Below, piece after piece: positions 1 through 60,058 of a stretch of DNA of 60,058 nucleotides. The first letter of the stretch is position 1. Every line of letters begins with the position of its first letter. The notes below the pieces were generated by a model. That model was not told the origin of the DNA. It worked only from the letters and a program-made list of their open reading frames with translations, and searched no databases. Origin of the DNA: Bullifex porci (GTDB lineage: Bacteria; Spirochaetota; Spirochaetia; Sphaerochaetales; Sphaerochaetaceae); the NCBI RefSeq assembly GCF_009695635.1, contig NZ_VUNN01000014.1, positions 1 through 60,058 on the forward strand. Direction: 5' to 3'. Made by a program: the position numbers and the translations under genes.

Positions 1-2
1 TC

Positions 3-1325
3 TGTAATTTCATAAATACTGTGATAAAACCTGATGCTGACCTTATATTCGCAACTGTGACTTCCAAGATAATGAAAGAGCAGTCACTTTTAATGGATGA
101 CTGTTTCATAGACGGTACCAAGATTGAGGCTGATGCCAATAAGTTTAAATTCGTATGGAAGCCCATTACATTCCATAAGAGGCTTGGAGAGAAGGCGCGT
201 AACCTGATACGAATTGCAGGACTGAGTGAAGCCGATGATAATCCTGGAGGACTTATCACGTCAGTTTATCTTGCTAACAGACTAAGGGAACTTCATGACA
301 GGATTATGTCTTTAAATGATGCGGATGAAACCAACAGGCTAGTAAAAATGGCTGAAAACCTGGAGGCATATCTGATGAAAGCCTGTGAATATGAGGAAAA
401 TGAGCGAATATGCGGGCCGAACAGGAACTCCTATTACAAGACTGATCATGATGCAACGGCAATGTGCCTCAAGAGGGACTATTACAGTGGGCTTGGGAGC
501 AATATGCACGCAGCATATCAGGTACAGTCCGCAGTATGCTGCGGCTACATCTGCTCATATGCGGTAACTCAAGACCGTTCCGATACTTACTGCTTCATTC
601 CAACGCTTGAGCGATTCAGGAAAATGCATGGTTTTTATCCATCGAGGGTATGTGCGGATGCCGGGTACGGCTGTCTTGACAACTACAGGTTCTGTGACGA
701 TAACGGAATAACCGCATTCATCAAATACATGAGCTGGGAAGGTGAAAGTACGGGGCGACGTCCTGCTGTTTACGAACTCAATGATGATGATACGATTACA
801 TGCCTTGGAAATCGAAAAGGCCAGGAAGTAAGCATTCCTGACAGGCACCCGAAAAAGGCTGGATCTGTATTCTATCGTGTTAACGGATGCACTGGATGTG
901 ACTTCATGCCTTACTGCAGACAGTTCATGACGGAAAAGGTAGCAGACTTCAAGATTTTCGAAGTGAACAGGGATTTTATCCGATACAAGCAACAAGCCCG
1001 TGATATTCTTCTCTCTGTGGAAGGCATAGAAATGAGGGTAAACAGAAGCTGCCAGGTGGAAGGCTGTTTCGGGATTATGAAACAGGACTTCTCCTATGAC
1101 AGGTTCAGGAGAACAGGGCTGGAAAGAGTGGCTACTGAACTTATGCTCACGGCACTTGGGATGAACATTAGAAAATACATGAGAAATGTGGCGGCTCCCA
1201 AAGTCTGGACTGCTCCAGAGGGTACGGTACCACAGGTATTCAAGAAGCCATCTGCAAAAAGACTTGCTAACAGGATTGCCAAAAAGAAACCCCTTCAGCC
1301 TAAAGCAGGCCAGAAAGGGCTATAA
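3..1325 (+). CDS. IS1182-family DDE transposase (N-terminus outside window)
   Basis: The protein would cut and rejoin the ends of the insertion sequence. The frame is open from base 3, so the real start lies upstream; the GTG at 21 is internal. Visible family marks are the early DGTKIEADANKFKFVWK block (catalytic Asp), the DRSDTYCFIPTLE and CADAGYGCLDNY blocks in the middle (second Asp), a Cys-rich segment (CTGCDFMPYC) before the last third, and the late VEGCFGIMKQD block supplying the catalytic Glu, followed by RFRRTGLERVATELMLTALGMNIRKYM. This order is that of IS1182 transposases. The C-terminal tail is Lys-rich. The gene stops 16 bases before the element's terminal repeat. Confidence 0.85.
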   Translation, partial: CNFINTVIKPDADLIFATVTSKIMKEQSLLMDDCFIDGTKIEADANKFKFVWKPITFHKRLGEKARNLIRIAGLSEADDNPGGLITSVYLANRLRELHDRIMSLNDADETNRLVKMAENLEAYLMKACEYEENERICGPNRNSYYKTDHDATAMCLKRDYYSGLGSNMHAAYQVQSAVCCGYICSYAVTQDRSDTYCFIPTLERFRKMHGFYPSRVCADAGYGCLDNYRFCDDNGITAFIKYMSWEGESTGRRPAVYELNDDDTITCLGNRKGQEVSIPDRHPKKAGSVFYRVNGCTGCDFMPYCRQFMTEKVADFKIFEVNRDFIRYKQQARDILLSVEGIEMRVNRSCQVEGCFGIMKQDFSYDRFRRTGLERVATELMLTALGMNIRKYMRNVAAPKVWTAPEGTVPQVFKKPSAKRLANRIAKKKPLQPKAGQKGL

Positions 1326-1340
1326 ATATAATTAGTGAAT

Positions 1341-1378
1341 AGGGGCGCTTAAAACCTTGAGTTTTTTAACAGCCCCCT
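1341..1378. repeat. Right terminal repeat/hairpin of the IS1182-type element
   Basis: An imperfect inverted repeat begins AGGGGC and ends GCCCCCT, with TTAAAA opposite TTTTTTAA inside. It sits between the transposase stop and the next gene. It is either the outer inverted repeat of the element or a hairpin at that end; the opposite end is not in the window, so the exact IS boundary cannot be fixed. Confidence 0.6.
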
Positions 1379-1383
1379 AAAAG

Positions 1384-1947
1384 TTATCTAATAAAATTAG
1401 TTTTTATTTTAGCTTCACTATCTGGTAAAGCTACATTTGAGCTCTTAACTGCCTTAATTAAATAAGCCATATTACGAGCAAGTATTCTCATAGTTTGAAG
1501 GCCCTCTAAATCCTTTTTTACCTCATCAGGAGTATTTCCATGAACCTGGTTCCAATAATTTGAGGAAACAATTGGCATTTGAGAGATAGTAAAATACTTA
1601 TTAAGCTGGTCAAAGGTAGAGGAAGCTCCACCTCTTCTACAGGAAACTACAGAGGCACCAAACTTAAGACGCATTTTAGAGCCTATTCTTGAGAATAATA
1701 GATCTAAAAAGTAATTTGACAGCCCGCATGAGGATGCATACCATACTGGAGAACCAATTACCAAGCCATCTGCATTAACACATAACTCAGCGACTCTTTC
1801 AACATCCTCCTTAGTAAAGTTTTCAATTGCAATGTTTACAATCTGAGCTTCAATGCCCTCTTGCTCTAAAGTATCCTTAACCTCCTTAAGAGCTGTATAT
1901 GTACAGCCCTTAGCATTAGGAGAACCATTTAATAATAAAACATTCAT
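1384..1947 (-). CDS. Flavodoxin-fold NAD(P)H-dependent oxidoreductase
   Basis: Predicted small FMN-binding reductase, 187 residues and cytoplasmic. It opens with beta-strand MNVLLLNGSP followed by a Lys-Gly-Cys-Thr turn, the usual phosphate-binding loop of the NADPH-dependent FMN reductase family, and has the second flavin loop at GSPVWYASSCG (about residues 65-75). The segment VVSCRRGGASSTFDQLNKYF also fits this family. Electron donor and acceptor cannot be told from sequence. It lies 3 bases after lysS on the same strand and is probably its downstream partner in one transcript. The IS1182 element lies just beyond its 3' end. Confidence 0.8.
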   Translation of the reverse strand: MNVLLLNGSPNAKGCTYTALKEVKDTLEQEGIEAQIVNIAIENFTKEDVERVAELCVNADGLVIGSPVWYASSCGLSNYFLDLLFSRIGSKMRLKFGASVVSCRRGGASSTFDQLNKYFTISQMPIVSSNYWNQVHGNTPDEVKKDLEGLQTMRILARNMAYLIKAVKSSNVALPDSEAKIKTNFIR

Positions 1948-1950
1948 ATT

Positions 1951-3522
1951 TTAATACCTTGAAAGAATAGGAAGAATCTTATCCTTTCCACAAATCTTAA
2001 TAAAGCCTGCAAGCTTAGGACCTCTTTCCTTAGAAATAAGTACTCTATAAACAAGAGAGAAGAAAGCTCCACTCTCGAGGTTACCTGCACTAGCTGCTTC
2101 ATAGAGATAATTAGAGAACTCTTTTTCTGATAGCTCATCGAGCTTTTCTTCTACAAAGCCCTTTAAAGCCTTGAGAGCTGCTCTTTCATTATCACTTACC
2201 TCAACAAGAGGAGTTGTCTCTGATGATAGTGACCATCTGAATTCCTCTGGTGCAAAGGTTGTGATCCAAGCCCAAGCACACTCCATTCTCTTATTTAATC
2301 TATCAACCTGACTTGGCTTAATATCCTTTAATGAAGCAAGTACAGCTTCCTTATTACCACCATGGATCTGAAGAAGGTTACAAAGGTGTCTAAATGGAAT
2401 CTGGTAAGAAGGCTCTGTAGGAATATCCTTAACCTGAGAAAGCTCATAGATTCTCTTTTCCTTTGCCTTTCTCTTCTCATTTACATCCATAAGACCAAAG
2501 TAAATTCTTTCACAGGTATCATAGTCCTCATAGATCTTTAATACATCTAAGTCAAATGAAATAGCGAACTCTGTGTTAGGTCTTGTTGATACAAAGAGGT
2601 AACGACAAATTTCAGGAGTATATACCTCAAGAACATCATATAGTGAGATAACCTCACCTGATGAAGAGCTAATCTTACCGCCACGACCCTTAATTGAAAT
2701 AAAGTCATACTGGAAGGAAACTGGTGCTGTTCCTCCAAATAGCTGTACGATCTTCTTTGAGGTATCGAAGGAACCGCCCTCTGAATGGTGGTCCTTACCA
2801 GCAGGCTCAAAATCTACACCCTCACGAGCCCATCTCATTGGCCAGTCAATACGCCATGGGAGCTTAGCATAAGGAGTAGTTCTTAAGTCTATAGTCTCCT
2901 CTTGACCTGTTGAATCATCACGATATGTAATACCCCACTCACCATCCCAACCAAGGATAGTAGTAGTATCCTTATCTGTAAAGGAGCTAAATACAGAAAT
3001 AGGCCACCAGGTATCTGGAAGAGGCTCAGTTCTGAACTCATCTAAAATAGCCTTAATCTCAGCTCTATGCTCAAGAGCCTGTCTCATGCCCTCTGCATAC
3101 ATGCTAGAGCGATAGCGCTCTGCCTGGTAGAGGTACTCTGGCTCAACACCAACAGAAGGAAGGATCTTTTCTACATCAAGCTCATTTCCTCTTGCATAGT
3201 TATCTGCTCTACCTGTTGTATCAGGAACTAATGTAATAGGCTTTCTAAGGTAAGTCTCTAATAGCTCTGGCTGAGGCATATTCTTAGGGACCTTTCTAAA
3301 TACATCATAATCATCCCAAGAATAGATAAATCTTACATTCTTACCCTTAGCTCTTAAGGCTCTAACAACTAATTCTACAGAGATAATCTCTCTGAAGTTA
3401 CCAATATGTACAGTTCCAGAAGGTGTAATACCGCTAGCGCAGGTATAGATTTCTTTATCACCCTTTTCACGAATAATCTTATCGGCATATATATCTGCCC
3501 AATGGTTTTGTATTTCACTCAT
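1951..3522 (-). CDS. lysS: Class I (archaeal-type) lysyl-tRNA synthetase
   Basis: Charges tRNA-Lys with lysine in the cytoplasm. At 523 residues it has the expected length for class I LysRS. The class I signatures are visible: HIGN in GTVHIGNFREI near residue 38, and the KMSKS-like loop as KISSSSG near residue 282. Class I LysRS replaces the usual class II enzyme in archaea, spirochaetes and some alphaproteobacteria, so this gene is the best single clue to the host. No ribosome binding site precedes the ATG; an AATAAT -10-like box ends 8 bases upstream, so the message may be almost leaderless. Confidence 0.95.
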   Translation of the reverse strand: MSEIQNHWADIYADKIIREKGDKEIYTCASGITPSGTVHIGNFREIISVELVVRALRAKGKNVRFIYSWDDYDVFRKVPKNMPQPELLETYLRKPITLVPDTTGRADNYARGNELDVEKILPSVGVEPEYLYQAERYRSSMYAEGMRQALEHRAEIKAILDEFRTEPLPDTWWPISVFSSFTDKDTTTILGWDGEWGITYRDDSTGQEETIDLRTTPYAKLPWRIDWPMRWAREGVDFEPAGKDHHSEGGSFDTSKKIVQLFGGTAPVSFQYDFISIKGRGGKISSSSGEVISLYDVLEVYTPEICRYLFVSTRPNTEFAISFDLDVLKIYEDYDTCERIYFGLMDVNEKRKAKEKRIYELSQVKDIPTEPSYQIPFRHLCNLLQIHGGNKEAVLASLKDIKPSQVDRLNKRMECAWAWITTFAPEEFRWSLSSETTPLVEVSDNERAALKALKGFVEEKLDELSEKEFSNYLYEAASAGNLESGAFFSLVYRVLISKERGPKLAGFIKICGKDKILPILSRY

Positions 3523-3607
3523 AGCTTGTCATTATTACATAAATGCTAATTAATTACCACTGCTGAAAAGACTTTAAAATTTAACCAAGCTGGGATATAT
3601 TAAGGTC

Positions 3608-4219
3608 ATGAAGAAGCTTTTATTTTTGATTTTATTATTACTAATTACAGCAAACCTCTTTTCAACTCCTGCAATAGCCTCCTGGTATACTGCAGATAAG
3701 AAAAATGCGCTAACAGCTAATGGAGAAATATTTGATAATAATGCACTAAGTGCAGCACATAAAACACTAACCTTTGGTTCTATTGTTAAGGTTAGCTATG
3801 GCGATAAAAGTGTCCAAGTAAGAATCAATGACCGTGGTCCATATATCGAAGGACGCGATATCGATTTAACACCAAAAGCTGCTAAGGAGCTTGGTATATA
3901 TGATATCGGTGTTGCACAGGTCGATATAGAAGTAATCAGTGAGCCAGAGAAGCCTGAAACAAAGTATCTAAATGGAAATGAGACAGGCTGGTATACATTA
4001 CAAATTGGTTCATACACAAACACAAAAAATGCATATGCAGTATATAACTCAATTAAGGAGGCAGGCTTAAAGCCTTCAGTTGAAATTGTATCAGATGGTC
4101 TAATTAGAATTAGTGTTAAATATGTTCAATCCTATAGACTTGAGAGTGTAATGAAAACACTTGATGAAATTGGAATTACAGAGCCTTTAGTAAAGGGTGA
4201 AGCAAACCCATATAATTAA
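3608..4219 (+). CDS. rlpA: RlpA-like septal ring lytic transglycosylase (DPBB plus SPOR)
   Basis: Exported 203-residue protein predicted to cleave denuded peptidoglycan at the septum. Residues 1-24 form a signal peptide (MKKLLFLILLLLITANLFS). A double-psi beta-barrel follows (ASWYTADKKNALTANGEIFDN at about 25-45, then VRINDRGPY and GRDIDLTPKAAKELG), with the family Asp/His-type site around INDRGP. A C-terminal SPOR domain (about 130-195, starting WYTLQIGSY) would bind septal glycan. There is no lipobox Cys, unlike many RlpA proteins. The start lacks a ribosome binding site; a TATATT -10 box at 3596-3601 ends 6 bases before the ATG with TTTAAA 17 bases further upstream, so transcription may begin at the ATG itself. 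Confidence 0.9.
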   Translation: MKKLLFLILLLLITANLFSTPAIASWYTADKKNALTANGEIFDNNALSAAHKTLTFGSIVKVSYGDKSVQVRINDRGPYIEGRDIDLTPKAAKELGIYDIGVAQVDIEVISEPEKPETKYLNGNETGWYTLQIGSYTNTKNAYAVYNSIKEAGLKPSVEIVSDGLIRISVKYVQSYRLESVMKTLDEIGITEPLVKGEANPYN

Positions 4220-4243
4220 TAGTCCTTAAATAGTTAATTCTCT

Positions 4244-4275
4244 ATCCTTCTTGGTTTTCCAGGAAGGATTTTTTG
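4244..4275 (+). terminator. Intrinsic terminator after rlpA
   Basis: An 11-bp stem with one G-T pair (ATCCTTCTTGG against CCAGGAAGGAT, loop TTTT) is followed directly by six Ts. It ends the rlpA transcript. Confidence 0.85.
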
Positions 4276-4432
4276 TACCTTCTAAAAAAATATTAAAAAA
4301 TTTTTAATTTGTTTTATTTTAAAGAAATAGAAAATCTAATAGCTTAGATTCCCATGTTTTTACCTCTTTTTTATTACGTTTTTTTAATCCTTTTTCAAGA
4401 TTATTAATAGAAGCTAAAAAAAGGAGGATGTG

Positions 4433-5317
4433 ATGGCAAAGGAAAAAGATCGCGCAGCAAAGAATTTTTTCTCTGACCCTAAGATCTTTTCAGAGTTTGT
4501 TAATCTATCTCTATTTAATGGAGAAGAAAGAATAAAAGCTGAAGACTTAAGAGAAATAGACCCTGTTAATTCTACAGTGTTTACTAAGAATAAATCCTTA
4601 GAGGTATTAGTAGATAATCTTTATGATTCAACAGTAAAGGAGAGTGATGAAAATGTATATGCAATCATTGGTCTTGAGTCACAAGCATATAGTGATAAGC
4701 ATATGGTAATAAGAGCAGGCATTGCATCACTATTAATCTATGATAATCAAATAGCTACTATTAAGGAGGGTGAGAAGCTAAAGCCAGTATATATCATAGT
4801 ATTTAATATGCTAGATAGGAAATGGAGTAATGCAACTGATTTAAGAAAGCTATTATCAAAGGAGGCAATAAAGGTCTTTGGCTATCCTTTAGTAAACGCA
4901 GGGTATTATGTCTTAGATCCACATGAGCTAAAGGGAGAAAAGATAAATAAAATAAGTAAGCCATTAAAGCTAGTATTAAATATTATTAAAAACCAAGGAG
5001 ATAAAAAGGCGCTTTTAAGTTATATTAATAGTGAAGAGGCCTTTAAGGACCTTGATTATAGAACAGCTAAGTTATTAGAAACGATAATGAAGGTAGATAT
5101 TCCAAATGATGGAGGATATAACATGTGTAAGGCAATTGAAGATATAAAGAATGATGGTAAGCGTGAGGGAAAGCGAGAAGGAAAACGTGAAGGAAAGCGT
5201 GAAACTCTATATGAATTAACTCGTGATGGAATAATTACAAAGGAAACTGCAGCTAGCAAGCTTAATATTACTGCTGAAAAGTTTGAAAAGGATATGAAGG
5301 CTTACTTTGCTAAGTAA
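4433..5317 (+). CDS. Rpn-family (PD-(D/E)XK) recombination-promoting nuclease / putative transposase
   Basis: 294-residue protein of the Rpn/YhgA-like family, which occurs in many copies per genome and promotes RecA-independent recombination in E. coli. The N-terminal half carries the nuclease-like core: KDRAAKNFFSDPKIFSEFVNL, then DPVNSTVFTKNKSLEVLVDN, then YAIIGLESQAYSDKHMVIRAG (the E-x-Q strand typical of the PD-(D/E)XK fold). Near the C-terminus four KREG units lead into a small helical domain. The ATG at 4433 is chosen because AGGAGG (4422-4427) lies 5 bases upstream; the GTG one codon earlier is too close. A decayed relative lies at 44396-44491. Confidence 0.85.
   Translation: MAKEKDRAAKNFFSDPKIFSEFVNLSLFNGEERIKAEDLREIDPVNSTVFTKNKSLEVLVDNLYDSTVKESDENVYAIIGLESQAYSDKHMVIRAGIASLLIYDNQIATIKEGEKLKPVYIIVFNMLDRKWSNATDLRKLLSKEAIKVFGYPLVNAGYYVLDPHELKGEKINKISKPLKLVLNIIKNQGDKKALLSYINSEEAFKDLDYRTAKLLETIMKVDIPNDGGYNMCKAIEDIKNDGKREGKREGKREGKRETLYELTRDGIITKETAASKLNITAEKFEKDMKAYFAK
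5156..5203 (+). repeat. Four tandem 12-bp units coding (GKRE)n in the Rpn-type gene
   Basis: Units GGTAAGCGTGAG, GGAAAGCGAGAA, GGAAAACGTGAA and GGAAAGCGTGAA follow without gaps and code Gly-Lys-Arg-Glu four times. Similar Glu-Gly-Lys/Arg repeats of variable number are known in this protein family and may act as a charged linker helix. The in-frame 12-bp unit allows length change by slippage without loss of frame. Confidence 0.9.
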
Positions 5318-5347
5318 GAGATTTCAAAGTATTTAAAAATGCTAAAA

Positions 5348-5373
5348 TAGGGACTGTATTGAAACAGTCCCTA
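5348..5373. terminator. Bidirectional terminator between convergent genes
   Basis: A perfect 10-bp stem (TAGGGACTGT with ACAGTCCCTA, 6-base loop) lies between the Rpn-type gene and the convergent outer-membrane protein gene. A-rich and T-rich flanks on both sides are consistent with use in both directions, more convincingly for the minus strand (TATTTTAGC follows). Confidence 0.7.
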
Positions 5374-5382
5374 ATACTTTAA

Positions 5383-6552
5383 TCAGAAATCAAGGAAGAA
5401 AGTAAAGCTTCCTACGATTTTACTATCACCTTCACTTAGCTTGTTACCATTAAATAGGTATGCAACCTGATATCCAAGATCGATAAAATCAAAGAATGAG
5501 ATAGTTAATTGAACACCAGTACTCATTAGGAAGTTAGATGCTGAATAATTTGTATTAAAGTAATTTCCACAGCCATAACCAATATCAAAGAATACATTTG
5601 CTCTTGGGAATATACCCTTAACACCAAGATTTGGACCTGCAAATCTGATATCGAAGTTATTTACTGCTGTAAACTGAGTATTATAGGTCCAAGTATTAAA
5701 GCCTCTTACCTTTCTACCAAGAGAAACTGGGCCTTGAGCAAATACTGGGACTAAGGAGCCATCTGTCCAGTTCACATTAGCTCTATCAACTAATGTAATA
5801 GTAAATAGGTCCTTACCATTTTTACTTTCTACCTCAAAGAGTGTCTTAGCACCAACTGCATTAAGAGTTAATGAGTAGTAATCAGCATCACCAGAGAGTG
5901 CATGGTTTAAAGCATGAGGAGCCCACTTAGCATCAAACTTTGCAACAAAGCCATCTGTAGTAGTCATCTTATCATCCATAATGTCAAACTTAGCTTGGAA
6001 TGCTAATGCATTAGCTAGCATTGTATGGTTTCCTCTAAGGTCTGGATAAATATCACCTGAGTAGTTCTCTCCTCCAAGGTAATCATTTAGGGAAGAAATA
6101 GTAGAATAAGTATTATTCTTTCTAACCTGTCCCTTAACCATACTATCGAGGTTAACTTCAAGCTTACCCTCATATCCAGCTGTTAAAGTAATTAAATCCT
6201 TACCTGCTACAGTGCTCTCCCCAAAGCCCTGGACAAAGCGTAAAATCAAGTCTGTCTCTAAAACATCATATACAATAGGGTCTACGAGCTTTACTTCACC
6301 ACTATCCTTATCTTGCCAAACCTTTCTCTGGTTGTAACCAAAGCCTAATAGTGCTTGAAGCTCTGTTACATCATCCTCTATTAATTCAATACCTCTGTAG
6401 CCCGCACCAGCTAATATATATGTTGGAATAAAGCCCATTAGGATTTCAGGATGCTGTCCTAGGTCTCCAAACACAAATTTAAATGGAACTGCAAATACTG
6501 AAGAAATTGCTAGTACCATGACTAGAAGAATCAAAAGAAGTTTTTTATACAT
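5383..6552 (-). CDS. Putative outer-membrane beta-barrel protein
   Basis: 389 residues with a clear signal peptide (MYKKLLLILLVMVLAISSVFA, cut before VPFKF). The mature part alternates polar and hydrophobic residues with many aromatic, Gly and Asn positions and no hydrophobic helices, and ends in GSFTFFLDF, a C-terminal Phe typical of barrel proteins recognised by BamA. It is not similar to a family I can name; porin-like or surface protein of spirochaetes is the best description. GGAGG lies 7 bases before the ATG. The gene is monocistronic, with a terminator at 5348-5373. Confidence 0.65.
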   Translation of the reverse strand: MYKKLLLILLVMVLAISSVFAVPFKFVFGDLGQHPEILMGFIPTYILAGAGYRGIELIEDDVTELQALLGFGYNQRKVWQDKDSGEVKLVDPIVYDVLETDLILRFVQGFGESTVAGKDLITLTAGYEGKLEVNLDSMVKGQVRKNNTYSTISSLNDYLGGENYSGDIYPDLRGNHTMLANALAFQAKFDIMDDKMTTTDGFVAKFDAKWAPHALNHALSGDADYYSLTLNAVGAKTLFEVESKNGKDLFTITLVDRANVNWTDGSLVPVFAQGPVSLGRKVRGFNTWTYNTQFTAVNNFDIRFAGPNLGVKGIFPRANVFFDIGYGCGNYFNTNYSASNFLMSTGVQLTISFFDFIDLGYQVAYLFNGNKLSEGDSKIVGSFTFFLDF

Positions 6553-6635
6553 GAAAAATCCTCCATAAATTGTAATATTATCATCTAAATATCCTACTTG
6601 AAAATATAATTAATGATTGCTATATTATTTAGCAC

Positions 6636-6708
6636 GGGCCTATAGCTCAGTGGTTAGAGCTGCGGACTCATAACCCGTCGGTCGGTGGTTCAAATCCACC
6701 TGGGCCCA
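6636..6708 (+). tRNA. tRNA with CAT anticodon (tRNA-Ile2 or elongator tRNA-Met)
   Basis: A full 73-base cloverleaf can be drawn: 7-bp acceptor stem (GGGCCTA with TGGGCCC), D arm GCTC/GAGC, anticodon loop CTCATAA, 5-base variable loop, T arm GGTGG-TTCAAAT-CCACC, discriminator A. The 3' CCA is not encoded. A CAT anticodon in a tRNA that lacks the initiator features (the acceptor stem starts with a G-C pair) means either elongator Met or Ile2, whose C34 is changed to lysidine by TilS. The overall resemblance to bacterial Ile2 tRNAs favours Ile2. The 31-39 pair is A-C, a mismatch. Confidence 0.9.
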
Positions 6709-6710
6709 AA

Positions 6711-6742
6711 AAAGCACCTTATTTTAAGGTGCTTTTCTTTTT
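6711..6742. terminator. Terminator shared by the tRNA (+) and the MFS gene (-)
   Basis: AAAGCACCTT pairs perfectly with AAGGTGCTTT around a 5-base loop and is followed by TCTTTTTTC on the plus strand. It begins two bases after the tRNA. On the minus strand the same hairpin includes the last codons and stop of the MFS gene (stop at 6719-6721), so coding sequence and terminator overlap. Confidence 0.85.
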
Positions 6743-7903
6743 TCTTAATAAGTTAACTCCGAATTGACAAATAACAAATACAACACCAATTGAAGCAATT
6801 ACAAATAATACATTAGTCCAACCAAGCTTATCATATATTCCACCTGCAATTGAGACTCCAATTACCTGTCCTACAGTAAGCACACACTCATGTATCATCA
6901 TTCTCTTACCCTTATCAATTGCACCTGAGGCCGCATGGAATATTGAGAAGTTGTAGCAGAGAGAGAATATCAGGCCAAATAAAATCATAAATATTGCAAG
7001 AGAAATAACAGAGGTTTGCTTCGCAAATATTGTGATAATAAAGATAAATAAAACCTCAGCACCTAAAATGTACTTAAACTTAAATTGCCACCAAGAGGTC
7101 TTACCAAAATAGATAAAAGCAAAGCAGGTTGCAATACCCCTTAAGAGAAGTAAAAATCCATTAGTACTCTCACCTATAGCTAGAACCTCCTTTGTATAAA
7201 TTGGGAAGATATTTAACACAACAGAAAGAGCACTATATACTAAAAATACTGCTATATAGGAGTCATATCTAAGTGGTGTGCTATGGTCCTCACTAATATC
7301 TGTATGAGCAATTACCTCACTCTCAGGCTTTATTGCTCTAATATCACGATTTAAAGAAATAAGATTAATTAGAATAAAGATAGCAATAAAAATAATTGCA
7401 CCACCTAAAAGACCATAAGCAGGTGTCTTAGTTACAAGTAAGGATGCAATGTATGGGCTTAGGCCAGTTCCGAAGCTCCATGAAAAGTTAAAGGAGCTAG
7501 TTAATTTATTTAGTTCCTTTCCCTCGCTACCTCTTGTAATCCAAGCCTCCATCTGAGGCCAAAGCATACTCATTGCAAGACCATAGAGTACTAAGTAAAA
7601 GGCAATAAGACCTATAGATTGAGTTTTAGTAATAAGTACTACTGGAATTGCCATCATAACCATCGAAAGAGCAACCATCTTTCTTGGAGCAAAGTGCTGA
7701 TAGACCTTACTTAACGATAAGCAGGCAATAAGATATACACTTGTATATATACTAGCTGCAAATGCAATCATTCTTGCAGGAGCATTAAGAGTATATCTAA
7801 GATAATAAACGAGTGCTAAGTTAACCATTGAAATAGCACATTGTCCTAAAAAGGATGCGATATTTAGCGACCAATATTGTAATTTTTTGCTTCTAGCGTC
7901 CAT
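6719..7903 (-). CDS. Major facilitator superfamily transporter
   Basis: 394-residue inner-membrane carrier with about 12 hydrophobic segments in two halves joined by a hydrophilic loop around residues 190-215 (RAIKPESEVIAHTDISEDHS). The start matches MFS entry helices (YWSLNIASFLGQCAISMVNLALVYYL). The substrate is unknown. The ATG has no ribosome binding site; a TTGTTT/TATCAT promoter with 17-base spacing ends 9 bases upstream. The gene is divergent from the GT4 glycosyltransferase and its end lies inside a terminator hairpin. Confidence 0.85.
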   Translation of the reverse strand: MDARSKKLQYWSLNIASFLGQCAISMVNLALVYYLRYTLNAPARMIAFAASIYTSVYLIACLSLSKVYQHFAPRKMVALSMVMMAIPVVLITKTQSIGLIAFYLVLYGLAMSMLWPQMEAWITRGSEGKELNKLTSSFNFSWSFGTGLSPYIASLLVTKTPAYGLLGGAIIFIAIFILINLISLNRDIRAIKPESEVIAHTDISEDHSTPLRYDSYIAVFLVYSALSVVLNIFPIYTKEVLAIGESTNGFLLLLRGIATCFAFIYFGKTSWWQFKFKYILGAEVLFIFIITIFAKQTSVISLAIFMILFGLIFSLCYNFSIFHAASGAIDKGKRMMIHECVLTVGQVIGVSIAGGIYDKLGWTNVLFVIASIGVVFVICQFGVNLLRKKKSTLK

Positions 7904-7912
7904 ATTTTCTAA

Positions 7913-7981
7913 ATGATATATATTAGATTAGAAAGAAACAATAAGAGATACCTTGAATTTTTATCATTCAAAGTCAATAAT
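7913..7981. promoter_or_regulatory. Divergent promoters for MFS gene (-) and GT4 gene (+)
   Basis: Minus strand: -35 TTGTTT (7941-7936), 17-base spacer, -10 TATCAT (7918-7913), 9 bases to the MFS ATG. Plus strand: -35 TTGAAT (7953-7958), 17-base spacer, -10 AATAAT (7976-7981), 7 bases to the GT4 ATG at 7989. Both place the predicted transcription start at or next to the start codon, and neither gene has a Shine-Dalgarno sequence. Confidence 0.6.
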
Positions 7982-7988
7982 TGTACCT

Positions 7989-9206
7989 ATGAGAGTATTA
8001 TTAGCAGTTGATAAATATTACCCTGCAGTTAATGGAGTAATTACATCTGTAAAAAACCTTAAGGAGGCCCTTGAAAGAAAGGGTCATGATGTTAAGGTTC
8101 TTACTCTCTCAGATTCCGTCTCTACACATGTTAAGGATAATGTAATTTATATTGGCTCTTTAAGTGTAGATAAAATCTATCCAGATATCAGAATTAAGCA
8201 CCCTGTAATGAGAAAGAATATCCAGGATCTAATTGAGTGGAAGCCTGATATCATTCACACAAATACAGAGTTCTCGACATATACATTAGCAAAGGACATC
8301 TCTAGAAAAACTGGTGCCCCTATGGTTCATACCTACCATACAGATTATGAGGATTATGTCCATTATTTAGCTCTTAGTAAAAAGATGGGAACCCCTCTTG
8401 TAAAGAGCTATATTAAGCATGTTACCTCATATATGCAGGAGATTATTGCACCAACAGAAAAGACTAAGCAGCAACTCTTAGGGTATGGAATAAGCACAAA
8501 GATAACAGTTATCCCAACGGGCTTAGATTTAACTAAGTATAATGCTGTCTATTCTGAGGATTTAATTGAAAGACTTAGAGAAAAGCACAGTCTTAAAAGG
8601 GATGTACCTACCCTAATATTTGTTGGACGCTTAGGAAAGGAAAAGAATCTACTTGAGGTAATAAACTACCTCTCAGACTATAAAGATAAGGAGTTTCAAT
8701 TCCTTATCGTAGGTGATGGCCCTGATAGAAAAACTATTGAATTGCAAATTGCAGCTACTGGACTTAATGATAAAACAATTTTCACAGGAATGGTTAGCCA
8801 AGATGATATCGCTCTTTACTATCGTCTAGGCTCACTATTTGTATCTGCAAGCCAAAGTGAAACTCAGGGCTTAACATACATTGAAGCACTATCAAGCGGA
8901 CTCCCACTTCTTTGTAAAAAGGATGAGTGCTTAGACAATGTATTACTTGAGAATAAAACAGGATGGTCCTTTAATAATGAAGCGGAATTTAAAGAGCATT
9001 TAACATTCTTTTTATCTAATCCTGAAATAGCAAAAGAGATGAGCAAGAATGCTAAAGAATTTGCTCTAGCCTCCTTTAGCTCAGATACATTTGCAGATAA
9101 GGTATTAAAGATATATGAAAATGCTATAGCTCTTAATAACCCAAAAAAAAGAGGCATAATAAAGTATATTTATCATGCCTTCTTCGACCGTATGCCATTA
9201 GTCTAA
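7989..9206 (+). CDS. GT4-family glycosyltransferase
   Basis: 405-residue retaining glycosyltransferase of the GT-B fold, probably making a glycolipid or surface glycan. The N-terminal domain starts MRVLLAVDKYYPAVNGVITS, with the Gly-Val loop typical of GT4 enzymes; the C-terminal domain has PTLIFVGRLGKEKNLLEVI and the nucleotide-sugar motif SASQSETQGLTYIEALSSGLP (about residue 287 on, E-x7-E pattern). It resembles diacylglycerol glucosyltransferases in general layout, but acceptor specificity cannot be read. The start at 7989 is preferred to TTG 7953 because the family begins here and the promoter -10 box ends 7 bases before it. The 3' end overlaps the convergent gene by 9 bases. Confidence 0.88.
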   Translation: MRVLLAVDKYYPAVNGVITSVKNLKEALERKGHDVKVLTLSDSVSTHVKDNVIYIGSLSVDKIYPDIRIKHPVMRKNIQDLIEWKPDIIHTNTEFSTYTLAKDISRKTGAPMVHTYHTDYEDYVHYLALSKKMGTPLVKSYIKHVTSYMQEIIAPTEKTKQQLLGYGISTKITVIPTGLDLTKYNAVYSEDLIERLREKHSLKRDVPTLIFVGRLGKEKNLLEVINYLSDYKDKEFQFLIVGDGPDRKTIELQIAATGLNDKTIFTGMVSQDDIALYYRLGSLFVSASQSETQGLTYIEALSSGLPLLCKKDECLDNVLLENKTGWSFNNEAEFKEHLTFFLSNPEIAKEMSKNAKEFALASFSSDTFADKVLKIYENAIALNNPKKRGIIKYIYHAFFDRMPLV

Positions 9207-9653
9207 GCTTATTACCTCTTCAATATAATCAATTGAATCTAGCAAAAGATCAAATAGGAAAGGAAGTAAATATTCATCCTTTTCCTCAACTCCTAATGGG
9301 CCAAACTCCTCTCTTTGTCCATCACCATACATTACAACCTCTGCGCTTCCATATAAGCCTCTAGTATTATTCTCCTTCTGAAGCTCTCTTAAGCTAAGTC
9401 CAAGCATCCCACTTAAGGCTCTAAGATCCTGCTTTTCAATAGAAACAGCTACCTTTGGTTTATTATCAAAGAAAGCAACTAAGGAGTATGCAATTAAAAC
9501 ATAATCCTCACCCGAAGCTGTCTTCACATTTTTATAGTAATTTACAAAAACATCACCACACTTAAATTTCTTAGCTGGAAGAGCACTAGTATCAGGGACA
9601 GAGGAAAAATCCTCTCTCGATAGCGCTGGTGCCTTATGAATATCTAAAAGCAT
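9198..9653 (-). CDS. Conserved-looking hypothetical protein, coupled to yihY
   Basis: 151-residue acidic, soluble protein of a family I do not recognise. It has no signal peptide or membrane segment; the C-terminus is hydrophobic-acidic (YLLPFLFDLLLDSIDYIEEVISLD). Its ATG overlaps the stop of the upstream yihY-like gene as TAATG, with GAGAGG as ribosome binding site, so the two are translationally coupled and the protein may assist the membrane protein. Its end overlaps the convergent GT4 gene. Confidence 0.65.
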   Translation of the reverse strand: MLLDIHKAPALSREDFSSVPDTSALPAKKFKCGDVFVNYYKNVKTASGEDYVLIAYSLVAFFDNKPKVAVSIEKQDLRALSGMLGLSLRELQKENNTRGLYGSAEVVMYGDGQREEFGPLGVEEKDEYLLPFLFDLLLDSIDYIEEVISLD

Positions 9654-10930
9654 TATACCCTCTCTAATAAATTATCTATTGTAAGATTTTCAAAGGAATC
9701 ACAACCCTTCTTTAATAGCTGTTGGCTAACAGCCTCACCTACAGTCTCAACACTCTCGTCGTCAAGTGCATAGATCGCCTTAACAACATCTTTAACTAAT
9801 ATTTGGTCTAGAGGCTTTGCAGGTACATAGCAAATACTACCCTTCTTACCTCTAGCGATCTCTAAAATAAAACCATTACTAATAAAAATAGATAAAATAC
9901 TCGATAGCTCCTTAGGATTTAACAAAAGCTTTCTTACTAAGGTCTTTTGGCTAACAGGCCCTTCTCCATTTCTATAGGAGGAGGAAACTATCATAATAAG
10001 ATTCAAGCTATTTTGAATCTGCTCAGAAGGACTTTCTCCTATACCATTAAGATGTGTTCTATCTGGTCTAAATTGATAAACATATGTAAACTCTGCTGCT
10101 ATTAAAATCGCATACCAACAAAGATAGAGGTATAAAAGCAGGAAGAAGACAGCAGAAAGAGAACCATATAATACAGAGTAGTTTACTGAAAGTGTAACAA
10201 TATATTTAAAACCTGCTGTAATAAATGAAAGCATTATGGCACCAATAGATGCGCCAAATAGTGCTGATTTACTCCTAACCTTTGCATTTGGAACAAAATA
10301 AAACATCGAAAATAAAAAGGCTACAATTACAACATATGAAATAATTGTTGATAGTACTCTACTAAGGCCACTTGGGGAATCTGTCTTCTCAATAAAGGAG
10401 GAGATGTAGTTAGTTGCCTTAGTATTAATAGTTAGCACAACAGCTAAGATAATTACAGAAAGGAAAATGAAGGTTAAAAAGGTTGAAAACCTCTTAATAG
10501 TTCCATTTCTTGGAGTTGCTCTAAACATATGGTTTATTACCATATATACCTTATTTACGAGCAGGATAGCTGTAAAAATAAATGAAACAAGACCTAAAGC
10601 ACCAAGTCCCATACCATTAGAAGTAAACTTTGCAAGTGCAGATACTATCTGCTCACTAATTTCACTTCCTAGTGCTTGGTATAAAAACTCTAAAATAATA
10701 TTTATTAGAGGCTGCAGGACCCCAAATAGCTGTACTACTGCAAAGATAAATGTAAAGCAAGGTACAAAGGCAACTAGAGTAGAATAAACTAAGCCTGAAG
10801 CAAGGATATCTACATTATCATTAAATAGATTCTCAGCAGAACGCACTAGTAGATATCCAATATCCTGTGACCACGATAAAAATCGCTCCTTAATTGATAG
10901 CTTTACTTCCTCATTTTCCATTAATTGCAT
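9653..10930 (-). CDS. YihY/BrkB-family inner-membrane protein with C-terminal winged helix
   Basis: 425 residues. Residues 20-280 contain about six membrane segments, with the family start region DILASGLVYSTLVAFVPCFTFIFAVVQLFG and later FYFVPNAKVRSKSALFGASIGAIM. After residue 285 a soluble 140-residue tail follows; it reads like a winged-helix module (QIQNSLNLIMIVSSSYRNGEGPVSQKTLVRKLLLNPKELSSILSIF, split here only for description of its order: helix, turn, recognition helix), as in several anaerobe YihY proteins. Once misnamed RNase BN, the family has no proven function. The 5' end overlaps the upstream lipase gene by 20 bases and the 3' end overlaps the next gene by one. Confidence 0.85.
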   Translation of the reverse strand: MQLMENEEVKLSIKERFLSWSQDIGYLLVRSAENLFNDNVDILASGLVYSTLVAFVPCFTFIFAVVQLFGVLQPLINIILEFLYQALGSEISEQIVSALAKFTSNGMGLGALGLVSFIFTAILLVNKVYMVINHMFRATPRNGTIKRFSTFLTFIFLSVIILAVVLTINTKATNYISSFIEKTDSPSGLSRVLSTIISYVVIVAFLFSMFYFVPNAKVRSKSALFGASIGAIMLSFITAGFKYIVTLSVNYSVLYGSLSAVFFLLLYLYLCWYAILIAAEFTYVYQFRPDRTHLNGIGESPSEQIQNSLNLIMIVSSSYRNGEGPVSQKTLVRKLLLNPKELSSILSIFISNGFILEIARGKKGSICYVPAKPLDQILVKDVVKAIYALDDESVETVGEAVSQQLLKKGCDSFENLTIDNLLERV

Positions 10931-11843
10931 TAATCCTATCTAATAGCCAAGAGCCAATGTATTCATAGGTTTCTTTCTTATTTAGCTCATTTAATATCTC
11001 ATGCCTACCATCTGGAATAAGCTTAACTGTTAAGTCCTTAATGCCTACATCCTTATAGATTGAAGCAAATTTGTTTACACCTCTTCCATAATCTCCAACT
11101 GGATCAGCATCTCCTGAGATAATCAAGATCGGAAGAGATGAAGGGATATTCTTCATTAAGACTCTATTGTTAGCCATCTCAACACCATCAATTAAATCTG
11201 AATAAAATACGGAGGAGCATACAAAGCCACAAAGTGGGTCCTTAATATATTTATCGACCTCCTTTTCATCTCTACTGAGCCAATCAAATGGAGTTCTTGC
11301 AGGTTTAAACTTTGAATTAAAGGAGCCGAAGCTTAGCTTATCTAATTTGTTATTAGGGAGCCTTGGACCTAGCTTCTTTGCCATATTTAGAGCCAAGGCC
11401 TTACCAACCTTACCAGTTAACCCCTTAGAGCAACCTGAACCCATAATGATAAGACCATCAAATTGTGATGGATACATTGTAATAACACTACGAGCCATAA
11501 AGGAGCCCATGCTATGACCCATCATATAGTGTGGAAGCTGGTCATACTCGCTTAATATAATTTTATCTAGCTCATAGGAATCCTTACAAACAGCCTGCCA
11601 ACCATTTTGGTCCGCAAACCAGCCCTGTTCATTTTCTTCCTTAGTAAAACCATGACCTCTATGGTCCTGAGCATAAACTACAAAGCCAAGTGAATTTAGA
11701 TAAAGAGCAAAATCATTATATCTAAGAGAATGCTCAGCCATACCATGGAGAATATGGAGGGTAGCAATAGGTTCAATTTCTGGGCGCCATATACGATAAA
11801 ACAATCTGTGGTCATCTCTAAGCGTTAAATAACGTTCTTCCAT
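10911..11843 (-). CDS. Alpha/beta hydrolase, monoacylglycerol-lipase type
   Basis: Predicted cytoplasmic lipase/esterase of the S33 serine aminopeptidase-like (Hydrolase_4) group, about 310 residues. The nucleophile elbow GHSMGS is near residue 110, the acid is in SGDADPVGDYG near 246, and the base in PDGRHEIL near 282. The oxyanion segment is LHILHGMAEHSLRY. The start at 11843 is chosen because GGAG lies 7 bases upstream and the family begins with this segment; earlier codons would add an unlikely hydrophobic leader. First gene of a coupled set lipase-yihY-hypothetical, suggesting a role in membrane lipid handling. Confidence 0.88.
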   Translation of the reverse strand: MEERYLTLRDDHRLFYRIWRPEIEPIATLHILHGMAEHSLRYNDFALYLNSLGFVVYAQDHRGHGFTKEENEQGWFADQNGWQAVCKDSYELDKIILSEYDQLPHYMMGHSMGSFMARSVITMYPSQFDGLIIMGSGCSKGLTGKVGKALALNMAKKLGPRLPNNKLDKLSFGSFNSKFKPARTPFDWLSRDEKEVDKYIKDPLCGFVCSSVFYSDLIDGVEMANNRVLMKNIPSSLPILIISGDADPVGDYGRGVNKFASIYKDVGIKDLTVKLIPDGRHEILNELNKKETYEYIGSWLLDRINAINGK

Positions 11844-11905
11844 CAGTCTCTCCAAAAAAATAGATATAATGTTTGTATAATATATAATATAAAAATATAT
11901 AAAAG

Positions 11906-13477
11906 TTAACAATGAAAAAAGGATTTTATCTCATTAAGAGCCTTTTCATATCCAAGCTTAAGACGTGTAAGATTAAGTAATGAGCCATCATCTCTAACCT
12001 CATCTGTAAAAAGCTTATCAATTTTACCCTCACCACCTCTCTTTTCATCAAAGTAAAGCATTGAGGATAGCCCCATCTTAAGAAGCTCATTACTCTTTTT
12101 TCCCATAAAGGAAATGTGGTTAAGCTTATATTTTAAAATAAATAATTTATCAGGAGCATATTTAAAAAGCTTTTCATAAATTAGAGGAATTGGATATACA
12201 TGAGGAACTCCAAGAAGCATAAATGCATGGTGGTAAGCTCTTAAATAGCAAGCTATATATCCAAGATTAAAGGCTGAGTATTTCTTAGTTAAGCCTAAAA
12301 GCAAATCAGGATAAGCATTATCACCCTCTCCATATAGCTCAAAGATAGCTTCAATACCAGCTCCTCTTAGGTCAATTAATTGTGGATGCGATGAAATTAA
12401 ATACTCTCTATCAAAGAGCTTTGATACACTTTCTCCAATACCCTTCTTTTGACCAATTAATAAGATAACTCTAATAATTTCATCCTCATTAGCATTTCTT
12501 AGCTGTGGATATGTAAATGGTAGGCTATCACACCTTTTTAACGATGCTAGGATAAGCCCACATTCATTTGGAGATAGACCATACATAACGCAGGCTTCTG
12601 TAAATCTCATAATCTTCTCATATGAGTAGAAGCCTAAAGCAGAGCCTAAAGCCATTGCTTCTCTAAAGCCTGGGCATGTAGTACCCTTTAAGCCCTTACG
12701 TCTACATGAGATCAAACAGCTTTTACAGGCATCACTTGTAGCAGCAATTATTCTACTTTGACAAAAGCCATCTAAATGGAGTGAGCGAGGGTCCTTAGTT
12801 GCTGAAAAGTAATCATTGTTAATCCACCCATTATCATAGGCTTGGTCAATTAGCATAGTAGAGCCCTCTCTCTTAAGCTTCTTAACAATAGAAGAGCGTG
12901 CTATCTTCTTTTTTATTTTTGCATTAGCCTCTATTTTTTCCTGTGCGGACTCAATAACAATACTCTTTAAATTCTTTGAACCAAAGATAGCACCTATGCT
13001 TGATGAAAAATACTCATTGTTATCACTTGAGAAAAGAGCAGCAGAGTATACACACTTCTCTCCAGCTTCTCCAATAGCAAGAATACCATCATCACCCTTA
13101 GATAGTATCTCGAAGGTATGGAATGGACTATTTGAGCGTAAATTCTCGCAGCTTAACAGCTCTATACCATCTTTTCTTATTGTTAAATATGAAAGCTTTC
13201 TTGCTCCACCTCTTATCACTAGTGCAGAGTGACCTAAGATAGGAAGAAGAGAAAATAGAGCAGTGTTACCCCTTAAATATGTAAGCTTTTTATCATAAAG
13301 GGAGCGAAATACAATTAAATATCCACTATTTGAAAAGCTATTTACAAGAGGTAAAAAAACAATATCATCACCACTTTGTAGCTCTAGAGCAAATTCAAGA
13401 CCCTCTCTCTGGCTTTCAACTGTTAAAGCCATAGTCTTTCCTTCACATAAATCGGCAATGATGACGCTCTTATCCAT
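11906..13477 (-). CDS. Divergent aldehyde:ferredoxin oxidoreductase (AOR) homologue, cofactor site degenerate
   Basis: 523-residue homologue of tungsten AOR enzymes. Alignable landmarks are GHSALVIRGGARKLSYLTIRK, the IAIGEAGE-like segment ILAIGEAGEKCVYSAAL, GAIFGSKNLKSIVIES (near residue 162) and a CX2CX3C cluster (CKSCLISC, about residues 246-253) that would bind three corners of a 4Fe-4S cluster. Differences from active AORs: the first ~60 residues lack the WIGGRGL-type pterin loop; the RGG before GAVMGSKNLK is replaced by SSSIG; and no Cys appears where the fourth cluster ligand is expected. Catalysis by tungstopterin is therefore doubtful. The start at 13477 is fixed by a TTGACT/TATGCT promoter ending 7 bases upstream. 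Confidence 0.7.
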   Translation of the reverse strand: MDKSVIIADLCEGKTMALTVESQREGLEFALELQSGDDIVFLPLVNSFSNSGYLIVFRSLYDKKLTYLRGNTALFSLLPILGHSALVIRGGARKLSYLTIRKDGIELLSCENLRSNSPFHTFEILSKGDDGILAIGEAGEKCVYSAALFSSDNNEYFSSSIGAIFGSKNLKSIVIESAQEKIEANAKIKKKIARSSIVKKLKREGSTMLIDQAYDNGWINNDYFSATKDPRSLHLDGFCQSRIIAATSDACKSCLISCRRKGLKGTTCPGFREAMALGSALGFYSYEKIMRFTEACVMYGLSPNECGLILASLKRCDSLPFTYPQLRNANEDEIIRVILLIGQKKGIGESVSKLFDREYLISSHPQLIDLRGAGIEAIFELYGEGDNAYPDLLLGLTKKYSAFNLGYIACYLRAYHHAFMLLGVPHVYPIPLIYEKLFKYAPDKLFILKYKLNHISFMGKKSNELLKMGLSSMLYFDEKRGGEGKIDKLFTDEVRDDGSLLNLTRLKLGYEKALNEIKSFFHC

Positions 13478-13484
13478 GTTAAAA

Positions 13485-13513
13485 AGCATAAATAAGAAAA
13501 AAAAGATAGTCAA
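13485..13513 (-). promoter_or_regulatory. Promoter of the AOR-like gene, predicted leaderless
   Basis: On the minus strand -35 TTGACT (13513-13508) and -10 TATGCT (13490-13485) are separated by exactly 17 bases. Only 7 bases separate the -10 box from the ATG at 13477, so the transcript should start at or one base before the A of the start codon. There is no Shine-Dalgarno sequence. Confidence 0.65.
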
Positions 13514-13722
13514 CAGAACACCTTTATAATATTGCGTGACGATGTTAATTGAAAACATAAATGCAACTCAATAATTATAAAGATATTGCATTAACTTGTT
13601 CAAAGAGTAAAAACGTTAGCTATTGCATTTATATATACAAAATAACCAATATGAATGAGATAATTTAACCAAGGTTCCTGCGTCATATAAGTATTAGTAG
13701 GATTATATGTCAGGAAAAAATA

Positions 13723-13748
13723 GGGTCAATCACTTTTCTTGTGGGATT
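13723..13748 (+). repeat. Left inverted repeat of the ISL3-type element
   Basis: Starts GGGTCAATCAC and ends TTGTGGGATT. It matches the reverse complement of 15120-15145 at 23 of 26 positions. Confidence 0.85.
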
Positions 13749-13839
13749 AACAAATAGCTTGAAAAATAAAATAGATAGCTAAAAATTGAAAAAGTAGGGA
13801 AATTCTCTTAAAGTTTAAATAACCACAAACAAATTCAGA

Positions 13840-15142
13840 ATGGAGAACACTATCACAATCCCTTCAGGTTTTAAAAGGGTTTATTAACACAAAGACGCTA
13901 AAAGCAACAACAGTCACAGATAGAAGTATTTTTCTCATAGATGGCACATTGCAGGAACTAGAAGAAGATAGAATCTGTCCTAAATGTGGTGTAAGGATGC
14001 ATATACATGACACATACAACATAAGCCTTGGTTACATTCCTTTTGGCAGGACGCTTTCTGCGGTGAGGTTTGAGAAGCATCGTTGTATCTTTTCAAAATG
14101 CAATTTCACTTGTATGCAGGAGATCACAGAATTACTAGCACTCTTCATTCTTGTGCAATGGACCTACTTGAACTGGGGCTTACTAACAAAATTGTCTCCG
14201 AGCTTACAGGGCTTGGCAAGAACACCGTTAAGGACATAGACACGGAGCGATTTCTAAAGAAGTATACTGCTGCCGGTAAGCATCTTAAGAAACCTGATAG
14301 ACAGGCGAAATACCTTGGCGTAGATGAATTCCTGCTGCACAGGGGCCGATAATAATTGATTTAGAGACGGGGCACGTACTGTGGCTTGCCTATGGCAAGA
14401 AGAAAAAAAGCGCTTTATGACTTCATCAAATTCGTTGGAGAGGAATGGATGGACGGTGAAGAAGCTGTTGCTTGTGACATGAATAGCGACTATCAAGAGG
14501 TTTTCAAGGACTGTTGTCCCCATATACAGGTAATAAGGAAGAACTTTAACGATAAGGTTGTTGCCGAAGTAAGAAAGGACGAACAGAGGCGCCTCTATTC
14601 AGAAGGGAGAATAGAGGAAGCAAAGATGCTCAAAAATACCAAATACATTCTCACATCAAACAGACAGACCCTTAGGAAGAAGGATGATAAGGCTAAGGAA
14701 GACAGGAAAGCTAATATTGAGACTAAGATATTTGATGGAGGAAAGCAAAAGGAGACTAGAGGTGGCAACGAGGAGCTTTATGGTGCATCGCTTTAGGAGA
14801 ATAAACTGCTGTTTCTTTCAGATATGGTGAAGGAGAAGCTCTCCCACTCCTACACTTTAGACGACGAGTGTAAAATGGCGAAGGAAATAACAGAAATAAT
14901 AGACATCTGCAACGATTCAGGTAATAAGCACTTCATATGGTTTTCAAATCTTCTTGATAAAAATAGCCCATGGGACCTACAAGATCTCTTCTGGAAAGGT
15001 TGAAGGAACAAACAACCTAATAAAGACCGTAAGAAGAAAAGCCTATGGCTACAGGGATAACGATTACTTCTTTTTAAAGATTATGGATGAAAGCAGAAGA
15101 GAATATGTCAGAAACCCTAAATCCCACAAAAAATGTGATTGA
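13840..15142 (+). pseudogene. ISL3-family transposase, several frameshifts
   Basis: Pieces in different frames join into one ISL3 transposase: start at 13840 (MENTITIPSG), a frame change near 13888, a zinc-binding segment CPKCGVRMHIHD at about 13978, another change near 14090, a helix-turn-helix-like TNKIVSELTGLGKNTVKDID, the DEFLLHRG catalytic-Asp block near 14325, a stop at 14350, IIDLETGHVLWL and CDMNSDYQEVFKDCCPHIQVI (second Asp), then loss of frame near 14796, and finally SSGKVEGTNNLIKTVRRKAYGYRD with the catalytic Glu from about 14990. The stop codon lies in the right inverted repeat. It cannot make a working enzyme. Confidence 0.85.
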
Positions 15143-15145
15143 GCC
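15120..15145 (-). repeat. Right inverted repeat of the ISL3-type element
   Basis: Begins AATCCCACAA and ends TGATTGAGCC; inverted match to 13723-13748. It includes the transposase stop codon. Confidence 0.85.
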
Positions 15146-15168
15146 ATTTTTATAAATAAAATAGATTA

Positions 15169-15309
15169 TTGACTCATGAAGCTTGGAGAAGTTATTATAC
15201 AAATAGGAAGTGACCTGTCGATAGACGGTGTTCGCTCCAAGAATATTGATAGTAATATATCGCTACTAATTCTTGCAGGTACTAGTGGCGATTATTTTTG
15301 TCTTTTTTT
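15169..15309 (+). ncRNA. Antisense antitoxin RNA of a type I toxin-antitoxin module, with promoter and terminator
   Basis: Promoter: TTGACT (15169-15174), 18-base spacer, TATTAT (15193-15198); predicted start near 15205. Terminator: ATCGCTACTA (15259-15268) pairs with TAGTGGCGAT (15283-15292, one G-T pair), followed by TATTTTT and a further T run, giving an RNA of about 100 bases. It runs against the 3' end of the toxin gene (overlap from 15282), the arrangement of RatA/TxpA and SR4/BsrG in Bacillus subtilis. Promoter and RNA are kept in the second copy at 15617-15747, which supports them as functional units. Confidence 0.75.
15203..15299 (+). repeat. 97-bp direct repeat, copy 1 (antitoxin RNA region)
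   Basis: Matches 15651-15747 at all but two of 97 positions; the offset is 448 bases. The repeat covers the predicted antitoxin RNA up to its terminator. Confidence 0.95.
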
Positions 15310-15392
15310 CCAATAGTAATTCCAAGCGTAATTGCTGAAATTACTAAACCGATAATCATTATTACTAAACTAAAAGTTTCATAATCTGACAT
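15282..15392 (-). CDS. Holin-like type I toxin, 36 residues
   Basis: MSDYETFSLVIMIIGLVIS starts a small hydrophobic protein with one membrane helix (about residues 8-27) and a basic tail (GKKDKNNRH). Short proteins with the pattern M-x-x-[YF]-E-x-[LF]-x-L plus one helix are the putative holin-like toxins (Hol-Tox, TxpA/BsrG-like) found mostly in Firmicutes, where they depolarise or disrupt the membrane. The ATG at 15392 has a strong GAGGAGG 8 bases upstream. A long 5' leader contains a GGAGG/CCTCC hairpin (15421-15437) that could sequester that site. The stop codon lies inside the antitoxin terminator. Confidence 0.75.
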   Translation of the reverse strand: MSDYETFSLVIMIIGLVISAITLGITIGKKDKNNRH

Positions 15393-15528
15393 ATCAGTCA
15401 CCTCCTCTAGATAAAGTCTATGGAGGAAAGACCTCCACGCCGTAAGAGCGACATGGAGCGAACAACCGCCTACCGTTTCAAGACAGGCCACACTTTCAAT
15501 GAAATATTATTACATTGAAAAAGGTCAA
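15393..15528 (-). promoter_or_regulatory. Toxin mRNA leader and candidate promoter
   Basis: TTGACC (minus strand, 15528-15523) is followed by AT-rich sequence with TAATAT and TATTTC as possible -10 boxes, so the exact promoter is unsure. The leader carries TGGAGG/CCTCCA (15421-15437), able to fold on itself or to mask the GAGGAGG ribosome binding site at 15401-15407. It also carries GTGGCCTGTC (15491-15482) and TGTTCGCTCCA (15464-15454), segments that recur in the antitoxin RNA (15210-15219, 15229-15239). Confidence 0.5.
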
Positions 15529-15616
15529 TAGAATTATTTTAAAATTAAACACAAAAGATAAAATTTCTATTATCACTTTAGTTAGGTAAGAATTTAATTT
15601 GCAACCAATAAAATTG

Positions 15617-15850
15617 TTGATGCAATGAGATTCGAAAGAGTATTATATAAGTAGGAAGTGGCCTGTCGATAGACGGTGTTCGCTCCAAGAATATTGATAG
15701 TAATATATCGCTACTAATTCTTGCAGGTACTAGTGGCGATTATTTTTACACTTTTCCAAGGTAGTAATTCCAAGCAATACTTGCTGAGATAAATAAACCC
15801 CATTGTTGAATCAATGATTTGATAATTATTTATAGCCACACCTCATTATC
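15617..15850. pseudogene. Decayed second copy of the toxin-antitoxin module
   Basis: Plus strand: promoter TTGATG (15617-15622), again 18 bases, TATTAT (15641-15646), then the antitoxin RNA and terminator repeated at 15651-15747. Minus strand: the toxin gene is recognisable by GCTTGGAATTAC near 15765 and the shared end CGCCACTAG, but has lost its start, frame and most of the hydrophobic codons; only GAGGTG remains of the ribosome binding site near 15842. The RNA may still be made and could act on the intact toxin. Confidence 0.7.
15651..15747 (+). repeat. 97-bp direct repeat, copy 2
   Basis: Second copy of 15203-15299; two substitutions (both A to G in copy 2 near its start). Confidence 0.95.
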
Positions 15851-15870
15851 ATTAAGATTTGGAGGTTTTT

Positions 15871-16215
15871 ATTAAATTAACTTGGGAAAGAAGAAGAGAT
15901 GCAAGATTAGTACTTCAAAGATTTATTCAAAGTGAGGAGTTTAAGAGCTTAAACCGTCCTGTTCAGCTAGCTATCTTAACTATCAACCCAAGTCTTAAGG
16001 AGCCATATTAATATTTTCTTTTTATCCATAATACAGGTCTTCTTAATTCATTTACCCCTAGTACATGTAGACTGTGCAACAGCACCAATATCATAAGATA
16101 TGGTAAAACAGCAGCAGGACTTATACGATATTGATGTAAGGACTGTGGTAAAACTTTTACCATAATCACAGGAACAATATTTGATCAAAGAAAATTATTG
16201 ACTCAAAAATTTTAA
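15871..16215 (+). pseudogene. N-terminal relic of a zinc-ribbon transposase (IS1595/IS1-like)
   Basis: One frame reads from an ATT at 15871 (5 bases after GGAGG) through LTWERRRDARLVLQRFIQS, an in-frame TAA near 16009, CRLCNSTNIIRYGKTAAGL, an in-frame TGA near 16138, then CKDCGKTFTIITGTIFDQ to a stop at 16213. The paired CxxC motifs with RYGKT and GKTF are the zinc ribbon that begins IS1595- and IS1-related transposases. The catalytic domain is missing. Confidence 0.65.
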
Positions 16216-16525
16216 ATTCTTCTTGCCTGCGCTTTGTCACGCTCTTTTCTTTTGAAGTTTTATCAAATCGCTTTATTATACAACTAATTTGCTTATTTTT
16301 TTATAAAAAAATGCTTTAGTTATTTGATTTATAGTTGCATTTACCTTTTCATTCGACGTATTGCATGACGAAAACCTTGTCCTATCTCATAGATTCAAGA
16401 AAAAGTTCTCTTTAAGCCAACAATCTTATGGGGTGAATTTTATAAAGCGTAAATATTATGTTATATTTACAATTTAATTTGGTATGAGCTTTAAGGCAGC
16501 TGGTTTTATCCAACTGCCATATCTT
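16216..16525. other. Intergenic stretch with one hairpin
   Basis: No convincing open reading frame. GGCAGCTGG (16495-16503) can pair with CCAACTGCC (16510-16518), with one mismatch, just beyond the end of the GH4 gene and could end its transcript, although the following T run is poor. The rest is AT-rich without recognised features. Confidence 0.4.
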
Positions 16526-17869
16526 TCATTGCTTATATTGAGAAGCAACAAGCATTTTATCAAATAGCTCTTTTGCTTTATCTCTATTAAGATTTACCAA
16601 AGGATCTGAGAGGAATGCTGAGAAGAGCAACTTCTCATCATTGTTCCAAATAGCTTCAAGAGTCATATCCTGGATATCAGATACTCGTCTTACCATATTC
16701 TGAACAGCCAAAGGAGGCTCCTTTGATATTATAGGACGAATTGAGTTCTCACTAATAAAACCATTAGATTCAACGATTCTTCCCTTTGGAAGGTATGTAA
16801 TCTGACCTTCATTAGGAACGTTAATATTGGTATACAGAGTTCTGTCTCCCATAAGTGATCTCAAAATATCTACACCCTCTTCATCTGAAAGCTTAGCCTT
16901 TAGCTCCTCATCATTGTAAACCTTAGCCTTCTTTCTCTTATCCTCCTCAACTCTCCATTTATAAGGAGTTCTTACTACTCCATAGCGCCAGAAATCTTCA
17001 TCAGAATTAAGATAGAACGGCACAAATTCAGCTAAGTGTCTGTCACCAGCGGCACCAAGAGCACCAAAATCTCTTAAAAGGGAAAGAGCAACAATGTGGT
17101 CACAATCAAACCACTTCTCTTCCTCAACTCTCTTTTTTGCAACTTCCGTAAGATCCTTATATGTATTTGGATCCTCACTTAGGGCTTTAAGTCTTGGCAT
17201 AAGATCAATACCACGCCATGAAGCACCTGTAACCCAAGTGAAATGGTTTACACCTGTAATATCTACTTTAATCTCTCTTCTGTCTGGAACAGGAACATCA
17301 AACCACTCTGAAACCTTTTCAGCAATGAAGGTCTCAGTATGGAATACCTCATGGCAACAGCCCAAAGCCTTGATCCCTGGGAAAGCTTTATACAAAGCTG
17401 CAGTACAGAGAGTCATAGGGTTTGTATAGTTTATTACCCAAGCATTAGGACAAACCTTCTTTATTGTTCTAGCAAACTCAAAGAAGAATGGCAGTGCTCT
17501 GCGCGCTCTCATTATTCCTCCTGGGCCTGTAGTATCTCCAACACTCTCCAATATTCCATATTCCTCAGGAAGTAGAAGATCTCCCTTTCTGCACTCAATG
17601 TTACCTGGCTCGATAGATATAATTACTAAATCTACACCTTCAAGAGCTTTTTCAAGGTTATCTTCAGCAATAAATTTAAATCTACCTACACTATCGTTGA
17701 CACGAAAGGTCTGTTCTCCGACAACAACGTTGTTCATTGCTGCCTTGTGGTCTATATCATATAAGACTACAGTTCCATTGGTCATTTTGTTATAAGCCAA
17801 GTCCTTGAAGAACTGTATTGCCCAAAGCCTACTTCCTCCTCCAATAATACATATTCGTGTTTCTTTCAT
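16526..17869 (-). CDS. Glycoside hydrolase family 4 (NAD- and metal-dependent alpha-/6-phospho-glycosidase)
   Basis: 447-residue cytoplasmic glycosidase. GH4 enzymes use NAD+ and Mn2+ in a redox-elimination mechanism. Visible marks: dinucleotide-binding start ICIIGGGSRLW, acidic strand end VVLYDID, INYTNPMTLCTAAL, the metal-binding Cys-His in GCCHEVFHTETF (about residue 180), and GVNHFTW (second metal His, about 210), then GDRHLAEF. Specificity (alpha-glucosidase, alpha-galacturonidase or phospho-glycosidase) is not clear. The start at 17869 has AAAGGAGG 7 bases upstream. It is divergent from an amidohydrolase gene; no transporter is adjacent. Confidence 0.88.
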   Translation of the reverse strand: MKETRICIIGGGSRLWAIQFFKDLAYNKMTNGTVVLYDIDHKAAMNNVVVGEQTFRVNDSVGRFKFIAEDNLEKALEGVDLVIISIEPGNIECRKGDLLLPEEYGILESVGDTTGPGGIMRARRALPFFFEFARTIKKVCPNAWVINYTNPMTLCTAALYKAFPGIKALGCCHEVFHTETFIAEKVSEWFDVPVPDRREIKVDITGVNHFTWVTGASWRGIDLMPRLKALSEDPNTYKDLTEVAKKRVEEEKWFDCDHIVALSLLRDFGALGAAGDRHLAEFVPFYLNSDEDFWRYGVVRTPYKWRVEEDKRKKAKVYNDEELKAKLSDEEGVDILRSLMGDRTLYTNINVPNEGQITYLPKGRIVESNGFISENSIRPIISKEPPLAVQNMVRRVSDIQDMTLEAIWNNDEKLLFSAFLSDPLVNLNRDKAKELFDKMLVASQYKQ

Positions 17870-18006
17870 ATGGCATCCTCCTTTATACAATTTTAGTGCA
17901 GTTTATTGAGCACAGAAAGAAGTGTAATCTTGATAATTTGTATCATTTTTTGCACTAGATAAAAATAGTTCTTGCTCCAAACAAGCTATGATTTTATTCT
18001 CAAGCT

Positions 18007-18900
18007 ATGATTATTGATGCTCATGCACATATTTTTTCCACACTCTCAGGCTTTGGAGCTGATGGAGAATTAAAGCCCTTAAATAAAGGGAAAGCCATTT
18101 GGAGTACTGGGGAAGTTATTCAATTGCTTCCTAAAGAATATGAAAAGACAGAGTTTACACTCTCTTCCCTCTTTTCTGTAATGGATAGCCATTTTATTGA
18201 TAAAGCAGTCCTATTGCAGGGAGGCTTTCTAGGCTTCGACAACTATGGTGTTATTGAAGCAGTAAAGAGCAATAAGGATAGATTAAGAGGAGCCTTAACG
18301 GTAGATCCATTCTGCAGAAATTTAGATAAAATACTTAACTATCTATTATCTCAAGACATCGATGCCTTTAAATTCGAAGTATCTACAGGCTGTGGCTTAA
18401 TGGGTATACATCCAACATTTCAATTAGATAATGAGCTGATGTACTCCATCTATAAAAGACTCTACTCTAAAGTTAGAACAGTAGCCTTTGACTTAGGTTC
18501 TCCTGGAGACGAAAGTCATCAGGTGGTTGCTATAAAGAAAATATCTCAAGATTTCCCATCAATGAATATCGTAGTATGCCATCTCTCTTCTCCAAGAAGG
18601 AACCAAGACGAAAACATCAAGAAGGAACTTGAGATGCTGCAAAGAGACAATATCTTCTTCGATACTGCAGCACTATTTTGGAAAACAAGAGTAGAGGAAT
18701 ATCCTTTTGAAACAGCAAGAAGGTATCTTATGTATGCTAAAAACATTGTAGGAGCAGAGCACTTGATGTGGGGAAGCGATATGCCTAGCACTCTAGTCCA
18801 GGTTCCTCTTTCTAAGCAGCTTGATTACTCAAAGGGAATTTTCACTGATAAAGAAGAAGAGTGGTATTTTCATAAAACAGCAGAAAAAGTCTACTTCTGA
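18007..18900 (+). CDS. Amidohydrolase-2-family metal-dependent hydrolase
   Basis: 297-residue TIM-barrel hydrolase or decarboxylase. MIIDAHAHIF gives the first metal ligands (HxH), the middle has DAFKFEVSTGCG (candidate Lys/Glu region), VVCHLSSPRRN gives a further His, and HLMWGSDMP the final Asp. The family includes ACMSD-type decarboxylases and lactonases; the substrate is unknown. The ATG lacks a ribosome binding site. A 12-bp direct repeat CAAGCTATGATT occurs at 17982 and again over the start codon at 18001. It is divergent from the GH4 gene, which may suggest a shared control region. Confidence 0.82.
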   Translation: MIIDAHAHIFSTLSGFGADGELKPLNKGKAIWSTGEVIQLLPKEYEKTEFTLSSLFSVMDSHFIDKAVLLQGGFLGFDNYGVIEAVKSNKDRLRGALTVDPFCRNLDKILNYLLSQDIDAFKFEVSTGCGLMGIHPTFQLDNELMYSIYKRLYSKVRTVAFDLGSPGDESHQVVAIKKISQDFPSMNIVVCHLSSPRRNQDENIKKELEMLQRDNIFFDTAALFWKTRVEEYPFETARRYLMYAKNIVGAEHLMWGSDMPSTLVQVPLSKQLDYSKGIFTDKEEEWYFHKTAEKVYF

Positions 18901-18999
18901 TTTTATTAAGTAGGCTTCAGCCTCTTTGCAGTCTCGATGAAAAAAATGTAAAAGCAGAACTAGTTGAATTCTTTATCGTATTTTAACGATAATAATGCT

Positions 19000-19167
19000 A
19001 TGGCAAATGGTGAAGAGGACCTAAAGGAAAAGAATAAGGGTCGTGAAATTAAAAACGAAAAAAGATACACAGCCTGGTATAATAGACTCGGTCGTGAGGA
19101 CAGTGAAATGCTACTAGAGAAGAGTAGCTCCTGGATGAAAAAGAAAAAGAGAGATGAAGATTACTAA
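19000..19167 (+). CDS. Small charged hypothetical protein, 55 residues
   Basis: MANGEEDLKEKNKGREIKN opens a highly charged protein with a central aromatic motif RYTAWYNRLGREDSEMLLEKS and a basic end (WMKKKKRDEDY). No known family. A promoter TTGAAT (18964-18969), 18 bases, GATAAT (18988-18993) ends 6 bases before the ATG at 19000, so the start is chosen here and the transcript would be leaderless; an upstream ATG in frame lies in the promoter itself. The next gene has its own -10 box just after this stop codon. Confidence 0.55.
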   Translation: MANGEEDLKEKNKGREIKNEKRYTAWYNRLGREDSEMLLEKSSSWMKKKKRDEDY

Positions 19168-19172
19168 GGCTG

Positions 19173-19181
19173 TGTTATAAT
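19173..19181 (+). promoter_or_regulatory. Extended -10 promoter of the nucleoside kinase gene
   Basis: TGT followed by a perfect TATAAT (19176-19181) forms an extended -10 element. No -35 is evident, as is common with extended -10 boxes. Seven bases separate it from the ATG at 19189, predicting a leaderless mRNA. Confidence 0.65.
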
Positions 19182-19188
19182 TAACACT

Positions 19189-20769
19189 ATGAATAAAAGC
19201 ATTTATAGTGAAAACCCAGTTGTAGCCCAGCTAGTAGATGGAGAATTAAAGAGCTCTGACTACCAAATATTACACGAAGCAGATATCCAAGAGGTAAAGC
19301 TATTTTCACCACTTGGGAAAAGAGTTTATCGTCACTCAATATGTTTACTACTTTCATATGCTGCTGCAGCTCTATATCCAAATAGACACCTTGAAATAGG
19401 TCATAGCCTAGGAGATGGCTTCTATTTTACCTTTACAGACCATGAGGTAACAGAGGATGATGTTGAAAGACTAAAGCAAAAGATGGTAGAGACAGTTAAT
19501 AGTGATATTAAAATTGAAACTAAATATGTCTCCTATCTTGAGGCCTTAAGACTCTTTTCAAAGCCTCAATATGAGCTTTCACTCTCACTATTAAAATCTA
19601 GAAACGATAGCACAGTAAAAATAACTACTATCGACGGCTTTTCCTTTATAGCCTATGAGCCAGTAGTGACTCACACATCTTTACTTACTCTTTGGGAGCT
19701 AAGAAGGTATGGAAGTGGTATGCTACTTAGATATCCTCAAACTAGAGATATAAATAACATACGAGAGTTTGTTGATAACCCACTACTCTATAAGGTTTTT
19801 TCAAAGAGTAGAGAGAATATGAAAATCTTGCACACAAGCTCCTTAGGAGAGCTCAACAAGGAGATAGCAGAGGGTAATATAGAAAGGATTATCACACTAT
19901 CTGAGGCTATGATGAATAGACAAATATCTCTCATTAGTGAGGAGATAAAGCAAAGAGGAAGCGTAAAAGCAATATTTATAGCAGGCCCATCCTCATCAGG
20001 AAAGACAACAAGCTCACTCAAGCTATTTAGAGAGCTTGAAATAATTGGTTATGAACCAGTTAAGATCTCACTTGATGATTACTACCTACCAAGAAACTTA
20101 ATTCCAAGAGATGAAAATGGAGACTATGATTACGAGGTATTAGAGGCTCTAAATCTTCCTTTAATACAAGATAATATAACATCACTTCTAGAGGGTAAGG
20201 AGGTTCATCTACCTTACTATGACTTTAAGAGCGATAAAAGAGGAGAAAGAGCGGAAGCAACACATCTTAAGGAAAACTCAATATTAATTATTGAGGGTAT
20301 ACACGCACTTAATCCTAAATTAGTTCCTTCTCTCGATAGAGCTTTAATGTATAAAATCTATATCAGCTGCTTAACTAGTATTTGTATAGATGAGCACAAT
20401 AGAATAAGTACTACAGATAATAGAATTATTAGAAGAGTTGTTAGAGATAGTAGGACTCGTGGAATTGATCCAGCTGAGACACTTACAATGTGGCCAAGTG
20501 TAGAGCGTGGTGAAAAGAACCACATATTTGTATATCAAAATAATGCTGATAGCATGATTAACTCAAATCTAGCATATGAAATTGCAGCGCTTACTCCATA
20601 TGCTATCCCACTATTAAGAAGTATAAAGCCAGATAAGGGATATGCATACACTACAGCAAGAAGGATATTAAAGTTCCTAGAGCTATGCTATCCAATTCAA
20701 GCTGAGAAAATCCCATCTGACTCTGTGATCCGAGAGTTTATTGGTGGTTCTATCTATGGCGCGATTTAA
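19189..20769 (+). CDS. Nucleoside (uridine) kinase with N-terminal TGS/ThrRS-like region
   Basis: 526 residues. The C-terminal half is a P-loop kinase of the uridine kinase/phosphoribulokinase family: Walker A GPSSSGKTT near residue 266, SLDDYYLPR (substrate-binding Asp), the acidic ILIIEGIHALNP block, and the lid RRVVRDSRTRG. The N-terminal 230 residues include a segment like the second additional domain of threonyl/alanyl-tRNA synthetases (YAAAALYPNRHLEIGHSLGDGFYFTF), as in many anaerobe and Thermotoga proteins annotated as nucleoside kinase. The physiological substrate of this fused form is not settled. It ends 4 bases into the convergent phoR. Confidence 0.88.
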   Translation: MNKSIYSENPVVAQLVDGELKSSDYQILHEADIQEVKLFSPLGKRVYRHSICLLLSYAAAALYPNRHLEIGHSLGDGFYFTFTDHEVTEDDVERLKQKMVETVNSDIKIETKYVSYLEALRLFSKPQYELSLSLLKSRNDSTVKITTIDGFSFIAYEPVVTHTSLLTLWELRRYGSGMLLRYPQTRDINNIREFVDNPLLYKVFSKSRENMKILHTSSLGELNKEIAEGNIERIITLSEAMMNRQISLISEEIKQRGSVKAIFIAGPSSSGKTTSSLKLFRELEIIGYEPVKISLDDYYLPRNLIPRDENGDYDYEVLEALNLPLIQDNITSLLEGKEVHLPYYDFKSDKRGERAEATHLKENSILIIEGIHALNPKLVPSLDRALMYKIYISCLTSICIDEHNRISTTDNRIIRRVVRDSRTRGIDPAETLTMWPSVERGEKNHIFVYQNNADSMINSNLAYEIAALTPYAIPLLRSIKPDKGYAYTTARRILKFLELCYPIQAEKIPSDSVIREFIGGSIYGAI

Positions 20770-22430
20770 TCGGCCATAGATAGAGGGAAATCTGCTCCAA
20801 TAGTACTACCCTTTCCAAGAGTACTTTCAACGAATAGCTTTCCACCATGGTATAAAACTGCATGCTTTACGATCGAAAGGCCTAAGCCAGTTCCACCGCT
20901 TGCCCTTGAATGACTCTTATCAACACGATAGAAGCGCTCAAAGATACGGTCTAAGCTATCCTTAGGAATTCCTATTCCACTATCCTTTACTCTTAGCTCA
21001 AAGGCACTAGGACCTCTCTTAAGAGATATCTCTATAGTACCACCTACCTTATTATACCTAATTGCGTTATCAACAAGGTTGTAAACAATTTCATAAAATA
21101 GATGAGGTACACAGTTAAGCTTAATATCATTACAGCTAGTATTAATAGATATCTTTTTATTATCAGCTGCACTCTGAAGTGCATTTACTACATCATCAAT
21201 TAATGAATAAGCATTTATCTTATCGAACTGCATAGTACTTCCTTCATCAAGCTCAGAGATACTAATACAATCATCGATTAAAGATACTAATCTAGAGGCT
21301 TCACTATGAATCTTTGTAATAAAATCCTTTACATCCTCACTCTTAACAACTCCAGCAGAGAGTAGCTCTGAGGAAGCTAAAATAGTTTGTAAAGGTGTCT
21401 TTAGCTCATGAGAAACATTAGCGCTAAACTCTCTTCTCAGCTCCTCTGCATGTGCCTTCTCTGTGATATCTAAAAATAGTAAGCAAAAGCCAATTGCTCT
21501 ATCATGTTCACAAATCGGTGAGATAACTAATGAGTACTCAAAGCCATTCTTTGAATATAAGGTTTCAACCTTAATACCCTCATGGCTTCTCTTTAAAGCT
21601 TCGACAAAGGAAATATCACGTTCAAGTGTTAAAATATCCTTACCATACCCACTTTTATCTATAGAAAAGAGTCTCATCGCAGCCTTATTCATAGAGACGA
21701 TATTATCATCGCTATTGAGTAAAACTAGCGCCTCACTCATATTATCTGTGATACCTTCAAACTCTCTCTTTCTCTTAGTTAGCTCTGCAATTTTTGATTT
21801 AATCTCCTTTTGCTGAGCATCAATTTTAACTAAAAGTGGGGAAAGCTCATCATAGGTATCATTCTTTAGTGGCTCATCAAGGTTTAAGCAATTTAAAGGC
21901 TGAATAATCTTACTAGAGAGCTTCTTTGAAACAATAATAGCTATAATTACAGCTACAATAAATACTAATACCATCCAAGGTATTAATGATAAAAGCTGCA
22001 TTAATATAGAGCTTCTAGTAGCAGATACTCTAATTATTGAGCTATCAGCTAATCTACTAGCTGCATAAATTGTACTAGCTGCAAGTGTTGATGAATATCT
22101 TCTGCTAGAGCCATAGCCATATAGGGAGGCCATTTTAATTTCCTCTCTATCACTATGGTCCTCTAAGGAAGATACATTTACAGCATTATCAAAGAGGACT
22201 GTTCCATTATTAGATATCCAAGTAATTCTATAATCCTGGACATCTAAGCTTTCAAGGTAATCAAGACCTCCATCCTCAACTGCATTTCCTAAAACCTTAG
22301 TTTCAGCTCTAAGTCTCTCCTCCTCAGACATCTCAAAGCTTAAATTAACAGCTAAGAGAACAGCAACTAAGGAAAAGAGCATTATAAAAACAGCAGTTAC
22401 TAAAATTGCTCTAAATATCGTTTTGTTCAT
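20766..22430 (-). CDS. phoR: Phosphate-regulon sensor histidine kinase PhoR
   Basis: 554-residue membrane kinase that phosphorylates PhoB when phosphate is scarce. Two membrane helices (about 8-28 and 145-170) flank a 115-residue outer domain; a PAS-like region follows (about 230-320, FEGITDNMSEALVLLNSDD), then the HisKA box ANVSHELKTPLQ with the phosphorylated His, and the ATPase lobes DNAIRYNK, DSGIGIPKD and GGTGLGLSIV. Last gene of the pst-pho operon; its start overlaps phoB by 20 bases. Confidence 0.93.
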   Translation of the reverse strand: MNKTIFRAILVTAVFIMLFSLVAVLLAVNLSFEMSEEERLRAETKVLGNAVEDGGLDYLESLDVQDYRITWISNNGTVLFDNAVNVSSLEDHSDREEIKMASLYGYGSSRRYSSTLAASTIYAASRLADSSIIRVSATRSSILMQLLSLIPWMVLVFIVAVIIAIIVSKKLSSKIIQPLNCLNLDEPLKNDTYDELSPLLVKIDAQQKEIKSKIAELTKRKREFEGITDNMSEALVLLNSDDNIVSMNKAAMRLFSIDKSGYGKDILTLERDISFVEALKRSHEGIKVETLYSKNGFEYSLVISPICEHDRAIGFCLLFLDITEKAHAEELRREFSANVSHELKTPLQTILASSELLSAGVVKSEDVKDFITKIHSEASRLVSLIDDCISISELDEGSTMQFDKINAYSLIDDVVNALQSAADNKKISINTSCNDIKLNCVPHLFYEIVYNLVDNAIRYNKVGGTIEISLKRGPSAFELRVKDSGIGIPKDSLDRIFERFYRVDKSHSRASGGTGLGLSIVKHAVLYHGGKLFVESTLGKGSTIGADFPLSMAD

Positions 22431-23079
22431 GGAACTTATAACCTACCCCTCTAACGGTCTCTATTAAAAGACCCTTTGCACCAATCTTTTGTCTTAGAGT
22501 TTTAATATGTGCATCGACAGTTCTAGTCTCACTTAAGGATGATAATCCCCAAATTTTTACAAGTAAATCATCACGAGAAAATACTATCTCAGGACTGCGC
22601 ATCAAAAATAGTAGTAGCTCATACTCCTTAAGTGTTAAGACTACACTTTGGCCATCAACCTTAACCTCATGCTGGGAAGTATCAATTTCGATACCACAGA
22701 GCTTTACCTTACTATCACTAATATTTCCTGCTCTTCGAAGTACCGCTTTAATTCTAGAAACCATCTCCATCATACCAAATGGCTTAACTAAGTAGTCATC
22801 TGCACCAAGATCTAAGCTCTCTACCTTATCAAACTCACTACCCTTAGCTGTTGCCATAATGATAGGTACGTTCATATTCTTTCTTAGCTCTTTTAAGATA
22901 GTAACTCCATCCTTATCAGGAAGCATTATATCTAAAATAATGAGCTCAGGACGCTTTGTTTCAAGCTCCTTAAATAAGGAAGATGCGTCTGCGCAGCCAA
23001 TAGCCTCAAAGCCAACACTCTTTAAGGTGTATAGCTCTAATGAACGAATACTATCATCATCTTCAACAACAATAATCAT
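22411..23079 (-). CDS. phoB: Phosphate-regulon response regulator PhoB
   Basis: 222-residue OmpR-type regulator. Receiver domain: MIIVVEDDDSIR (acidic pair), LIILDIMLPDKDG (phosphorylated Asp near 51), MATAKGSEFDK and LVKPF. The DNA-binding winged helix occupies about 125-222 (VVLTLKEYELLLFLM, SETRTVDAHIKTLRQKIG, VRGVGYKF). The start is placed at 23079 because AAAGGAGA lies 5 bases upstream; the gene follows phoU by 11 bases. Confidence 0.94.
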   Translation of the reverse strand: MIIVVEDDDSIRSLELYTLKSVGFEAIGCADASSLFKELETKRPELIILDIMLPDKDGVTILKELRKNMNVPIIMATAKGSEFDKVESLDLGADDYLVKPFGMMEMVSRIKAVLRRAGNISDSKVKLCGIEIDTSQHEVKVDGQSVVLTLKEYELLLFLMRSPEIVFSRDDLLVKIWGLSSLSETRTVDAHIKTLRQKIGAKGLLIETVRGVGYKFHEQNDI

Positions 23080-23090
23080 GCAATTCTCCT

Positions 23091-23711
23091 TTATCCAGCA
23101 TAGATAGCCCATTTAGCTACATTTACTGCATGGTCACCTATTCTCTCTAGATATTTAGCACACATCATTAAATCTGTGATGCTTTCGCCATCGACCTCTT
23201 CCTTATCAATAGAAGAAATAACCTTCTTCTTAATCTTTAAGAAAAAATCATCGATTATATTATCATATTCGATCATTTCTTTAGCAAGCGCCTTATCACG
23301 ACGAACAAAGGCATCAAGAGCAGAACGTACCATAAAGATTACACCATCACCCATCTTTTCAATTAGGTGTAGACCCTCATCATCTCTTTTATTAATGTAC
23401 ATAGCTGTCTCTGCTATATCTGCAGCATTATCCCCGATTCTTTCTAAATCTGTAACCATTTTTAACGATGCAGAGATATACTTTAAATCACCTGCTACAG
23501 GCTGCTGTAAAAGTAATATTCTAATACAAAGGTTCTCGAGCTCTCTTTCCTTTTGGTTTATCTCATCCTCAAGAGTTCTAACCTCAGCTAAATCAAAATC
23601 CTTAACACCAATAGATGCAACACACTTTGTAATAATAGCTTCACAAAGGGAGCCCATCACAATTAACTCTTTCTCAAGAGAGTTAAGTTGCTTTAAATAA
23701 GTACTTCTCAT
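23091..23711 (-). CDS. phoU: Phosphate transport regulator PhoU
   Basis: 206-residue all-helical protein built of two three-helix bundles; conserved acidic metal-binding patterns are visible as DLERIGDNAADIAE and YLERIGDHAVNVAK. It links the state of the PstSCAB transporter to PhoR and limits phosphate uptake. The ATG at 23711 is one base after the pstB stop (TGATATG) and follows AGGGAGA; the alternative TTG at 23720 would overlap pstB. Confidence 0.93.
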   Translation of the reverse strand: MRSTYLKQLNSLEKELIVMGSLCEAIITKCVASIGVKDFDLAEVRTLEDEINQKERELENLCIRILLLQQPVAGDLKYISASLKMVTDLERIGDNAADIAETAMYINKRDDEGLHLIEKMGDGVIFMVRSALDAFVRRDKALAKEMIEYDNIIDDFFLKIKKKVISSIDKEEVDGESITDLMMCAKYLERIGDHAVNVAKWAIYAG

Positions 23712-23712
23712 A

Positions 23713-24465
23713 TCAACCAAATCTCCCTGTTATATAATCTTCAGTCTTCTTCTCCTTTGGAGATGAAAACAGCTCTTCAGTCTTTCCAACCTCAATTAAA
23801 TTACCAAGCAAGAAGAAAGCTGTTAAATCACTAATTCTTAATGCCTGCTGCATATTATGAGTAACGATTACAATCGTATACTTATCCTTTAAGGTAACAA
23901 CTAGCTCTTCAATCTTTGAGGTGGAGATAGGATCGAGGGCACTAGTTGGTTCATCCATTAACAATACCTTTGGCTTTACTGCAAGAGCACGAGCAATACA
24001 CAATCTTTGCTGCTGACCACCAGATAAACCTAAGGCACTCTTCTTTAAGCGGTCCTTTACCTCATCCCAAAGGGCAGCTCCCTTAAGTGATGATTCAACT
24101 AGCTCATCTAGGACAGCCTTATTTTTAATACCATGAGTTCTAGGGCCATAAGCAATGTTATCGTAAATACTCATCATAAAAGGATTAGGCTTCTGGAATA
24201 CCATACCAACATCCTTTCTAAGCTCATTTACATCAACATCAGAGGCATATATATCCTTACCATTATATAAAATCTGACCTGTTACCTTTACACCATCAAT
24301 TAAATCATTCATACGATTAAGTGTCTTTAAAAAGGTACTCTTTCCACATCCTGAAGGACCGATAAGCGCAGAAACACTATTCTCTGGAAATGATAGATTA
24401 ATATTCTTTAATGCTTGATGGGATGAGTAAAATAGATCAAGATTTTTACTTTCAATAATATTCAT
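23713..24465 (-). CDS. pstB: Phosphate ABC transporter ATP-binding protein PstB
   Basis: 250-residue ATPase of the high-affinity phosphate importer. Walker [10 protein letters not shown] near 34, Q-loop VFQKPNPF, signature LSGGQQQRL, Walker [14 protein letters not shown] and switch His in THNMQQA are all present. The start overlaps the pstA stop as TAATG. Confidence 0.97.
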
Positions 24466-25301
24466 TAGTTTCTCCTCTCAAAGTGACGCTCTAAGAAAAA
24501 TGTAATAAGATTAATCAAGATTGTTAGAATTAGTAGTATAGCGGCAATTGCAAAGGCAACTCCAAACTCACCCTGCTCCTTTGCATAAACGTAAAGTGCT
24601 ACAGTTAAGGTAGCGCCCGATGAGCCAAGTGCTGTGAAGTAATTATTTAATGTGTGTGCAAAGCCCATAGTAAATAGAAGGGCAGCACTTTCACCTAAAA
24701 TTCTTCCGATAGAGAGGATACAACCAGTTAATATACCCTGTATGGAGGAAGGAAGTACTACAGTTCTAACTACTCTCCACTTTCCAGCTCCCAGTGCGAA
24801 GGCACCCTCTCTATAGCTATTTGGAACTGTCTTTAAGCTCTCTTGAGTAGTTCTGATAACAGTTGGAAGTGTCATCATAACTAAGGTTAAGCTACCAGAT
24901 AAAAGGGAGGTTTTTAATCTTAAGAACTGACAGAATATTAACATACCTGCAAGACCATAGATAATTGAAGGGATACCAGCAAGAGTTTCTGATGCAAAGT
25001 CGATAAGGGAGGTAAGCTTTCTATTTGTTGCATACTCATTTAAGTAAATAGCAGCACCTACTCCCAATGGAAGAACAACTATTAATGTTGTGATTACAAG
25101 ATAAATTGTATTAACAATATCAGGAAGGATTCCAATTCTCTCCTCAAGATATGATGGAGATGTGCTTAAGAGCTGCCAAGAAATGTTCTTGGCACCTTTA
25201 ACTAAAACATAACAAACCAAAGAAAAAGATAGTAAACCAACTAATATAATACTGATGTAACAAAAAATCTTCATGTAGATATCAAAAGGTTTTTTACGCA
25301 T
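24465..25301 (-). CDS. pstA: Phosphate ABC transporter permease PstA
   Basis: 278-residue permease with six membrane segments. The ATPase-contact loop is visible ([15 protein letters not shown] and [25 protein letters not shown]). It overlaps pstC by 8 bases and pstB by one base, so the operon is translationally coupled. Confidence 0.95.
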
Positions 25302-26145
25302 CTTTATTCTCCCTTCTAAGAACCATCAGAATACCATTGATGATCATGATAAAGCAGAATAGTACTAGAGCAATTGAGAAGAGTGCTTGTCGCTGTAAGC
25401 CCGATGAATAGGACATTTCAATAGCAACAGCAGTAGTTAAATATCTAACACTCTTGAATATTGAAGGCATATTAGCAACGTTACCAGCTACCATCATAAC
25501 TGCCATAGCTTCACCGATTGCACGACCTATACCTAATACTACTGAAGTTAAAATACCACTTCTTGCAGCTGGTACACTGACTCTAAAATAGGTCTCAATT
25601 TTAGTAGCTCCTAAGGCTAAGGATGCTTCCTCATAATCCTTTGGAACAGCCTCAAGGCTTGTTAAGGAAACCTTAATTACAGTTGGAAGAATCATGACAG
25701 CAAGTACTATTATTGAAGCAAAGAGAGAAGCACCATCTGGTAGATTAAAAACAGTTCTAACAAATGGAACTAGTACTAACATACCAACTAAACCATATAC
25801 AACAGATGGGACACCTGAAATAACACCGATAATTACAACAAATATATCTCTAATCCTTTTAGGAGCCATTTTGGCAAGGTATACAGCTGAAAAGAACCCA
25901 ATTGGAAGACCTATTATCAGGGAGCCTATTGTTCCCCAAATAGTAGTTAAGATAAAGGGTAATATTCCAAACTGAGGATCAGACCCTGTACTTCTCCAAA
26001 CTTTACCAAACATAAAGTTAATAAAACCTATCTCACCGATAGCAGGTACACCTGATACGATGAGATAGACAGTGATTAGAAGTACGAAGAGAACTGAGAC
26101 CAATCCTAAGAGAGTGAAGATTATGCCTATAGCTCTTTCTTTCAT
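25294..26145 (-). CDS. pstC: Phosphate ABC transporter permease PstC
   Basis: 283-residue partner permease of PstA, with six membrane segments, the GVISGVPSVVYGLVG loop and the EAA-type contact loop DYEEASLALGATKIETYFRVSVPAA. Its ATG overlaps the pstS stop (ATGA). Confidence 0.95.
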   Translation of the reverse strand: MKERAIGIIFTLLGLVSVLFVLLITVYLIVSGVPAIGEIGFINFMFGKVWRSTGSDPQFGILPFILTTIWGTIGSLIIGLPIGFFSAVYLAKMAPKRIRDIFVVIIGVISGVPSVVYGLVGMLVLVPFVRTVFNLPDGASLFASIIVLAVMILPTVIKVSLTSLEAVPKDYEEASLALGATKIETYFRVSVPAARSGILTSVVLGIGRAIGEAMAVMMVAGNVANMPSIFKSVRYLTTAVAIEMSYSSGLQRQALFSIALVLFCFIMIINGILMVLRRENKDA

Positions 26146-26951
26146 ACTAGTGGTATTGCACCTGCCTTTGAGATAATTGGGGCAGCTTCACTGCTAAGAG
26201 ACCAATCGAAGAACTTCTGTGCTGTTGCACTTAAAGCCTTATTCTCTACTGTAACCATTACAAAAGGACGCTGAACCTTGTAGCTACCATCCTTAATTGT
26301 GTATTCGCTAGGTGCAACGCCATCTACGCTTACAGCCTTAACATTAGACTTTACAGAAGAGAGAGATGCATATCCAATTGCATTTTCATTTGATGCAACT
26401 GTTGCAATTACATCACCAGTACTTGTTAATTCCTGACGATATACACACTTATCACTTGTACCTGTGATAGACTCAAAACCATCTCTAGTACCAGATCCAG
26501 CTTCACGACCGATTACTACGATCTGGCTATCAGCACCACCTAACTCCTTCCAGTTAGTAATCTTACCTGTGAAGATATCAGATAAGTCACTTAAAGAAAG
26601 ATCTGAAATGTTATTACTTGGGTTTACAACAATTGCAATACCATCGATTGCAAGAACTGTGCCCTTTAAGCCGCTTGCAATCTCGCTATCCTTTAATGCT
26701 CTTGAAGAAAGACCGATATCGCATCTTCCTTCACTTACAGCCTGAATACCAGAAGAAGATCCTGTTGGGTTATATGTGAAATTTACACCCTGATTATTGC
26801 TCATAAAAGCTTCGCCTAATGAGCCAATTACCTTTTCCATTGATGTTGAACCATCTGTAGAAACACTACCTGCAGCTTCAGCTGCACCAGAAGCAAATAC
26901 ACTTGTGAGTGCTAATGTTACGATTAAAATAGATATAATAAGTTTTTTCAT
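26142..26951 (-). CDS. pstS: Phosphate-binding protein PstS
   Basis: 269-residue exported phosphate receptor. Signal peptide MKKLIISILIVTLALTSVFA, cut before SGAAEA; there is no lipobox Cys. The phosphate-binding motifs are DGSTSMEK, PTGSSSGIQAV, GLSSRALK and GREAGSGTRDGFE. The start at 26951 has GGAGG 8 bases upstream; the earlier ATG overlaps that site. First gene of the operon and preceded by candidate PhoB boxes. Confidence 0.94.
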   Translation of the reverse strand: MKKLIISILIVTLALTSVFASGAAEAAGSVSTDGSTSMEKVIGSLGEAFMSNNQGVNFTYNPTGSSSGIQAVSEGRCDIGLSSRALKDSEIASGLKGTVLAIDGIAIVVNPSNNISDLSLSDLSDIFTGKITNWKELGGADSQIVVIGREAGSGTRDGFESITGTSDKCVYRQELTSTGDVIATVASNENAIGYASLSSVKSNVKAVSVDGVAPSEYTIKDGSYKVQRPFVMVTVENKALSATAQKFFDWSLSSEAAPIISKAGAIPLV

Positions 26952-27012
26952 TTTTATATCCTCCATGTGTTCGAAGAATATAATAGGATTGTGAAATCAA
27001 AAGGGTATAAAT

Positions 27013-27029
27013 TGTAAAATAATAGTAAA
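27013..27029 (-). promoter_or_regulatory. Candidate Pho box upstream of pstS
   Basis: On the minus strand TTTACT (27029-27024) and TTTACA (27018-27013) are direct repeats with an 11-base period, the geometry of PhoB/PhoP sites. The region is very AT-rich, so chance occurrence is possible. Confidence 0.35.
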
Positions 27030-27127
27030 ATAAATAAATATATTTAATATTTATAAATACAATAATAGCCTTCTAAAATGCCAAGACGTAAAAACTCACG
27101 AATAATCTATCGTAAATACAAAAAGCC

Positions 27128-28459
27128 TCATTCCAATATAAAAGGAAGAAGATAGAATGGTTTTAAAAATAGTTCGCCTTTTTTACCTGAATCCTTTTGA
27201 GAAAGTATATATGAGTGTAGAATCTGTTTCGAGTATTTTTGACAAAAAGCGGTTATGGATTCATGCTTTCCCATACCAGATGATTTAACTTCAAAGGCGA
27301 TGATCTTACTTCCTTTCGAAATTAGGAAATCCACCTCATAATAATGAGTACTGTCTTTTTTTTCCCAGGTATGGTAATAGAGTTCTCTTCCCGAAGCAGT
27401 AATCATCTGTGCAACAAGGTTTTCATATAGAAAGCCTAGGTTAGAAGGCAGTTTATCAGAAAGAAGCTTTGAGTAAATAATATTCTCTGTTTCTGGTCTA
27501 TCCATAAACATCTGAGTGACAAAAAGTCCAGTATCTGCACAATAAAGCTTATACGAGTCAAAATCCTTTGTATCACATAAGCTAACACCAGGATCTGTTG
27601 TATTATAACAAGGAATAACCGTCTTTGAATCGATTAGGTTGTAAAGAAATTCTTCTGTCTTTGCATTGTTCCTCTTCTCGATTGCAGTTGAGATTCTATA
27701 CTTTTTAGCACCCATCGCTAGCTGAGCTGGTATTGACTTATACATCATAGACATCCTACCAGAGGCATCCAGCCTTCTGAAATCTTCCTCGTATAAGTTT
27801 ATAATCTGCCTTTTGATAGCATCTATCTGAGTAAAGTTTTTTCCCTCTACATAGGCTTCTACAGCCTGAGGCATTCCGCCAACAGCCATATAAATCCTAA
27901 GATCACGCATCAGCTTACGATTAGTTGATTGACCTAATCCTTTATCAGAGCAGGAGAGATTTCTCAAAATCTCATAGTTATTGCCTGTAGCAAGGCAGAA
28001 TTCCTCATAGTCCATAGGATATACTTCAATCTTCATCTCCTCAGAAGGAATCAAAATATCCTTTACATTCTTTTTTATTGAAATTAGGGAACCTGTTTCT
28101 AAGTAGTGATATCTTCCATCATGTACAAGATGCTTGATGGCCTGCCTTGCCTTAGGAAAAAGCTGTACTTCATCAAAAATAATAAGAGACTTATTCTTAT
28201 AGAGCGTTACTCCTGTCTCTGACTGAAGGCGAAGAAAGAAAATATCTAGATTTCCAATATCTTCAAAAATCTTTTTTATGCTTTGTGATTCTTTTGAAAA
28301 ATCAATAAGGATATAAGACTGATACTCATTTTTTGCAAAGCATTCTGCTATTGTTGATTTACCTACTCGTCTTGCTCCTTCCAGCATGACAGCATATTTA
28401 TCAGCAAAATCATTTTTCCACTTCAATAACATATCATAGGCTTTTCTTTTGAAATACAT
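27128..28459 (-). CDS. AAA ATPase with C-terminal DUF4143 (copy A)
   Basis: 443-residue protein of the large DUF4143 group. The N-terminal ATPase has Walker A GARRVGKST near 28-36, Walker B LIIFDEVQLFPKA near 90 and sensor YLETGSLISI. The C-terminal domain is nuclease-like (DSTHYYEVDFLI followed by IIAFEVKSS: D-x(n)-E-x-K as in PD-(D/E)XK folds). Function is unproven; roles in toxin-antitoxin-like or defence behaviour have been suggested for the family. Four direct repeats of 32-33 bp precede the start. Two further members (copies B and C) are in this window. Confidence 0.88.
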   Translation of the reverse strand: MYFKRKAYDMLLKWKNDFADKYAVMLEGARRVGKSTIAECFAKNEYQSYILIDFSKESQSIKKIFEDIGNLDIFFLRLQSETGVTLYKNKSLIIFDEVQLFPKARQAIKHLVHDGRYHYLETGSLISIKKNVKDILIPSEEMKIEVYPMDYEEFCLATGNNYEILRNLSCSDKGLGQSTNRKLMRDLRIYMAVGGMPQAVEAYVEGKNFTQIDAIKRQIINLYEEDFRRLDASGRMSMMYKSIPAQLAMGAKKYRISTAIEKRNNAKTEEFLYNLIDSKTVIPCYNTTDPGVSLCDTKDFDSYKLYCADTGLFVTQMFMDRPETENIIYSKLLSDKLPSNLGFLYENLVAQMITASGRELYYHTWEKKDSTHYYEVDFLISKGSKIIAFEVKSSGMGKHESITAFCQKYSKQILHSYILSQKDSGKKGELFLKPFYLLPFILE

Positions 28460-28475
28460 GCTTTATAACCCCTAA

Positions 28476-28597
28476 TATACATTTCTTCAATATTAATTAT
28501 AAGAAATATGTACATTTCTTCAAGATTATTTTTTGATAAATTGTACGTTTCTTCAAGATTATTTTTTATAAATTGTACGTTTCTTCAAGATTTTTAA
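28476..28597 (-). repeat. Four direct repeats (period 32-33 bp) upstream of DUF4143 copy A
   Basis: Plus-strand consensus TAC[AG]TTTCTTCAAGATTA, at 28478, 28511, 28544 and 28576. The first copy is the least exact. The period is close to three helical turns, so all copies face the same side of DNA. They lie 19-140 bases before the start codon, where a regulator, perhaps the gene product itself, could bind. Confidence 0.85.
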
Positions 28598-28921
28598 TAA
28601 ATAATGTACCTATCCCCTGTAGCTGAGGCTATAATTACAGCTATTTTTATGAGCAATAATTTACATGATGGATAAAACTAAATGCTTTGAAGAAATTTAC
28701 TTGAGAAAAGGATTTAAAGTTTTTCAATAAAAATTAATTAAATATTTTTAACAGCCTTTTTATGGGTAGAAATATGCTTTGTTAACATCAAAGTCATTCA
28801 TTTTGAAAAATAAGACTTTGTAGTACCAATCTCCTCTAAAGTTATACCTAGTTAAAGATGAGGATACTATACAGTACACGCTCTTTATCGAAGTTTTTTA
28901 TAATATCTCAGTAAGTTTGCT
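28598..28921. other. AT-rich intergenic stretch
   Basis: No recognised gene, RNA or repeat beyond a last GTAC that continues the phase of the upstream repeat array at about 28607. Confidence 0.6.
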
Positions 28922-28960
28922 AAAAAATAAAAAACCCTAGAGTTTTGTGCTCCAGGGCTT
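28922..28960 (-). terminator. Terminator of the rpsD transcript
   Basis: On the minus strand AAGCCCTGGAG pairs with CTCTAGGGTT (loop CACAAAA) and is followed by TTTTATTTTTTA. Confidence 0.8.
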
Positions 28961-29121
28961 TGTCTCTCTTTAATCCTGTCTTTGATCGCTCTTTGTTTTT
29001 GAGGGCAGCCGTCAAAGAACGGTGAGGTGTAAATCCAGTATTGGGAATGGTGGATATACTACTCTGTTTCCAGTATGTGGCCAGGTTTCCTCTGACAAGA
29101 TAAATGAAAACTAAAAAGTTA
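28961..29121 (-). other. 160-base 3' untranslated region of rpsD
   Basis: Between the rpsD stop and its terminator lie about 160 bases with no matching protein. It is less AT-rich than most intergenic DNA here and contains the short direct repeats CATACTGG and AATACTGG. It could hold a 3'-UTR-derived small RNA; I could not match it to 6S, SRP or RNase P RNA. Confidence 0.3.
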
Positions 29122-29715
29122 TTATTTGCTGTAGTACTCAACAACGTACTGGTCGTTAACTTCTACAGGAATCTCGCTTCTTTCAGGAAGTCTTGTGAAC
29201 TTACCAGAGAACTCGTCCTCATTCTTCTCAAAATATGGAAGATTGAAGTTTGGATGACCAAGGAAGCAGTCTCTGAAGTGCTCGTTCTTTCTTGAGCTCT
29301 CCTTGAGTGAAACTACATCGCCGACCTTGAGTTCGTATGATGGGATATCAACCTTCTTGCCGTTAACCAAGATGTGTCCGTGTGAAACAAGCTGGCGAGC
29401 AAGACGGATAGAGTTACCGAAACCAATGCGGTAAACTGCGTTATCAAGTCTTCTTTCGAGCTGAATAACAAGTGCATCACCTGTCATCATATCGCTCTTA
29501 AGAGCCTTTTCATAGTAGTGGTGAAGCTGTCTCTCAAGAACACCATAATAAGCCTTGAGCTTCTGCTTCTCTGTGAGCTGCTTACTGTATTCAGTAGGCT
29601 TCTTTCTCTTTGCGAATGCTGGTGAACCAGCTCTCTTCATTGCCTTGGGATGTCCACATACATTAACACCAAGTCTTCTGCACTGCTTAAATCTAGGAGC
29701 CATGTTTCTTGCCAT
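29122..29715 (-). CDS. rpsD: 30S ribosomal protein S4
   Basis: 197-residue primary rRNA-binding protein. [19 protein letters not shown] is the conserved start, and the S4 RNA-binding domain is at about 90-155 ([40 protein letters not shown]). The cysteine pattern of zinc-binding S4 proteins is not complete. GGAGG precedes the ATG. It is encoded alone, outside a ribosomal operon, as in several spirochaetes and Firmicutes. Confidence 0.97.
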
Positions 29716-29803
29716 AGATTTATACCCTCCGAAAAATTATAATGACGCTAGCAAAAAAACCAGCTTGGATAGAATACAAAATATAATGCTTCAGCGTCAA
29801 TAG

Positions 29804-30412
29804 TTATTTAATTACTAACACCCGAGTTGGATAGAAAAATTTCATAATTTTCTCTGAGAAAATAACACCTAAAATCTCATTAGTAGTTCCATAGTGGTTA
29901 ACAGCTAAGCCAACAATTGAAAAAAATAGTAGCGGAATATAGATAATACAAAGAGTAAATGTAAGACTTTGGTATTTTTCACCATTAATAGCTACACTAC
30001 ACTCTAAGGGTGGAAGAATAAAATGGGCAAAGATAACACCTAAAAGCCCCCAAAAGAGAGAGTATATTAGATTAACTCTTCCATCTATATTTAAAAAATG
30101 TGAGGAGTAGTCCCAGCTAATAGTGTTAAAAAGTAGCTCCTCAAGGTATGAAAACAAAAACTCTGAAATTGTACAGCTAATAAGTGCAAATATATAAATT
30201 GAAAATAAACTCTTATGCTTTAAAGCATAAAGTGTAATTAAAAGAGCTCCTAAGCCATATATTGGATTACACAAAGGGAAAAACATCACGCCACTCTTCC
30301 ACTGTAGTGATCCACGTATTAAATATGTCCAAAGAGTTTCCCAAATACCACCAATAGTGCCACCTAGGAAAAAGACTGTAATTAAAAGATTTTCCTTATA
30401 TTCCTTATTCAT
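29804..30412 (-). CDS. CmpB-type membrane protein (annotated putative ABC transporter permease)
   Basis: About 202 residues with five or six hydrophobic helices. The motif GGTIGGIWETLWTYLIRGS and NPIYGLGALLIT are those of the ABC_trans_CmpB family, whose transport role is unproven. The start is at 30412: GGAG lies 7 bases upstream. That GGAG is also the last base-paired arm of the terminator hairpin behind ychF, and the spacer is the T run, so translation depends on transcripts that pass the terminator. Confidence 0.75.
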   Translation of the reverse strand: MNKEYKENLLITVFFLGGTIGGIWETLWTYLIRGSLQWKSGVMFFPLCNPIYGLGALLITLYALKHKSLFSIYIFALISCTISEFLFSYLEELLFNTISWDYSSHFLNIDGRVNLIYSLFWGLLGVIFAHFILPPLECSVAINGEKYQSLTFTLCIIYIPLLFFSIVGLAVNHYGTTNEILGVIFSEKIMKFFYPTRVLVIK

Positions 30413-30413
30413 C

Positions 30414-30457
30414 AAAAAACTCCACATGTATAGATGCATAATCTATGCCATGTGGAG
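30414..30457 (-). terminator. Terminator after ychF, overlapping the next gene's ribosome binding site
   Basis: CTCCACATG (30420-30428) pairs perfectly with CATGTGGAG (30449-30457) around an inner TAGAT/ATCTA stem; six Ts follow on the minus strand (30419-30414). The GGAG at the foot of the stem serves as Shine-Dalgarno for the ATG at 30412. Confidence 0.8.
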
Positions 30458-30477
30458 CTTTTAGTATTTTTTACCAA

Positions 30478-31584
30478 CTAGTTATTAAATCTGAAGTGCA
30501 TGATGTCGCCATCCTGAACGACATAATCCTTACCCTCAAGGCGAAGCTTACCAGCCTCCTTAACCTTTAGCTCAGAGCCATAGGTAAATAAATCCTCACA
30601 GTTATAAACCTCAGCCTTAATAAAGCCCTTCTCAAAGTCTGTATGAATTACACCAGCACATCTTGGAGCCTTATCACCTGCATGGAAGGTCCAAGCTCTA
30701 TCCTCATCAGAGCCCGCAGTAAAGAAGGTTCTTAAGCCCAAGGTCTCATATGCGCTTCTAATTAAATGGTTTAAACCACTTTCCTCAAGTCCAACAGCCT
30801 CTAAGAACTCATTCTTCTCCTCTTGAGTATCTAGAGCGGCTATCTCACTCTCAATTTTTCCACAGATAACTACTACCTTAGAGCCTTCCTTAGCAGCAAT
30901 TTCCTTTACTGTCTTAACGTAATCATTTTCCTCTAGAATAGAGTCCTCATCTACATTACAAACATAGATAACAGGCTTCATAGTAATTAAGTGAAGATCA
31001 TAAAGAGCCTTTATCTCATCCTCATCTGTAATAACAGAGCGTGCCTGTATACCCTCAGAGAGAGCTGCCTTAAGCTTATCTAAAATTGGAAGATAAAACT
31101 CATTTTCCTTCTGCTGCTCTTTATTTACTCTACCCATTCTACTCTGCTTTTCATATCGCTTTTCAACGGTCTCTAAATCTGCAAGAGCAAGCTCAATATT
31201 AATTGTCTCAATATCATTAGTTGGATCAATTCTTCCATCAACATGGATAATATCACTATTATCAAAGCATCTAACAACATGAGCAAGAACTCCTACTTCA
31301 CGAATAGATGCTAAAAATCTATTACCAAGGCCCTCACCCTTACTTGCACCCTTTACTAAGCCCGCAATATCTACAAACTCAACAGTTGCAGGAATTACCT
31401 TTGCAGGTGGAATAAGCTCTACAATCTTATCTAATCTTTTATCTGGAACAGCTACCATTCCGATGTTTGGGTCGATTGTACAGAAAGGATAGTTTGCAGC
31501 CTCTGCTGGAGCAGAGGTTACTGCTGAAAATATAGTTGATTTACCGACGTTGGGAAGTCCAACGATACCACAGTTTAATGCCAT
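30478..31584 (-). CDS. ychF: Redox-regulated ATPase YchF (Obg family)
   Basis: 368-residue P-loop protein that hydrolyses ATP rather than GTP and associates with ribosomes; it is a regulator of oxidative stress and translation. G1 GLPNVGKST near residue 8, G3 DIAGLVKGA and the altered G4 region NVDE are visible, and a TGS domain forms the last 85 residues (TFFTAGSDEDRAWTFH through MHFRFNN). It is divergent from hflX. Confidence 0.96.
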   Translation of the reverse strand: MALNCGIVGLPNVGKSTIFSAVTSAPAEAANYPFCTIDPNIGMVAVPDKRLDKIVELIPPAKVIPATVEFVDIAGLVKGASKGEGLGNRFLASIREVGVLAHVVRCFDNSDIIHVDGRIDPTNDIETINIELALADLETVEKRYEKQSRMGRVNKEQQKENEFYLPILDKLKAALSEGIQARSVITDEDEIKALYDLHLITMKPVIYVCNVDEDSILEENDYVKTVKEIAAKEGSKVVVICGKIESEIAALDTQEEKNEFLEAVGLEESGLNHLIRSAYETLGLRTFFTAGSDEDRAWTFHAGDKAPRCAGVIHTDFEKGFIKAEVYNCEDLFTYGSELKVKEAGKLRLEGKDYVVQDGDIMHFRFNN

Positions 31585-31624
31585 TATTTTAACCTCTCTG
31601 AAAGATTAATCCAAAACAGCACTC

Positions 31625-31653
31625 TTCACAATACCCTACAGTTTCGTTAACAT
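31625..31653 (+). promoter_or_regulatory. Promoter of hflX
   Basis: TTCACA (31625-31630), 17-base spacer, TAACAT (31648-31653), then 9 bases to the ATG at 31663. No Shine-Dalgarno sequence is present. Confidence 0.6.
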
Positions 31654-31662
31654 TACTTAAAA

Positions 31663-32880
31663 ATGATCGAAACACAGGATAGTAAGAAAAAAGCTTTATT
31701 AGTAATCCCTATCGAGGATATTAATGATAGCAAGCTAAGAATAGATGAATTATCGTCCCTAGTAAAAACTATGGGACTAGAGGTGCTATCAGCTATTGTC
31801 TTTAAAATCAGAGAGTTTAATAGTGCTACTATGCTCGGTAAGGGACAATTAGAGGAGCTTAAGGATAATATTCTATACTTTGAATGTGACTGTGTAATCT
31901 TTGACACATCTCTTTCTCCAAGAGTATTAAGGAACCTAGAGAATGAGCTTGATATCTGTGTTATCGATAGAGAGGAAGTAATATTACAAATCTTTGCTGA
32001 TAGAGCTCAAACTAAGGAAGCTAAGCTTCAGGTTGCGCTTGCAAGAAGCGAGTACTCACTTCCTCGCTTACGTCGTCGCTGGGAGGATTTATCACAGCAG
32101 AGAGGTGGTGTTAGAGGAAGCAAGGGCTCAGGAGAAAGACAGCTAGAGCTAGATAAAAGAAGCTTAAGTGAGAAGATAGTTGCTTTAAAAAGAGAGCTTG
32201 AGGAAGTAAAGAAAATAAGAAAAACTCAAAGAAAGAGTAGAGAGAAAAAGGATGCATACTCATTTGCATTAGTTGGCTATACAAATGCAGGAAAGAGCTC
32301 CTTATTAAATTTATTAACTAATGCAAATACATTAGTTGAGGATAAGTTTTTTGCAACGCTCGACCCAACTACTAGACAATTTAAGCTTAAAAATAGAATA
32401 GATGTAACTCTTACCGATACTGTAGGCTTTGTCTCAAATCTTCCACACCACCTAATAAGTGCCTTTTCATCAACTCTAGAGGAGGCTAAATATGCAGATA
32501 CACTAATAATAGTTATCGATTTGGCTAATCCTGACTGTGAAAGGTGCCAGGAAACAACGCTGGAGGTTTTAGCCTCTCTAGGAGCTGGAGATAATGATAA
32601 AATAATCGTCTTTAATAAAATCGATAATATAGCAAATGATATTGCATATCAGCGCTTAAAGGTTAGTTATCCAAACCACATCGAAATAAGTGTTAAGGAA
32701 AGGAAGAATATCGATTTACTATTAGATGAGATGTATAAAAGAGTATTAGAGACGAAAAAACGCTCTACCATTTATCTTCCTCCTGAAGATGGTAAAGCGC
32801 TTAGTGAAATATATCGAAAATACACAGTACTTTCCTGTACCTATGAAAATGATAATCTAAAAGTTGAGTATCTAACCTAA
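31663..32880 (+). CDS. hflX: Ribosome-associated GTPase HflX
   Basis: 405-residue GTPase that splits stalled ribosomes, notably in heat stress. The HflX domain (about 1-195) contains the glycine-rich SQQRGGVRGSKGSGERQLELD linker region; the G domain follows with G1 GYTNAGKSS near 204, G3 DTVGF and G4 NKID. The 3' end overlaps the convergent P-II-like gene by 9 bases. Confidence 0.94.
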   Translation: MIETQDSKKKALLVIPIEDINDSKLRIDELSSLVKTMGLEVLSAIVFKIREFNSATMLGKGQLEELKDNILYFECDCVIFDTSLSPRVLRNLENELDICVIDREEVILQIFADRAQTKEAKLQVALARSEYSLPRLRRRWEDLSQQRGGVRGSKGSGERQLELDKRSLSEKIVALKRELEEVKKIRKTQRKSREKKDAYSFALVGYTNAGKSSLLNLLTNANTLVEDKFFATLDPTTRQFKLKNRIDVTLTDTVGFVSNLPHHLISAFSSTLEEAKYADTLIIVIDLANPDCERCQETTLEVLASLGAGDNDKIIVFNKIDNIANDIAYQRLKVSYPNHIEISVKERKNIDLLLDEMYKRVLETKKRSTIYLPPEDGKALSEIYRKYTVLSCTYENDNLKVEYLT

Positions 32881-33471
32881 GTTAACAAAGTCTCTAACAG
32901 GAATTGAGAACATAATACCCATACCCTTCTTCTTTAATATCTCCATATCCCCGATAGCTCTTTTAACGCTTTCGGCCTTTTCCCTTTCAATCACGATCAT
33001 TATTATTTCCTTTTCAGGAACTAGCGGAGTTCCAAAGAACTTTACATCCTGCTCTGTAGAGGTTCCTCTAGCTGAGATAACAGTACCACCATTAGCACCT
33101 GCTCTTCTAGCAACTGCCATAATATCATCGCTATAGCCATCTTGGCAGATAACCTCTATCATCTCATATTTTACTTCCTGCATCTCATCCTCCCCATCAA
33201 AGCCTCTCATACAATCTAAAAGTAAAGCAACACCACTTACCTTTACTCCTCTACAGCTAGCTAAAATACTATCCTTAATGTCCTTACCAATTACCGAGAG
33301 TAAAACTTCCTTTTTACTATCCCCAAGTCCTAAGGCCGCCATGATAGAGTTAGTTGCTGTTCCTCTAGCTTGAATTATCGAGCCCCCAGGAGCGCCAGCT
33401 TCCCTAGCTTTCTTCATTAATGGGGAAGCTTCTCCCTTCTTAACTATTGCAATTAGTGTATAGCTATTCAT
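32872..33471 (-). CDS. Tandem P-II-like signalling protein
   Basis: 199 residues formed by two P-II-like units: about 1-90 (YTLIAIVKKGEASPLMKKAREAGAPGGSIIQARGT) and 105-199 (YEMIEVICQDGYSDDIMAVARRAGANGGTVISARGTST). Both carry the A-G-A-x-G-G-x-[IV]-I-x-A-R-G-T pattern, the B-loop-like nucleotide site of P-II relatives. The classical uridylylated T-loop Tyr is not recognisable. It overlaps the DUF1538 membrane protein by 8 bases and presumably gates it. Confidence 0.85.
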   Translation of the reverse strand: MNSYTLIAIVKKGEASPLMKKAREAGAPGGSIIQARGTATNSIMAALGLGDSKKEVLLSVIGKDIKDSILASCRGVKVSGVALLLDCMRGFDGEDEMQEVKYEMIEVICQDGYSDDIMAVARRAGANGGTVISARGTSTEQDVKFFGTPLVPEKEIIMIVIEREKAESVKRAIGDMEILKKKGMGIMFSIPVRDFVNLG

Positions 33472-34894
33472 TTTTCTTCCCCTTCTTTAAAGTAAGTCTA
33501 TAGATAAGACCAAGTACCTCGATACATAGAATTGGCATCATAGCAATAAAGGCTATAAGACCAAAGGATGCATCTGAGCTTCCTCCTGCGGCTCCAATAG
33601 CATATGGAAGCAAAAACGCTGAGCTCATTGGTCCTGTTGCAACACCACCAGAGTCAAAGGCTATTGCTGAGAATAGCTTTGGAGTAAAAAGCATTAAGAT
33701 AAGTATAACAGCATAACAAGGAATAATGAAAACTAAAATTGGTAAATGGAATACCGAGCGAGTTAAACCAAGCATAACTGCAATAGAGACAGCGACACAT
33801 AGAGTAACCATCATTAAACTCTTTTTTATTGAACCCTGACTTACATCCTCAACCTGCTCTGTTAATACCCAAATTGCTGGCTCAGCTAATACAACACACG
33901 AGCCTAGAACACCACCAAGTAAAACTAATAATGGTTTAGAGAACTCAGCTAGAGTTGCTCCTAAGGTATTTGCAATTTGTGAGAATGAGAACTCAACTCC
34001 ACAGGAAAATAGTACAAGTCCTACATAAGCATAAAGCATACCTAAGAACATCCTTAAAGCCTTATGAAATGGTAGCTTCATAAAGAATAGCTGCATAATA
34101 ACGCATACTGCAAAGATCGGAATGAATGATATTCCCGTTGATTTAAAGCACGATAATAGGATCTGGAAAAATCCATGTGAAGCGCTATCAGCTACACTTG
34201 CACCAGCACTTTCAACATTAATAAAGGTTCCTAATACCATTACAGCTAGTATAGGTCCAATCGAAGAGAGTGCGACATAACCAAACTCACTCTCCTCATC
34301 CTTACCTCTTACCTTAGCAAGACCCATACCAAGAGCCATTATAAATGGTACACTCATTGGGCCCGTTGTTGCTCCACCTGCATCAAAGCCAATTGAAACA
34401 AAGAATGGAGGCACAAATAGAGCTAAGATTAATACGATAGAGTATCCTACAAATAAAATAACCTTTAAAGGAAGGTGCAAAATAGTTCTAATTAATGAGA
34501 GCATTAAAAATAATGCAACTCCAGAGGCTATAGCAATTATTAATGTGCTTTCACTTAAGCTATTTGATATTTTAGCAACCTGCTTAGCTAAAACCTCTAC
34601 ATCTGGCTCTGCAACTGTAATGATAAAGCCAAGACATAAGCTAACTAAAATAATTAGTAAAAGGCTCCTAGATTTAGTTATTGTAGCACCTATCTTATTG
34701 CCAACAGGCATAAGACCATTATTTACACCAGTTAAAAACAATGTAAGCCCAAAGATAACACATAGGCATGAAATGCCAAAGTTTAATATTTCATTTACAC
34801 TTGACGATTTCAATAAAAGCGATAATATACTCGCTATTAGTGCGATGGGCAAAACAGATAGAGTTACTTCCTTAAGCTGTTTAAGTATATCCAC
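33464..34894 (-). CDS. DUF1538 membrane protein, probable P-II-controlled carrier
   Basis: 476 residues with about 12 membrane helices in two related halves. Each half has a conserved re-entrant-like motif, GFDAGGATTGPMSVPFI (about 170) and AFDSGGVATGPMSSAFL (about 415), and an earlier AEPDVEVL or AEPAIWVL motif. The inverted or tandem duplication is typical of secondary carriers; the substrate is unknown. It is followed with overlap by a tandem P-II-like protein, the usual genomic partner of this family. Confidence 0.85.
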   Translation of the reverse strand: MDILKQLKEVTLSVLPIALIASILSLLLKSSSVNEILNFGISCLCVIFGLTLFLTGVNNGLMPVGNKIGATITKSRSLLLIILVSLCLGFIITVAEPDVEVLAKQVAKISNSLSESTLIIAIASGVALFLMLSLIRTILHLPLKVILFVGYSIVLILALFVPPFFVSIGFDAGGATTGPMSVPFIMALGMGLAKVRGKDEESEFGYVALSSIGPILAVMVLGTFINVESAGASVADSASHGFFQILLSCFKSTGISFIPIFAVCVIMQLFFMKLPFHKALRMFLGMLYAYVGLVLFSCGVEFSFSQIANTLGATLAEFSKPLLVLLGGVLGSCVVLAEPAIWVLTEQVEDVSQGSIKKSLMMVTLCVAVSIAVMLGLTRSVFHLPILVFIIPCYAVILILMLFTPKLFSAIAFDSGGVATGPMSSAFLLPYAIGAAGGSSDASFGLIAFIAMMPILCIEVLGLIYRLTLKKGKKNE

Positions 34895-34959
34895 TATTTA
34901 TCCTTATATTTTGAGATTATCAAATTAAATATATCAAGCTTAAGATTAAAATGACAAGA

Positions 34960-36036
34960 CTACAATAAGAAATGCAATAATAGCCCACCAGCTATTACAC
35001 TAGCAATTTGACCAGATACATTTGCTCCTAATGCATAGTATAGTAGATGATTTTGCTTATTAGCCTCTAAGCCAACCTTCTCAACAACTCTAGATGACAT
35101 TGGAAAGGCCGATATACCAGCTCCTCCAATTAAAGGATTAATCTTTTTCTTTAAGAAGATATTAACTATTTTTAAAAATAAGACACCACAAACTGTATCA
35201 AAGATAAATGCAAGAAGGCCAAAGCCCATTATCATAAGAGTCTCTATGCGAAGTATTTCAGGACCATTTAGCTTTGGAGCTATTGCAAGTCCAAGCAAAA
35301 GCGAAATTAGAGGTGATAAAATATTCTCTGCTGCTCTTTGAAGCTGTCCTAAAACCTGGCACTCCCTTAGAAGATTTCCAAACATAAGCATACCGACTAG
35401 AGCAATAGATTCAGGAGCTATAAAACCAGATATTATAGTAGTAATGATAGGAAATAATATTCTTGCTCTTGTTGAAACGACTTTACTGCTATACTGCATT
35501 TCAATTTCTCTTTCCTTTCGTGTGGTCATAGCCTTTAATACTACTGGCTGTATTATAGGAACTAACGCCATATAGGAATATGCGACTATTAAAATAGGAG
35601 CTATAAATGCTGATTGTAGCTTCATACTTACAAATATCGCAGTAGGACCATCGGCGGCTCCAATAATTCCTATGCTGGCAGCATCATTTATTGGGAAAAA
35701 TAGTGATGCTATTAGCATAGTGATAAAAATACCACCTTGGCTAACAATACCAATTAATAGTAACCAGGGCTTTGATAAAAGAGGACCAAAGTCAATCATA
35801 GCGCCAATACCTATAAAAAGAAGTAGTGGGAAGACTTCATGGTCAGCTATACCAAAATTATATAGCCAAGCTAAAATTCCAGAGCTTGCAATAGTACTGT
35901 TTGGAATATTAACTAGAATAGCGCCAAAGCCCATAGGAAGGAGTAAGGTAGGCTCCATCTTCTTTTTGATGGCAAGATAAATCAGAAGACCACCAACTGC
36001 CATCATCACGATAGAATAAAATAGTTCTGATTTCAT
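34960..36036 (-). CDS. Orphan OadB-like beta subunit of Na+-pumping decarboxylase
   Basis: 358-residue membrane protein with about nine helices. Family marks are LPMGFGAILVNIP, FIGIGAMIDFGPLL, GIIGAADGPTAIFVSMKL (the usual G-G-A-D-G-P-T block near 125) and GVLFLKIVN. In complete pumps this subunit couples malonyl-, glutaconyl- or oxaloacetate decarboxylation to Na+ export. No alpha, gamma or biotin subunit is nearby, so the partner is elsewhere or the protein works alone. Confidence 0.88.
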   Translation of the reverse strand: MKSELFYSIVMMAVGGLLIYLAIKKKMEPTLLLPMGFGAILVNIPNSTIASSGILAWLYNFGIADHEVFPLLLFIGIGAMIDFGPLLSKPWLLLIGIVSQGGIFITMLIASLFFPINDAASIGIIGAADGPTAIFVSMKLQSAFIAPILIVAYSYMALVPIIQPVVLKAMTTRKEREIEMQYSSKVVSTRARILFPIITTIISGFIAPESIALVGMLMFGNLLRECQVLGQLQRAAENILSPLISLLLGLAIAPKLNGPEILRIETLMIMGFGLLAFIFDTVCGVLFLKIVNIFLKKKINPLIGGAGISAFPMSSRVVEKVGLEANKQNHLLYYALGANVSGQIASVIAGGLLLHFLL

Positions 36037-36235
36037 ATTAAGAAAATAAATACAAAAACTAAAACTTTGTAAATAGTATTAGCATAGTTTCACTCTATCT
36101 TATGTAATTCATAAAAGATAAGTTATAAATTACTAGCTTTAAGCCTTTACCAATCCCTAAATAGGAAGGTACAAAAGTATGGAAACGTGTAAAGCTTTCC
36201 ATCAAATCCAATATTAGTCATTGAAAGCTTAATTT

Positions 36236-36440
36236 CCCAAGCAACATCAGAGTATCATCCTCATTTAAGCTATCAAACCAGCCACGAGTAGTATCATTAT
36301 CATGAGGAAGTGTATATGCAACAAAGTCTCTTGTGTAATTCATAGGTAAGAAATCATCTGAAGGATTATAGTTAACATTCTTACCATGAGAAAAAACAAA
36401 CATCGAAATCTTCATACCAGAGAAGTCATTGCCAACACTG
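36236..36440 (-). pseudogene. Fragment of a malQ-like gene
   Basis: The sequence matches the malQ gene at about 38340-38540 over roughly 190 bases on the same strand, with high identity (for example FLPMNYTRDFVAYT and HDNDTTRGWFDSL). It covers about residues 355-420 of MalQ and includes the catalytic HDND block. THDND is changed to PHDND. It lies immediately behind the DUF4143 ATPase copy B, with malQ itself on the other side of that gene. Confidence 0.85.
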
Positions 36441-36455
36441 AAAAACAGTGGTAAG

Positions 36456-37739
36456 TCAGTTTCTCAAACAACCAATAGGAACAACATAGACACCATCTTG
36501 ACGGCGATATGCGTAATCTCCAATCCCAGTTAAAACCATAAGGAAAGATGGTGTATTCATCTTATTGGTATCAATTTTTGCTGCCATTGTTTTAAGACTT
36601 TTCGCACCTTCTTCAATGAGTTTATCTCCACCAAGCTTTATTTCAATAAGACCATATTTACCATTCCTCAAATGAATAACAGCATCACATTCCTGTCCAT
36701 CTTTGTCTCGGTAATGGTAAACCTTACCGTTCAGTGCGTCTGCAAAAACACGAAGATCTCTTATACAGAGCGTTTCAAAAAGAAAACCAAATGTCTTCAG
36801 ATCATTTATCAGGTCGTTCGGACCGATACCCAATGCAGCTACAGCGATAGAAGGATCAACATAATAGCGAGTATCTGATGAACGAATCGCAGTTTTAGAA
36901 CGAAGATTTGGATTCCAAGCAGGCATATCTTCTACAACAAAGATTTTCCTAAGTGCATTGATATAAGATGCAACAGTTTCCTCGTTTATCGACATTCCTT
37001 CTTTTGCAGAAATATCCTGTGCAAGCACAGTATTTGGTACTTGGCCGCCTTGATTTCTTGCATAGGAACGCATAAGACTCTGAACTCTTTCCGGATTTTT
37101 TTGTACATTGTCTGCCCTATTAATATCAGTGCGAACAACCGCATCGTAATAATCAAATGCTTGGTCTAAAGCAATTTCATCATGCATGCCCACCGATTGA
37201 GGCCACCCTCCTCGACACACAAGGAACGCTAGGCGCTCGATACTTATATTAGATTCTCCGTCAATTTCAGTGTTTCCTTCAAAAAGGTCTTTTATACTGA
37301 CTTCACCTGTTGAGTCTCCAGACTCGTATAAGCTCATCGGTCGCATCGTAAGCCAGGCAAAACGACCTGTACCAGAGTGTGTAATTTCCTTGGTATCGGC
37401 GGGAACAGCAGAACCAGTGAGAACAAACTGTCCAAGAACACCACGATGGTCAACCTCAAAACGGATAGCATCCCATAGTTTCGGTGCAAGTTGCCATTCG
37501 TCAATCAGCCTCGGTGTTGCGCCCTTTAATAGTCGTTTTGGGCTCACCTCGGACATAGAAATGTTTTGCTCTTTCTTTTCAGGGTCATCCATATATAAAA
37601 TACTTGCAGCGAGTTGCTCAGCAGTTGTGGTTTTACCGCACCACTTTGGACCTTCAATCAACACCGCACCTTTACCTTCCAACTTTCGTTTTAGGATATC
37701 GTCGGCAATTCTTTTTCGATAGTTTTCCATTTTGAGCAC
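36456..37739 (-). CDS. AAA ATPase with C-terminal DUF4143 (copy B)
   Basis: 427 residues. Walker A GPKWCGKTT near 28-36, Walker B PRLIDEWQLAPK, sensor FVLTGSAVP; the C-terminal part carries the nuclease-like pattern GQECDAVIHLRNGKYGLIEIKLGG. The sequence differs strongly from copies A and C, so the three are independent arrivals rather than recent duplicates. The codon use is richer in G and C than malQ beside it. Three 23-bp direct repeats precede the start. The gene is wedged between malQ and a malQ fragment. Confidence 0.88.
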   Translation of the reverse strand: MLKMENYRKRIADDILKRKLEGKGAVLIEGPKWCGKTTTAEQLAASILYMDDPEKKEQNISMSEVSPKRLLKGATPRLIDEWQLAPKLWDAIRFEVDHRGVLGQFVLTGSAVPADTKEITHSGTGRFAWLTMRPMSLYESGDSTGEVSIKDLFEGNTEIDGESNISIERLAFLVCRGGWPQSVGMHDEIALDQAFDYYDAVVRTDINRADNVQKNPERVQSLMRSYARNQGGQVPNTVLAQDISAKEGMSINEETVASYINALRKIFVVEDMPAWNPNLRSKTAIRSSDTRYYVDPSIAVAALGIGPNDLINDLKTFGFLFETLCIRDLRVFADALNGKVYHYRDKDGQECDAVIHLRNGKYGLIEIKLGGDKLIEEGAKSLKTMAAKIDTNKMNTPSFLMVLTGIGDYAYRRQDGVYVVPIGCLRN

Positions 37740-37791
37740 CTCGTATCATTCATATTGTCTATATTATACACAAGAATTATAAATTTCTCGA

Positions 37792-37858
37792 TATTTTTCC
37801 GACGATTGGCTAAATATTTTTCCGACGATTGGCTAAAAATTTTTCCGATGGTTGGCGT
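37792..37858 (-). repeat. Three direct repeats (23-bp period) upstream of DUF4143 copy B
   Basis: Plus-strand unit TTTTTCCGACGATTGGCTAA, with the CC pair at 37799, 37822 and 37845, exactly 23 bases apart; the third copy has two changes. They lie 50-120 bases before the start codon. Confidence 0.88.
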
Positions 37859-38050
37859 AATATTGTTAATAAAGGTGGAATAAATGCATCATATCGCTGG
37901 AATCACAATTAATCATCGAAGTTCCAAAATTATCAATAGCACCAATTAGCTTTTATTTAAGCAATAAAATCAAAACTACCGGCTTAGCCGGTAGCTTTAA
38001 TCTATTTAGCACTATTTGTTTGTGTGTACAGCACTCTTTTAAGTATTAAT
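37859..38050. other. Intergenic stretch behind malQ
   Basis: Apart from the malQ terminator at 37976-37994 nothing is recognised. Confidence 0.6.
37976..37994. terminator. Terminator of the malEFG-lacI-malQ operon
   Basis: CTACCGGC pairs perfectly with GCCGGTAG (loop TTA); TTTTGATTTTATT follows on the minus strand. Confidence 0.8.
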
Positions 38051-39592
38051 CTAAGCTCTCTCTCTTTCACTAGCTGTTTTGCCATCACGACCAGTTAGTC
38101 TTACAAGGTGCTTAAAGCGTGATAACCTATAATCATCAAAAGCACCACTAACCATTCTCCAGCTCCAGTTTTTATCATTACACGTTGAAGGATAGTTCAT
38201 TCTAGCTTCGTTACCAAGCTCTAAGATATCCTGCATTGGTATAATAGCAATATCTGCGTTAGAGAACATAACTGCTCTAATTAAAGCCCAAACAGCTTCT
38301 CTATCATCACACGCAAGATACTCTCTAACCATGTGCTTATCATCCTCTGATAAGCTATCAAACCAACCGCGAGTAGTGTCATTATCGTGAGTACCTGTAT
38401 ATGCAACAAAGTCTCTTGTGTAATTCATAGGTAAGAAATCATCTGAAGGATTATAGTTACCATTCTTATCACGAGAAAAACCAAACATTGCAATCTTCAT
38501 ACCAGGAAAGCCATTAGAGTCTCTAAGCTTCTTAACACTATCTGTCATAAGCCCTAAATCCTCTGCAATAATAGGAAGCTCACCAAGCTCCTTCCTAATT
38601 GTTTCAAAAAGCTTCTTACCTGGACTCTTCTTCCACTTACCATGCTCAGCAGTCTTAGCTGATGCTGCTATCTCATAATAAGCATCAAGGCCTCTAAAAT
38701 GATCAATTCTTAAGATATCTGTCATATGAAGAAGACGCTTAATTCTCTGAAGCCACCATTCAAAGCCACTTTCCTCATGCTTCTTCCAATCATAAACAGG
38801 GTTACCCCAAAGCTGACCTGTAGCACTAAAGTTATCTGGTGGAACACCAGAGACAGCACTATAGTGCCCCTTATCATCGGTTTTCAATAAATCTAAATGA
38901 GCCCATGCATCTGCAGAATCTGCACCAACGAAAATTGGGATATCACCAATAGTCTTAATACCTAAGCTCTTTGTATATATATGAAGTCTATTAAGCTGGT
39001 CATCAAATAAATATTGAAGTGCATACCAAACCTTAAGCTCTTCTTTCTTCTCTTTTTTAATTCGTTCTATAGTCTTAGGATCTCTAAAGCCCTCTTTTTC
39101 ATCCCAAATACTATACCAACGAGCATCGTTATACTTTTCATAGAGAACCATGAATAAAGCATAGTCCTCAAGCCAAAAGCTCTCTCTTGCTAAAAAGTCT
39201 AAATAGGACTTTCTTCTAGAGTTTTTCTTAAGGAAGGCTTTAGCAGCCTTCTTTAAAAGTGGAAGCTTATATTCAATAACTGAATTAAAATCAACCTTAT
39301 TAGAAGGGAAATTAGGATGAACTAAATCCTCCTGCTCTAAATATCCATCCTTATATAAAAGCTCTGGTGAGATAAGTAGCTCATTACCAGCAAAGGTTGA
39401 ACGAGCAGAATAAGGACTATTTCCATAGCCAGTTGGACCAAGTGGAAGTAGCTGCCAAAGATTTGCACCACTCTCTTTTACTTTATCAGCAAAACGATAT
39501 GCAGCAGGACCTAAGTCTCCTATTCCATACTCTGAATCGAGACTTGTTATATGCATTAATATTCCAGATGATCTACTACCATCAATATTCAT
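38051..39592 (-). CDS. malQ: 4-alpha-glucanotransferase (amylomaltase, GH77)
   Basis: 513-residue cytoplasmic enzyme that shuffles maltodextrin chains and releases glucose. The three catalytic carboxylates are in DILRIDHFRGLDAY (nucleophile, near 293), PIIAEDLG (acid/base, near 341) and GTHDNDTTRGW (near 396). The substrate loop GNPVYDWKKHEESGFEWW is present. AAGGAGA lies 7 bases before the ATG, which is 2 bases after the lacI stop. Last gene of the sugar operon. Confidence 0.96.
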   Translation of the reverse strand: MNIDGSRSSGILMHITSLDSEYGIGDLGPAAYRFADKVKESGANLWQLLPLGPTGYGNSPYSARSTFAGNELLISPELLYKDGYLEQEDLVHPNFPSNKVDFNSVIEYKLPLLKKAAKAFLKKNSRRKSYLDFLARESFWLEDYALFMVLYEKYNDARWYSIWDEKEGFRDPKTIERIKKEKKEELKVWYALQYLFDDQLNRLHIYTKSLGIKTIGDIPIFVGADSADAWAHLDLLKTDDKGHYSAVSGVPPDNFSATGQLWGNPVYDWKKHEESGFEWWLQRIKRLLHMTDILRIDHFRGLDAYYEIAASAKTAEHGKWKKSPGKKLFETIRKELGELPIIAEDLGLMTDSVKKLRDSNGFPGMKIAMFGFSRDKNGNYNPSDDFLPMNYTRDFVAYTGTHDNDTTRGWFDSLSEDDKHMVREYLACDDREAVWALIRAVMFSNADIAIIPMQDILELGNEARMNYPSTCNDKNWSWRMVSGAFDDYRLSRFKHLVRLTGRDGKTASERERA

Positions 39593-39594
39593 TA

Positions 39595-40629
39595 TTATAT
39601 CTCCTTGAGAGTATTACCTTCTCTAAACTCAAATGGAAAGCTATGATGACTCTCAACATCCTCGCCTTCAAGTACCTTAAATAGTAACTCAGCACTCATG
39701 ATGCCCTTCTTCTCTGCATCCTGAACTACTGTAGTTAAGCATAGCCCTGATGAATAGGTACTAAAAATTCCATCAAAGCCGACTATTGAAACATCCTCAG
39801 GAACACGCTTTCCAAAGGCTCTTGCCCTATCGATAACGCCTAAAGCAACTACATCAGACATACAAACGATACAGGTGTAATCACCATTTTCAAAGAAGTC
39901 AGCGGCAACCTTTGAGCCATCCTGGAAGGTAGCAAGACAAGAAACTATATTAATATCCTTTAGTGACATATTGTATTCACCTAAAGCCTTCTCATACCCT
40001 GCTTGACGCCTTCTAACTATAGTTTTAGTTTCCTGTGGAGTGAGCTGAGCATAGGCGTCAAAGGGGAGAGAAATAACAGCTATCTTCCTATGCCCCTTTT
40101 CGAGAACTGCCTTCATCTCTTCATAGGCAGCACTCATATCATCAATTGAAAGGTTTATAGGGCCATCCTCATCGGCACCATCGATGAGGACTAAAGGAAG
40201 CTTTCTTCTTCTTAAGGATTCTCTAATTTGAGGATCAAACCAAAGCCCCATCGAAATAAGACCATCAACAGTAGCATTATTAATTGCTTCAGAAATCGAT
40301 GAGTGAACTGGAGGAATTATAGTTAGAGTATAATCATTACGCTCTGCAACAATTCCAATACCTCTTAATACAGATTGAGTATAAGGGTTCGATAGAGAAT
40401 CTGATAAGCTTTGAGGAAGCAAAAAGCCAATAGATTTATGACGACCTAAAGAGAAATTACGCGCCATAGGATCAGGGGTGTATTCAAGCCTTTTAGCAAC
40501 CTCTAAAATCTTGTCTCTTGCCTCCTGGCTAATTCTAGAAGGAGAGTTAAAAGCAAAGGATACAGTAGTTTTTGAATATCCTGTTTCTCTAGCAATATCA
40601 CTAATCGTTGTTTTTTTACTGCTTTTCAA
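39595..40629 (-). CDS. LacI-family transcriptional repressor of the sugar operon
   Basis: 344 residues. The helix-turn-helix (TISDIARETGYSKTTVSFAFN, about 8-28) and hinge (ARDKILEVAKRLEYTPDPMARNF) precede a periplasmic-binding-type effector domain. The start is TTG at 40629 with GGAGG 6 bases upstream; no ATG is available. Its location within the operon suggests it represses its own synthesis through the doubled AAACCGG operator at 43862-43884. Confidence 0.92.
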   Translation of the reverse strand: MKSSKKTTISDIARETGYSKTTVSFAFNSPSRISQEARDKILEVAKRLEYTPDPMARNFSLGRHKSIGFLLPQSLSDSLSNPYTQSVLRGIGIVAERNDYTLTIIPPVHSSISEAINNATVDGLISMGLWFDPQIRESLRRRKLPLVLIDGADEDGPINLSIDDMSAAYEEMKAVLEKGHRKIAVISLPFDAYAQLTPQETKTIVRRRQAGYEKALGEYNMSLKDINIVSCLATFQDGSKVAADFFENGDYTCIVCMSDVVALGVIDRARAFGKRVPEDVSIVGFDGIFSTYSSGLCLTTVVQDAEKKGIMSAELLFKVLEGEDVESHHSFPFEFREGNTLKEI

Positions 40630-40657
40630 AGCTCTCCTCCTTTTTTTTATTGTATTA

Positions 40658-41509
40658 TTAGCCCTTTACAGCACCTGCGGCAACACCCTTAATGATATAT
40701 TTCTGACAACATAGATAGAAAATGATGACAGGAATAATACCCATGAGGATGATAGCCATTGTAGCACCAAGCTCTACAGCACCATAGCTACCCTTTAGGT
40801 ACTGAACCTGAATAGGAATTGTTCTATAAAGGTTCTTATCGAGTACAAGATATGGTAGTAGATAGTCATTCCATACCCACATGATCTCAAGGATAGCAAC
40901 ACTGATAAGTGTTGGCTTTAGAACAGGAAGAACAATCTGGAAATATGTTCTAACAGGTCCACAGCCATCGATTGCTGCTGCCTCTTCCATTCCAAGTGGA
41001 ACACTCTTTACGAAGCCAGAGAATGTGAATATTGCTAAGCCTGCACCAAAACCAAGATAAATAATTGGAATTGTATATGGAGTATTTAGCTTTAGAGTAT
41101 CTGCTGTACGTGAGAGTGTAAACATAACCATCTGGAAAGGAACTACCATTGAGAATACACAAAGATAGTAAACAATTCTAGCAATTAGAGAATCGACTCT
41201 AGAAACATACCATGCACTCATTGAGGTACAAAGGAGGATAAGAGCTGTTGAGAAAATTGTTATATAAAATGAGTAGAATACACTTTTAAGGAAGTTGTAG
41301 TTACCCATAGACATACCAGTAACAAAGTTCATAAAGCCTGCCCACATCTCACCTGTAGGGAGAGCAAAGGTATTTGTCTTAACGAATGAGTTTAATTTAA
41401 ATGCGTTTAAAACAACGATTACTACAGGAATAACCCAGAAAATACAAATTACAGTAAATAAAATAGTAAGGAAGGTATTGAACCTCTTTTCACCTTTAAG
41501 AGCTGCCAT
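40658..41509 (-). CDS. Sugar ABC transporter permease, MalG type
   Basis: 283 residues with six membrane segments and the ATPase-contact loop EEAAAIDGCGPVRTYFQIVLPVLKP. It starts by TAATG overlap with the MalF-type gene. Together with it and the binding protein it forms an importer of an oligosaccharide, probably maltodextrin given malQ in the operon. No MalK-type ATPase gene is present, so a shared ATPase elsewhere is implied. Confidence 0.92.
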   Translation of the reverse strand: MAALKGEKRFNTFLTILFTVICIFWVIPVVIVVLNAFKLNSFVKTNTFALPTGEMWAGFMNFVTGMSMGNYNFLKSVFYSFYITIFSTALILLCTSMSAWYVSRVDSLIARIVYYLCVFSMVVPFQMVMFTLSRTADTLKLNTPYTIPIIYLGFGAGLAIFTFSGFVKSVPLGMEEAAAIDGCGPVRTYFQIVLPVLKPTLISVAILEIMWVWNDYLLPYLVLDKNLYRTIPIQVQYLKGSYGAVELGATMAIILMGIIPVIIFYLCCQKYIIKGVAAGAVKG

Positions 41510-42432
41510 TACTGCTGTACCTCCTTCTCTCTTGTAAACTTAAGCTGTAGCAAGCCAAGTGCTGCTACGAAGATGAAGAATACTACAGCCTTAGCCTGAG
41601 CAAAGCCTCTTGCTGCGGTGTTAGAGCCATAGAACTCTGTATAGATGTTAAGTGCAAGCATTTCTGTTGTCTTAATTTGTGTTGCACCCTTCCAAATAAA
41701 TGGCTGACCTGCTGTAAGAGCAATGTTCTGGTCGAAGAGCTTAAAGCCATTAGAAAGTGAGAGGAATAAACAAATTGTGAAGGAGCTCATCATGTTAGGA
41801 ATTGTAACCTTGAAGAGCTTCTGCATACCTGTAGCACCATCAATCTCTGCAGCCTCAAGCATATCCTCAGGAATTGCCTGTAAGCCAGCGATGTAAAGAA
41901 TCATCATATAACCGATCTGCTGCCAGCACATTACTATTACTAAGCCCCAGAAGCCATATTTAGTCTCAAGAAGAATAGAAGTATCGAACTTAGATAAAAT
42001 ACCATCAAAGATCATAGACCAAATGTGACCTAGTACGATACCACCAATAAGGTTAGGCATAAAGAATACAGTTCTAAATAGATTACTACCCTTAATACCC
42101 TTAGTAAGAATATATGCAATTGCAAATGCAAATACGTTAATTAGTACAACCGATACTATAGTATATAAGGCTGTGTACCAGAATGCATGGAAAAATGTTG
42201 GATCTTGGAATACCTTTACATAGTTTGCAAGACCTACCCATTGAACCTTAGAAGTTACTCTAAATTGACAAAATGATAGATAAATACCCTGAATAAAAGG
42301 CCATACGAAGCCAATCACAAAACAAATAATAGTAGGTCCCATAAAGAGAGGAAACCAATGCTTAATAGGTTTCTTAATAAGCTGGGAACTAAAGCCGCCC
42401 TCAACTCGGCGAGGTTTCTTTGTCTTAGCCAT
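41509..42432 (-). CDS. Sugar ABC transporter permease, MalF type
   Basis: 307 residues, six membrane segments, contact loop EAAEIDGATGMQKLFKVTIPNM. The start at 42432 follows GGAG by 9 bases; the upstream TTG overlaps the ribosome binding site. Confidence 0.92.
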   Translation of the reverse strand: MAKTKKPRRVEGGFSSQLIKKPIKHWFPLFMGPTIICFVIGFVWPFIQGIYLSFCQFRVTSKVQWVGLANYVKVFQDPTFFHAFWYTALYTIVSVVLINVFAFAIAYILTKGIKGSNLFRTVFFMPNLIGGIVLGHIWSMIFDGILSKFDTSILLETKYGFWGLVIVMCWQQIGYMMILYIAGLQAIPEDMLEAAEIDGATGMQKLFKVTIPNMMSSFTICLFLSLSNGFKLFDQNIALTAGQPFIWKGATQIKTTEMLALNIYTEFYGSNTAARGFAQAKAVVFFIFVAALGLLQLKFTREKEVQQ

Positions 42433-42478
42433 CTTTAAAATCTCCAAAAATGATAGCGAAACATGAATTAGAAATAAA

Positions 42479-42497
42479 GGGCGGGTAATGCCCGCCC
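42479..42497 (-). terminator. Intra-operon hairpin between binding-protein and permease genes
   Basis: GGGCGGG pairs perfectly with CCCGCCC (5-base loop), followed on the minus strand by TTTATTTC. As in other sugar operons it may stop part of the transcripts or protect the 3' end of the binding-protein message, so that more of that protein is made than of the permeases. Confidence 0.7.
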
Positions 42498-42517
42498 CTC
42501 AAGTACGAACATTCAGA

Positions 42518-43813
42518 CTACTGATTGTTCTTAGCGTAGTGGTTTGCCCATCCTTGGACGAATGCTGTTTCAACACCCTTCCATGTAGCATCAGATGGAG
42601 CGTTATCATACTGGTTCATTGCAGAAACAACACCAGCTCTCCAGTCATCTACTGCAGGAGTATAGTTGAATGCCCAAGTCATTACATAGCAACCATTCTT
42701 GTTATATTCGTTAGCCTGATCGAGGAATACGTTGTTAGATGGAGCTGCCTTCTTGTATGGGATAGCACCAAATGTCTGAGCAAGGAGCTTTGTACCTGTC
42801 TCTGAAGTAACCATCCAAACCATGAAATCCATAGTAGCATCGATATCTTCCTGAGCAGCTTCAGCGTTGATAGCCCAGCAACCCTCTGTACCACAGTTTA
42901 AACCAGCCTTTTCTTCACCTGGAACACCTGCGTAGAATGGGATCATAGCGAGATCTGCAGGATTCATACCGTACTTACCTGTGAGAGCATCAAATTCCCA
43001 GTTACCATTCTGATAGAATACTGCCTGGCCCTTACCGAACTCAGCTTCAGCATCGTAACCACCTGTTGCAAGTGAGTTAGGAGCATATGCACTGTTGTTG
43101 ATGTAGAGGTCCCAAATATTCTTGAAGTTAGGGAGGTACTTACCTGAGATTGTAGCAGGAGTAGCTGTCCAACCACCAGCATCTCTTGATTCATAGAATA
43201 ATGCTACGTTAGCAAGGTGACCTGAGAATCTCCATGAAGATGAACCGTCCATACCGGATGATGTGAATGCATCAAAACCAAGAGTCTTGCTTCTTGCGTG
43301 GATGTCTTCAGCAATAGCCTTGAGAGAAGCGAAATCCTTAATCTGGTCGATTGAGTATCCAGCCTTAGCAAGGAGAGCCTTGTTTACGATGATACCAAAG
43401 CATTCATATGTATAACCGATTGAGCAGAGCTTACCGTTCTTATCATAAAGGTTGTATGCATCTGTGCTGAGCTCAGCTTCGATTGCTGTACCTCTAAGGT
43501 CGAGACAGAAATCACCCCAAGAATCAACAGCACCCTGGTTACCTACAACAAATAATGTAGGAGGATTTGACTTATCCATTTCAGCTGTAAGAGTCTCGTT
43601 GTATGTACCTGAAGCAGCTGTTACAACTTTAACATCAACACCAGTTTCTGCTTTATAAGCCTTTGCAACTTCCTGAAGAACACTATCTGATTCTGGCTTG
43701 AAGTTGAGCCAGTATACAGAACCCTGTTTAGCTGGAGCTTCACTAGCACCCTGTGCAAAAACAGTTGTAAGTGCAATGAGAGCAACAAGCATGATTGTTA
43801 AAACTTTTTTCAT
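42518..43813 (-). CDS. Sugar ABC transporter substrate-binding protein
   Basis: 431-residue exported binding protein of solute-binding family 1. Signal peptide MKKVLTIMLVALIALTTVFA, cut before QGASEA; no lipobox Cys. Family pattern: VYWLNFKPESDSVLQEVAKAY at the start, GQAVFYQNGNWEF and AINAEAAQEDIDATMDFMVW later; rich in Trp and Tyr for sugar stacking. AAAGGAG lies 6 bases before the ATG. First gene of the operon. Confidence 0.93.
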   Translation of the reverse strand: MKKVLTIMLVALIALTTVFAQGASEAPAKQGSVYWLNFKPESDSVLQEVAKAYKAETGVDVKVVTAASGTYNETLTAEMDKSNPPTLFVVGNQGAVDSWGDFCLDLRGTAIEAELSTDAYNLYDKNGKLCSIGYTYECFGIIVNKALLAKAGYSIDQIKDFASLKAIAEDIHARSKTLGFDAFTSSGMDGSSSWRFSGHLANVALFYESRDAGGWTATPATISGKYLPNFKNIWDLYINNSAYAPNSLATGGYDAEAEFGKGQAVFYQNGNWEFDALTGKYGMNPADLAMIPFYAGVPGEEKAGLNCGTEGCWAINAEAAQEDIDATMDFMVWMVTSETGTKLLAQTFGAIPYKKAAPSNNVFLDQANEYNKNGCYVMTWAFNYTPAVDDWRAGVVSAMNQYDNAPSDATWKGVETAFVQGWANHYAKNNQ

Positions 43814-43856
43814 TTCTTACTCCTTTTTGAATAATTATTTTTTATTTGATAACTTA

Positions 43857-43885
43857 ATGCTAAACCGGTTTTGTAAACCGGTCAA
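43857..43885 (-). promoter_or_regulatory. Promoter with two LacI-type operators, sugar operon
   Basis: -35 TTGACC (43885-43880), 17-base spacer, -10 TAGCAT (43862-43857). AAACCGGTTT (43862-43871) is a perfect 10-bp palindrome with central CG; a second half-exact copy AAACCGGTCA begins 13 bases further on (43875-43884) and covers the -35. A repressor bound to either would block RNA polymerase. The repressor is most likely the lacI-type gene in the operon. Confidence 0.75.
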
Positions 43886-43924
43886 CTAAAATTTTTAAAA
43901 ATATTTTTTCGATAAAAAAACTAA

Positions 43925-43959
43925 AAGGAGTTAAAAAAAATAAAAACTTCTAACTCCTT
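43925..43959 (-). terminator. Terminator after the 81-residue gene
   Basis: AAGGAGTTA (43925-43933) pairs perfectly with TAACTCCTT (43951-43959); on the minus strand TTAGTTTTTTT follows. Confidence 0.7.
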
Positions 43960-44027
43960 AAATTAAAATAAAATATTTAAGATAATAACGGAATAATACA
44001 AATAATCTATATCAGATTATTACATAA

Positions 44028-44273
44028 TCATTTGAATCGCTTTAAAAATTCTTCCTTATAACGAAGGAATTCATCTATACTCATCATTGCTTTAGTAGCT
44101 GCAGCATCAACAGACATAGTACCATTTATAACCTGCATCATTAGATTTTCAAATTTTCTTTTTTCACTACCCCTTTCAAAGCTCTGCATTGAAAAACTAT
44201 CTTCATTAGATGCGCTAGCATTAAAATTTAAATCACAAACCTGCTGTACCTTTCCTTCAAAATCCTTAGCCAT
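44028..44273 (-). CDS. Hypothetical protein, 81 residues
   Basis: Small soluble protein with no family I recognise. The C-terminal half (KRKFENLMMQVINGTMSVDAAATKAMMSIDEFLRYKEEF) looks helical and resembles in style the helix-turn-helix tail of Rpn-type proteins (compare ITKETAASKLNITAEKF at the end of the gene at 4433-5317), so it could be a surviving C-terminal piece or a small regulator. A terminator at 43925-43959 on its strand supports real expression; the ribosome binding site (TAGGA, 11 bases upstream) is weak. Confidence 0.5.
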   Translation of the reverse strand: MAKDFEGKVQQVCDLNFNASASNEDSFSMQSFERGSEKRKFENLMMQVINGTMSVDAAATKAMMSIDEFLRYKEEFLKRFK

Positions 44274-44395
44274 AATATTAATATCCTACTAATTGAAGTT
44301 ATTCCCTTTAACCATTGTTATATCGTATAAGAAAATACTATACAATATATGAGCTATTCAATTTTTGTATATTTTTTAATCATTATGAGTTTTTT

Positions 44396-44491
44396 TAAAT
44401 CTTAGAGGTCTTAATAGATAATCTTTATGATTAAACCGTTAAGGAATTAGGCTTGAATTTCAAGCATATAGTAATATTGCATTACTATTAA
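44396..44491 (+). pseudogene. Relic of an Rpn-type nuclease gene
   Basis: About 95 bases match pieces of the gene at 4433-5317 (the region coding KSLEVLVDNLYDSTVKE, then LESQAYS, then IASLLI) with internal deletions and an in-frame stop. It cannot be functional. Confidence 0.75.
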
Positions 44492-44492
44492 T

Positions 44493-44648
44493 GGACATGT
44501 GTGGCAGGGTACCAAAGACCTCCGTGTCCGTGAGTGGACCTGCCCGGAATGCGGGGTGTATCACGACAGGGACGTGAATGCCGCGGTGAACATACTCGCT
44601 GAGGCAAAGCGTATCATGAACCGAATGGAACAGGCGAAGGACGCCTAG
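44493..44648 (+). pseudogene. C-terminal relic of a TnpB (IS200/IS605) gene
   Basis: The frame reads [32 protein letters not shown] and ends AKDA-stop. [20 protein letters not shown] is the end of the TnpB/OrfB zinc ribbon and third RuvC motif. Only about 51 codons remain. The fragment is much richer in G and C than its surroundings, pointing to a foreign source. Nothing resembling an intact right end or guide RNA could be confirmed behind it. Confidence 0.85.
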
Positions 44649-44668
44649 ATGTTTATAGTAGGATTTAT

Positions 44669-44711
44669 TTCAGCATAGTTACCAATAGGAATTCAGCATA
44701 GTTACCAATAG
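44669..44711 (+). repeat. Two 20-bp direct repeats, probable end of an IS21-type element
   Basis: TTCAGCATAGTTACCAATAG occurs at 44669-44688 and again, without mismatch, at 44692-44711 (23-base period). IS21 elements carry such multiple terminal repeats before istA, and an istA fragment follows. Confidence 0.75.
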
Positions 44712-44799
44712 AGAAAGGGACAGTTGCAACAAGCTTGTCCCACGAAAGAAACTCTTAGCAACGTACATCAAAAAAAAGCTAAGGAGTTTCAAAGGAAAG

Positions 44800-44934
44800 A
44801 TGCTGAAAATGTCCCAAGTAACAAGTATAAGGGAACAATGGAGCGAAGGAAAGACGATTAGCGAGATAGCAAGAACGCAATTAAAATACGGGATAATAAT
44901 CTCTACAGAAGCATATAATATGATTGTGGAATAG
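44800..44934 (+). pseudogene. N-terminal relic of an IS21 transposase (istA)
   Basis: MLKMSQVTSIREQWSEGKT followed by ISEIARTQ is the helix-turn-helix start of IstA proteins. AAAGGA precedes the ATG. After about 28 codons similarity is lost and the frame stops at 44932. The rest of the element is missing; the junction is close to the repeats before DUF4143 copy C. Confidence 0.75.
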
Positions 44935-45051
44935 AAAAATGCAACAAATCACAAAAATCTATTTCAATGTCCTGCTGACATATTGATTTTTGAAGTCTAT
45001 TTGGATGTAATAGAATAGAAAAGCGCAACATGTTGCAAAAATCTTTTTCAA
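44929..45051 (+). repeat. Two 39-bp direct repeats upstream of DUF4143 copy C
   Basis: Copies at 44929-44967 and 45013-45051 (84-base period) begin GAATAGAAAA and end TTTCAA; about 32 of 39 positions match. The second contains the perfect 12-bp palindrome GCAACATGTTGC (45025-45036 region) and runs directly into the ribosome binding site AAGGAGG. Confidence 0.8.
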
Positions 45052-45063
45052 GGAGGTTTTGAG

Positions 45064-46359
45064 ATGGAGATTCGCAGAGATTTTTATTTGGATAAATTGA
45101 TAAAAAGAAAGAATAATGGACTGATTAAGGTAATTACCGGTATTCGCCGATGTGGTAAATCCTATTTGCTGAATAATCTGTTTTATCATCACTTATTAGA
45201 AAGCGGAATTGATGCAGACCACATTATCCGTTTTGCTTTTGATTCAGCAGATGATCTTTATCTGATTGGAGAAAGCCTGATCCAAATTGAAAAGGAAAAG
45301 CGTGGAGTTGACCCTGAAAAGTTCATGGCATATATCCGTTCCAAGGTTGTAGGCGAAGGAATGTATTATCTGCTACTTGATGAAATTCAGATGTTGGATT
45401 GCTTTGAAGCTGTTCTGAATGGCTATCTACGTAAAGATAATATGGATGTATTTGTGACTGGAAGTAACGCAAAACTTTTGTCCAAAGATATAGCCACCGA
45501 GTTCGCCGGTCGTGGAGACGAGGTTCACATGTATCCGCTGAGTTTTGCAGAATTTATGACCGTTTACACCGGCGATAAATACATGGGCTTGTCTGAGTAT
45601 ATGATGTATGGTGGTATTCCTCTGGTCGTTCTTCGTGAGGGAGCGAATGATAAGGCAGTTGCATTGCAGAATATGTTCAATGAAATTTATCTTCGAGATA
45701 TTACCAAACGTAACCGAGTAAAGAACATCGGAGAACTGGAAGATCTTCTGAATATTCTTTCCTCTGCCATTGGCTCACTGACCAATCCGGAAAAATTGAA
45801 GAATACTTTCAAGACCGTAAAAAAATCCAGAATCACTTCTGCTACCATTAAGAAATATCTGGATTATTTTGAGGATTCTTTCTTGATTGAATTAGCACAA
45901 AGATATGACATTAAAGGGAAGGCATATATTGAAACTCCGAAGAAATATTATTTTTCCGATCTTGGCCTTCGTAATGCCAGAATTAATTTCCGTCAATTCG
46001 AGCAGACTCATTCTATGGAGAATGTAATTTACAACGAACTTCGTATGCGTGGCTATAGCGTGGATGTAGGTGTAATACCGATTGCAGAGCGAGATCAGGA
46101 TGGTAAGGTTATCCGCAAACAACTTGAAGTCGATTTTGTATGTAATCTTGGTTCTTCTAGATACTACATTCAGTCTGCATACTCGCTGCCAGATGAAGCG
46201 AAGCGTACTCAGGAAATAAGGCCGTTCAGAAAGATTGATGATTCTTTCAAAAAGATTGTTATCACAAAAGATATTGTTCAGCCATATTATGATGACTATG
46301 GTATCTTGACTGTAAACATTTATGACTTCCTCCTTGATCCGCAAATTCTTGAAAAATAA
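45064..46359 (+). CDS. AAA ATPase with C-terminal DUF4143 (copy C)
   Basis: 431 residues. Walker A GIRRCGKSYLL near 24-34, Walker B YLLLDEIQMLDCF near 100, sensor VFVTGSNAKLL; RGDEVHMYPLSFAEF is a standard block of the group. The C-terminal nuclease-like domain has QLEVDFVCNLGSSRYYIQSAYS, where the usual ExK is changed to Q-S (compare EVKSS in copy A and EIKLG in copy B). AAGGAGG lies 6 bases before the ATG. It sits among IS relics and has higher GC than the flanks. Confidence 0.88.
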   Translation: MEIRRDFYLDKLIKRKNNGLIKVITGIRRCGKSYLLNNLFYHHLLESGIDADHIIRFAFDSADDLYLIGESLIQIEKEKRGVDPEKFMAYIRSKVVGEGMYYLLLDEIQMLDCFEAVLNGYLRKDNMDVFVTGSNAKLLSKDIATEFAGRGDEVHMYPLSFAEFMTVYTGDKYMGLSEYMMYGGIPLVVLREGANDKAVALQNMFNEIYLRDITKRNRVKNIGELEDLLNILSSAIGSLTNPEKLKNTFKTVKKSRITSATIKKYLDYFEDSFLIELAQRYDIKGKAYIETPKKYYFSDLGLRNARINFRQFEQTHSMENVIYNELRMRGYSVDVGVIPIAERDQDGKVIRKQLEVDFVCNLGSSRYYIQSAYSLPDEAKRTQEIRPFRKIDDSFKKIVITKDIVQPYYDDYGILTVNIYDFLLDPQILEK

Positions 46360-46459
46360 ACAATGTAAACTCATGTTGCAAATCCCAGTTTTGAACTATT
46401 TCTGTTGCTCCATTTGCGAAAACTCTTTTCAAGAAATAATTGAGCCAAACGCAGATTCT

Positions 46460-46699
46460 ATATTGAGAAATCAAAAAGAATGTAAGGAACGAAGATATAT
46501 TGATAAACTATTTTCAAAAGTTAGTAGTATTAATGCCAAGCAAAACCCTGAAGTTGGAAAGCTTGCAGAAAAGCTTGATATTGCAATTTCTGAGGAATGC
46601 AATGTTAATTAGGAAATTCAAAAGGCAATTGGCCAGCTAACCAGCAATGTTGGAAAAGTGATTCAGTCTATCCGTGATGATGCAGATTTTGATGATTAA
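46460..46699 (+). pseudogene. Broken small gene of unknown family
   Basis: One frame reads IDKLFSKVSSINAKQNPEV, then GKLAEKLDIAISEECNVN, a TAG stop at 46610, and continues in the same frame EIQKAIGQLTSNVGKVIQS to a stop at 46697. The steady helical, charged pattern on both sides of the stop suggests one former protein. Its last codons overlap a possible small membrane protein. No family recognised. Confidence 0.45.
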
Positions 46700-46787
46700 A
46701 ACTTATTCTTTCATGCTGCATGCTCTATTTGGGTTCATTACGTCTTTCCTTGTGTTCTTGCTGGCGCCAATCATTATTGCTTTCTAA
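46692..46787 (+). CDS. Possible 31-residue single-span membrane peptide
   Basis: MIKTYSFMLHALFGFITSF continues LVFLLAPIIIAF to a stop at 46785. Almost the whole peptide is one hydrophobic helix. Its ATG overlaps the end of the preceding broken frame (GATGATTAA), the pattern of a coupled gene pair. It may be a leftover of a longer membrane protein, or a small membrane peptide; no ribosome binding site is evident. Confidence 0.3.
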   Translation: MIKTYSFMLHALFGFITSFLVFLLAPIIIAF

Positions 46788-46792
46788 AAAAA

Positions 46793-46831
46793 TGACCTTC
46801 TAATTGGATTTTTGCTCCAAATAGAAGGTCA
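46793..46831 (-). terminator. Terminator of ohyA
   Basis: TGACCTTCTA pairs perfectly with TAGAAGGTCA, extended by ATTGGA/TCCAAA; on the minus strand seven Ts follow. Confidence 0.85.
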
Positions 46832-46844
46832 CAAGTCAAAATAA

Positions 46845-48638
46845 CTATTTAATTAATCCACTTTCCTTTAATAAAAGCTCTAAATCACTACCCTTTATTG
46901 CCTTTAATACATTCTTTAAAAGTATCTTCTCCTTAAAGTCTAGAGGAAGCTCATCAACACTCTTTTTATCTACAGAGTAGTAGCACGCTCTCAGTAGCTC
47001 TCTAATATCATATTTTGATCCCCAAACCTCAGGCACACCTCTATCGACATTTAATAGAGTATAAGCTGCCTCCATACCAGTTCTAATAGAGTACTCAGTT
47101 GTGAAAATAGTATCTCTAGGAGTTTCAGCAAATTGACCAATGAAAGCAAAGTTTACAGCATTATCAACAACTACCTTAGGTCTATCACTCTCCTTTCTAG
47201 GCTGGAAGAAAGCATTAATATATGGCATATAGCAGGTAGTAGTATTACATGCATTAGCAGCCTTAGCTTCAATCTTCGATTGATCAAGACCAATGTGGTA
47301 AAGCCACTCCTCACAAACCTCCTTACCACTACACTCTCTCATTGGCTTTTTAATCCAGTTACCCTCTTTATTAGTATTTAGTGAGTAAAGCCAAATTAAA
47401 ACTGTATTCTTATCTTGACTCTTGAACTGTGGCTGACGGTTGATAGTCCAAGATAAATACCAATTTTTTGTACTATCCTTAACTGTTACAATACCACCTG
47501 TAGTTACTTTTCCAGAGCGAGGATCTCTCTTACAGATATTCATTATCTTATCGATTATCTCTTCATCACTAGTTGCTACAGTTGCACTCATCCAATTAGT
47601 AGCATTAATGTCAGAGCAGAATGCATCAGGGTTTCCATATTCACCATTAGTAGCTTGAGACGCAATATTCTTCCACATATCCCAAGACTCACCACTACCA
47701 TTTTTAATATGTGATAAATCAGGTGCATGATCTTGGTCTCCATAGCAGGATGTATCTGTACAGCATCCATTAGTAATAAAAACTAAATCATCCTCACAGA
47801 GGTCTATAGAGCTTTCTTTACCATCCTTAATATAGATAATTTTCTTAGCAACTCTCTTACCATCAATATTATCAATAATTACATTTTTAACATCAAAGCC
47901 ATACTCAATCTTAACACCACCCTGCTCTAAGTATTTTACAAGAGGGAGTATCATAGATTCATATTGGTTATACTTTGTGAATCTTAATGCTGTAAAATCA
48001 GGAAGCCCATCTATATGGTGTACATATCTACATAGATATCTCTTCATCTCAAGCGCTGAAGCCCAAGGCTGGAAAGCAAACATTGTTTGCCAATAGAGCC
48101 AGAAATTAGTTTCAAAGAAGGATGCAGGAAGAACCTCATTGATCTTCTTATCCTCTAAATCCTTTTCAGGTGTGATAAATAGCTTAGAAAGAGCTAAAGC
48201 AGAGTCCTTATCCAAGTTAAAAAGCTTATCTGTATGAGCATCCTCACCACAATTAACAGTTGCTCTACAAAGTGAGTAGTTAGGATCCTTCTTATTTAAA
48301 TAGTAATACTCATCGAGTACGCTTAGCCCTGGGTTCTCAATAGAAGGCACAGAGCGATAAAGGTCCCACATACACTCAAAGTGGTTATCCATCTCTCTAC
48401 CACCTCTCATGTAAAAGCCCTTAGTTACATCCTTTCTACCATCACAGCTTCCACCTGCGAGCTCTAGCTTCTCAAGTAGGTGGATATGCTCACCCTTCAT
48501 TTGACCATCTCTTAATAGATAAAAGGCAGCAGAAAGTCCTGCGAGTCCTGTACCAATAATATATGCAGACTTTCTATCAACTCCCGCTGGCTTCTCTGGT
48601 CTTGCAAATGCTTCATAATTTCCTGCTGAATAATACAT
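46845..48638 (-). CDS. ohyA: Oleate hydratase (FAD-dependent, MCRA family)
   Basis: 597-residue flavoenzyme adding water to cis-9 double bonds of free fatty acids, giving 10-hydroxystearate from oleate; gut bacteria use it to detoxify unsaturated fatty acids. FAD-binding start AYIIGTGLAGLSAAFYLL near 26-43, then LLEKLELAGGSCDG, MRGGREMDNHFECMWDLYRS (the family's most conserved block) and INRQPQFKSQDKNTVLIWLYS. GGAGG lies 7 bases before the ATG. Its TTGACA/TATACA promoter overlaps an operator palindrome next to a TetR gene. Confidence 0.95.
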   Translation of the reverse strand: MYYSAGNYEAFARPEKPAGVDRKSAYIIGTGLAGLSAAFYLLRDGQMKGEHIHLLEKLELAGGSCDGRKDVTKGFYMRGGREMDNHFECMWDLYRSVPSIENPGLSVLDEYYYLNKKDPNYSLCRATVNCGEDAHTDKLFNLDKDSALALSKLFITPEKDLEDKKINEVLPASFFETNFWLYWQTMFAFQPWASALEMKRYLCRYVHHIDGLPDFTALRFTKYNQYESMILPLVKYLEQGGVKIEYGFDVKNVIIDNIDGKRVAKKIIYIKDGKESSIDLCEDDLVFITNGCCTDTSCYGDQDHAPDLSHIKNGSGESWDMWKNIASQATNGEYGNPDAFCSDINATNWMSATVATSDEEIIDKIMNICKRDPRSGKVTTGGIVTVKDSTKNWYLSWTINRQPQFKSQDKNTVLIWLYSLNTNKEGNWIKKPMRECSGKEVCEEWLYHIGLDQSKIEAKAANACNTTTCYMPYINAFFQPRKESDRPKVVVDNAVNFAFIGQFAETPRDTIFTTEYSIRTGMEAAYTLLNVDRGVPEVWGSKYDIRELLRACYYSVDKKSVDELPLDFKEKILLKNVLKAIKGSDLELLLKESGLIK

Positions 48639-48694
48639 CTTAAATCCTCCATAAATTCTTTATGGCTAAAAGATAATCTTGTAGGAAAAAGAAA

Positions 48695-48741
48695 TGTATA
48701 AGCAATAATTTTAACTTGTCAAATTATGTGACAAGTTAAAA
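48695..48741 (-). promoter_or_regulatory. ohyA promoter with overlapping TetR-type operator
   Basis: -35 TTGACA (48722-48717), 16-base spacer, -10 TATACA (48700-48695). TTTTAACTTGTCA (48709-48721) and TGACAAGTTAAAA (48729-48741) form a perfect 13-bp inverted repeat with 7-base spacer covering the -35; the symmetry extends outwards through CAAT/ATTG. The TetR-family gene just upstream is the likely binder. Confidence 0.75.
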
Positions 48742-48782
48742 TCATTGGGGTCTTTTTAGACAAAACTAGTAATTTGTATAGC

Positions 48783-49346
48783 TTAATACGCGGCATTAAT
48801 TAAAGCCTTTTGAATAGTTCCATGGATAATTGAATCAAGCTTATTAACAATTAACGATGCATCCATCTCCATACCCTTATCTATCCAATCAAGGACGAGA
48901 CCAACAAAGGAATATTTAAAGAAGTTTGCGACAAATAGCTTATCCTCATCACGTACCTTAAGCTTTAGCTCCTTAACCTTTTCCTCAACTACCGCATTAA
49001 GTAAATCAAGAGTAATACTATATAGGTACTCTGTAATATACTCTCTTGGTACATGATGATAGATATTTAAGATGAAAACCTTATCCTTTTTAATAGTTTC
49101 AAAAACAGCTAGATAGCCCTTTTGCCACGTTGAATAGGTTTTATTACCCTTAACTAATTTTTCAGCATCACTAATAAGTGTCCACCGAACTAAATCAATT
49201 ATATCCTGAAAATGGTAATAGAACGTTTGTCTATTAATACCACATCTAGATGCAATATCTTGAATTGTGATCTTATTAAGAGGCTTTTCTAAGACTATCT
49301 CCTTTAAAGCATAGGAGATAGCCATCTTAGTTGTATTACTGCTCAT
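48783..49346 (-). CDS. TetR-family transcriptional regulator
   Basis: 187 residues. The N-terminal helix-turn-helix is clear (KITIQDIASRCGINRQTFYYHFQDI, about 25-49); the C-terminal domain resembles the DhaS-like group (ITEYLYSITLDLLN, FFKYSFVGLVLDWIDKGM). It lies upstream of ohyA on the same strand with the operator between them, so it probably controls ohyA in response to a fatty acid. A weak promoter TTGCAT, 17 bases, TAAACC ends 6 bases before the ATG. Confidence 0.88.
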   Translation of the reverse strand: MSSNTTKMAISYALKEIVLEKPLNKITIQDIASRCGINRQTFYYHFQDIIDLVRWTLISDAEKLVKGNKTYSTWQKGYLAVFETIKKDKVFILNIYHHVPREYITEYLYSITLDLLNAVVEEKVKELKLKVRDEDKLFVANFFKYSFVGLVLDWIDKGMEMDASLIVNKLDSIIHGTIQKALINAAY

Positions 49347-49389
49347 ATTTAAGGTTTATCATTTACTTAAATTGAATGCAAGTTTATGT

Positions 49390-50946
49390 TTATTTTTCAA
49401 AAGCCTCTATCTCTTCTCTTTTACAAGAAACAAATAGCATTTTAATTAGTGATATAATCATCAATATTACTAAAAGTGCAATAACAGTACCTAAAGCTAC
49501 AACTATATATCTAACGCCATCATTACCCTTAGCGCCTGATGCATATGCCATTAATAGAAATGAGAGTAAGCCAATAGCACAGCCCCATACAATTTTTAAT
49601 CTTGCAGGAGCCTCATCACCTATCTTTTTATCCTTCATGCATAGTGCTGATAACACAGTAATTCCATTATCTGCAGAGGTTGAAAAGGAAATTAGCATAA
49701 TAAATAGATTAATAGGTATTAATAGCTTATATAGAGGGAGGTTTTGCATAAAGGTCCAAATACCCGCATAGGTTCCATCTTTAGCTATAGCACCTGCTAT
49801 ATCTGCAACCCCTGTTAGTTGCCAATTCATAGCACAGCCACCAAATACAGAGAACCAAACAAAAGCAAAAATACTTGGCATAATCCAGTTAACTATTAAA
49901 AACTCTCTAACAGTTCTTCCATATGAAATCTGTGCAAGGAAAACACTTGTAACTGGTGCATAAGCAATCCAAAAGGCCCAAGTATAAACTGTCCACCATT
50001 TAACTAATCTCTCACCTCCAATACTACCTGTATCAAATAGCCAGAATGAGATATTTTTCATCCAATAGCCAATTGAGGAGGTTGAAGTATTTAGGATATA
50101 TGCAGCAGCTCCTCCAAACACAAATACAAAAGCAAGTAGGAGGATGTAGAATTTAAAGTTTAAGCTTGCAAAGAACTTTATCCCCTTATCAACTCCACTT
50201 AGTGATGAGCATAGATATAGTATTGTTGAGATAACCATTATGATAAACATCAACGTTACACTCTTAGGAATGCCATATATGTTTTGTAAACAAATTGTTA
50301 CAAGACCTAAAAAGGTTCCAAGGGTACCAACTGAGCCAAGTGCAAGAGCTAAAACTGAAAAGCAATCTACAAGAGTAGAAATCACCTTATTGTGAATAAA
50401 TCTTCCTAATACAGGCTCTAAGGTATTTGAAACTGCTAATGGCTTCTTTCTATTAAAGCAAGTATAAGCAATACAAACTCCACATACTCCAAATACAGCG
50501 TAAGGTATAAAGGTCCACTCATGGAAGGTTCTTGCTAAGCCAAACATAACAGACTCAGGAGAGCCTGGTTGGATGCCATATCCATCAAGCTCGCCCCATA
50601 CACTTTCCATAAAGATTACAGGCTGAGAAATACCTGAAGAAACTATAGTAGCACCAAGTCCACCAGTTAATGTCATAGCAAACCATTGCCAAAAAGGATA
50701 CTTAGCTTTAGCATTTGGACCACCAAATCTAATATTCCCCTTCTTTGAAAAGGTCATAATAATACATAGAACTAGTACTACAACAAATATTAGCTGAAAC
50801 ATCCAGCTAAGATTTGTATATGACCAATCAAAGGCAGCTTGGAAGGTATTAATTAGGAGATGGTTATTAATTAAACCAATAATACCAGCACCTAAGACAA
50901 GAACAAAGGTTGGAATAAATACTGACTTTTTAATCTTCTCTTTCAC
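49390..50946 (-). CDS. BCCT-family carrier (betaine/carnitine/choline type)
   Basis: 518-residue membrane carrier with 12 helices. The family block is WWTVYTWAFWIAYAPVTSVF followed by LAQISYGRTVREFLIVNW (about 310-350), containing the Trp residues that hold the quaternary ammonium group. The glycine-rich helix 3 segment reads LALALGSVGTLGTFLGLVTI, divergent from the G-M-G-I-G of Na+-coupled betaine carriers, so substrate/product exchange (as in CaiT) is possible. It follows the amidohydrolase gene directly (shared base 50946). Confidence 0.9.
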   Translation of the reverse strand: MKEKIKKSVFIPTFVLVLGAGIIGLINNHLLINTFQAAFDWSYTNLSWMFQLIFVVVLVLCIIMTFSKKGNIRFGGPNAKAKYPFWQWFAMTLTGGLGATIVSSGISQPVIFMESVWGELDGYGIQPGSPESVMFGLARTFHEWTFIPYAVFGVCGVCIAYTCFNRKKPLAVSNTLEPVLGRFIHNKVISTLVDCFSVLALALGSVGTLGTFLGLVTICLQNIYGIPKSVTLMFIIMVISTILYLCSSLSGVDKGIKFFASLNFKFYILLLAFVFVFGGAAAYILNTSTSSIGYWMKNISFWLFDTGSIGGERLVKWWTVYTWAFWIAYAPVTSVFLAQISYGRTVREFLIVNWIMPSIFAFVWFSVFGGCAMNWQLTGVADIAGAIAKDGTYAGIWTFMQNLPLYKLLIPINLFIMLISFSTSADNGITVLSALCMKDKKIGDEAPARLKIVWGCAIGLLSFLLMAYASGAKGNDGVRYIVVALGTVIALLVILMIISLIKMLFVSCKREEIEAFEK

Positions 50947-52424
50947 TATTTAACATCCTTATAAAAATCATGAACATGCTTAATTAGCTCTTCATTATTT
51001 CTTCTTCCAGGATGAGCTTCCCTCCAAGCCTTAATAGAATCAGCAAGCTTATTAGCAGCTAGAGCCTCCTTTTCCTTAAAGCTCTCATCCCTATTCCAAA
51101 CAATCTTTCCATTTACGATAGTAGTAGCTACATAATCTCTTGTACCCTTCTGAACTAGGAGACGAAGAGGATCAACATAGCTATCTGCATATGGCTTATA
51201 GAGCATTGAGGAATCAATTAGTACTAAATCAGCTTTAGAGCCTTCCTTAATTACGCCCTCAGATAGACGAGCATTATCAACACTCGCTCCACCTACTGTA
51301 GCCATCTTAAGAACCTTCATGTAATCAACCTCACCATCTACACCAGTTTGTGAGTTATTGAGCCATGCAGTACGAATCTCTCTAAGGTAATCTTGGTCAT
51401 CATCATAGGCACAGCCATCAAGACCGATACCACAGGAAACGCCTAATCTATGAGCTGTATGAATATCAAAGGAGCCACTTCTTAATCTAAGATTTGAGGA
51501 AGGGTTATTTACTAATTTAGCACCACTTTGACTAATTAATTTAAAGTCCTCCTCATCTAAATAAACACTATGAGCAAAGGAAACCCATGGACCTAAGAAG
51601 CCGATATCATTGTAGTGCTTAATAAAATTCTTATTCCAAGTACGCATTGCATACTCTCTTTGATATTTAGTCTCCAAAAGATGGAGGTGAATATACATAT
51701 TATGTGATAGAGCATAATCCTTCATTGCAAGAAGCGCTTCATCACTACACCACTGACCACCATTTGGATGGAGCTGCAGCTCTGTCCAGCCAGAAGCAAT
51801 TTCATCCTTTAAGCTATAAGCAATATCTTCAACAAGCTTAAAATACTCATCAATAGACATTATCTTATCCTTAATCCCAGCTCTAAATGGCTTTCCGATC
51901 TCTTCAGGAAGACTATCTAAGAATTGCTCACGGTTATAGTAAATTCTCTTATTTTGGTCTAAATACAATGGGCATAAGATACTTCTAACACCAGCATCCA
52001 TATAGCCATGAGCGGTATCAACCATCTCTTCTTTGATATTTGCAAAACTATTTGGGTTATGACTATGAAGAACTGTGCCAACACCAGTTGATACTAATCT
52101 TAAACCATCGTAGTAGCATGCTTCATAGTGAGGAATACAAGGTAATTTATTTAAATCCTGGAGCCACATCTCAAGAGCTCTATCAAAGGCATCAAAAGCA
52201 ACAGGAGATACTCCTCTACCATGGTCATGCGCATTAGTAAAGGCAGGAAGTAATAAAATATCATCACCACCAATAACTGGTAAGCTATTATATTTATTTA
52301 AAATCTCATTGCTCTTACCAATTTCAGCAATTCTTCCATCAGAAATATATAGAGCTACATCACTATTTACTTCGCTACTTTGACCATCCCAACAGTACTT
52401 TGATTTAATTATATATTTATCCAT
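50946..52424 (-). CDS. Amidohydrolase (atrazine chlorohydrolase/cytosine deaminase type)
   Basis: 492-residue metal-dependent hydrolase. Metal ligands: AFTNAHDHGRG (HxH near 66), IHLHLLETKYQ (His near 245), VSFAHSVYL (His near 280) and GIGLDGCAYDDDQ (Asp near 333). The closing domain has GSKADLVLID and VNGKIVWNRD. Such enzymes deaminate or dechlorinate N-heterocycles and hydrolyse amides. The neighbouring BCCT carrier suggests the substrate or product carries a quaternary or tertiary amine. AGAGG precedes the ATG and lies directly behind the T run of a terminator. Confidence 0.87.
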   Translation of the reverse strand: MDKYIIKSKYCWDGQSSEVNSDVALYISDGRIAEIGKSNEILNKYNSLPVIGGDDILLLPAFTNAHDHGRGVSPVAFDAFDRALEMWLQDLNKLPCIPHYEACYYDGLRLVSTGVGTVLHSHNPNSFANIKEEMVDTAHGYMDAGVRSILCPLYLDQNKRIYYNREQFLDSLPEEIGKPFRAGIKDKIMSIDEYFKLVEDIAYSLKDEIASGWTELQLHPNGGQWCSDEALLAMKDYALSHNMYIHLHLLETKYQREYAMRTWNKNFIKHYNDIGFLGPWVSFAHSVYLDEEDFKLISQSGAKLVNNPSSNLRLRSGSFDIHTAHRLGVSCGIGLDGCAYDDDQDYLREIRTAWLNNSQTGVDGEVDYMKVLKMATVGGASVDNARLSEGVIKEGSKADLVLIDSSMLYKPYADSYVDPLRLLVQKGTRDYVATTIVNGKIVWNRDESFKEKEALAANKLADSIKAWREAHPGRRNNEELIKHVHDFYKDVK

Positions 52425-52433
52425 TTTTACCTC

Positions 52434-52472
52434 TAAAAAAATAGACGACCCCTAGCACACCTAAGAATCGCC
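52434..52472 (-). terminator. Terminator/attenuator between SDR and amidohydrolase genes
   Basis: On the minus strand GGCGA pairs with TCGTC through an interrupted stem (TC-TAG with CTA-GG, loop GTGTG), followed by TATTTTTTTAG. The amidohydrolase ribosome binding site starts right behind the T run, so part of the transcripts probably stop here. Confidence 0.65.
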
Positions 52473-52483
52473 TTTGATTATTA

Positions 52484-53275
52484 TTACTTTGCTGTAACTT
52501 CAGCTGGTTTTTTGTAGTTAAAATATAAGCAAGCCTCTGTACCACCATCAACAACAATTGGTTGACCTGTGATAGCACGAGCTTCATCACTTGCAAGCCA
52601 CATAGCAGTTAGAGCAATATCCTCACCCTTAATCTTATATAGAGAAGGCTGATATCTATCAAGGAATCTCTCACGAGCTTCACCCTCAAAGCCTTTGTTG
52701 AGAGGGGTATCAACAAAGCCTGGACAAATTGCATTACATCTTATGTTGCTTCTTGCAAAGTCCACTGCTATAGATCTTGTTAAGCTTAAAGCAGCTGCTT
52801 TAGCAGCAGAGTATCCAATCTTATTAGGAGTTGGGCGTAAGCCATAGGTACCAACAGTATTAAGAATTACACCACCACCCTGCTTTTCCATGTAAGGAAT
52901 TACAATATGACAAGCAATAAATACAGCCTCCATATCGATCTTCATTACCTTTCTAAAATCCTCGATAGTTGTAGTTACTGCTGTACCAACAGGGCTAATA
53001 CCTGCATTGTTGTAAAGCACATCGATAGAGCCAAAGGTTTCATAGATATCCTTAAATACCTCTGACATTCTCTCCTCATTTGTGATATCAGCTACATAGG
53101 CTTTAGCAATACCGCCCTTAGCAGTGATCTCACTTACAGTCTCTTCAGCGCCCTTTGCATTAACATCGATAACACATACCTTAGCGCCTTCGCTTGCGAA
53201 CATAACACATGTTGTTTTGCCCATTCCTGAGCCGCCACCTGTGATAGCGACAACCTTATTTGTAAAACGTGCCAT
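52484..53275 (-). CDS. SDR-family NAD(P)-dependent oxidoreductase
   Basis: 263-residue classical short-chain dehydrogenase. Cofactor loop AITGGGSGMGKTT (near 10-22), acidic residue after strand 2 (VCVIDVNAKG) favouring NAD, YNNAGISP, catalytic Tyr and Lys in YSAAKAA (near 155) and the end PIVVDGGTEACLYF. Second gene of the LysR-controlled cluster; it may oxidise the alcohol released by, or feeding, the amidohydrolase. Confidence 0.92.
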   Translation of the reverse strand: MARFTNKVVAITGGGSGMGKTTCVMFASEGAKVCVIDVNAKGAEETVSEITAKGGIAKAYVADITNEERMSEVFKDIYETFGSIDVLYNNAGISPVGTAVTTTIEDFRKVMKIDMEAVFIACHIVIPYMEKQGGGVILNTVGTYGLRPTPNKIGYSAAKAAALSLTRSIAVDFARSNIRCNAICPGFVDTPLNKGFEGEARERFLDRYQPSLYKIKGEDIALTAMWLASDEARAITGQPIVVDGGTEACLYFNYKKPAEVTAK

Positions 53276-53291
53276 TATTATCTCCTATCAA

Positions 53292-54575
53292 TTACATTAC
53301 AGGGAAAAGAGTCATAGCAATTCCAACACCAAATACAAATCTAAATGCTGCTGAAATCATACCGACCTTGAAAATAGTCTTCTGTGAGTAACCACCTGTC
53401 TGCATAGCCATTGGGATAACTGGGTTTGGAAGTGGTGTAATAAGTGAAGACATTGATGCAAGTGAACAAAGAATTACACATCCTCTTGGGTCCATACCCA
53501 TACTACTTAAGGAAAGTACAATAATAGGAATTAATACTGTTGTAACTGCCTTATTGTATAAAAGTGATGTCATAATGAAGGATGCTAAGAAGATAACAGC
53601 ACCAATTACATAGGAGTTAGTAGCATTACCAAGTATTAGCTTAATAAACTCACCAAGATATTCTGCTGCACCTGTTGTACTTAATGCTGAACCAAGTACT
53701 GTTACACCTGCATATAGAAGAACCATTGGCATATTCATTGCTGTAATTGATTCCTTTTCTGTTAATACTCCAGAGACAACAATAACTACTGCACCAGCAA
53801 GAGTAACAGCCCATGATGGAAGGCCACACATAAGACCAATTACTACTGCGATAAATACTCCGTAGCCTAAGAACTCTCTTACAGGAGAAAGCTTCTCTTG
53901 CTTCTGAAGCTGACCTGCTTCCTCAAGAGTTGTTACAGGGAACTCCGGCTTGTCAGGTAAGAATCTTGGAATGATGAAGATAGCAACAAGGAAGGTAATA
54001 ATACCGGTAGGAAGGAAAACTAGAGTTTCAGACCACATATTTAATGAGTTCTGGGTCCAGCCATAGGCCTCGAGGTATCCATTCTGAGTTACGAACCAAG
54101 CAGCATAAGGACCAATAGGTTCAATGATAAAGGAACATGAAACAGTTACAATAGCAATTGGATAAAGCATCTTAGTTGGACTAATGTTCATCTTCTTACA
54201 CATATTTTGAACGAGTGGGCAAACCATAGCAAATAGAGCAGCTAAGGATGGTACAAACTGTCCAAGTATCATAGTTACTAATGCATAGGATGCAAGAATC
54301 TTAGTAAAGGATCCATCATTTACCTTGTAAAGAAGGTTTGAAAGGTGGTTAACCATCTGTGTTCTTGCTAAGCCTGCAGCAACAACAAACATTGAAGCCA
54401 TTGTAACTACGTTGTTATTACCAAAACCTAAAAATACAGTCTCTTTATCAACACAGCCAGTTACAAATAAAGCAACGATAACGCCCATACAAGTGTATGC
54501 CATTGGTATTTTCTTGATGAAAAATAAGATAATCATCGCAAGGAATATCAATAGACAAATTGCCATTGTACTCAT
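53292..54575 (-). CDS. SLC13/DASS-type anion permease
   Basis: 427-residue permease with about 11 helices. GFGNNNVVTMASMFVVAAGLARTQ is the first substrate-binding hairpin of the ion-transporter superfamily, and the repeated second half contains LLYAGVTVLGSALSTTGAAEYLG and NKAVTTVLIPI. Relatives carry dicarboxylates, sulfate or other anions with Na+. First gene of the cluster; a promoter is visible upstream. AGGAGA lies about 9 bases before the ATG. Confidence 0.87.
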   Translation of the reverse strand: MSTMAICLLIFLAMIILFFIKKIPMAYTCMGVIVALFVTGCVDKETVFLGFGNNNVVTMASMFVVAAGLARTQMVNHLSNLLYKVNDGSFTKILASYALVTMILGQFVPSLAALFAMVCPLVQNMCKKMNISPTKMLYPIAIVTVSCSFIIEPIGPYAAWFVTQNGYLEAYGWTQNSLNMWSETLVFLPTGIITFLVAIFIIPRFLPDKPEFPVTTLEEAGQLQKQEKLSPVREFLGYGVFIAVVIGLMCGLPSWAVTLAGAVVIVVSGVLTEKESITAMNMPMVLLYAGVTVLGSALSTTGAAEYLGEFIKLILGNATNSYVIGAVIFLASFIMTSLLYNKAVTTVLIPIIVLSLSSMGMDPRGCVILCSLASMSSLITPLPNPVIPMAMQTGGYSQKTIFKVGMISAAFRFVFGVGIAMTLFPVM

Positions 54576-54614
54576 TTTCTCATATCTCCTAGATTTTCTT
54601 TTATTTTGGGCAAC

Positions 54615-54644
54615 ATAATAAAGAAAGTGGGAAGTACGTGTAAA
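54615..54644 (-). promoter_or_regulatory. Candidate promoter of the SLC13-SDR-amidohydrolase-BCCT cluster
   Basis: TTTACA (54644-54639), 18-base spacer, TATTAT (54620-54615), about 40 bases before the SLC13 start. The 247-base gap to the divergent LysR gene has further AT-rich sequence in which no single LysR box stands out. Confidence 0.5.
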
Positions 54645-54822
54645 ATACTATTTTTGACTGATAATTATTCCTTTTTTACATATCAAAATAAAAATAAGAA
54701 CACATAAAGATAAAATAACTTTTTGTTTTAAAATGATTTACTTTTTCCACAAAAAATATAAAATTATCTATAAAAAATTATCGCTTTATAATTAAAAAAA
54801 AATCTAACCCCCTGGAGTAAAG

Positions 54823-55710
54823 ATGAATATTGACTATGATTACTATCGTCGATTTTACTATGTAGCTAAATATAGAAACCTATCGCTAGTTGCAAAGCTT
54901 CTAAATACTAATCAACCAAACCTCTCAAAGCTAATGAATAAGCTTGAAGAGCAGATGGGCTGTAAATTAATGATAAGAACAAATAAGGGAATAAAGCTAA
55001 CTGAGGAAGGAGAAAGATTATACAACCACGTTGCTATTGCATATAACGAGCTAAGAGCTGCTGAGGCAGAGCTCTCTAGTGAAAATGATATGTCATCAGG
55101 AATGGTATGTATCGGCTCAACATACACAGCCCTTGATTACGTAATTTCTAACATATTAACTAAGTTCAATACTCTATATCCAAACATCAAAATATCTATT
55201 TCAGATAACACAAGTGAGAAGACTCAAGATATTTTAAAGCAGGGACTTATTGATTTTGCAATTGTTGATTCTCCTGTAAAGGAGAACTCTCGCTTTAAGC
55301 AAACAATAATAGAGCGCTATGAAGAAATACTAGTAACAGCTTCCTCTAGTAAATTTAGTGATTTAAAAGCGATAAGGATTAAAAAGCTATTTTCACTACC
55401 AGTTATCGGCTTTTCTGATTACTTTGGTGCCTCTGATTACCATAGACAATTCTTTAGTGAGCAGGGGTTAGAATGGAGCCCTGTAATTGGTGTTACAAGC
55501 TATCCACAAATACTCTCAATACTATTAAAGGGAACTGGTGTTGCTTTTCTACCTAACAAAATAGCTAAGCCATATATTGAAAAAGGAATTTTAAACGAAA
55601 TCAAAATAGAAAAATTAGATCTCCCAAAAAGAGAGATCGTATTAATCGAGGATGTCGAGCAACATAGTAGTATTGCTGCAAGAAAATTTATCTCTATGCT
55701 AAAGAGCTAA
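54823..55710 (+). CDS. LysR-family transcriptional regulator
   Basis: 295 residues. Winged helix at the N-terminus (FYYVAKYRNLSLVAKLLNTNQPNLSKLMNKLEEQMGCKLM as helix, turn and wing over about 8-48) and a two-lobed effector domain from about 90. GGAG lies 5 bases before the ATG. Divergent from the SLC13 gene, hence the likely activator of that cluster in answer to its substrate. Confidence 0.92.
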   Translation: MNIDYDYYRRFYYVAKYRNLSLVAKLLNTNQPNLSKLMNKLEEQMGCKLMIRTNKGIKLTEEGERLYNHVAIAYNELRAAEAELSSENDMSSGMVCIGSTYTALDYVISNILTKFNTLYPNIKISISDNTSEKTQDILKQGLIDFAIVDSPVKENSRFKQTIIERYEEILVTASSSKFSDLKAIRIKKLFSLPVIGFSDYFGASDYHRQFFSEQGLEWSPVIGVTSYPQILSILLKGTGVAFLPNKIAKPYIEKGILNEIKIEKLDLPKREIVLIEDVEQHSSIAARKFISMLKS

Positions 55711-55713
55711 GAA

Positions 55714-56337
55714 TTAGGATGCATTTGGAACATCTGGTGGTAGAGGAAGTAGAGAGATAATCATTAAAAGCTTATTTAAAGCGTTCTCTACACCCTCCTG
55801 CATAGGAAGTGTATCTGCACTATTTCCCTCTAAGGACTCTAGATGAAGACCAAAAATATCCATTATAGGTGGGTTTTCTGGCATATCCTCTTCTGTTAAT
55901 AGCTCAGGCATCAATGATAAATCATTTAATTTAGAGCACCTTCTAAACTCAAGTCCTCTCTTAGTTCTTGTTGCAGAAGCACCAAAAAGACGACAAAGGA
56001 GTGGACGAGCCTTATAGATAGAGCACTTACCACCCTCTCGAGATAGATCACAAAATGGACATTGGATACTACCCTTAGTAAAGCTCATTAAGGGTCTTAC
56101 ATCCCTACCCTGTACAAAGTAGGTATATGCTGCAATTATCAAGGCCTCTGAGGAGGTTACTGGAGGAGTAAAGCCCTTACAGCACTCGCCACAATCATGA
56201 GGACATGATATATGTGCCTTTTGTGTAAAATCATCAAATGCATGCTCTATAGAGTCATAATATGAGCTAATAGCATCAAGCTGAGTGCCAAGAGAAGTAT
56301 CCTCTAATCTCATGATAATATCATCTAATTCTTTCAT
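55714..56337 (-). CDS. YkgJ-family cysteine-cluster protein
   Basis: 207 residues with the zinc or iron-sulfur binding pattern of the CxxCxxxCC family: CPHDCGECCKGF near 44-55, CPFCDLSREGGKCSIYKARPLLCRLFG near 93-118 and RRCSKL near 133. Function unknown. The gene is convergent with the LysR gene, 3 bases apart. Confidence 0.9.
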   Translation of the reverse strand: MKELDDIIMRLEDTSLGTQLDAISSYYDSIEHAFDDFTQKAHISCPHDCGECCKGFTPPVTSSEALIIAAYTYFVQGRDVRPLMSFTKGSIQCPFCDLSREGGKCSIYKARPLLCRLFGASATRTKRGLEFRRCSKLNDLSLMPELLTEEDMPENPPIMDIFGLHLESLEGNSADTLPMQEGVENALNKLLMIISLLPLPPDVPNAS

Positions 56338-56467
56338 GAAAAAATCATATACTACAAGAAAAAAAACTTAATCAAGTAGTTTAAATAATTTTTTTTAAAA
56401 TTTTAAATGTATCTATCATAACAAGATAAAAGATTTTTTTATAATATAAAAATTTATTTTAAATCAA

Positions 56468-56506
56468 TCGAGTAGGTAGGCCCCGTTGGGGCTTTCCTCT
56501 CACACC
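56468..56506 (-). other. 3' end of a group II intron-like RNA, cut off by the RIT element
   Basis: Read on the minus strand the stretch is GGTGTGAGAGG, a short hairpin GCCCC-AAC-GGGGC, then CTACCTACTCGAT. This combination is familiar from the 3' ends (domains V-VI) of bacterial group II introns. The matching 5' part of the hairpin lies on the far side of the RIT element at 59924 onward; joined, ACCGCCGTA pairs with TACGGTGGT. Assignment rests on remembered pattern, not a covariance model. Confidence 0.5.
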
Positions 56507-56580
56507 ACTTATACCGACTTTTGGATTATCCCGAAAAACATCAAAATACCAAGGAATCATTGATATAAATCGGGATAATA
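56507..56580 (+). repeat. Left terminal inverted repeat of the RIT element
   Basis: Begins ACTTATACCGA, continues TTTTGGATTATCCCGAAAAA and ends TCGGGATAAT. Inside the repeat ATTATCCCGA (56525-56534) and TCGGGATAAT (56570-56579) are themselves inverted, 35 bases apart, giving two recombinase-type core sites. Confidence 0.92.
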
Positions 56581-56610
56581 AAACTATATTGGTCTTTGGA
56601 GGACCAATAT

Positions 56611-57831
56611 ATGTTGATAAATAAATTATCAGATAGAGCTATGAAAATAATGGAATCATCAGGCTATACTCAGCTTACTCTCGATTCCATATATTCCTAT
56701 AGCTTTAAACCCATTCTTGACTACTATCTGACTAAAGGCATCGAAAACTATAATCCTGAATTAAACGGACAGATTGAGCCAATGTATTTGGAACAGTTCC
56801 ATAATGGTACTATTTCAAGACACACTTATTATAAAAGATTAAGAGGAATAAGGATACTCAAGGATGTATACGAAACAGGAAATTATATATGGGAGAAATA
56901 TACAGATAAAATATTGGAACCGGAAGAAGAGTTTTCTCTAACCATTTCAGAACATCTTTCAAAAAGAAATATATGTCCAAAGAATCTAAGACTTGAAAAA
57001 ATATATTTAAGTGAATTCTCAAAGTTCTGTTCTAGTAATGGCGTTGACAAACCTGAGGACATAAATGGTGAGATAGTTCTAGGATTCATTAAGTTCAAGG
57101 GTCTTGGTATGACGGTTGGACTGGAAAAAGTCTCAACAGCCTTATCTAAATATTTATTATCGCTGTTTGGAAAAGAAATTATCACACATGATCTTAGTGC
57201 GATAATTAAAATTAAAAGCGGCAGAGAGTTCAAAGTCAAACTACCATTTAATATCGATGTGCTAAACAGGCTCATAGCTTCTATTGATACCGATACAGAA
57301 CTTGGTAAAAGAGATTATGCCATAATCCTTCTTGTTTCCTACACAGGGATAAGGTCTTGCGATATTATTAATCTCAAATTGAATGACATTAGTTGGAAAG
57401 ACAGAAGTATCAGTTTTGTTCAAAATAAAACTGGAATACCACAATCACTTCCTTTAAATAAAGAGGTGTGTGATGCCCTAGCTGATTATATCCTTAATGG
57501 GAGGCCAAAGTGCGGTCATTCATATGTTTTTGTAAGAGAACTGTCGCCATTTAATAGACTTCATGACAGCTGTGCACTAAATTCAATGCTCAGAAGAAGA
57601 CTTAGTGATATAGGAATTGAGCGCAAGCCTGGAGATGGTCTTACTATTCATGGCATAAGAAGAGCGCTTGGAACACAGTTGATAAAATCTTCATCCCCAA
57701 TAAACACTGTAGCTCAGGTTCTTGGTCATCAGTCAACCAGAGCTACAAGACAGTATATATCTGTTGATATAGAAGGATTAAGGATGTGTGCCCTGTCATT
57801 TGATTCAATCGGGCATGGAGTATCTTTATGA
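56611..57831 (+). CDS. ritA: RIT tyrosine recombinase A
   Basis: 406 residues. N-terminal SAM-like DNA-binding part, then the catalytic domain: box I Arg in SYTGIRSCDIINL (near 245), box II HGIRRALGT (His-x-x-Arg near 347), LGHQSTRATRQYI with the third His and the nucleophile Tyr (near 381). The start at 56611 has GGAGG 8 bases upstream; the earlier GTG/ATG frame start lies over that site. Ends overlapping the next gene by ATGA. Confidence 0.9.
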   Translation: MLINKLSDRAMKIMESSGYTQLTLDSIYSYSFKPILDYYLTKGIENYNPELNGQIEPMYLEQFHNGTISRHTYYKRLRGIRILKDVYETGNYIWEKYTDKILEPEEEFSLTISEHLSKRNICPKNLRLEKIYLSEFSKFCSSNGVDKPEDINGEIVLGFIKFKGLGMTVGLEKVSTALSKYLLSLFGKEIITHDLSAIIKIKSGREFKVKLPFNIDVLNRLIASIDTDTELGKRDYAIILLVSYTGIRSCDIINLKLNDISWKDRSISFVQNKTGIPQSLPLNKEVCDALADYILNGRPKCGHSYVFVRELSPFNRLHDSCALNSMLRRRLSDIGIERKPGDGLTIHGIRRALGTQLIKSSSPINTVAQVLGHQSTRATRQYISVDIEGLRMCALSFDSIGHGVSL

Positions 57832-58775
57832 AATACTGTTGGGAATATACGAGCGATTATCTGGAGTACAGAAATGGTATAGGGCTGGATGTGAAAAATC
57901 CTAAATACTTCATCAGCGTTTTTTCCAAATATCTCAAAGAGAATCATCCCGTGGAAACAATTCTCAAAAAAGAAATTACTATGCCATGGTGTATAAGGAA
58001 AGAAAGTGAGAAAAGCTACAGTTACAGAAAAAGAATATCGGAACTCAAGCAATTTACATTCTATCTTTATGGAGTTGGTGCCAGTGATTTTGTTCTTGAT
58101 ACATCTTTTCTCCCTAAAGCAGAAACATACATACCATATATCTTTAATGATGATGAGCTGATTAAACTGTTTAATTATTTCATAAAGAAAAGTGAGGATG
58201 ATCCAGAATCCATCAGTAAAAAAGAACTTTCGATAATCTACAGACTTATATTCTTTCTTGGCTTAAGACCAAATGAAGGAAGAGAGATTAAACTCGAAGA
58301 CATAAACTTTAAGGAAAACTACATACTTATCCGGAAGAATAAAACTCACAAGGAAAGAATAGTAGCTATGTCAGATGATGTTGTGATGATGCTCAAGGAA
58401 TATATGAAATACAGGATTTCCATATATCCTCACAGCGAATATCTGTTTCCCAACAAAAACGGCAACTGTCACGATAGAAAGTGGCTGTCTGATAATTTTC
58501 GGGAAGCGTGGAAATGCACAAAATCAGCTGAAAACAGTGCCAGAGTTCGCGTGTATGATCTCAGACACAGATTCGCAACCACTCTAATGATGAAAATGGC
58601 CGATGAAGGAAAAGACCTTTACAACCTGATTCCTTACATGAGTGCCTATATGGGACATGCACATTTTGATGAAACCATGTACTATATTCATCTGTTGCCA
58701 GATAAACTTACTGATTCCAAATCCATAGACTGGGAAAAGATGAACAACGCCATTCCTGAGGTTAAGAAGATATGA
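57828..58775 (+). CDS. ritB: RIT tyrosine recombinase B
   Basis: 315 residues. Catalytic blocks: FLGLRPNEGREIKL (Arg near 145), YDLRHRFATTL (box II; the first His is Tyr, the Arg is kept), MGHAHFDETMYYIH (His and nucleophile Tyr near 285). The Tyr for His change is a natural variation in this class. Coupled to A and C by 4-base overlaps. Confidence 0.9.
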   Translation: MKYCWEYTSDYLEYRNGIGLDVKNPKYFISVFSKYLKENHPVETILKKEITMPWCIRKESEKSYSYRKRISELKQFTFYLYGVGASDFVLDTSFLPKAETYIPYIFNDDELIKLFNYFIKKSEDDPESISKKELSIIYRLIFFLGLRPNEGREIKLEDINFKENYILIRKNKTHKERIVAMSDDVVMMLKEYMKYRISIYPHSEYLFPNKNGNCHDRKWLSDNFREAWKCTKSAENSARVRVYDLRHRFATTLMMKMADEGKDLYNLIPYMSAYMGHAHFDETMYYIHLLPDKLTDSKSIDWEKMNNAIPEVKKI

Positions 58776-59818
58776 AAAAGGAATCTATCATATTCTTCAG
58801 GCTGATTAGGGATTATCTGGATGTATTTCTCATCAATCAGAAAGGCGCAAGTGAACATACAGTAAAATCTTATAAGCAGACATTAAACCAGCTGTTAGAC
58901 TACCTTGCCAAACTGTTTAGTATTAAACTGTCAGAACTTTCTTTCGCCAATATCAGTGTAAAATCAATTGAAGGTTTCCTTGATAATGGCGAAAAGATAT
59001 TAGGATGGAGTGCCAATACAAGAAATCAGAAGCTTGCAGCTGTAAAGTCTTTCCTTAATTATTCAGCCAATCACGATACTACTTTAACTGCATATTATCT
59101 TGAAATAGGAACCATACCTTTAAAACATGTTCAGAAAGGACCAAATATTGATTTCTTTTCAGAAGAGGAACTGGGAATACTATTGAATCAGCCAGATCAG
59201 ACAGATAAAAAAGATATTAGAAATATGACGATGATGGTTCTTATGTATGATACAGGATGTAGAATTCAGGAGCTTCTGGATCTAAGAATAAAGGATATAA
59301 ATATTGATGAGAAATGTCCTTGTGCGACCGTTACCGGCAAAGGAAAGAAGACAAGAATTGTGCCTTTGATGGAAAAAACTGCAGAACATTTAAAGAATTA
59401 TATGTCTCTATACCATCCCGATAATCAAAATGATGATGAACTTCTGTTTTATACAATACACAACGGAGAGAAAACTCCAATGTCACAGGATAATGTTCAA
59501 AAGTTTATTGATAAATACTGTCAGATGGCAATCAATAAAGGGTTTAAAATCCGTAGTCATATCTATTGCCATATATTCAGACATTCAAGAGCCATGCACC
59601 TGTACAGAAATGGAATGGCGCTTCCTTTGGTTTCTGAATGGCTTGGACATGCACAGATTAACACTACCAGAGAGTTCTACGCCAACGCAGATGTTGAAAT
59701 GAAGAGAAAAGCTATCAATGAAGCTACATCGAAAATCAATCCAGTTAAATGTAAAGACTATGACTTTGACTTTGATAATGATGATGAACTTCTAAGAAGG
59801 CTCTATGGCTTAGTATAA
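58772..59818 (+). CDS. ritC: RIT tyrosine recombinase C
   Basis: 348 residues and closest of the three to XerC/D layout: N-terminal core-binding helices (ASEHTVKSYKQTLNQLLDYL), DTGCRIQELLDLRI (Arg near 161), HIFRHSRAMHLY (His and Arg near 267-270), LGHAQINTTREFYANAD (His near 291, nucleophile Tyr near 303). The tail is strongly acidic (DYDFDFDNDDELLRRL). Confidence 0.92.
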   Translation: MKKESIIFFRLIRDYLDVFLINQKGASEHTVKSYKQTLNQLLDYLAKLFSIKLSELSFANISVKSIEGFLDNGEKILGWSANTRNQKLAAVKSFLNYSANHDTTLTAYYLEIGTIPLKHVQKGPNIDFFSEEELGILLNQPDQTDKKDIRNMTMMVLMYDTGCRIQELLDLRIKDINIDEKCPCATVTGKGKKTRIVPLMEKTAEHLKNYMSLYHPDNQNDDELLFYTIHNGEKTPMSQDNVQKFIDKYCQMAINKGFKIRSHIYCHIFRHSRAMHLYRNGMALPLVSEWLGHAQINTTREFYANADVEMKRKAINEATSKINPVKCKDYDFDFDNDDELLRRLYGLV

Positions 59819-59820
59819 AA

Positions 59821-59895
59821 AAATTATCCCGATTTATATCAACATTTTCTTGGAATAATGATATTTTTCGGGATAATCCAAAATTCGGTATAAGT
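59821..59895 (-). repeat. Right terminal inverted repeat of the RIT element
   Basis: Inverted match to 56507-56580: ATTATCCCGA (59823-59832) and TCGGGATAAT (59868-59877) are again 35 bases apart, and the outer end reads TCGGTATAAGT. Confidence 0.92.
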
Positions 59896-59925
59896 TCTGT
59901 TATCCCGAATTCGGGATAACAGAAC
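59894..59925. repeat. 32-bp perfect palindrome outside the right RIT repeat
   Basis: GTTCTGTTATCCCGAA meets its exact reverse complement TTCGGGATAACAGAAC with no spacer. Its core TTATCCCGA/TCGGGATAA is the same motif as in the terminal repeats, but without the 35-base gap. No counterpart exists at the left end. Confidence 0.92.
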
Positions 59926-60058
59926 CGTACGTACCGGTCTGGTATACGGCGGTTCAAATGAATACAAACTCCGACTGAGAGTTGTATGTCCTATCCAATA
60001 GGCGTCTTTCTCTGTGAAGACGCTTATATTCTCCCTCGATATCAACCAAGTTGAATTT
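59924..60058 (-). other. 5' part of the interrupted group II intron-like 3' region (runs off the right edge)
   Basis: Minus strand: GAACCGCCGTATACC, AGACC and GGTACGTACGG form most of a long hairpin whose last strand lies at 56501-56508. Upstream of it (plus 59990-60040) GCGTCTT and AAGACGC can form another stem. A short frame reaching the window edge could be the end of the intron-encoded protein, but too little is visible to name it. Confidence 0.45.

Follow-up and report, generated by a model that had tools for sequence, protein, structure and literature searches.

A RIT element in domain V of a group II intron of Bullifex porci, and a candidate target rule for RIT elements

Background

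When a RIT element lies inside the catalytic domain of a group II intron, has it landed there by chance, or is this a site that such elements recognize? The question is raised by the end of a contig of Bullifex porci (Spirochaetota; Sphaerochaetaceae; assembly GCF_009695635.1, contig NZ_VUNN01000014.1), of which we analysed positions 1 to 60,058, hereafter the window. RIT (Recombinase In Trio) elements have been known for more than ten years. In Cupriavidus metallidurans CH34 and on plasmid pHG1 they consist of three tyrosine recombinase genes that overlap, share one strand and follow the order A-B-C within about 3.5 kb, with terminal inverted repeats, an overlapping palindrome and the RH-Y catalytic pattern; insertions have been reported in a transposase related to Tn6049 and in the radC gene of Tn6054 (PMC3414803). 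The same 2012 paper saw the inverted repeat with its overlapping palindrome and no convincing binding-site logic in it (PMC3414803). In the available text of a further source, the target specificity and movement of RITs are listed as untested, and transposition is said not to have been reproduced in the laboratory for any RIT so far (PMC10214605). A first-pass annotation of the window, made from the sequence alone, had placed a RIT in the 3' hairpin of a group II intron-like element; it treated neither domain V as a repeated site-specific target nor the palindrome as part of an attachment site.

The interrupted intron and its intact copy

When the insert (56507-59923) is removed, the flanks join on the minus strand to read ACCGCCGTATACCAGACCGGTACGTACG|GTGGTGTGAGAGGAAAGCCCCAACGGGGCCTACCTACTCGAT, which corresponds to domains V and VI of a group II intron; outside the RIT they read ...TTTGAACCGCCGTATACCAGACCGGTACGTACGG, ending at 59925, and TGGTGTGAGAGGAAAGCCCCAACGGGGCCTACCTACTCGAT at 56507-56467. 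The RIT thus sits inside domain V of an otherwise continuous intron, of which an uninterrupted sister copy is present in the same genome. This copy opens contig C30 and is identical to the rejoined flanks at 175 of 176 bases, the sole difference being a C/T in the domain V bulge, and its 3' exon context differs from that of the interrupted copy. The Rfam model RF00029 (Intron_gpII) matches the intact C30 copy with 41.5 bits (gathering score 40), and the Rfam group II model also matches copies in four congeneric loci; in the interrupted window it gave no match at the gathering score, and only chance-level matches at a relaxed threshold. Among 15 other genomes of the genus, nine carry related intron 3' ends. 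An alignment of 12 such ends, namely the C30 copy, the rejoined window and 10 ends of congeners, has 99.1% of the domain V and VI pairs formed and two-sided changes in seven pairs; none of 500 shuffles reached its covariation score.

Three features of the intron can be placed on the minus strand of the window. The C-terminus of a group II reverse transcriptase (RT)/maturase, comprising 34 codons and a stop and cut by the contig end, occupies 59954-60058, with its reading frame ending in TGA immediately upstream of domain V. Nucleotides 1-28 of domain V (ACCGCCGTATACCAGACCGGTACGTACG) follow at 59926-59953, as delineated by the C30 copy, Rfam and covariation, and on the far side of the insert the V-VI linker, the domain VI hairpin with its bulged A and the intron 3' end (...CTACTCGAT) lie at 56467-56502, as delineated by Rfam and the alignment. 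The 34-residue RT tail is 100% identical to that of the C30 copy and 59-85% identical to those of congeneric introns, and a full-length relative of this RT is a group II RT/maturase of TIGR04416. Together, the intact paralogue with its Rfam match, the covariation and the RT tail that reaches the contig end bear out the earlier reading of the flanks as a group II intron 3' end. That reading had called for an intron model match of the rejoined flanks, which is provided by RF00029 on the nearly identical C30 copy, and for an RT beyond 60058 on the minus strand, of which the last 34 codons are seen up to the point where the contig ends.

Domains I-IV and the 5' end of the interrupted intron, a region in which its relatives match RF01998, are absent from the assembly, and no RTs were found in the assembly besides the two C4 copies. 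The contig probably stops at 60058 on account of the intron body being a repeat. With bacterial group II introns encoding an LtrA-type RT/maturase (RF00029; relatives RF01998, TIGR04416) the intron shares the two-base bulge of domain V, the bulged A of domain VI, an RT frame ending just before domain V and the presence of more than one copy per genome. Unlike intact introns of this type, the present copy is broken in the 3' strand of domain V, and the assembly lacks its 5' part.

The RIT element and its attachment site

The 3,417-bp insert is a RIT element with the gene order ritA-ritB-ritC, an order that is kept in nearly all related RIT loci. All three genes lie on the plus strand and were delineated as open reading frames: ritA (56596-57831, 411 aa), ritB (57828-58775, 315 aa) and ritC (58772-59818, 348 aa), with 4-bp overlaps at 57828-57831 and 58772-58775. 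Each product is a tyrosine recombinase matching PF00589, and inspection of the sequences together with a motif scan located the catalytic motifs GIRSCDI, HGIRR, LGH and QYI in RitA, LGLRPNE, YDLRH, MGH and YYI in RitB, and GCRIQEL, HIFRH, LGH and FY in RitC, so that the catalytic R, the H-x-x-R of the RH-Y pattern and the Y are present in all three. The size agrees with the approximately 3.5 kb of RITs, as do the terminal inverted repeats and the palindrome at one end. The overlapping PF00589 genes, the inverted repeats and the related loci uphold the first-pass identification as a RIT, whereas its description as rare was overstated, as 24 of 139 genomes of the same family contain a strong RitC-like match. 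The element is present once in its own genome and is absent from all 15 other genomes of the genus examined; scans of genome-contig and viral-contig collections with RitC or RitB, and of viral contigs with the RIT end and palindrome, recovered no close relatives.

The terminal inverted repeats (73 bp, 88%) lie at 56509-56581 (TTATACCGACTTTTGG...; the closest relative, L063, has the same border) and 59821-59893. At the right end the repeat is followed by an inner mirror core GTTCTG that is not exchanged (59894-59899), a 20-bp perfect palindrome TTATCCCGAATTCGGGATAA belonging to the attachment site (59900-59919) and an outer core in the element's version, CAGAAC (59920-59925). GTTCTG-TTATCCCGAATTCGGGATAA-CAGAAC is thus a perfect 32-bp palindrome, with no equivalent at the left end, where the repeat is preceded by the exchange core in the target's version, CACCAC (56503-56508), which on the minus strand constitutes nucleotides 29-34 of domain V. 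The insertion point is accordingly a six-base core inside domain V, GTGGTG in the target and GTTCTG in the element, with four bases matching and two differing. Because the left joint carries the target's six bases and the right joint those of the element, the exchange lies within this core. The first-pass annotation had claimed RIT borders fixed to within two bases; that ambiguity is real, being explained by the two mismatches between CACCAC and CAGAAC, and the border can now be refined to the 6-bp core.

When the right and left ends of the RIT were joined in silico, the result was symmetric: TTCGGTATAA-GTTCTG-TTATCCCGAATTCGGGATAA-CAGAAC-TTATACCGA. Each half of this joint resembles a dif site, with 10-bp arms around 6 bp; such arms are not evident in the intron target. 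The same 6-20-6 arrangement, on one side only, recurs in unrelated RITs, being found at RIT ends from spirochaete-like host relatives (taxonomy inferred), Rhodococcus, Mycobacterium, Cupriavidus, Bacteroides and gut scaffolds. A search of 449 kb, comprising the window and the RIT loci, returned 23 instances with a score of at least 14, nearly all at RIT ends, and the same search of shuffled sequence returned none.

Domain V and group II RT genes as repeated targets

A second RIT, L071, from another genus of the family and with a RitC 34% identical to the present one, is inserted in the same 33-nt domain V of another intron. Directly upstream is a complete group II RT gene (RVT_1 and GIIM), followed by GAGCCGTGTGCGTTAATAGCGCCAGCACGG|RIT|TTCTGGGAGGGG, or in fuller context GAGCCGTGTGCGTTAATAGCGCCA-GCACGG|RIT|TTCTGGGAGGGG, which places the element in the 3' strand of domain V. 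The 6-bp cores of the two insertions are adjacent, five bases apart. Seven plasmid records match the rejoined flanks of L071 continuously across the junction, and in three the annotation names group II intron genes. In the RitC tree the two elements fall in one weakly supported clade (94/80); across the tree there is no clear sorting by target, and IS110 and ArdC targets are mixed within one lineage. Group II RT genes were themselves found split between the same two codons, PQ^GG, in four loci (L091, L116, L126 and L127). L091 and L126 are from Rhodococcus, L127 is from an Agrobacterium vitis plasmid and L116 comes from the same family as the window.

In the host's other intron family (C4, L007), domain V reads CCGGTTCTGTGAGGG and has, at the place of the present insertion, GTTCTG, the RIT's own core. 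Taken alone this match is weak evidence, being expected about once in 16 by chance when the four shared bases are discounted. Contrary to expectation, none of 138 genomes of the family contains the exact 16-mer ACGGTTCTGTGAGAGG, so the case for a domain V specialist rests on the C4 intron (CCGGTTCTGTGAGGG) and L071 (CACGGTTCTGGGAGGGG). On the basis of the RIT's own core at the same place in the host's other intron and of a second RIT in the same domain, the element is probably a domain V specialist that has here used the variant site GTGGTG. The choice of this insertion site is probably not random.

Targets of other RIT elements

To the survey of targets we admitted every RIT locus with a readable junction or palindrome side, with no choice by target. 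All 29 distinct insertions with readable targets lie in motifs that are conserved and in many cases catalytic, within genes of mobile elements or genes associated with them, in a convenience sample where about half of the loci have no readable target (those of L063, L070 and L115 being unread or uncertain) and where "conserved motif" was partly scored by eye. Besides the group II introns, the targets comprise IS110 at PY^VK (L087 and L089, with L130 a second copy), IS3-type transposases at the second acidic motif (L068, L073 and L090) or at W^D (L103), a DDE motif (L069), the ISAs1 motif IENxLHW (L110), IS66 (L106, L119 and L120), the Walker A motif G^KS of IstB (L111), tyrosine recombinases at HxF^RH and at the tyrosine (L109, L085 and L124), YhcG nucleases at ^DLLF (L084, L123 and L125), an ArdC-type metallopeptidase (L088), DUF4314 (L066), DUF3846 (L080), an amidoligase (L081) and a plasmid lysozyme (L083). 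Families were assigned by Pfam or NCBIfam, or by motif alone for L085, L124, L106, L069, L073, L123 and L125.

Different RITs were repeatedly found on identical codons, namely IS110 PY^VK, the IS3 second acidic motif, YhcG ^DLLF and IS66. At motifs hit more than once the palindrome is always on the same side of the target, and the RIT genes run in either direction (15 insertions tabulated), as would follow from a symmetric joint of which the target selects one or the other mirror core. In L068, L081 and L123 the RIT lies between two fragments of the target gene that stand in inverted order, which would fit with the use of both cores. This survey suggests a wider target rule across about 30 relatives, albeit one drawn from a convenience sample of loci.

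A proposed model for RIT integration

We consider likely an explanation that combines the RIT within domain V with a proposed circular form carrying a palindromic double site and with landing in conserved motifs of mobile elements. The three recombinases would release the RIT as a circle, by excision or by copying, and the joint of this circle is predicted to be mirror-symmetric (inverted repeat, core' of 6 bp, 20-bp palindrome, core of 6 bp, inverted repeat), with the palindrome reading CCAAAATTCGGTATAAGTTCTGTTATCCCGAATTCGGGATAACAGAACTTATACCGA. It would amount to two dif-like sites placed head to head, namely TTCGGTATAA-GTTCTG-TTATCCCGAA and its mirror image, and one of the two cores would recombine with a matching 6-bp target. 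The central palindrome would then be left on one side only, with the element's six bases as the adjoining outer core and the target's at the far end. RITs appear to integrate in the best-conserved motifs of other mobile elements, which would give them a target in many hosts. Extending this to the class as a whole, we lean towards the view that RITs are site-specific parasites of other mobile elements, with a palindromic joint of two mirror dif-like sites and cores fitted to the best-conserved motifs of transposases, of recombinases and of group II introns, the last at both domain V and RT PQGG.

Domain V is the catalytic core of group II introns. The insert puts 3.4 kb between the partners of the catalytic triad and splits the helix that bears this triad, on which grounds the interrupted intron should no longer be able to splice or move. 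It is conceivable that the insertion is instead harmless or regulated, with the RIT being precisely excised, of which tyrosine recombinases are capable, or with its long inverted repeats pairing in the RNA so as to hold domain V together and let the intron splice. This seems improbable, given that the 3' partners of the triad bases are separated by the insert and that the two cores differ, such that simple excision could leave a changed core. Moreover, related strand-biased elements do not regenerate empty sites, according to the available text of PMC10214605.

That RIT insertion is essentially random, with elements piling up and this one falling in domain V by chance, would fit with introns being repeated DNA that tolerates insertions and with the agreement of target and element cores at only four of six bases. 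Yet the distant RIT L071 lies in the same domain V five bases off, four more elements lie on one RT codon pair, and a conserved motif was found at every readable target, which leaves chance landing a rather small share of the probability. Least probable of all is an assembly chimera at a repeat, with a contig ending in a multi-copy intron. The assembler did break at this repeat, as the contig ends at 60058 and C30 starts at the complementary base, but the two junctions of the RIT lie inside the contig, each more than 130 bases away from its end. In addition, the flanks complement each other exactly as pieces of a single intron, correctly ordered and oriented, and the 3' exon of C30 is a different one; we therefore rejected this explanation.

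Implications and relationship to known systems

The exact filled site, its empty sister and about 30 aligned junctions provide an attachment-site model for RITs, a predicted circle joint and a testable target rule. If the target rule is true, RITs knock out competing mobile elements by striking their catalytic centres, and make a recombination target of the group II ribozyme core. This would be a form of mobile-element conflict of which we found no description in the openly accessible literature.

With the RITs of CH34 and pHG1 the present element shares its gene organization, size, terminal inverted repeats with overlapping palindrome and RH-Y pattern (PMC3414803); it differs in lying in group II intron domain V, with an exact empty site, the 6-20-6 geometry and a candidate target rule. 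In the available descriptions it can be likened to the strand-biased circularizing integrative elements (SE), GInts and Tn554, which likewise have several tyrosine recombinases, a 6-bp spacer and site-specific targets; SE and Tn554 leave a footprint with the element's six bases at one end and the target's at the other (PMC10214605), as seen here in CAGAAC at the element end and CACCAC at the target end. SE and GInt elements have four conserved proteins, including Tfp/GinC and Srap/GinD, whereas the present RIT has only three genes between its ends, and its palindromic double joint has no counterpart noted in those descriptions of SE, GInt and Tn554. Inteins and homing introns insert where the active-site motifs of widespread genes are most conserved, and RITs appear to work in a like manner. 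Unlike them, the RIT has no endonuclease, splicing or repair of the target gene, and instead uses tyrosine recombination and breaks its target.

RIT arrangements and their genomic contexts

Three of the compared loci (L068, L081 and L123) carry a RIT between two homologous target genes, which are inverted relative to each other, and in L068 and L081 palindromes are found at both sides of the element. This layout is as if both mirror cores, the 6-bp exchange cores on either side of the 20-bp palindrome in the proposed circle joint, had recombined and two targets had thereby been joined.

RIT genes are also present on unverified gut scaffolds labelled 'Bacteriophage sp.', namely L079 (GenBank MT839835), L080 (MT839937), L081 (MT839266), L131 (MT838034) and L132 (MT836929). 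As the L080 scaffold additionally contains an S-adenosylmethionine synthetase gene, at least some of these scaffolds seem to be pieces of bacterial DNA and not phages. Certain contigs (L064, L065, L072, L104 and L112) hold scarcely more than a single RIT (3.2-3.5 kb) and are possibly multicopy or circular forms. L074 has a tandem pair of related RITs, 82% identical and about 3.2 kb apart. On a Cupriavidus taiwanensis plasmid (L128) a RIT sits beside an IS66-type transposase fragment, and 1.5 kb past the element there is an RT gene of a group II intron.

Related and distinct introns

L018, to which the intron in the window is most closely related (92%), contains an in-frame stop in its RT tail. 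A different group II intron occurs on host contig C4 in two identical 1.9-kb stretches spaced about 8.4 kb apart, within the loci C4:15157-18822 (L007) and C4:23585-27250 (L008), each with RF02005 and RF00029; the host genome therefore contains at least two intron families.
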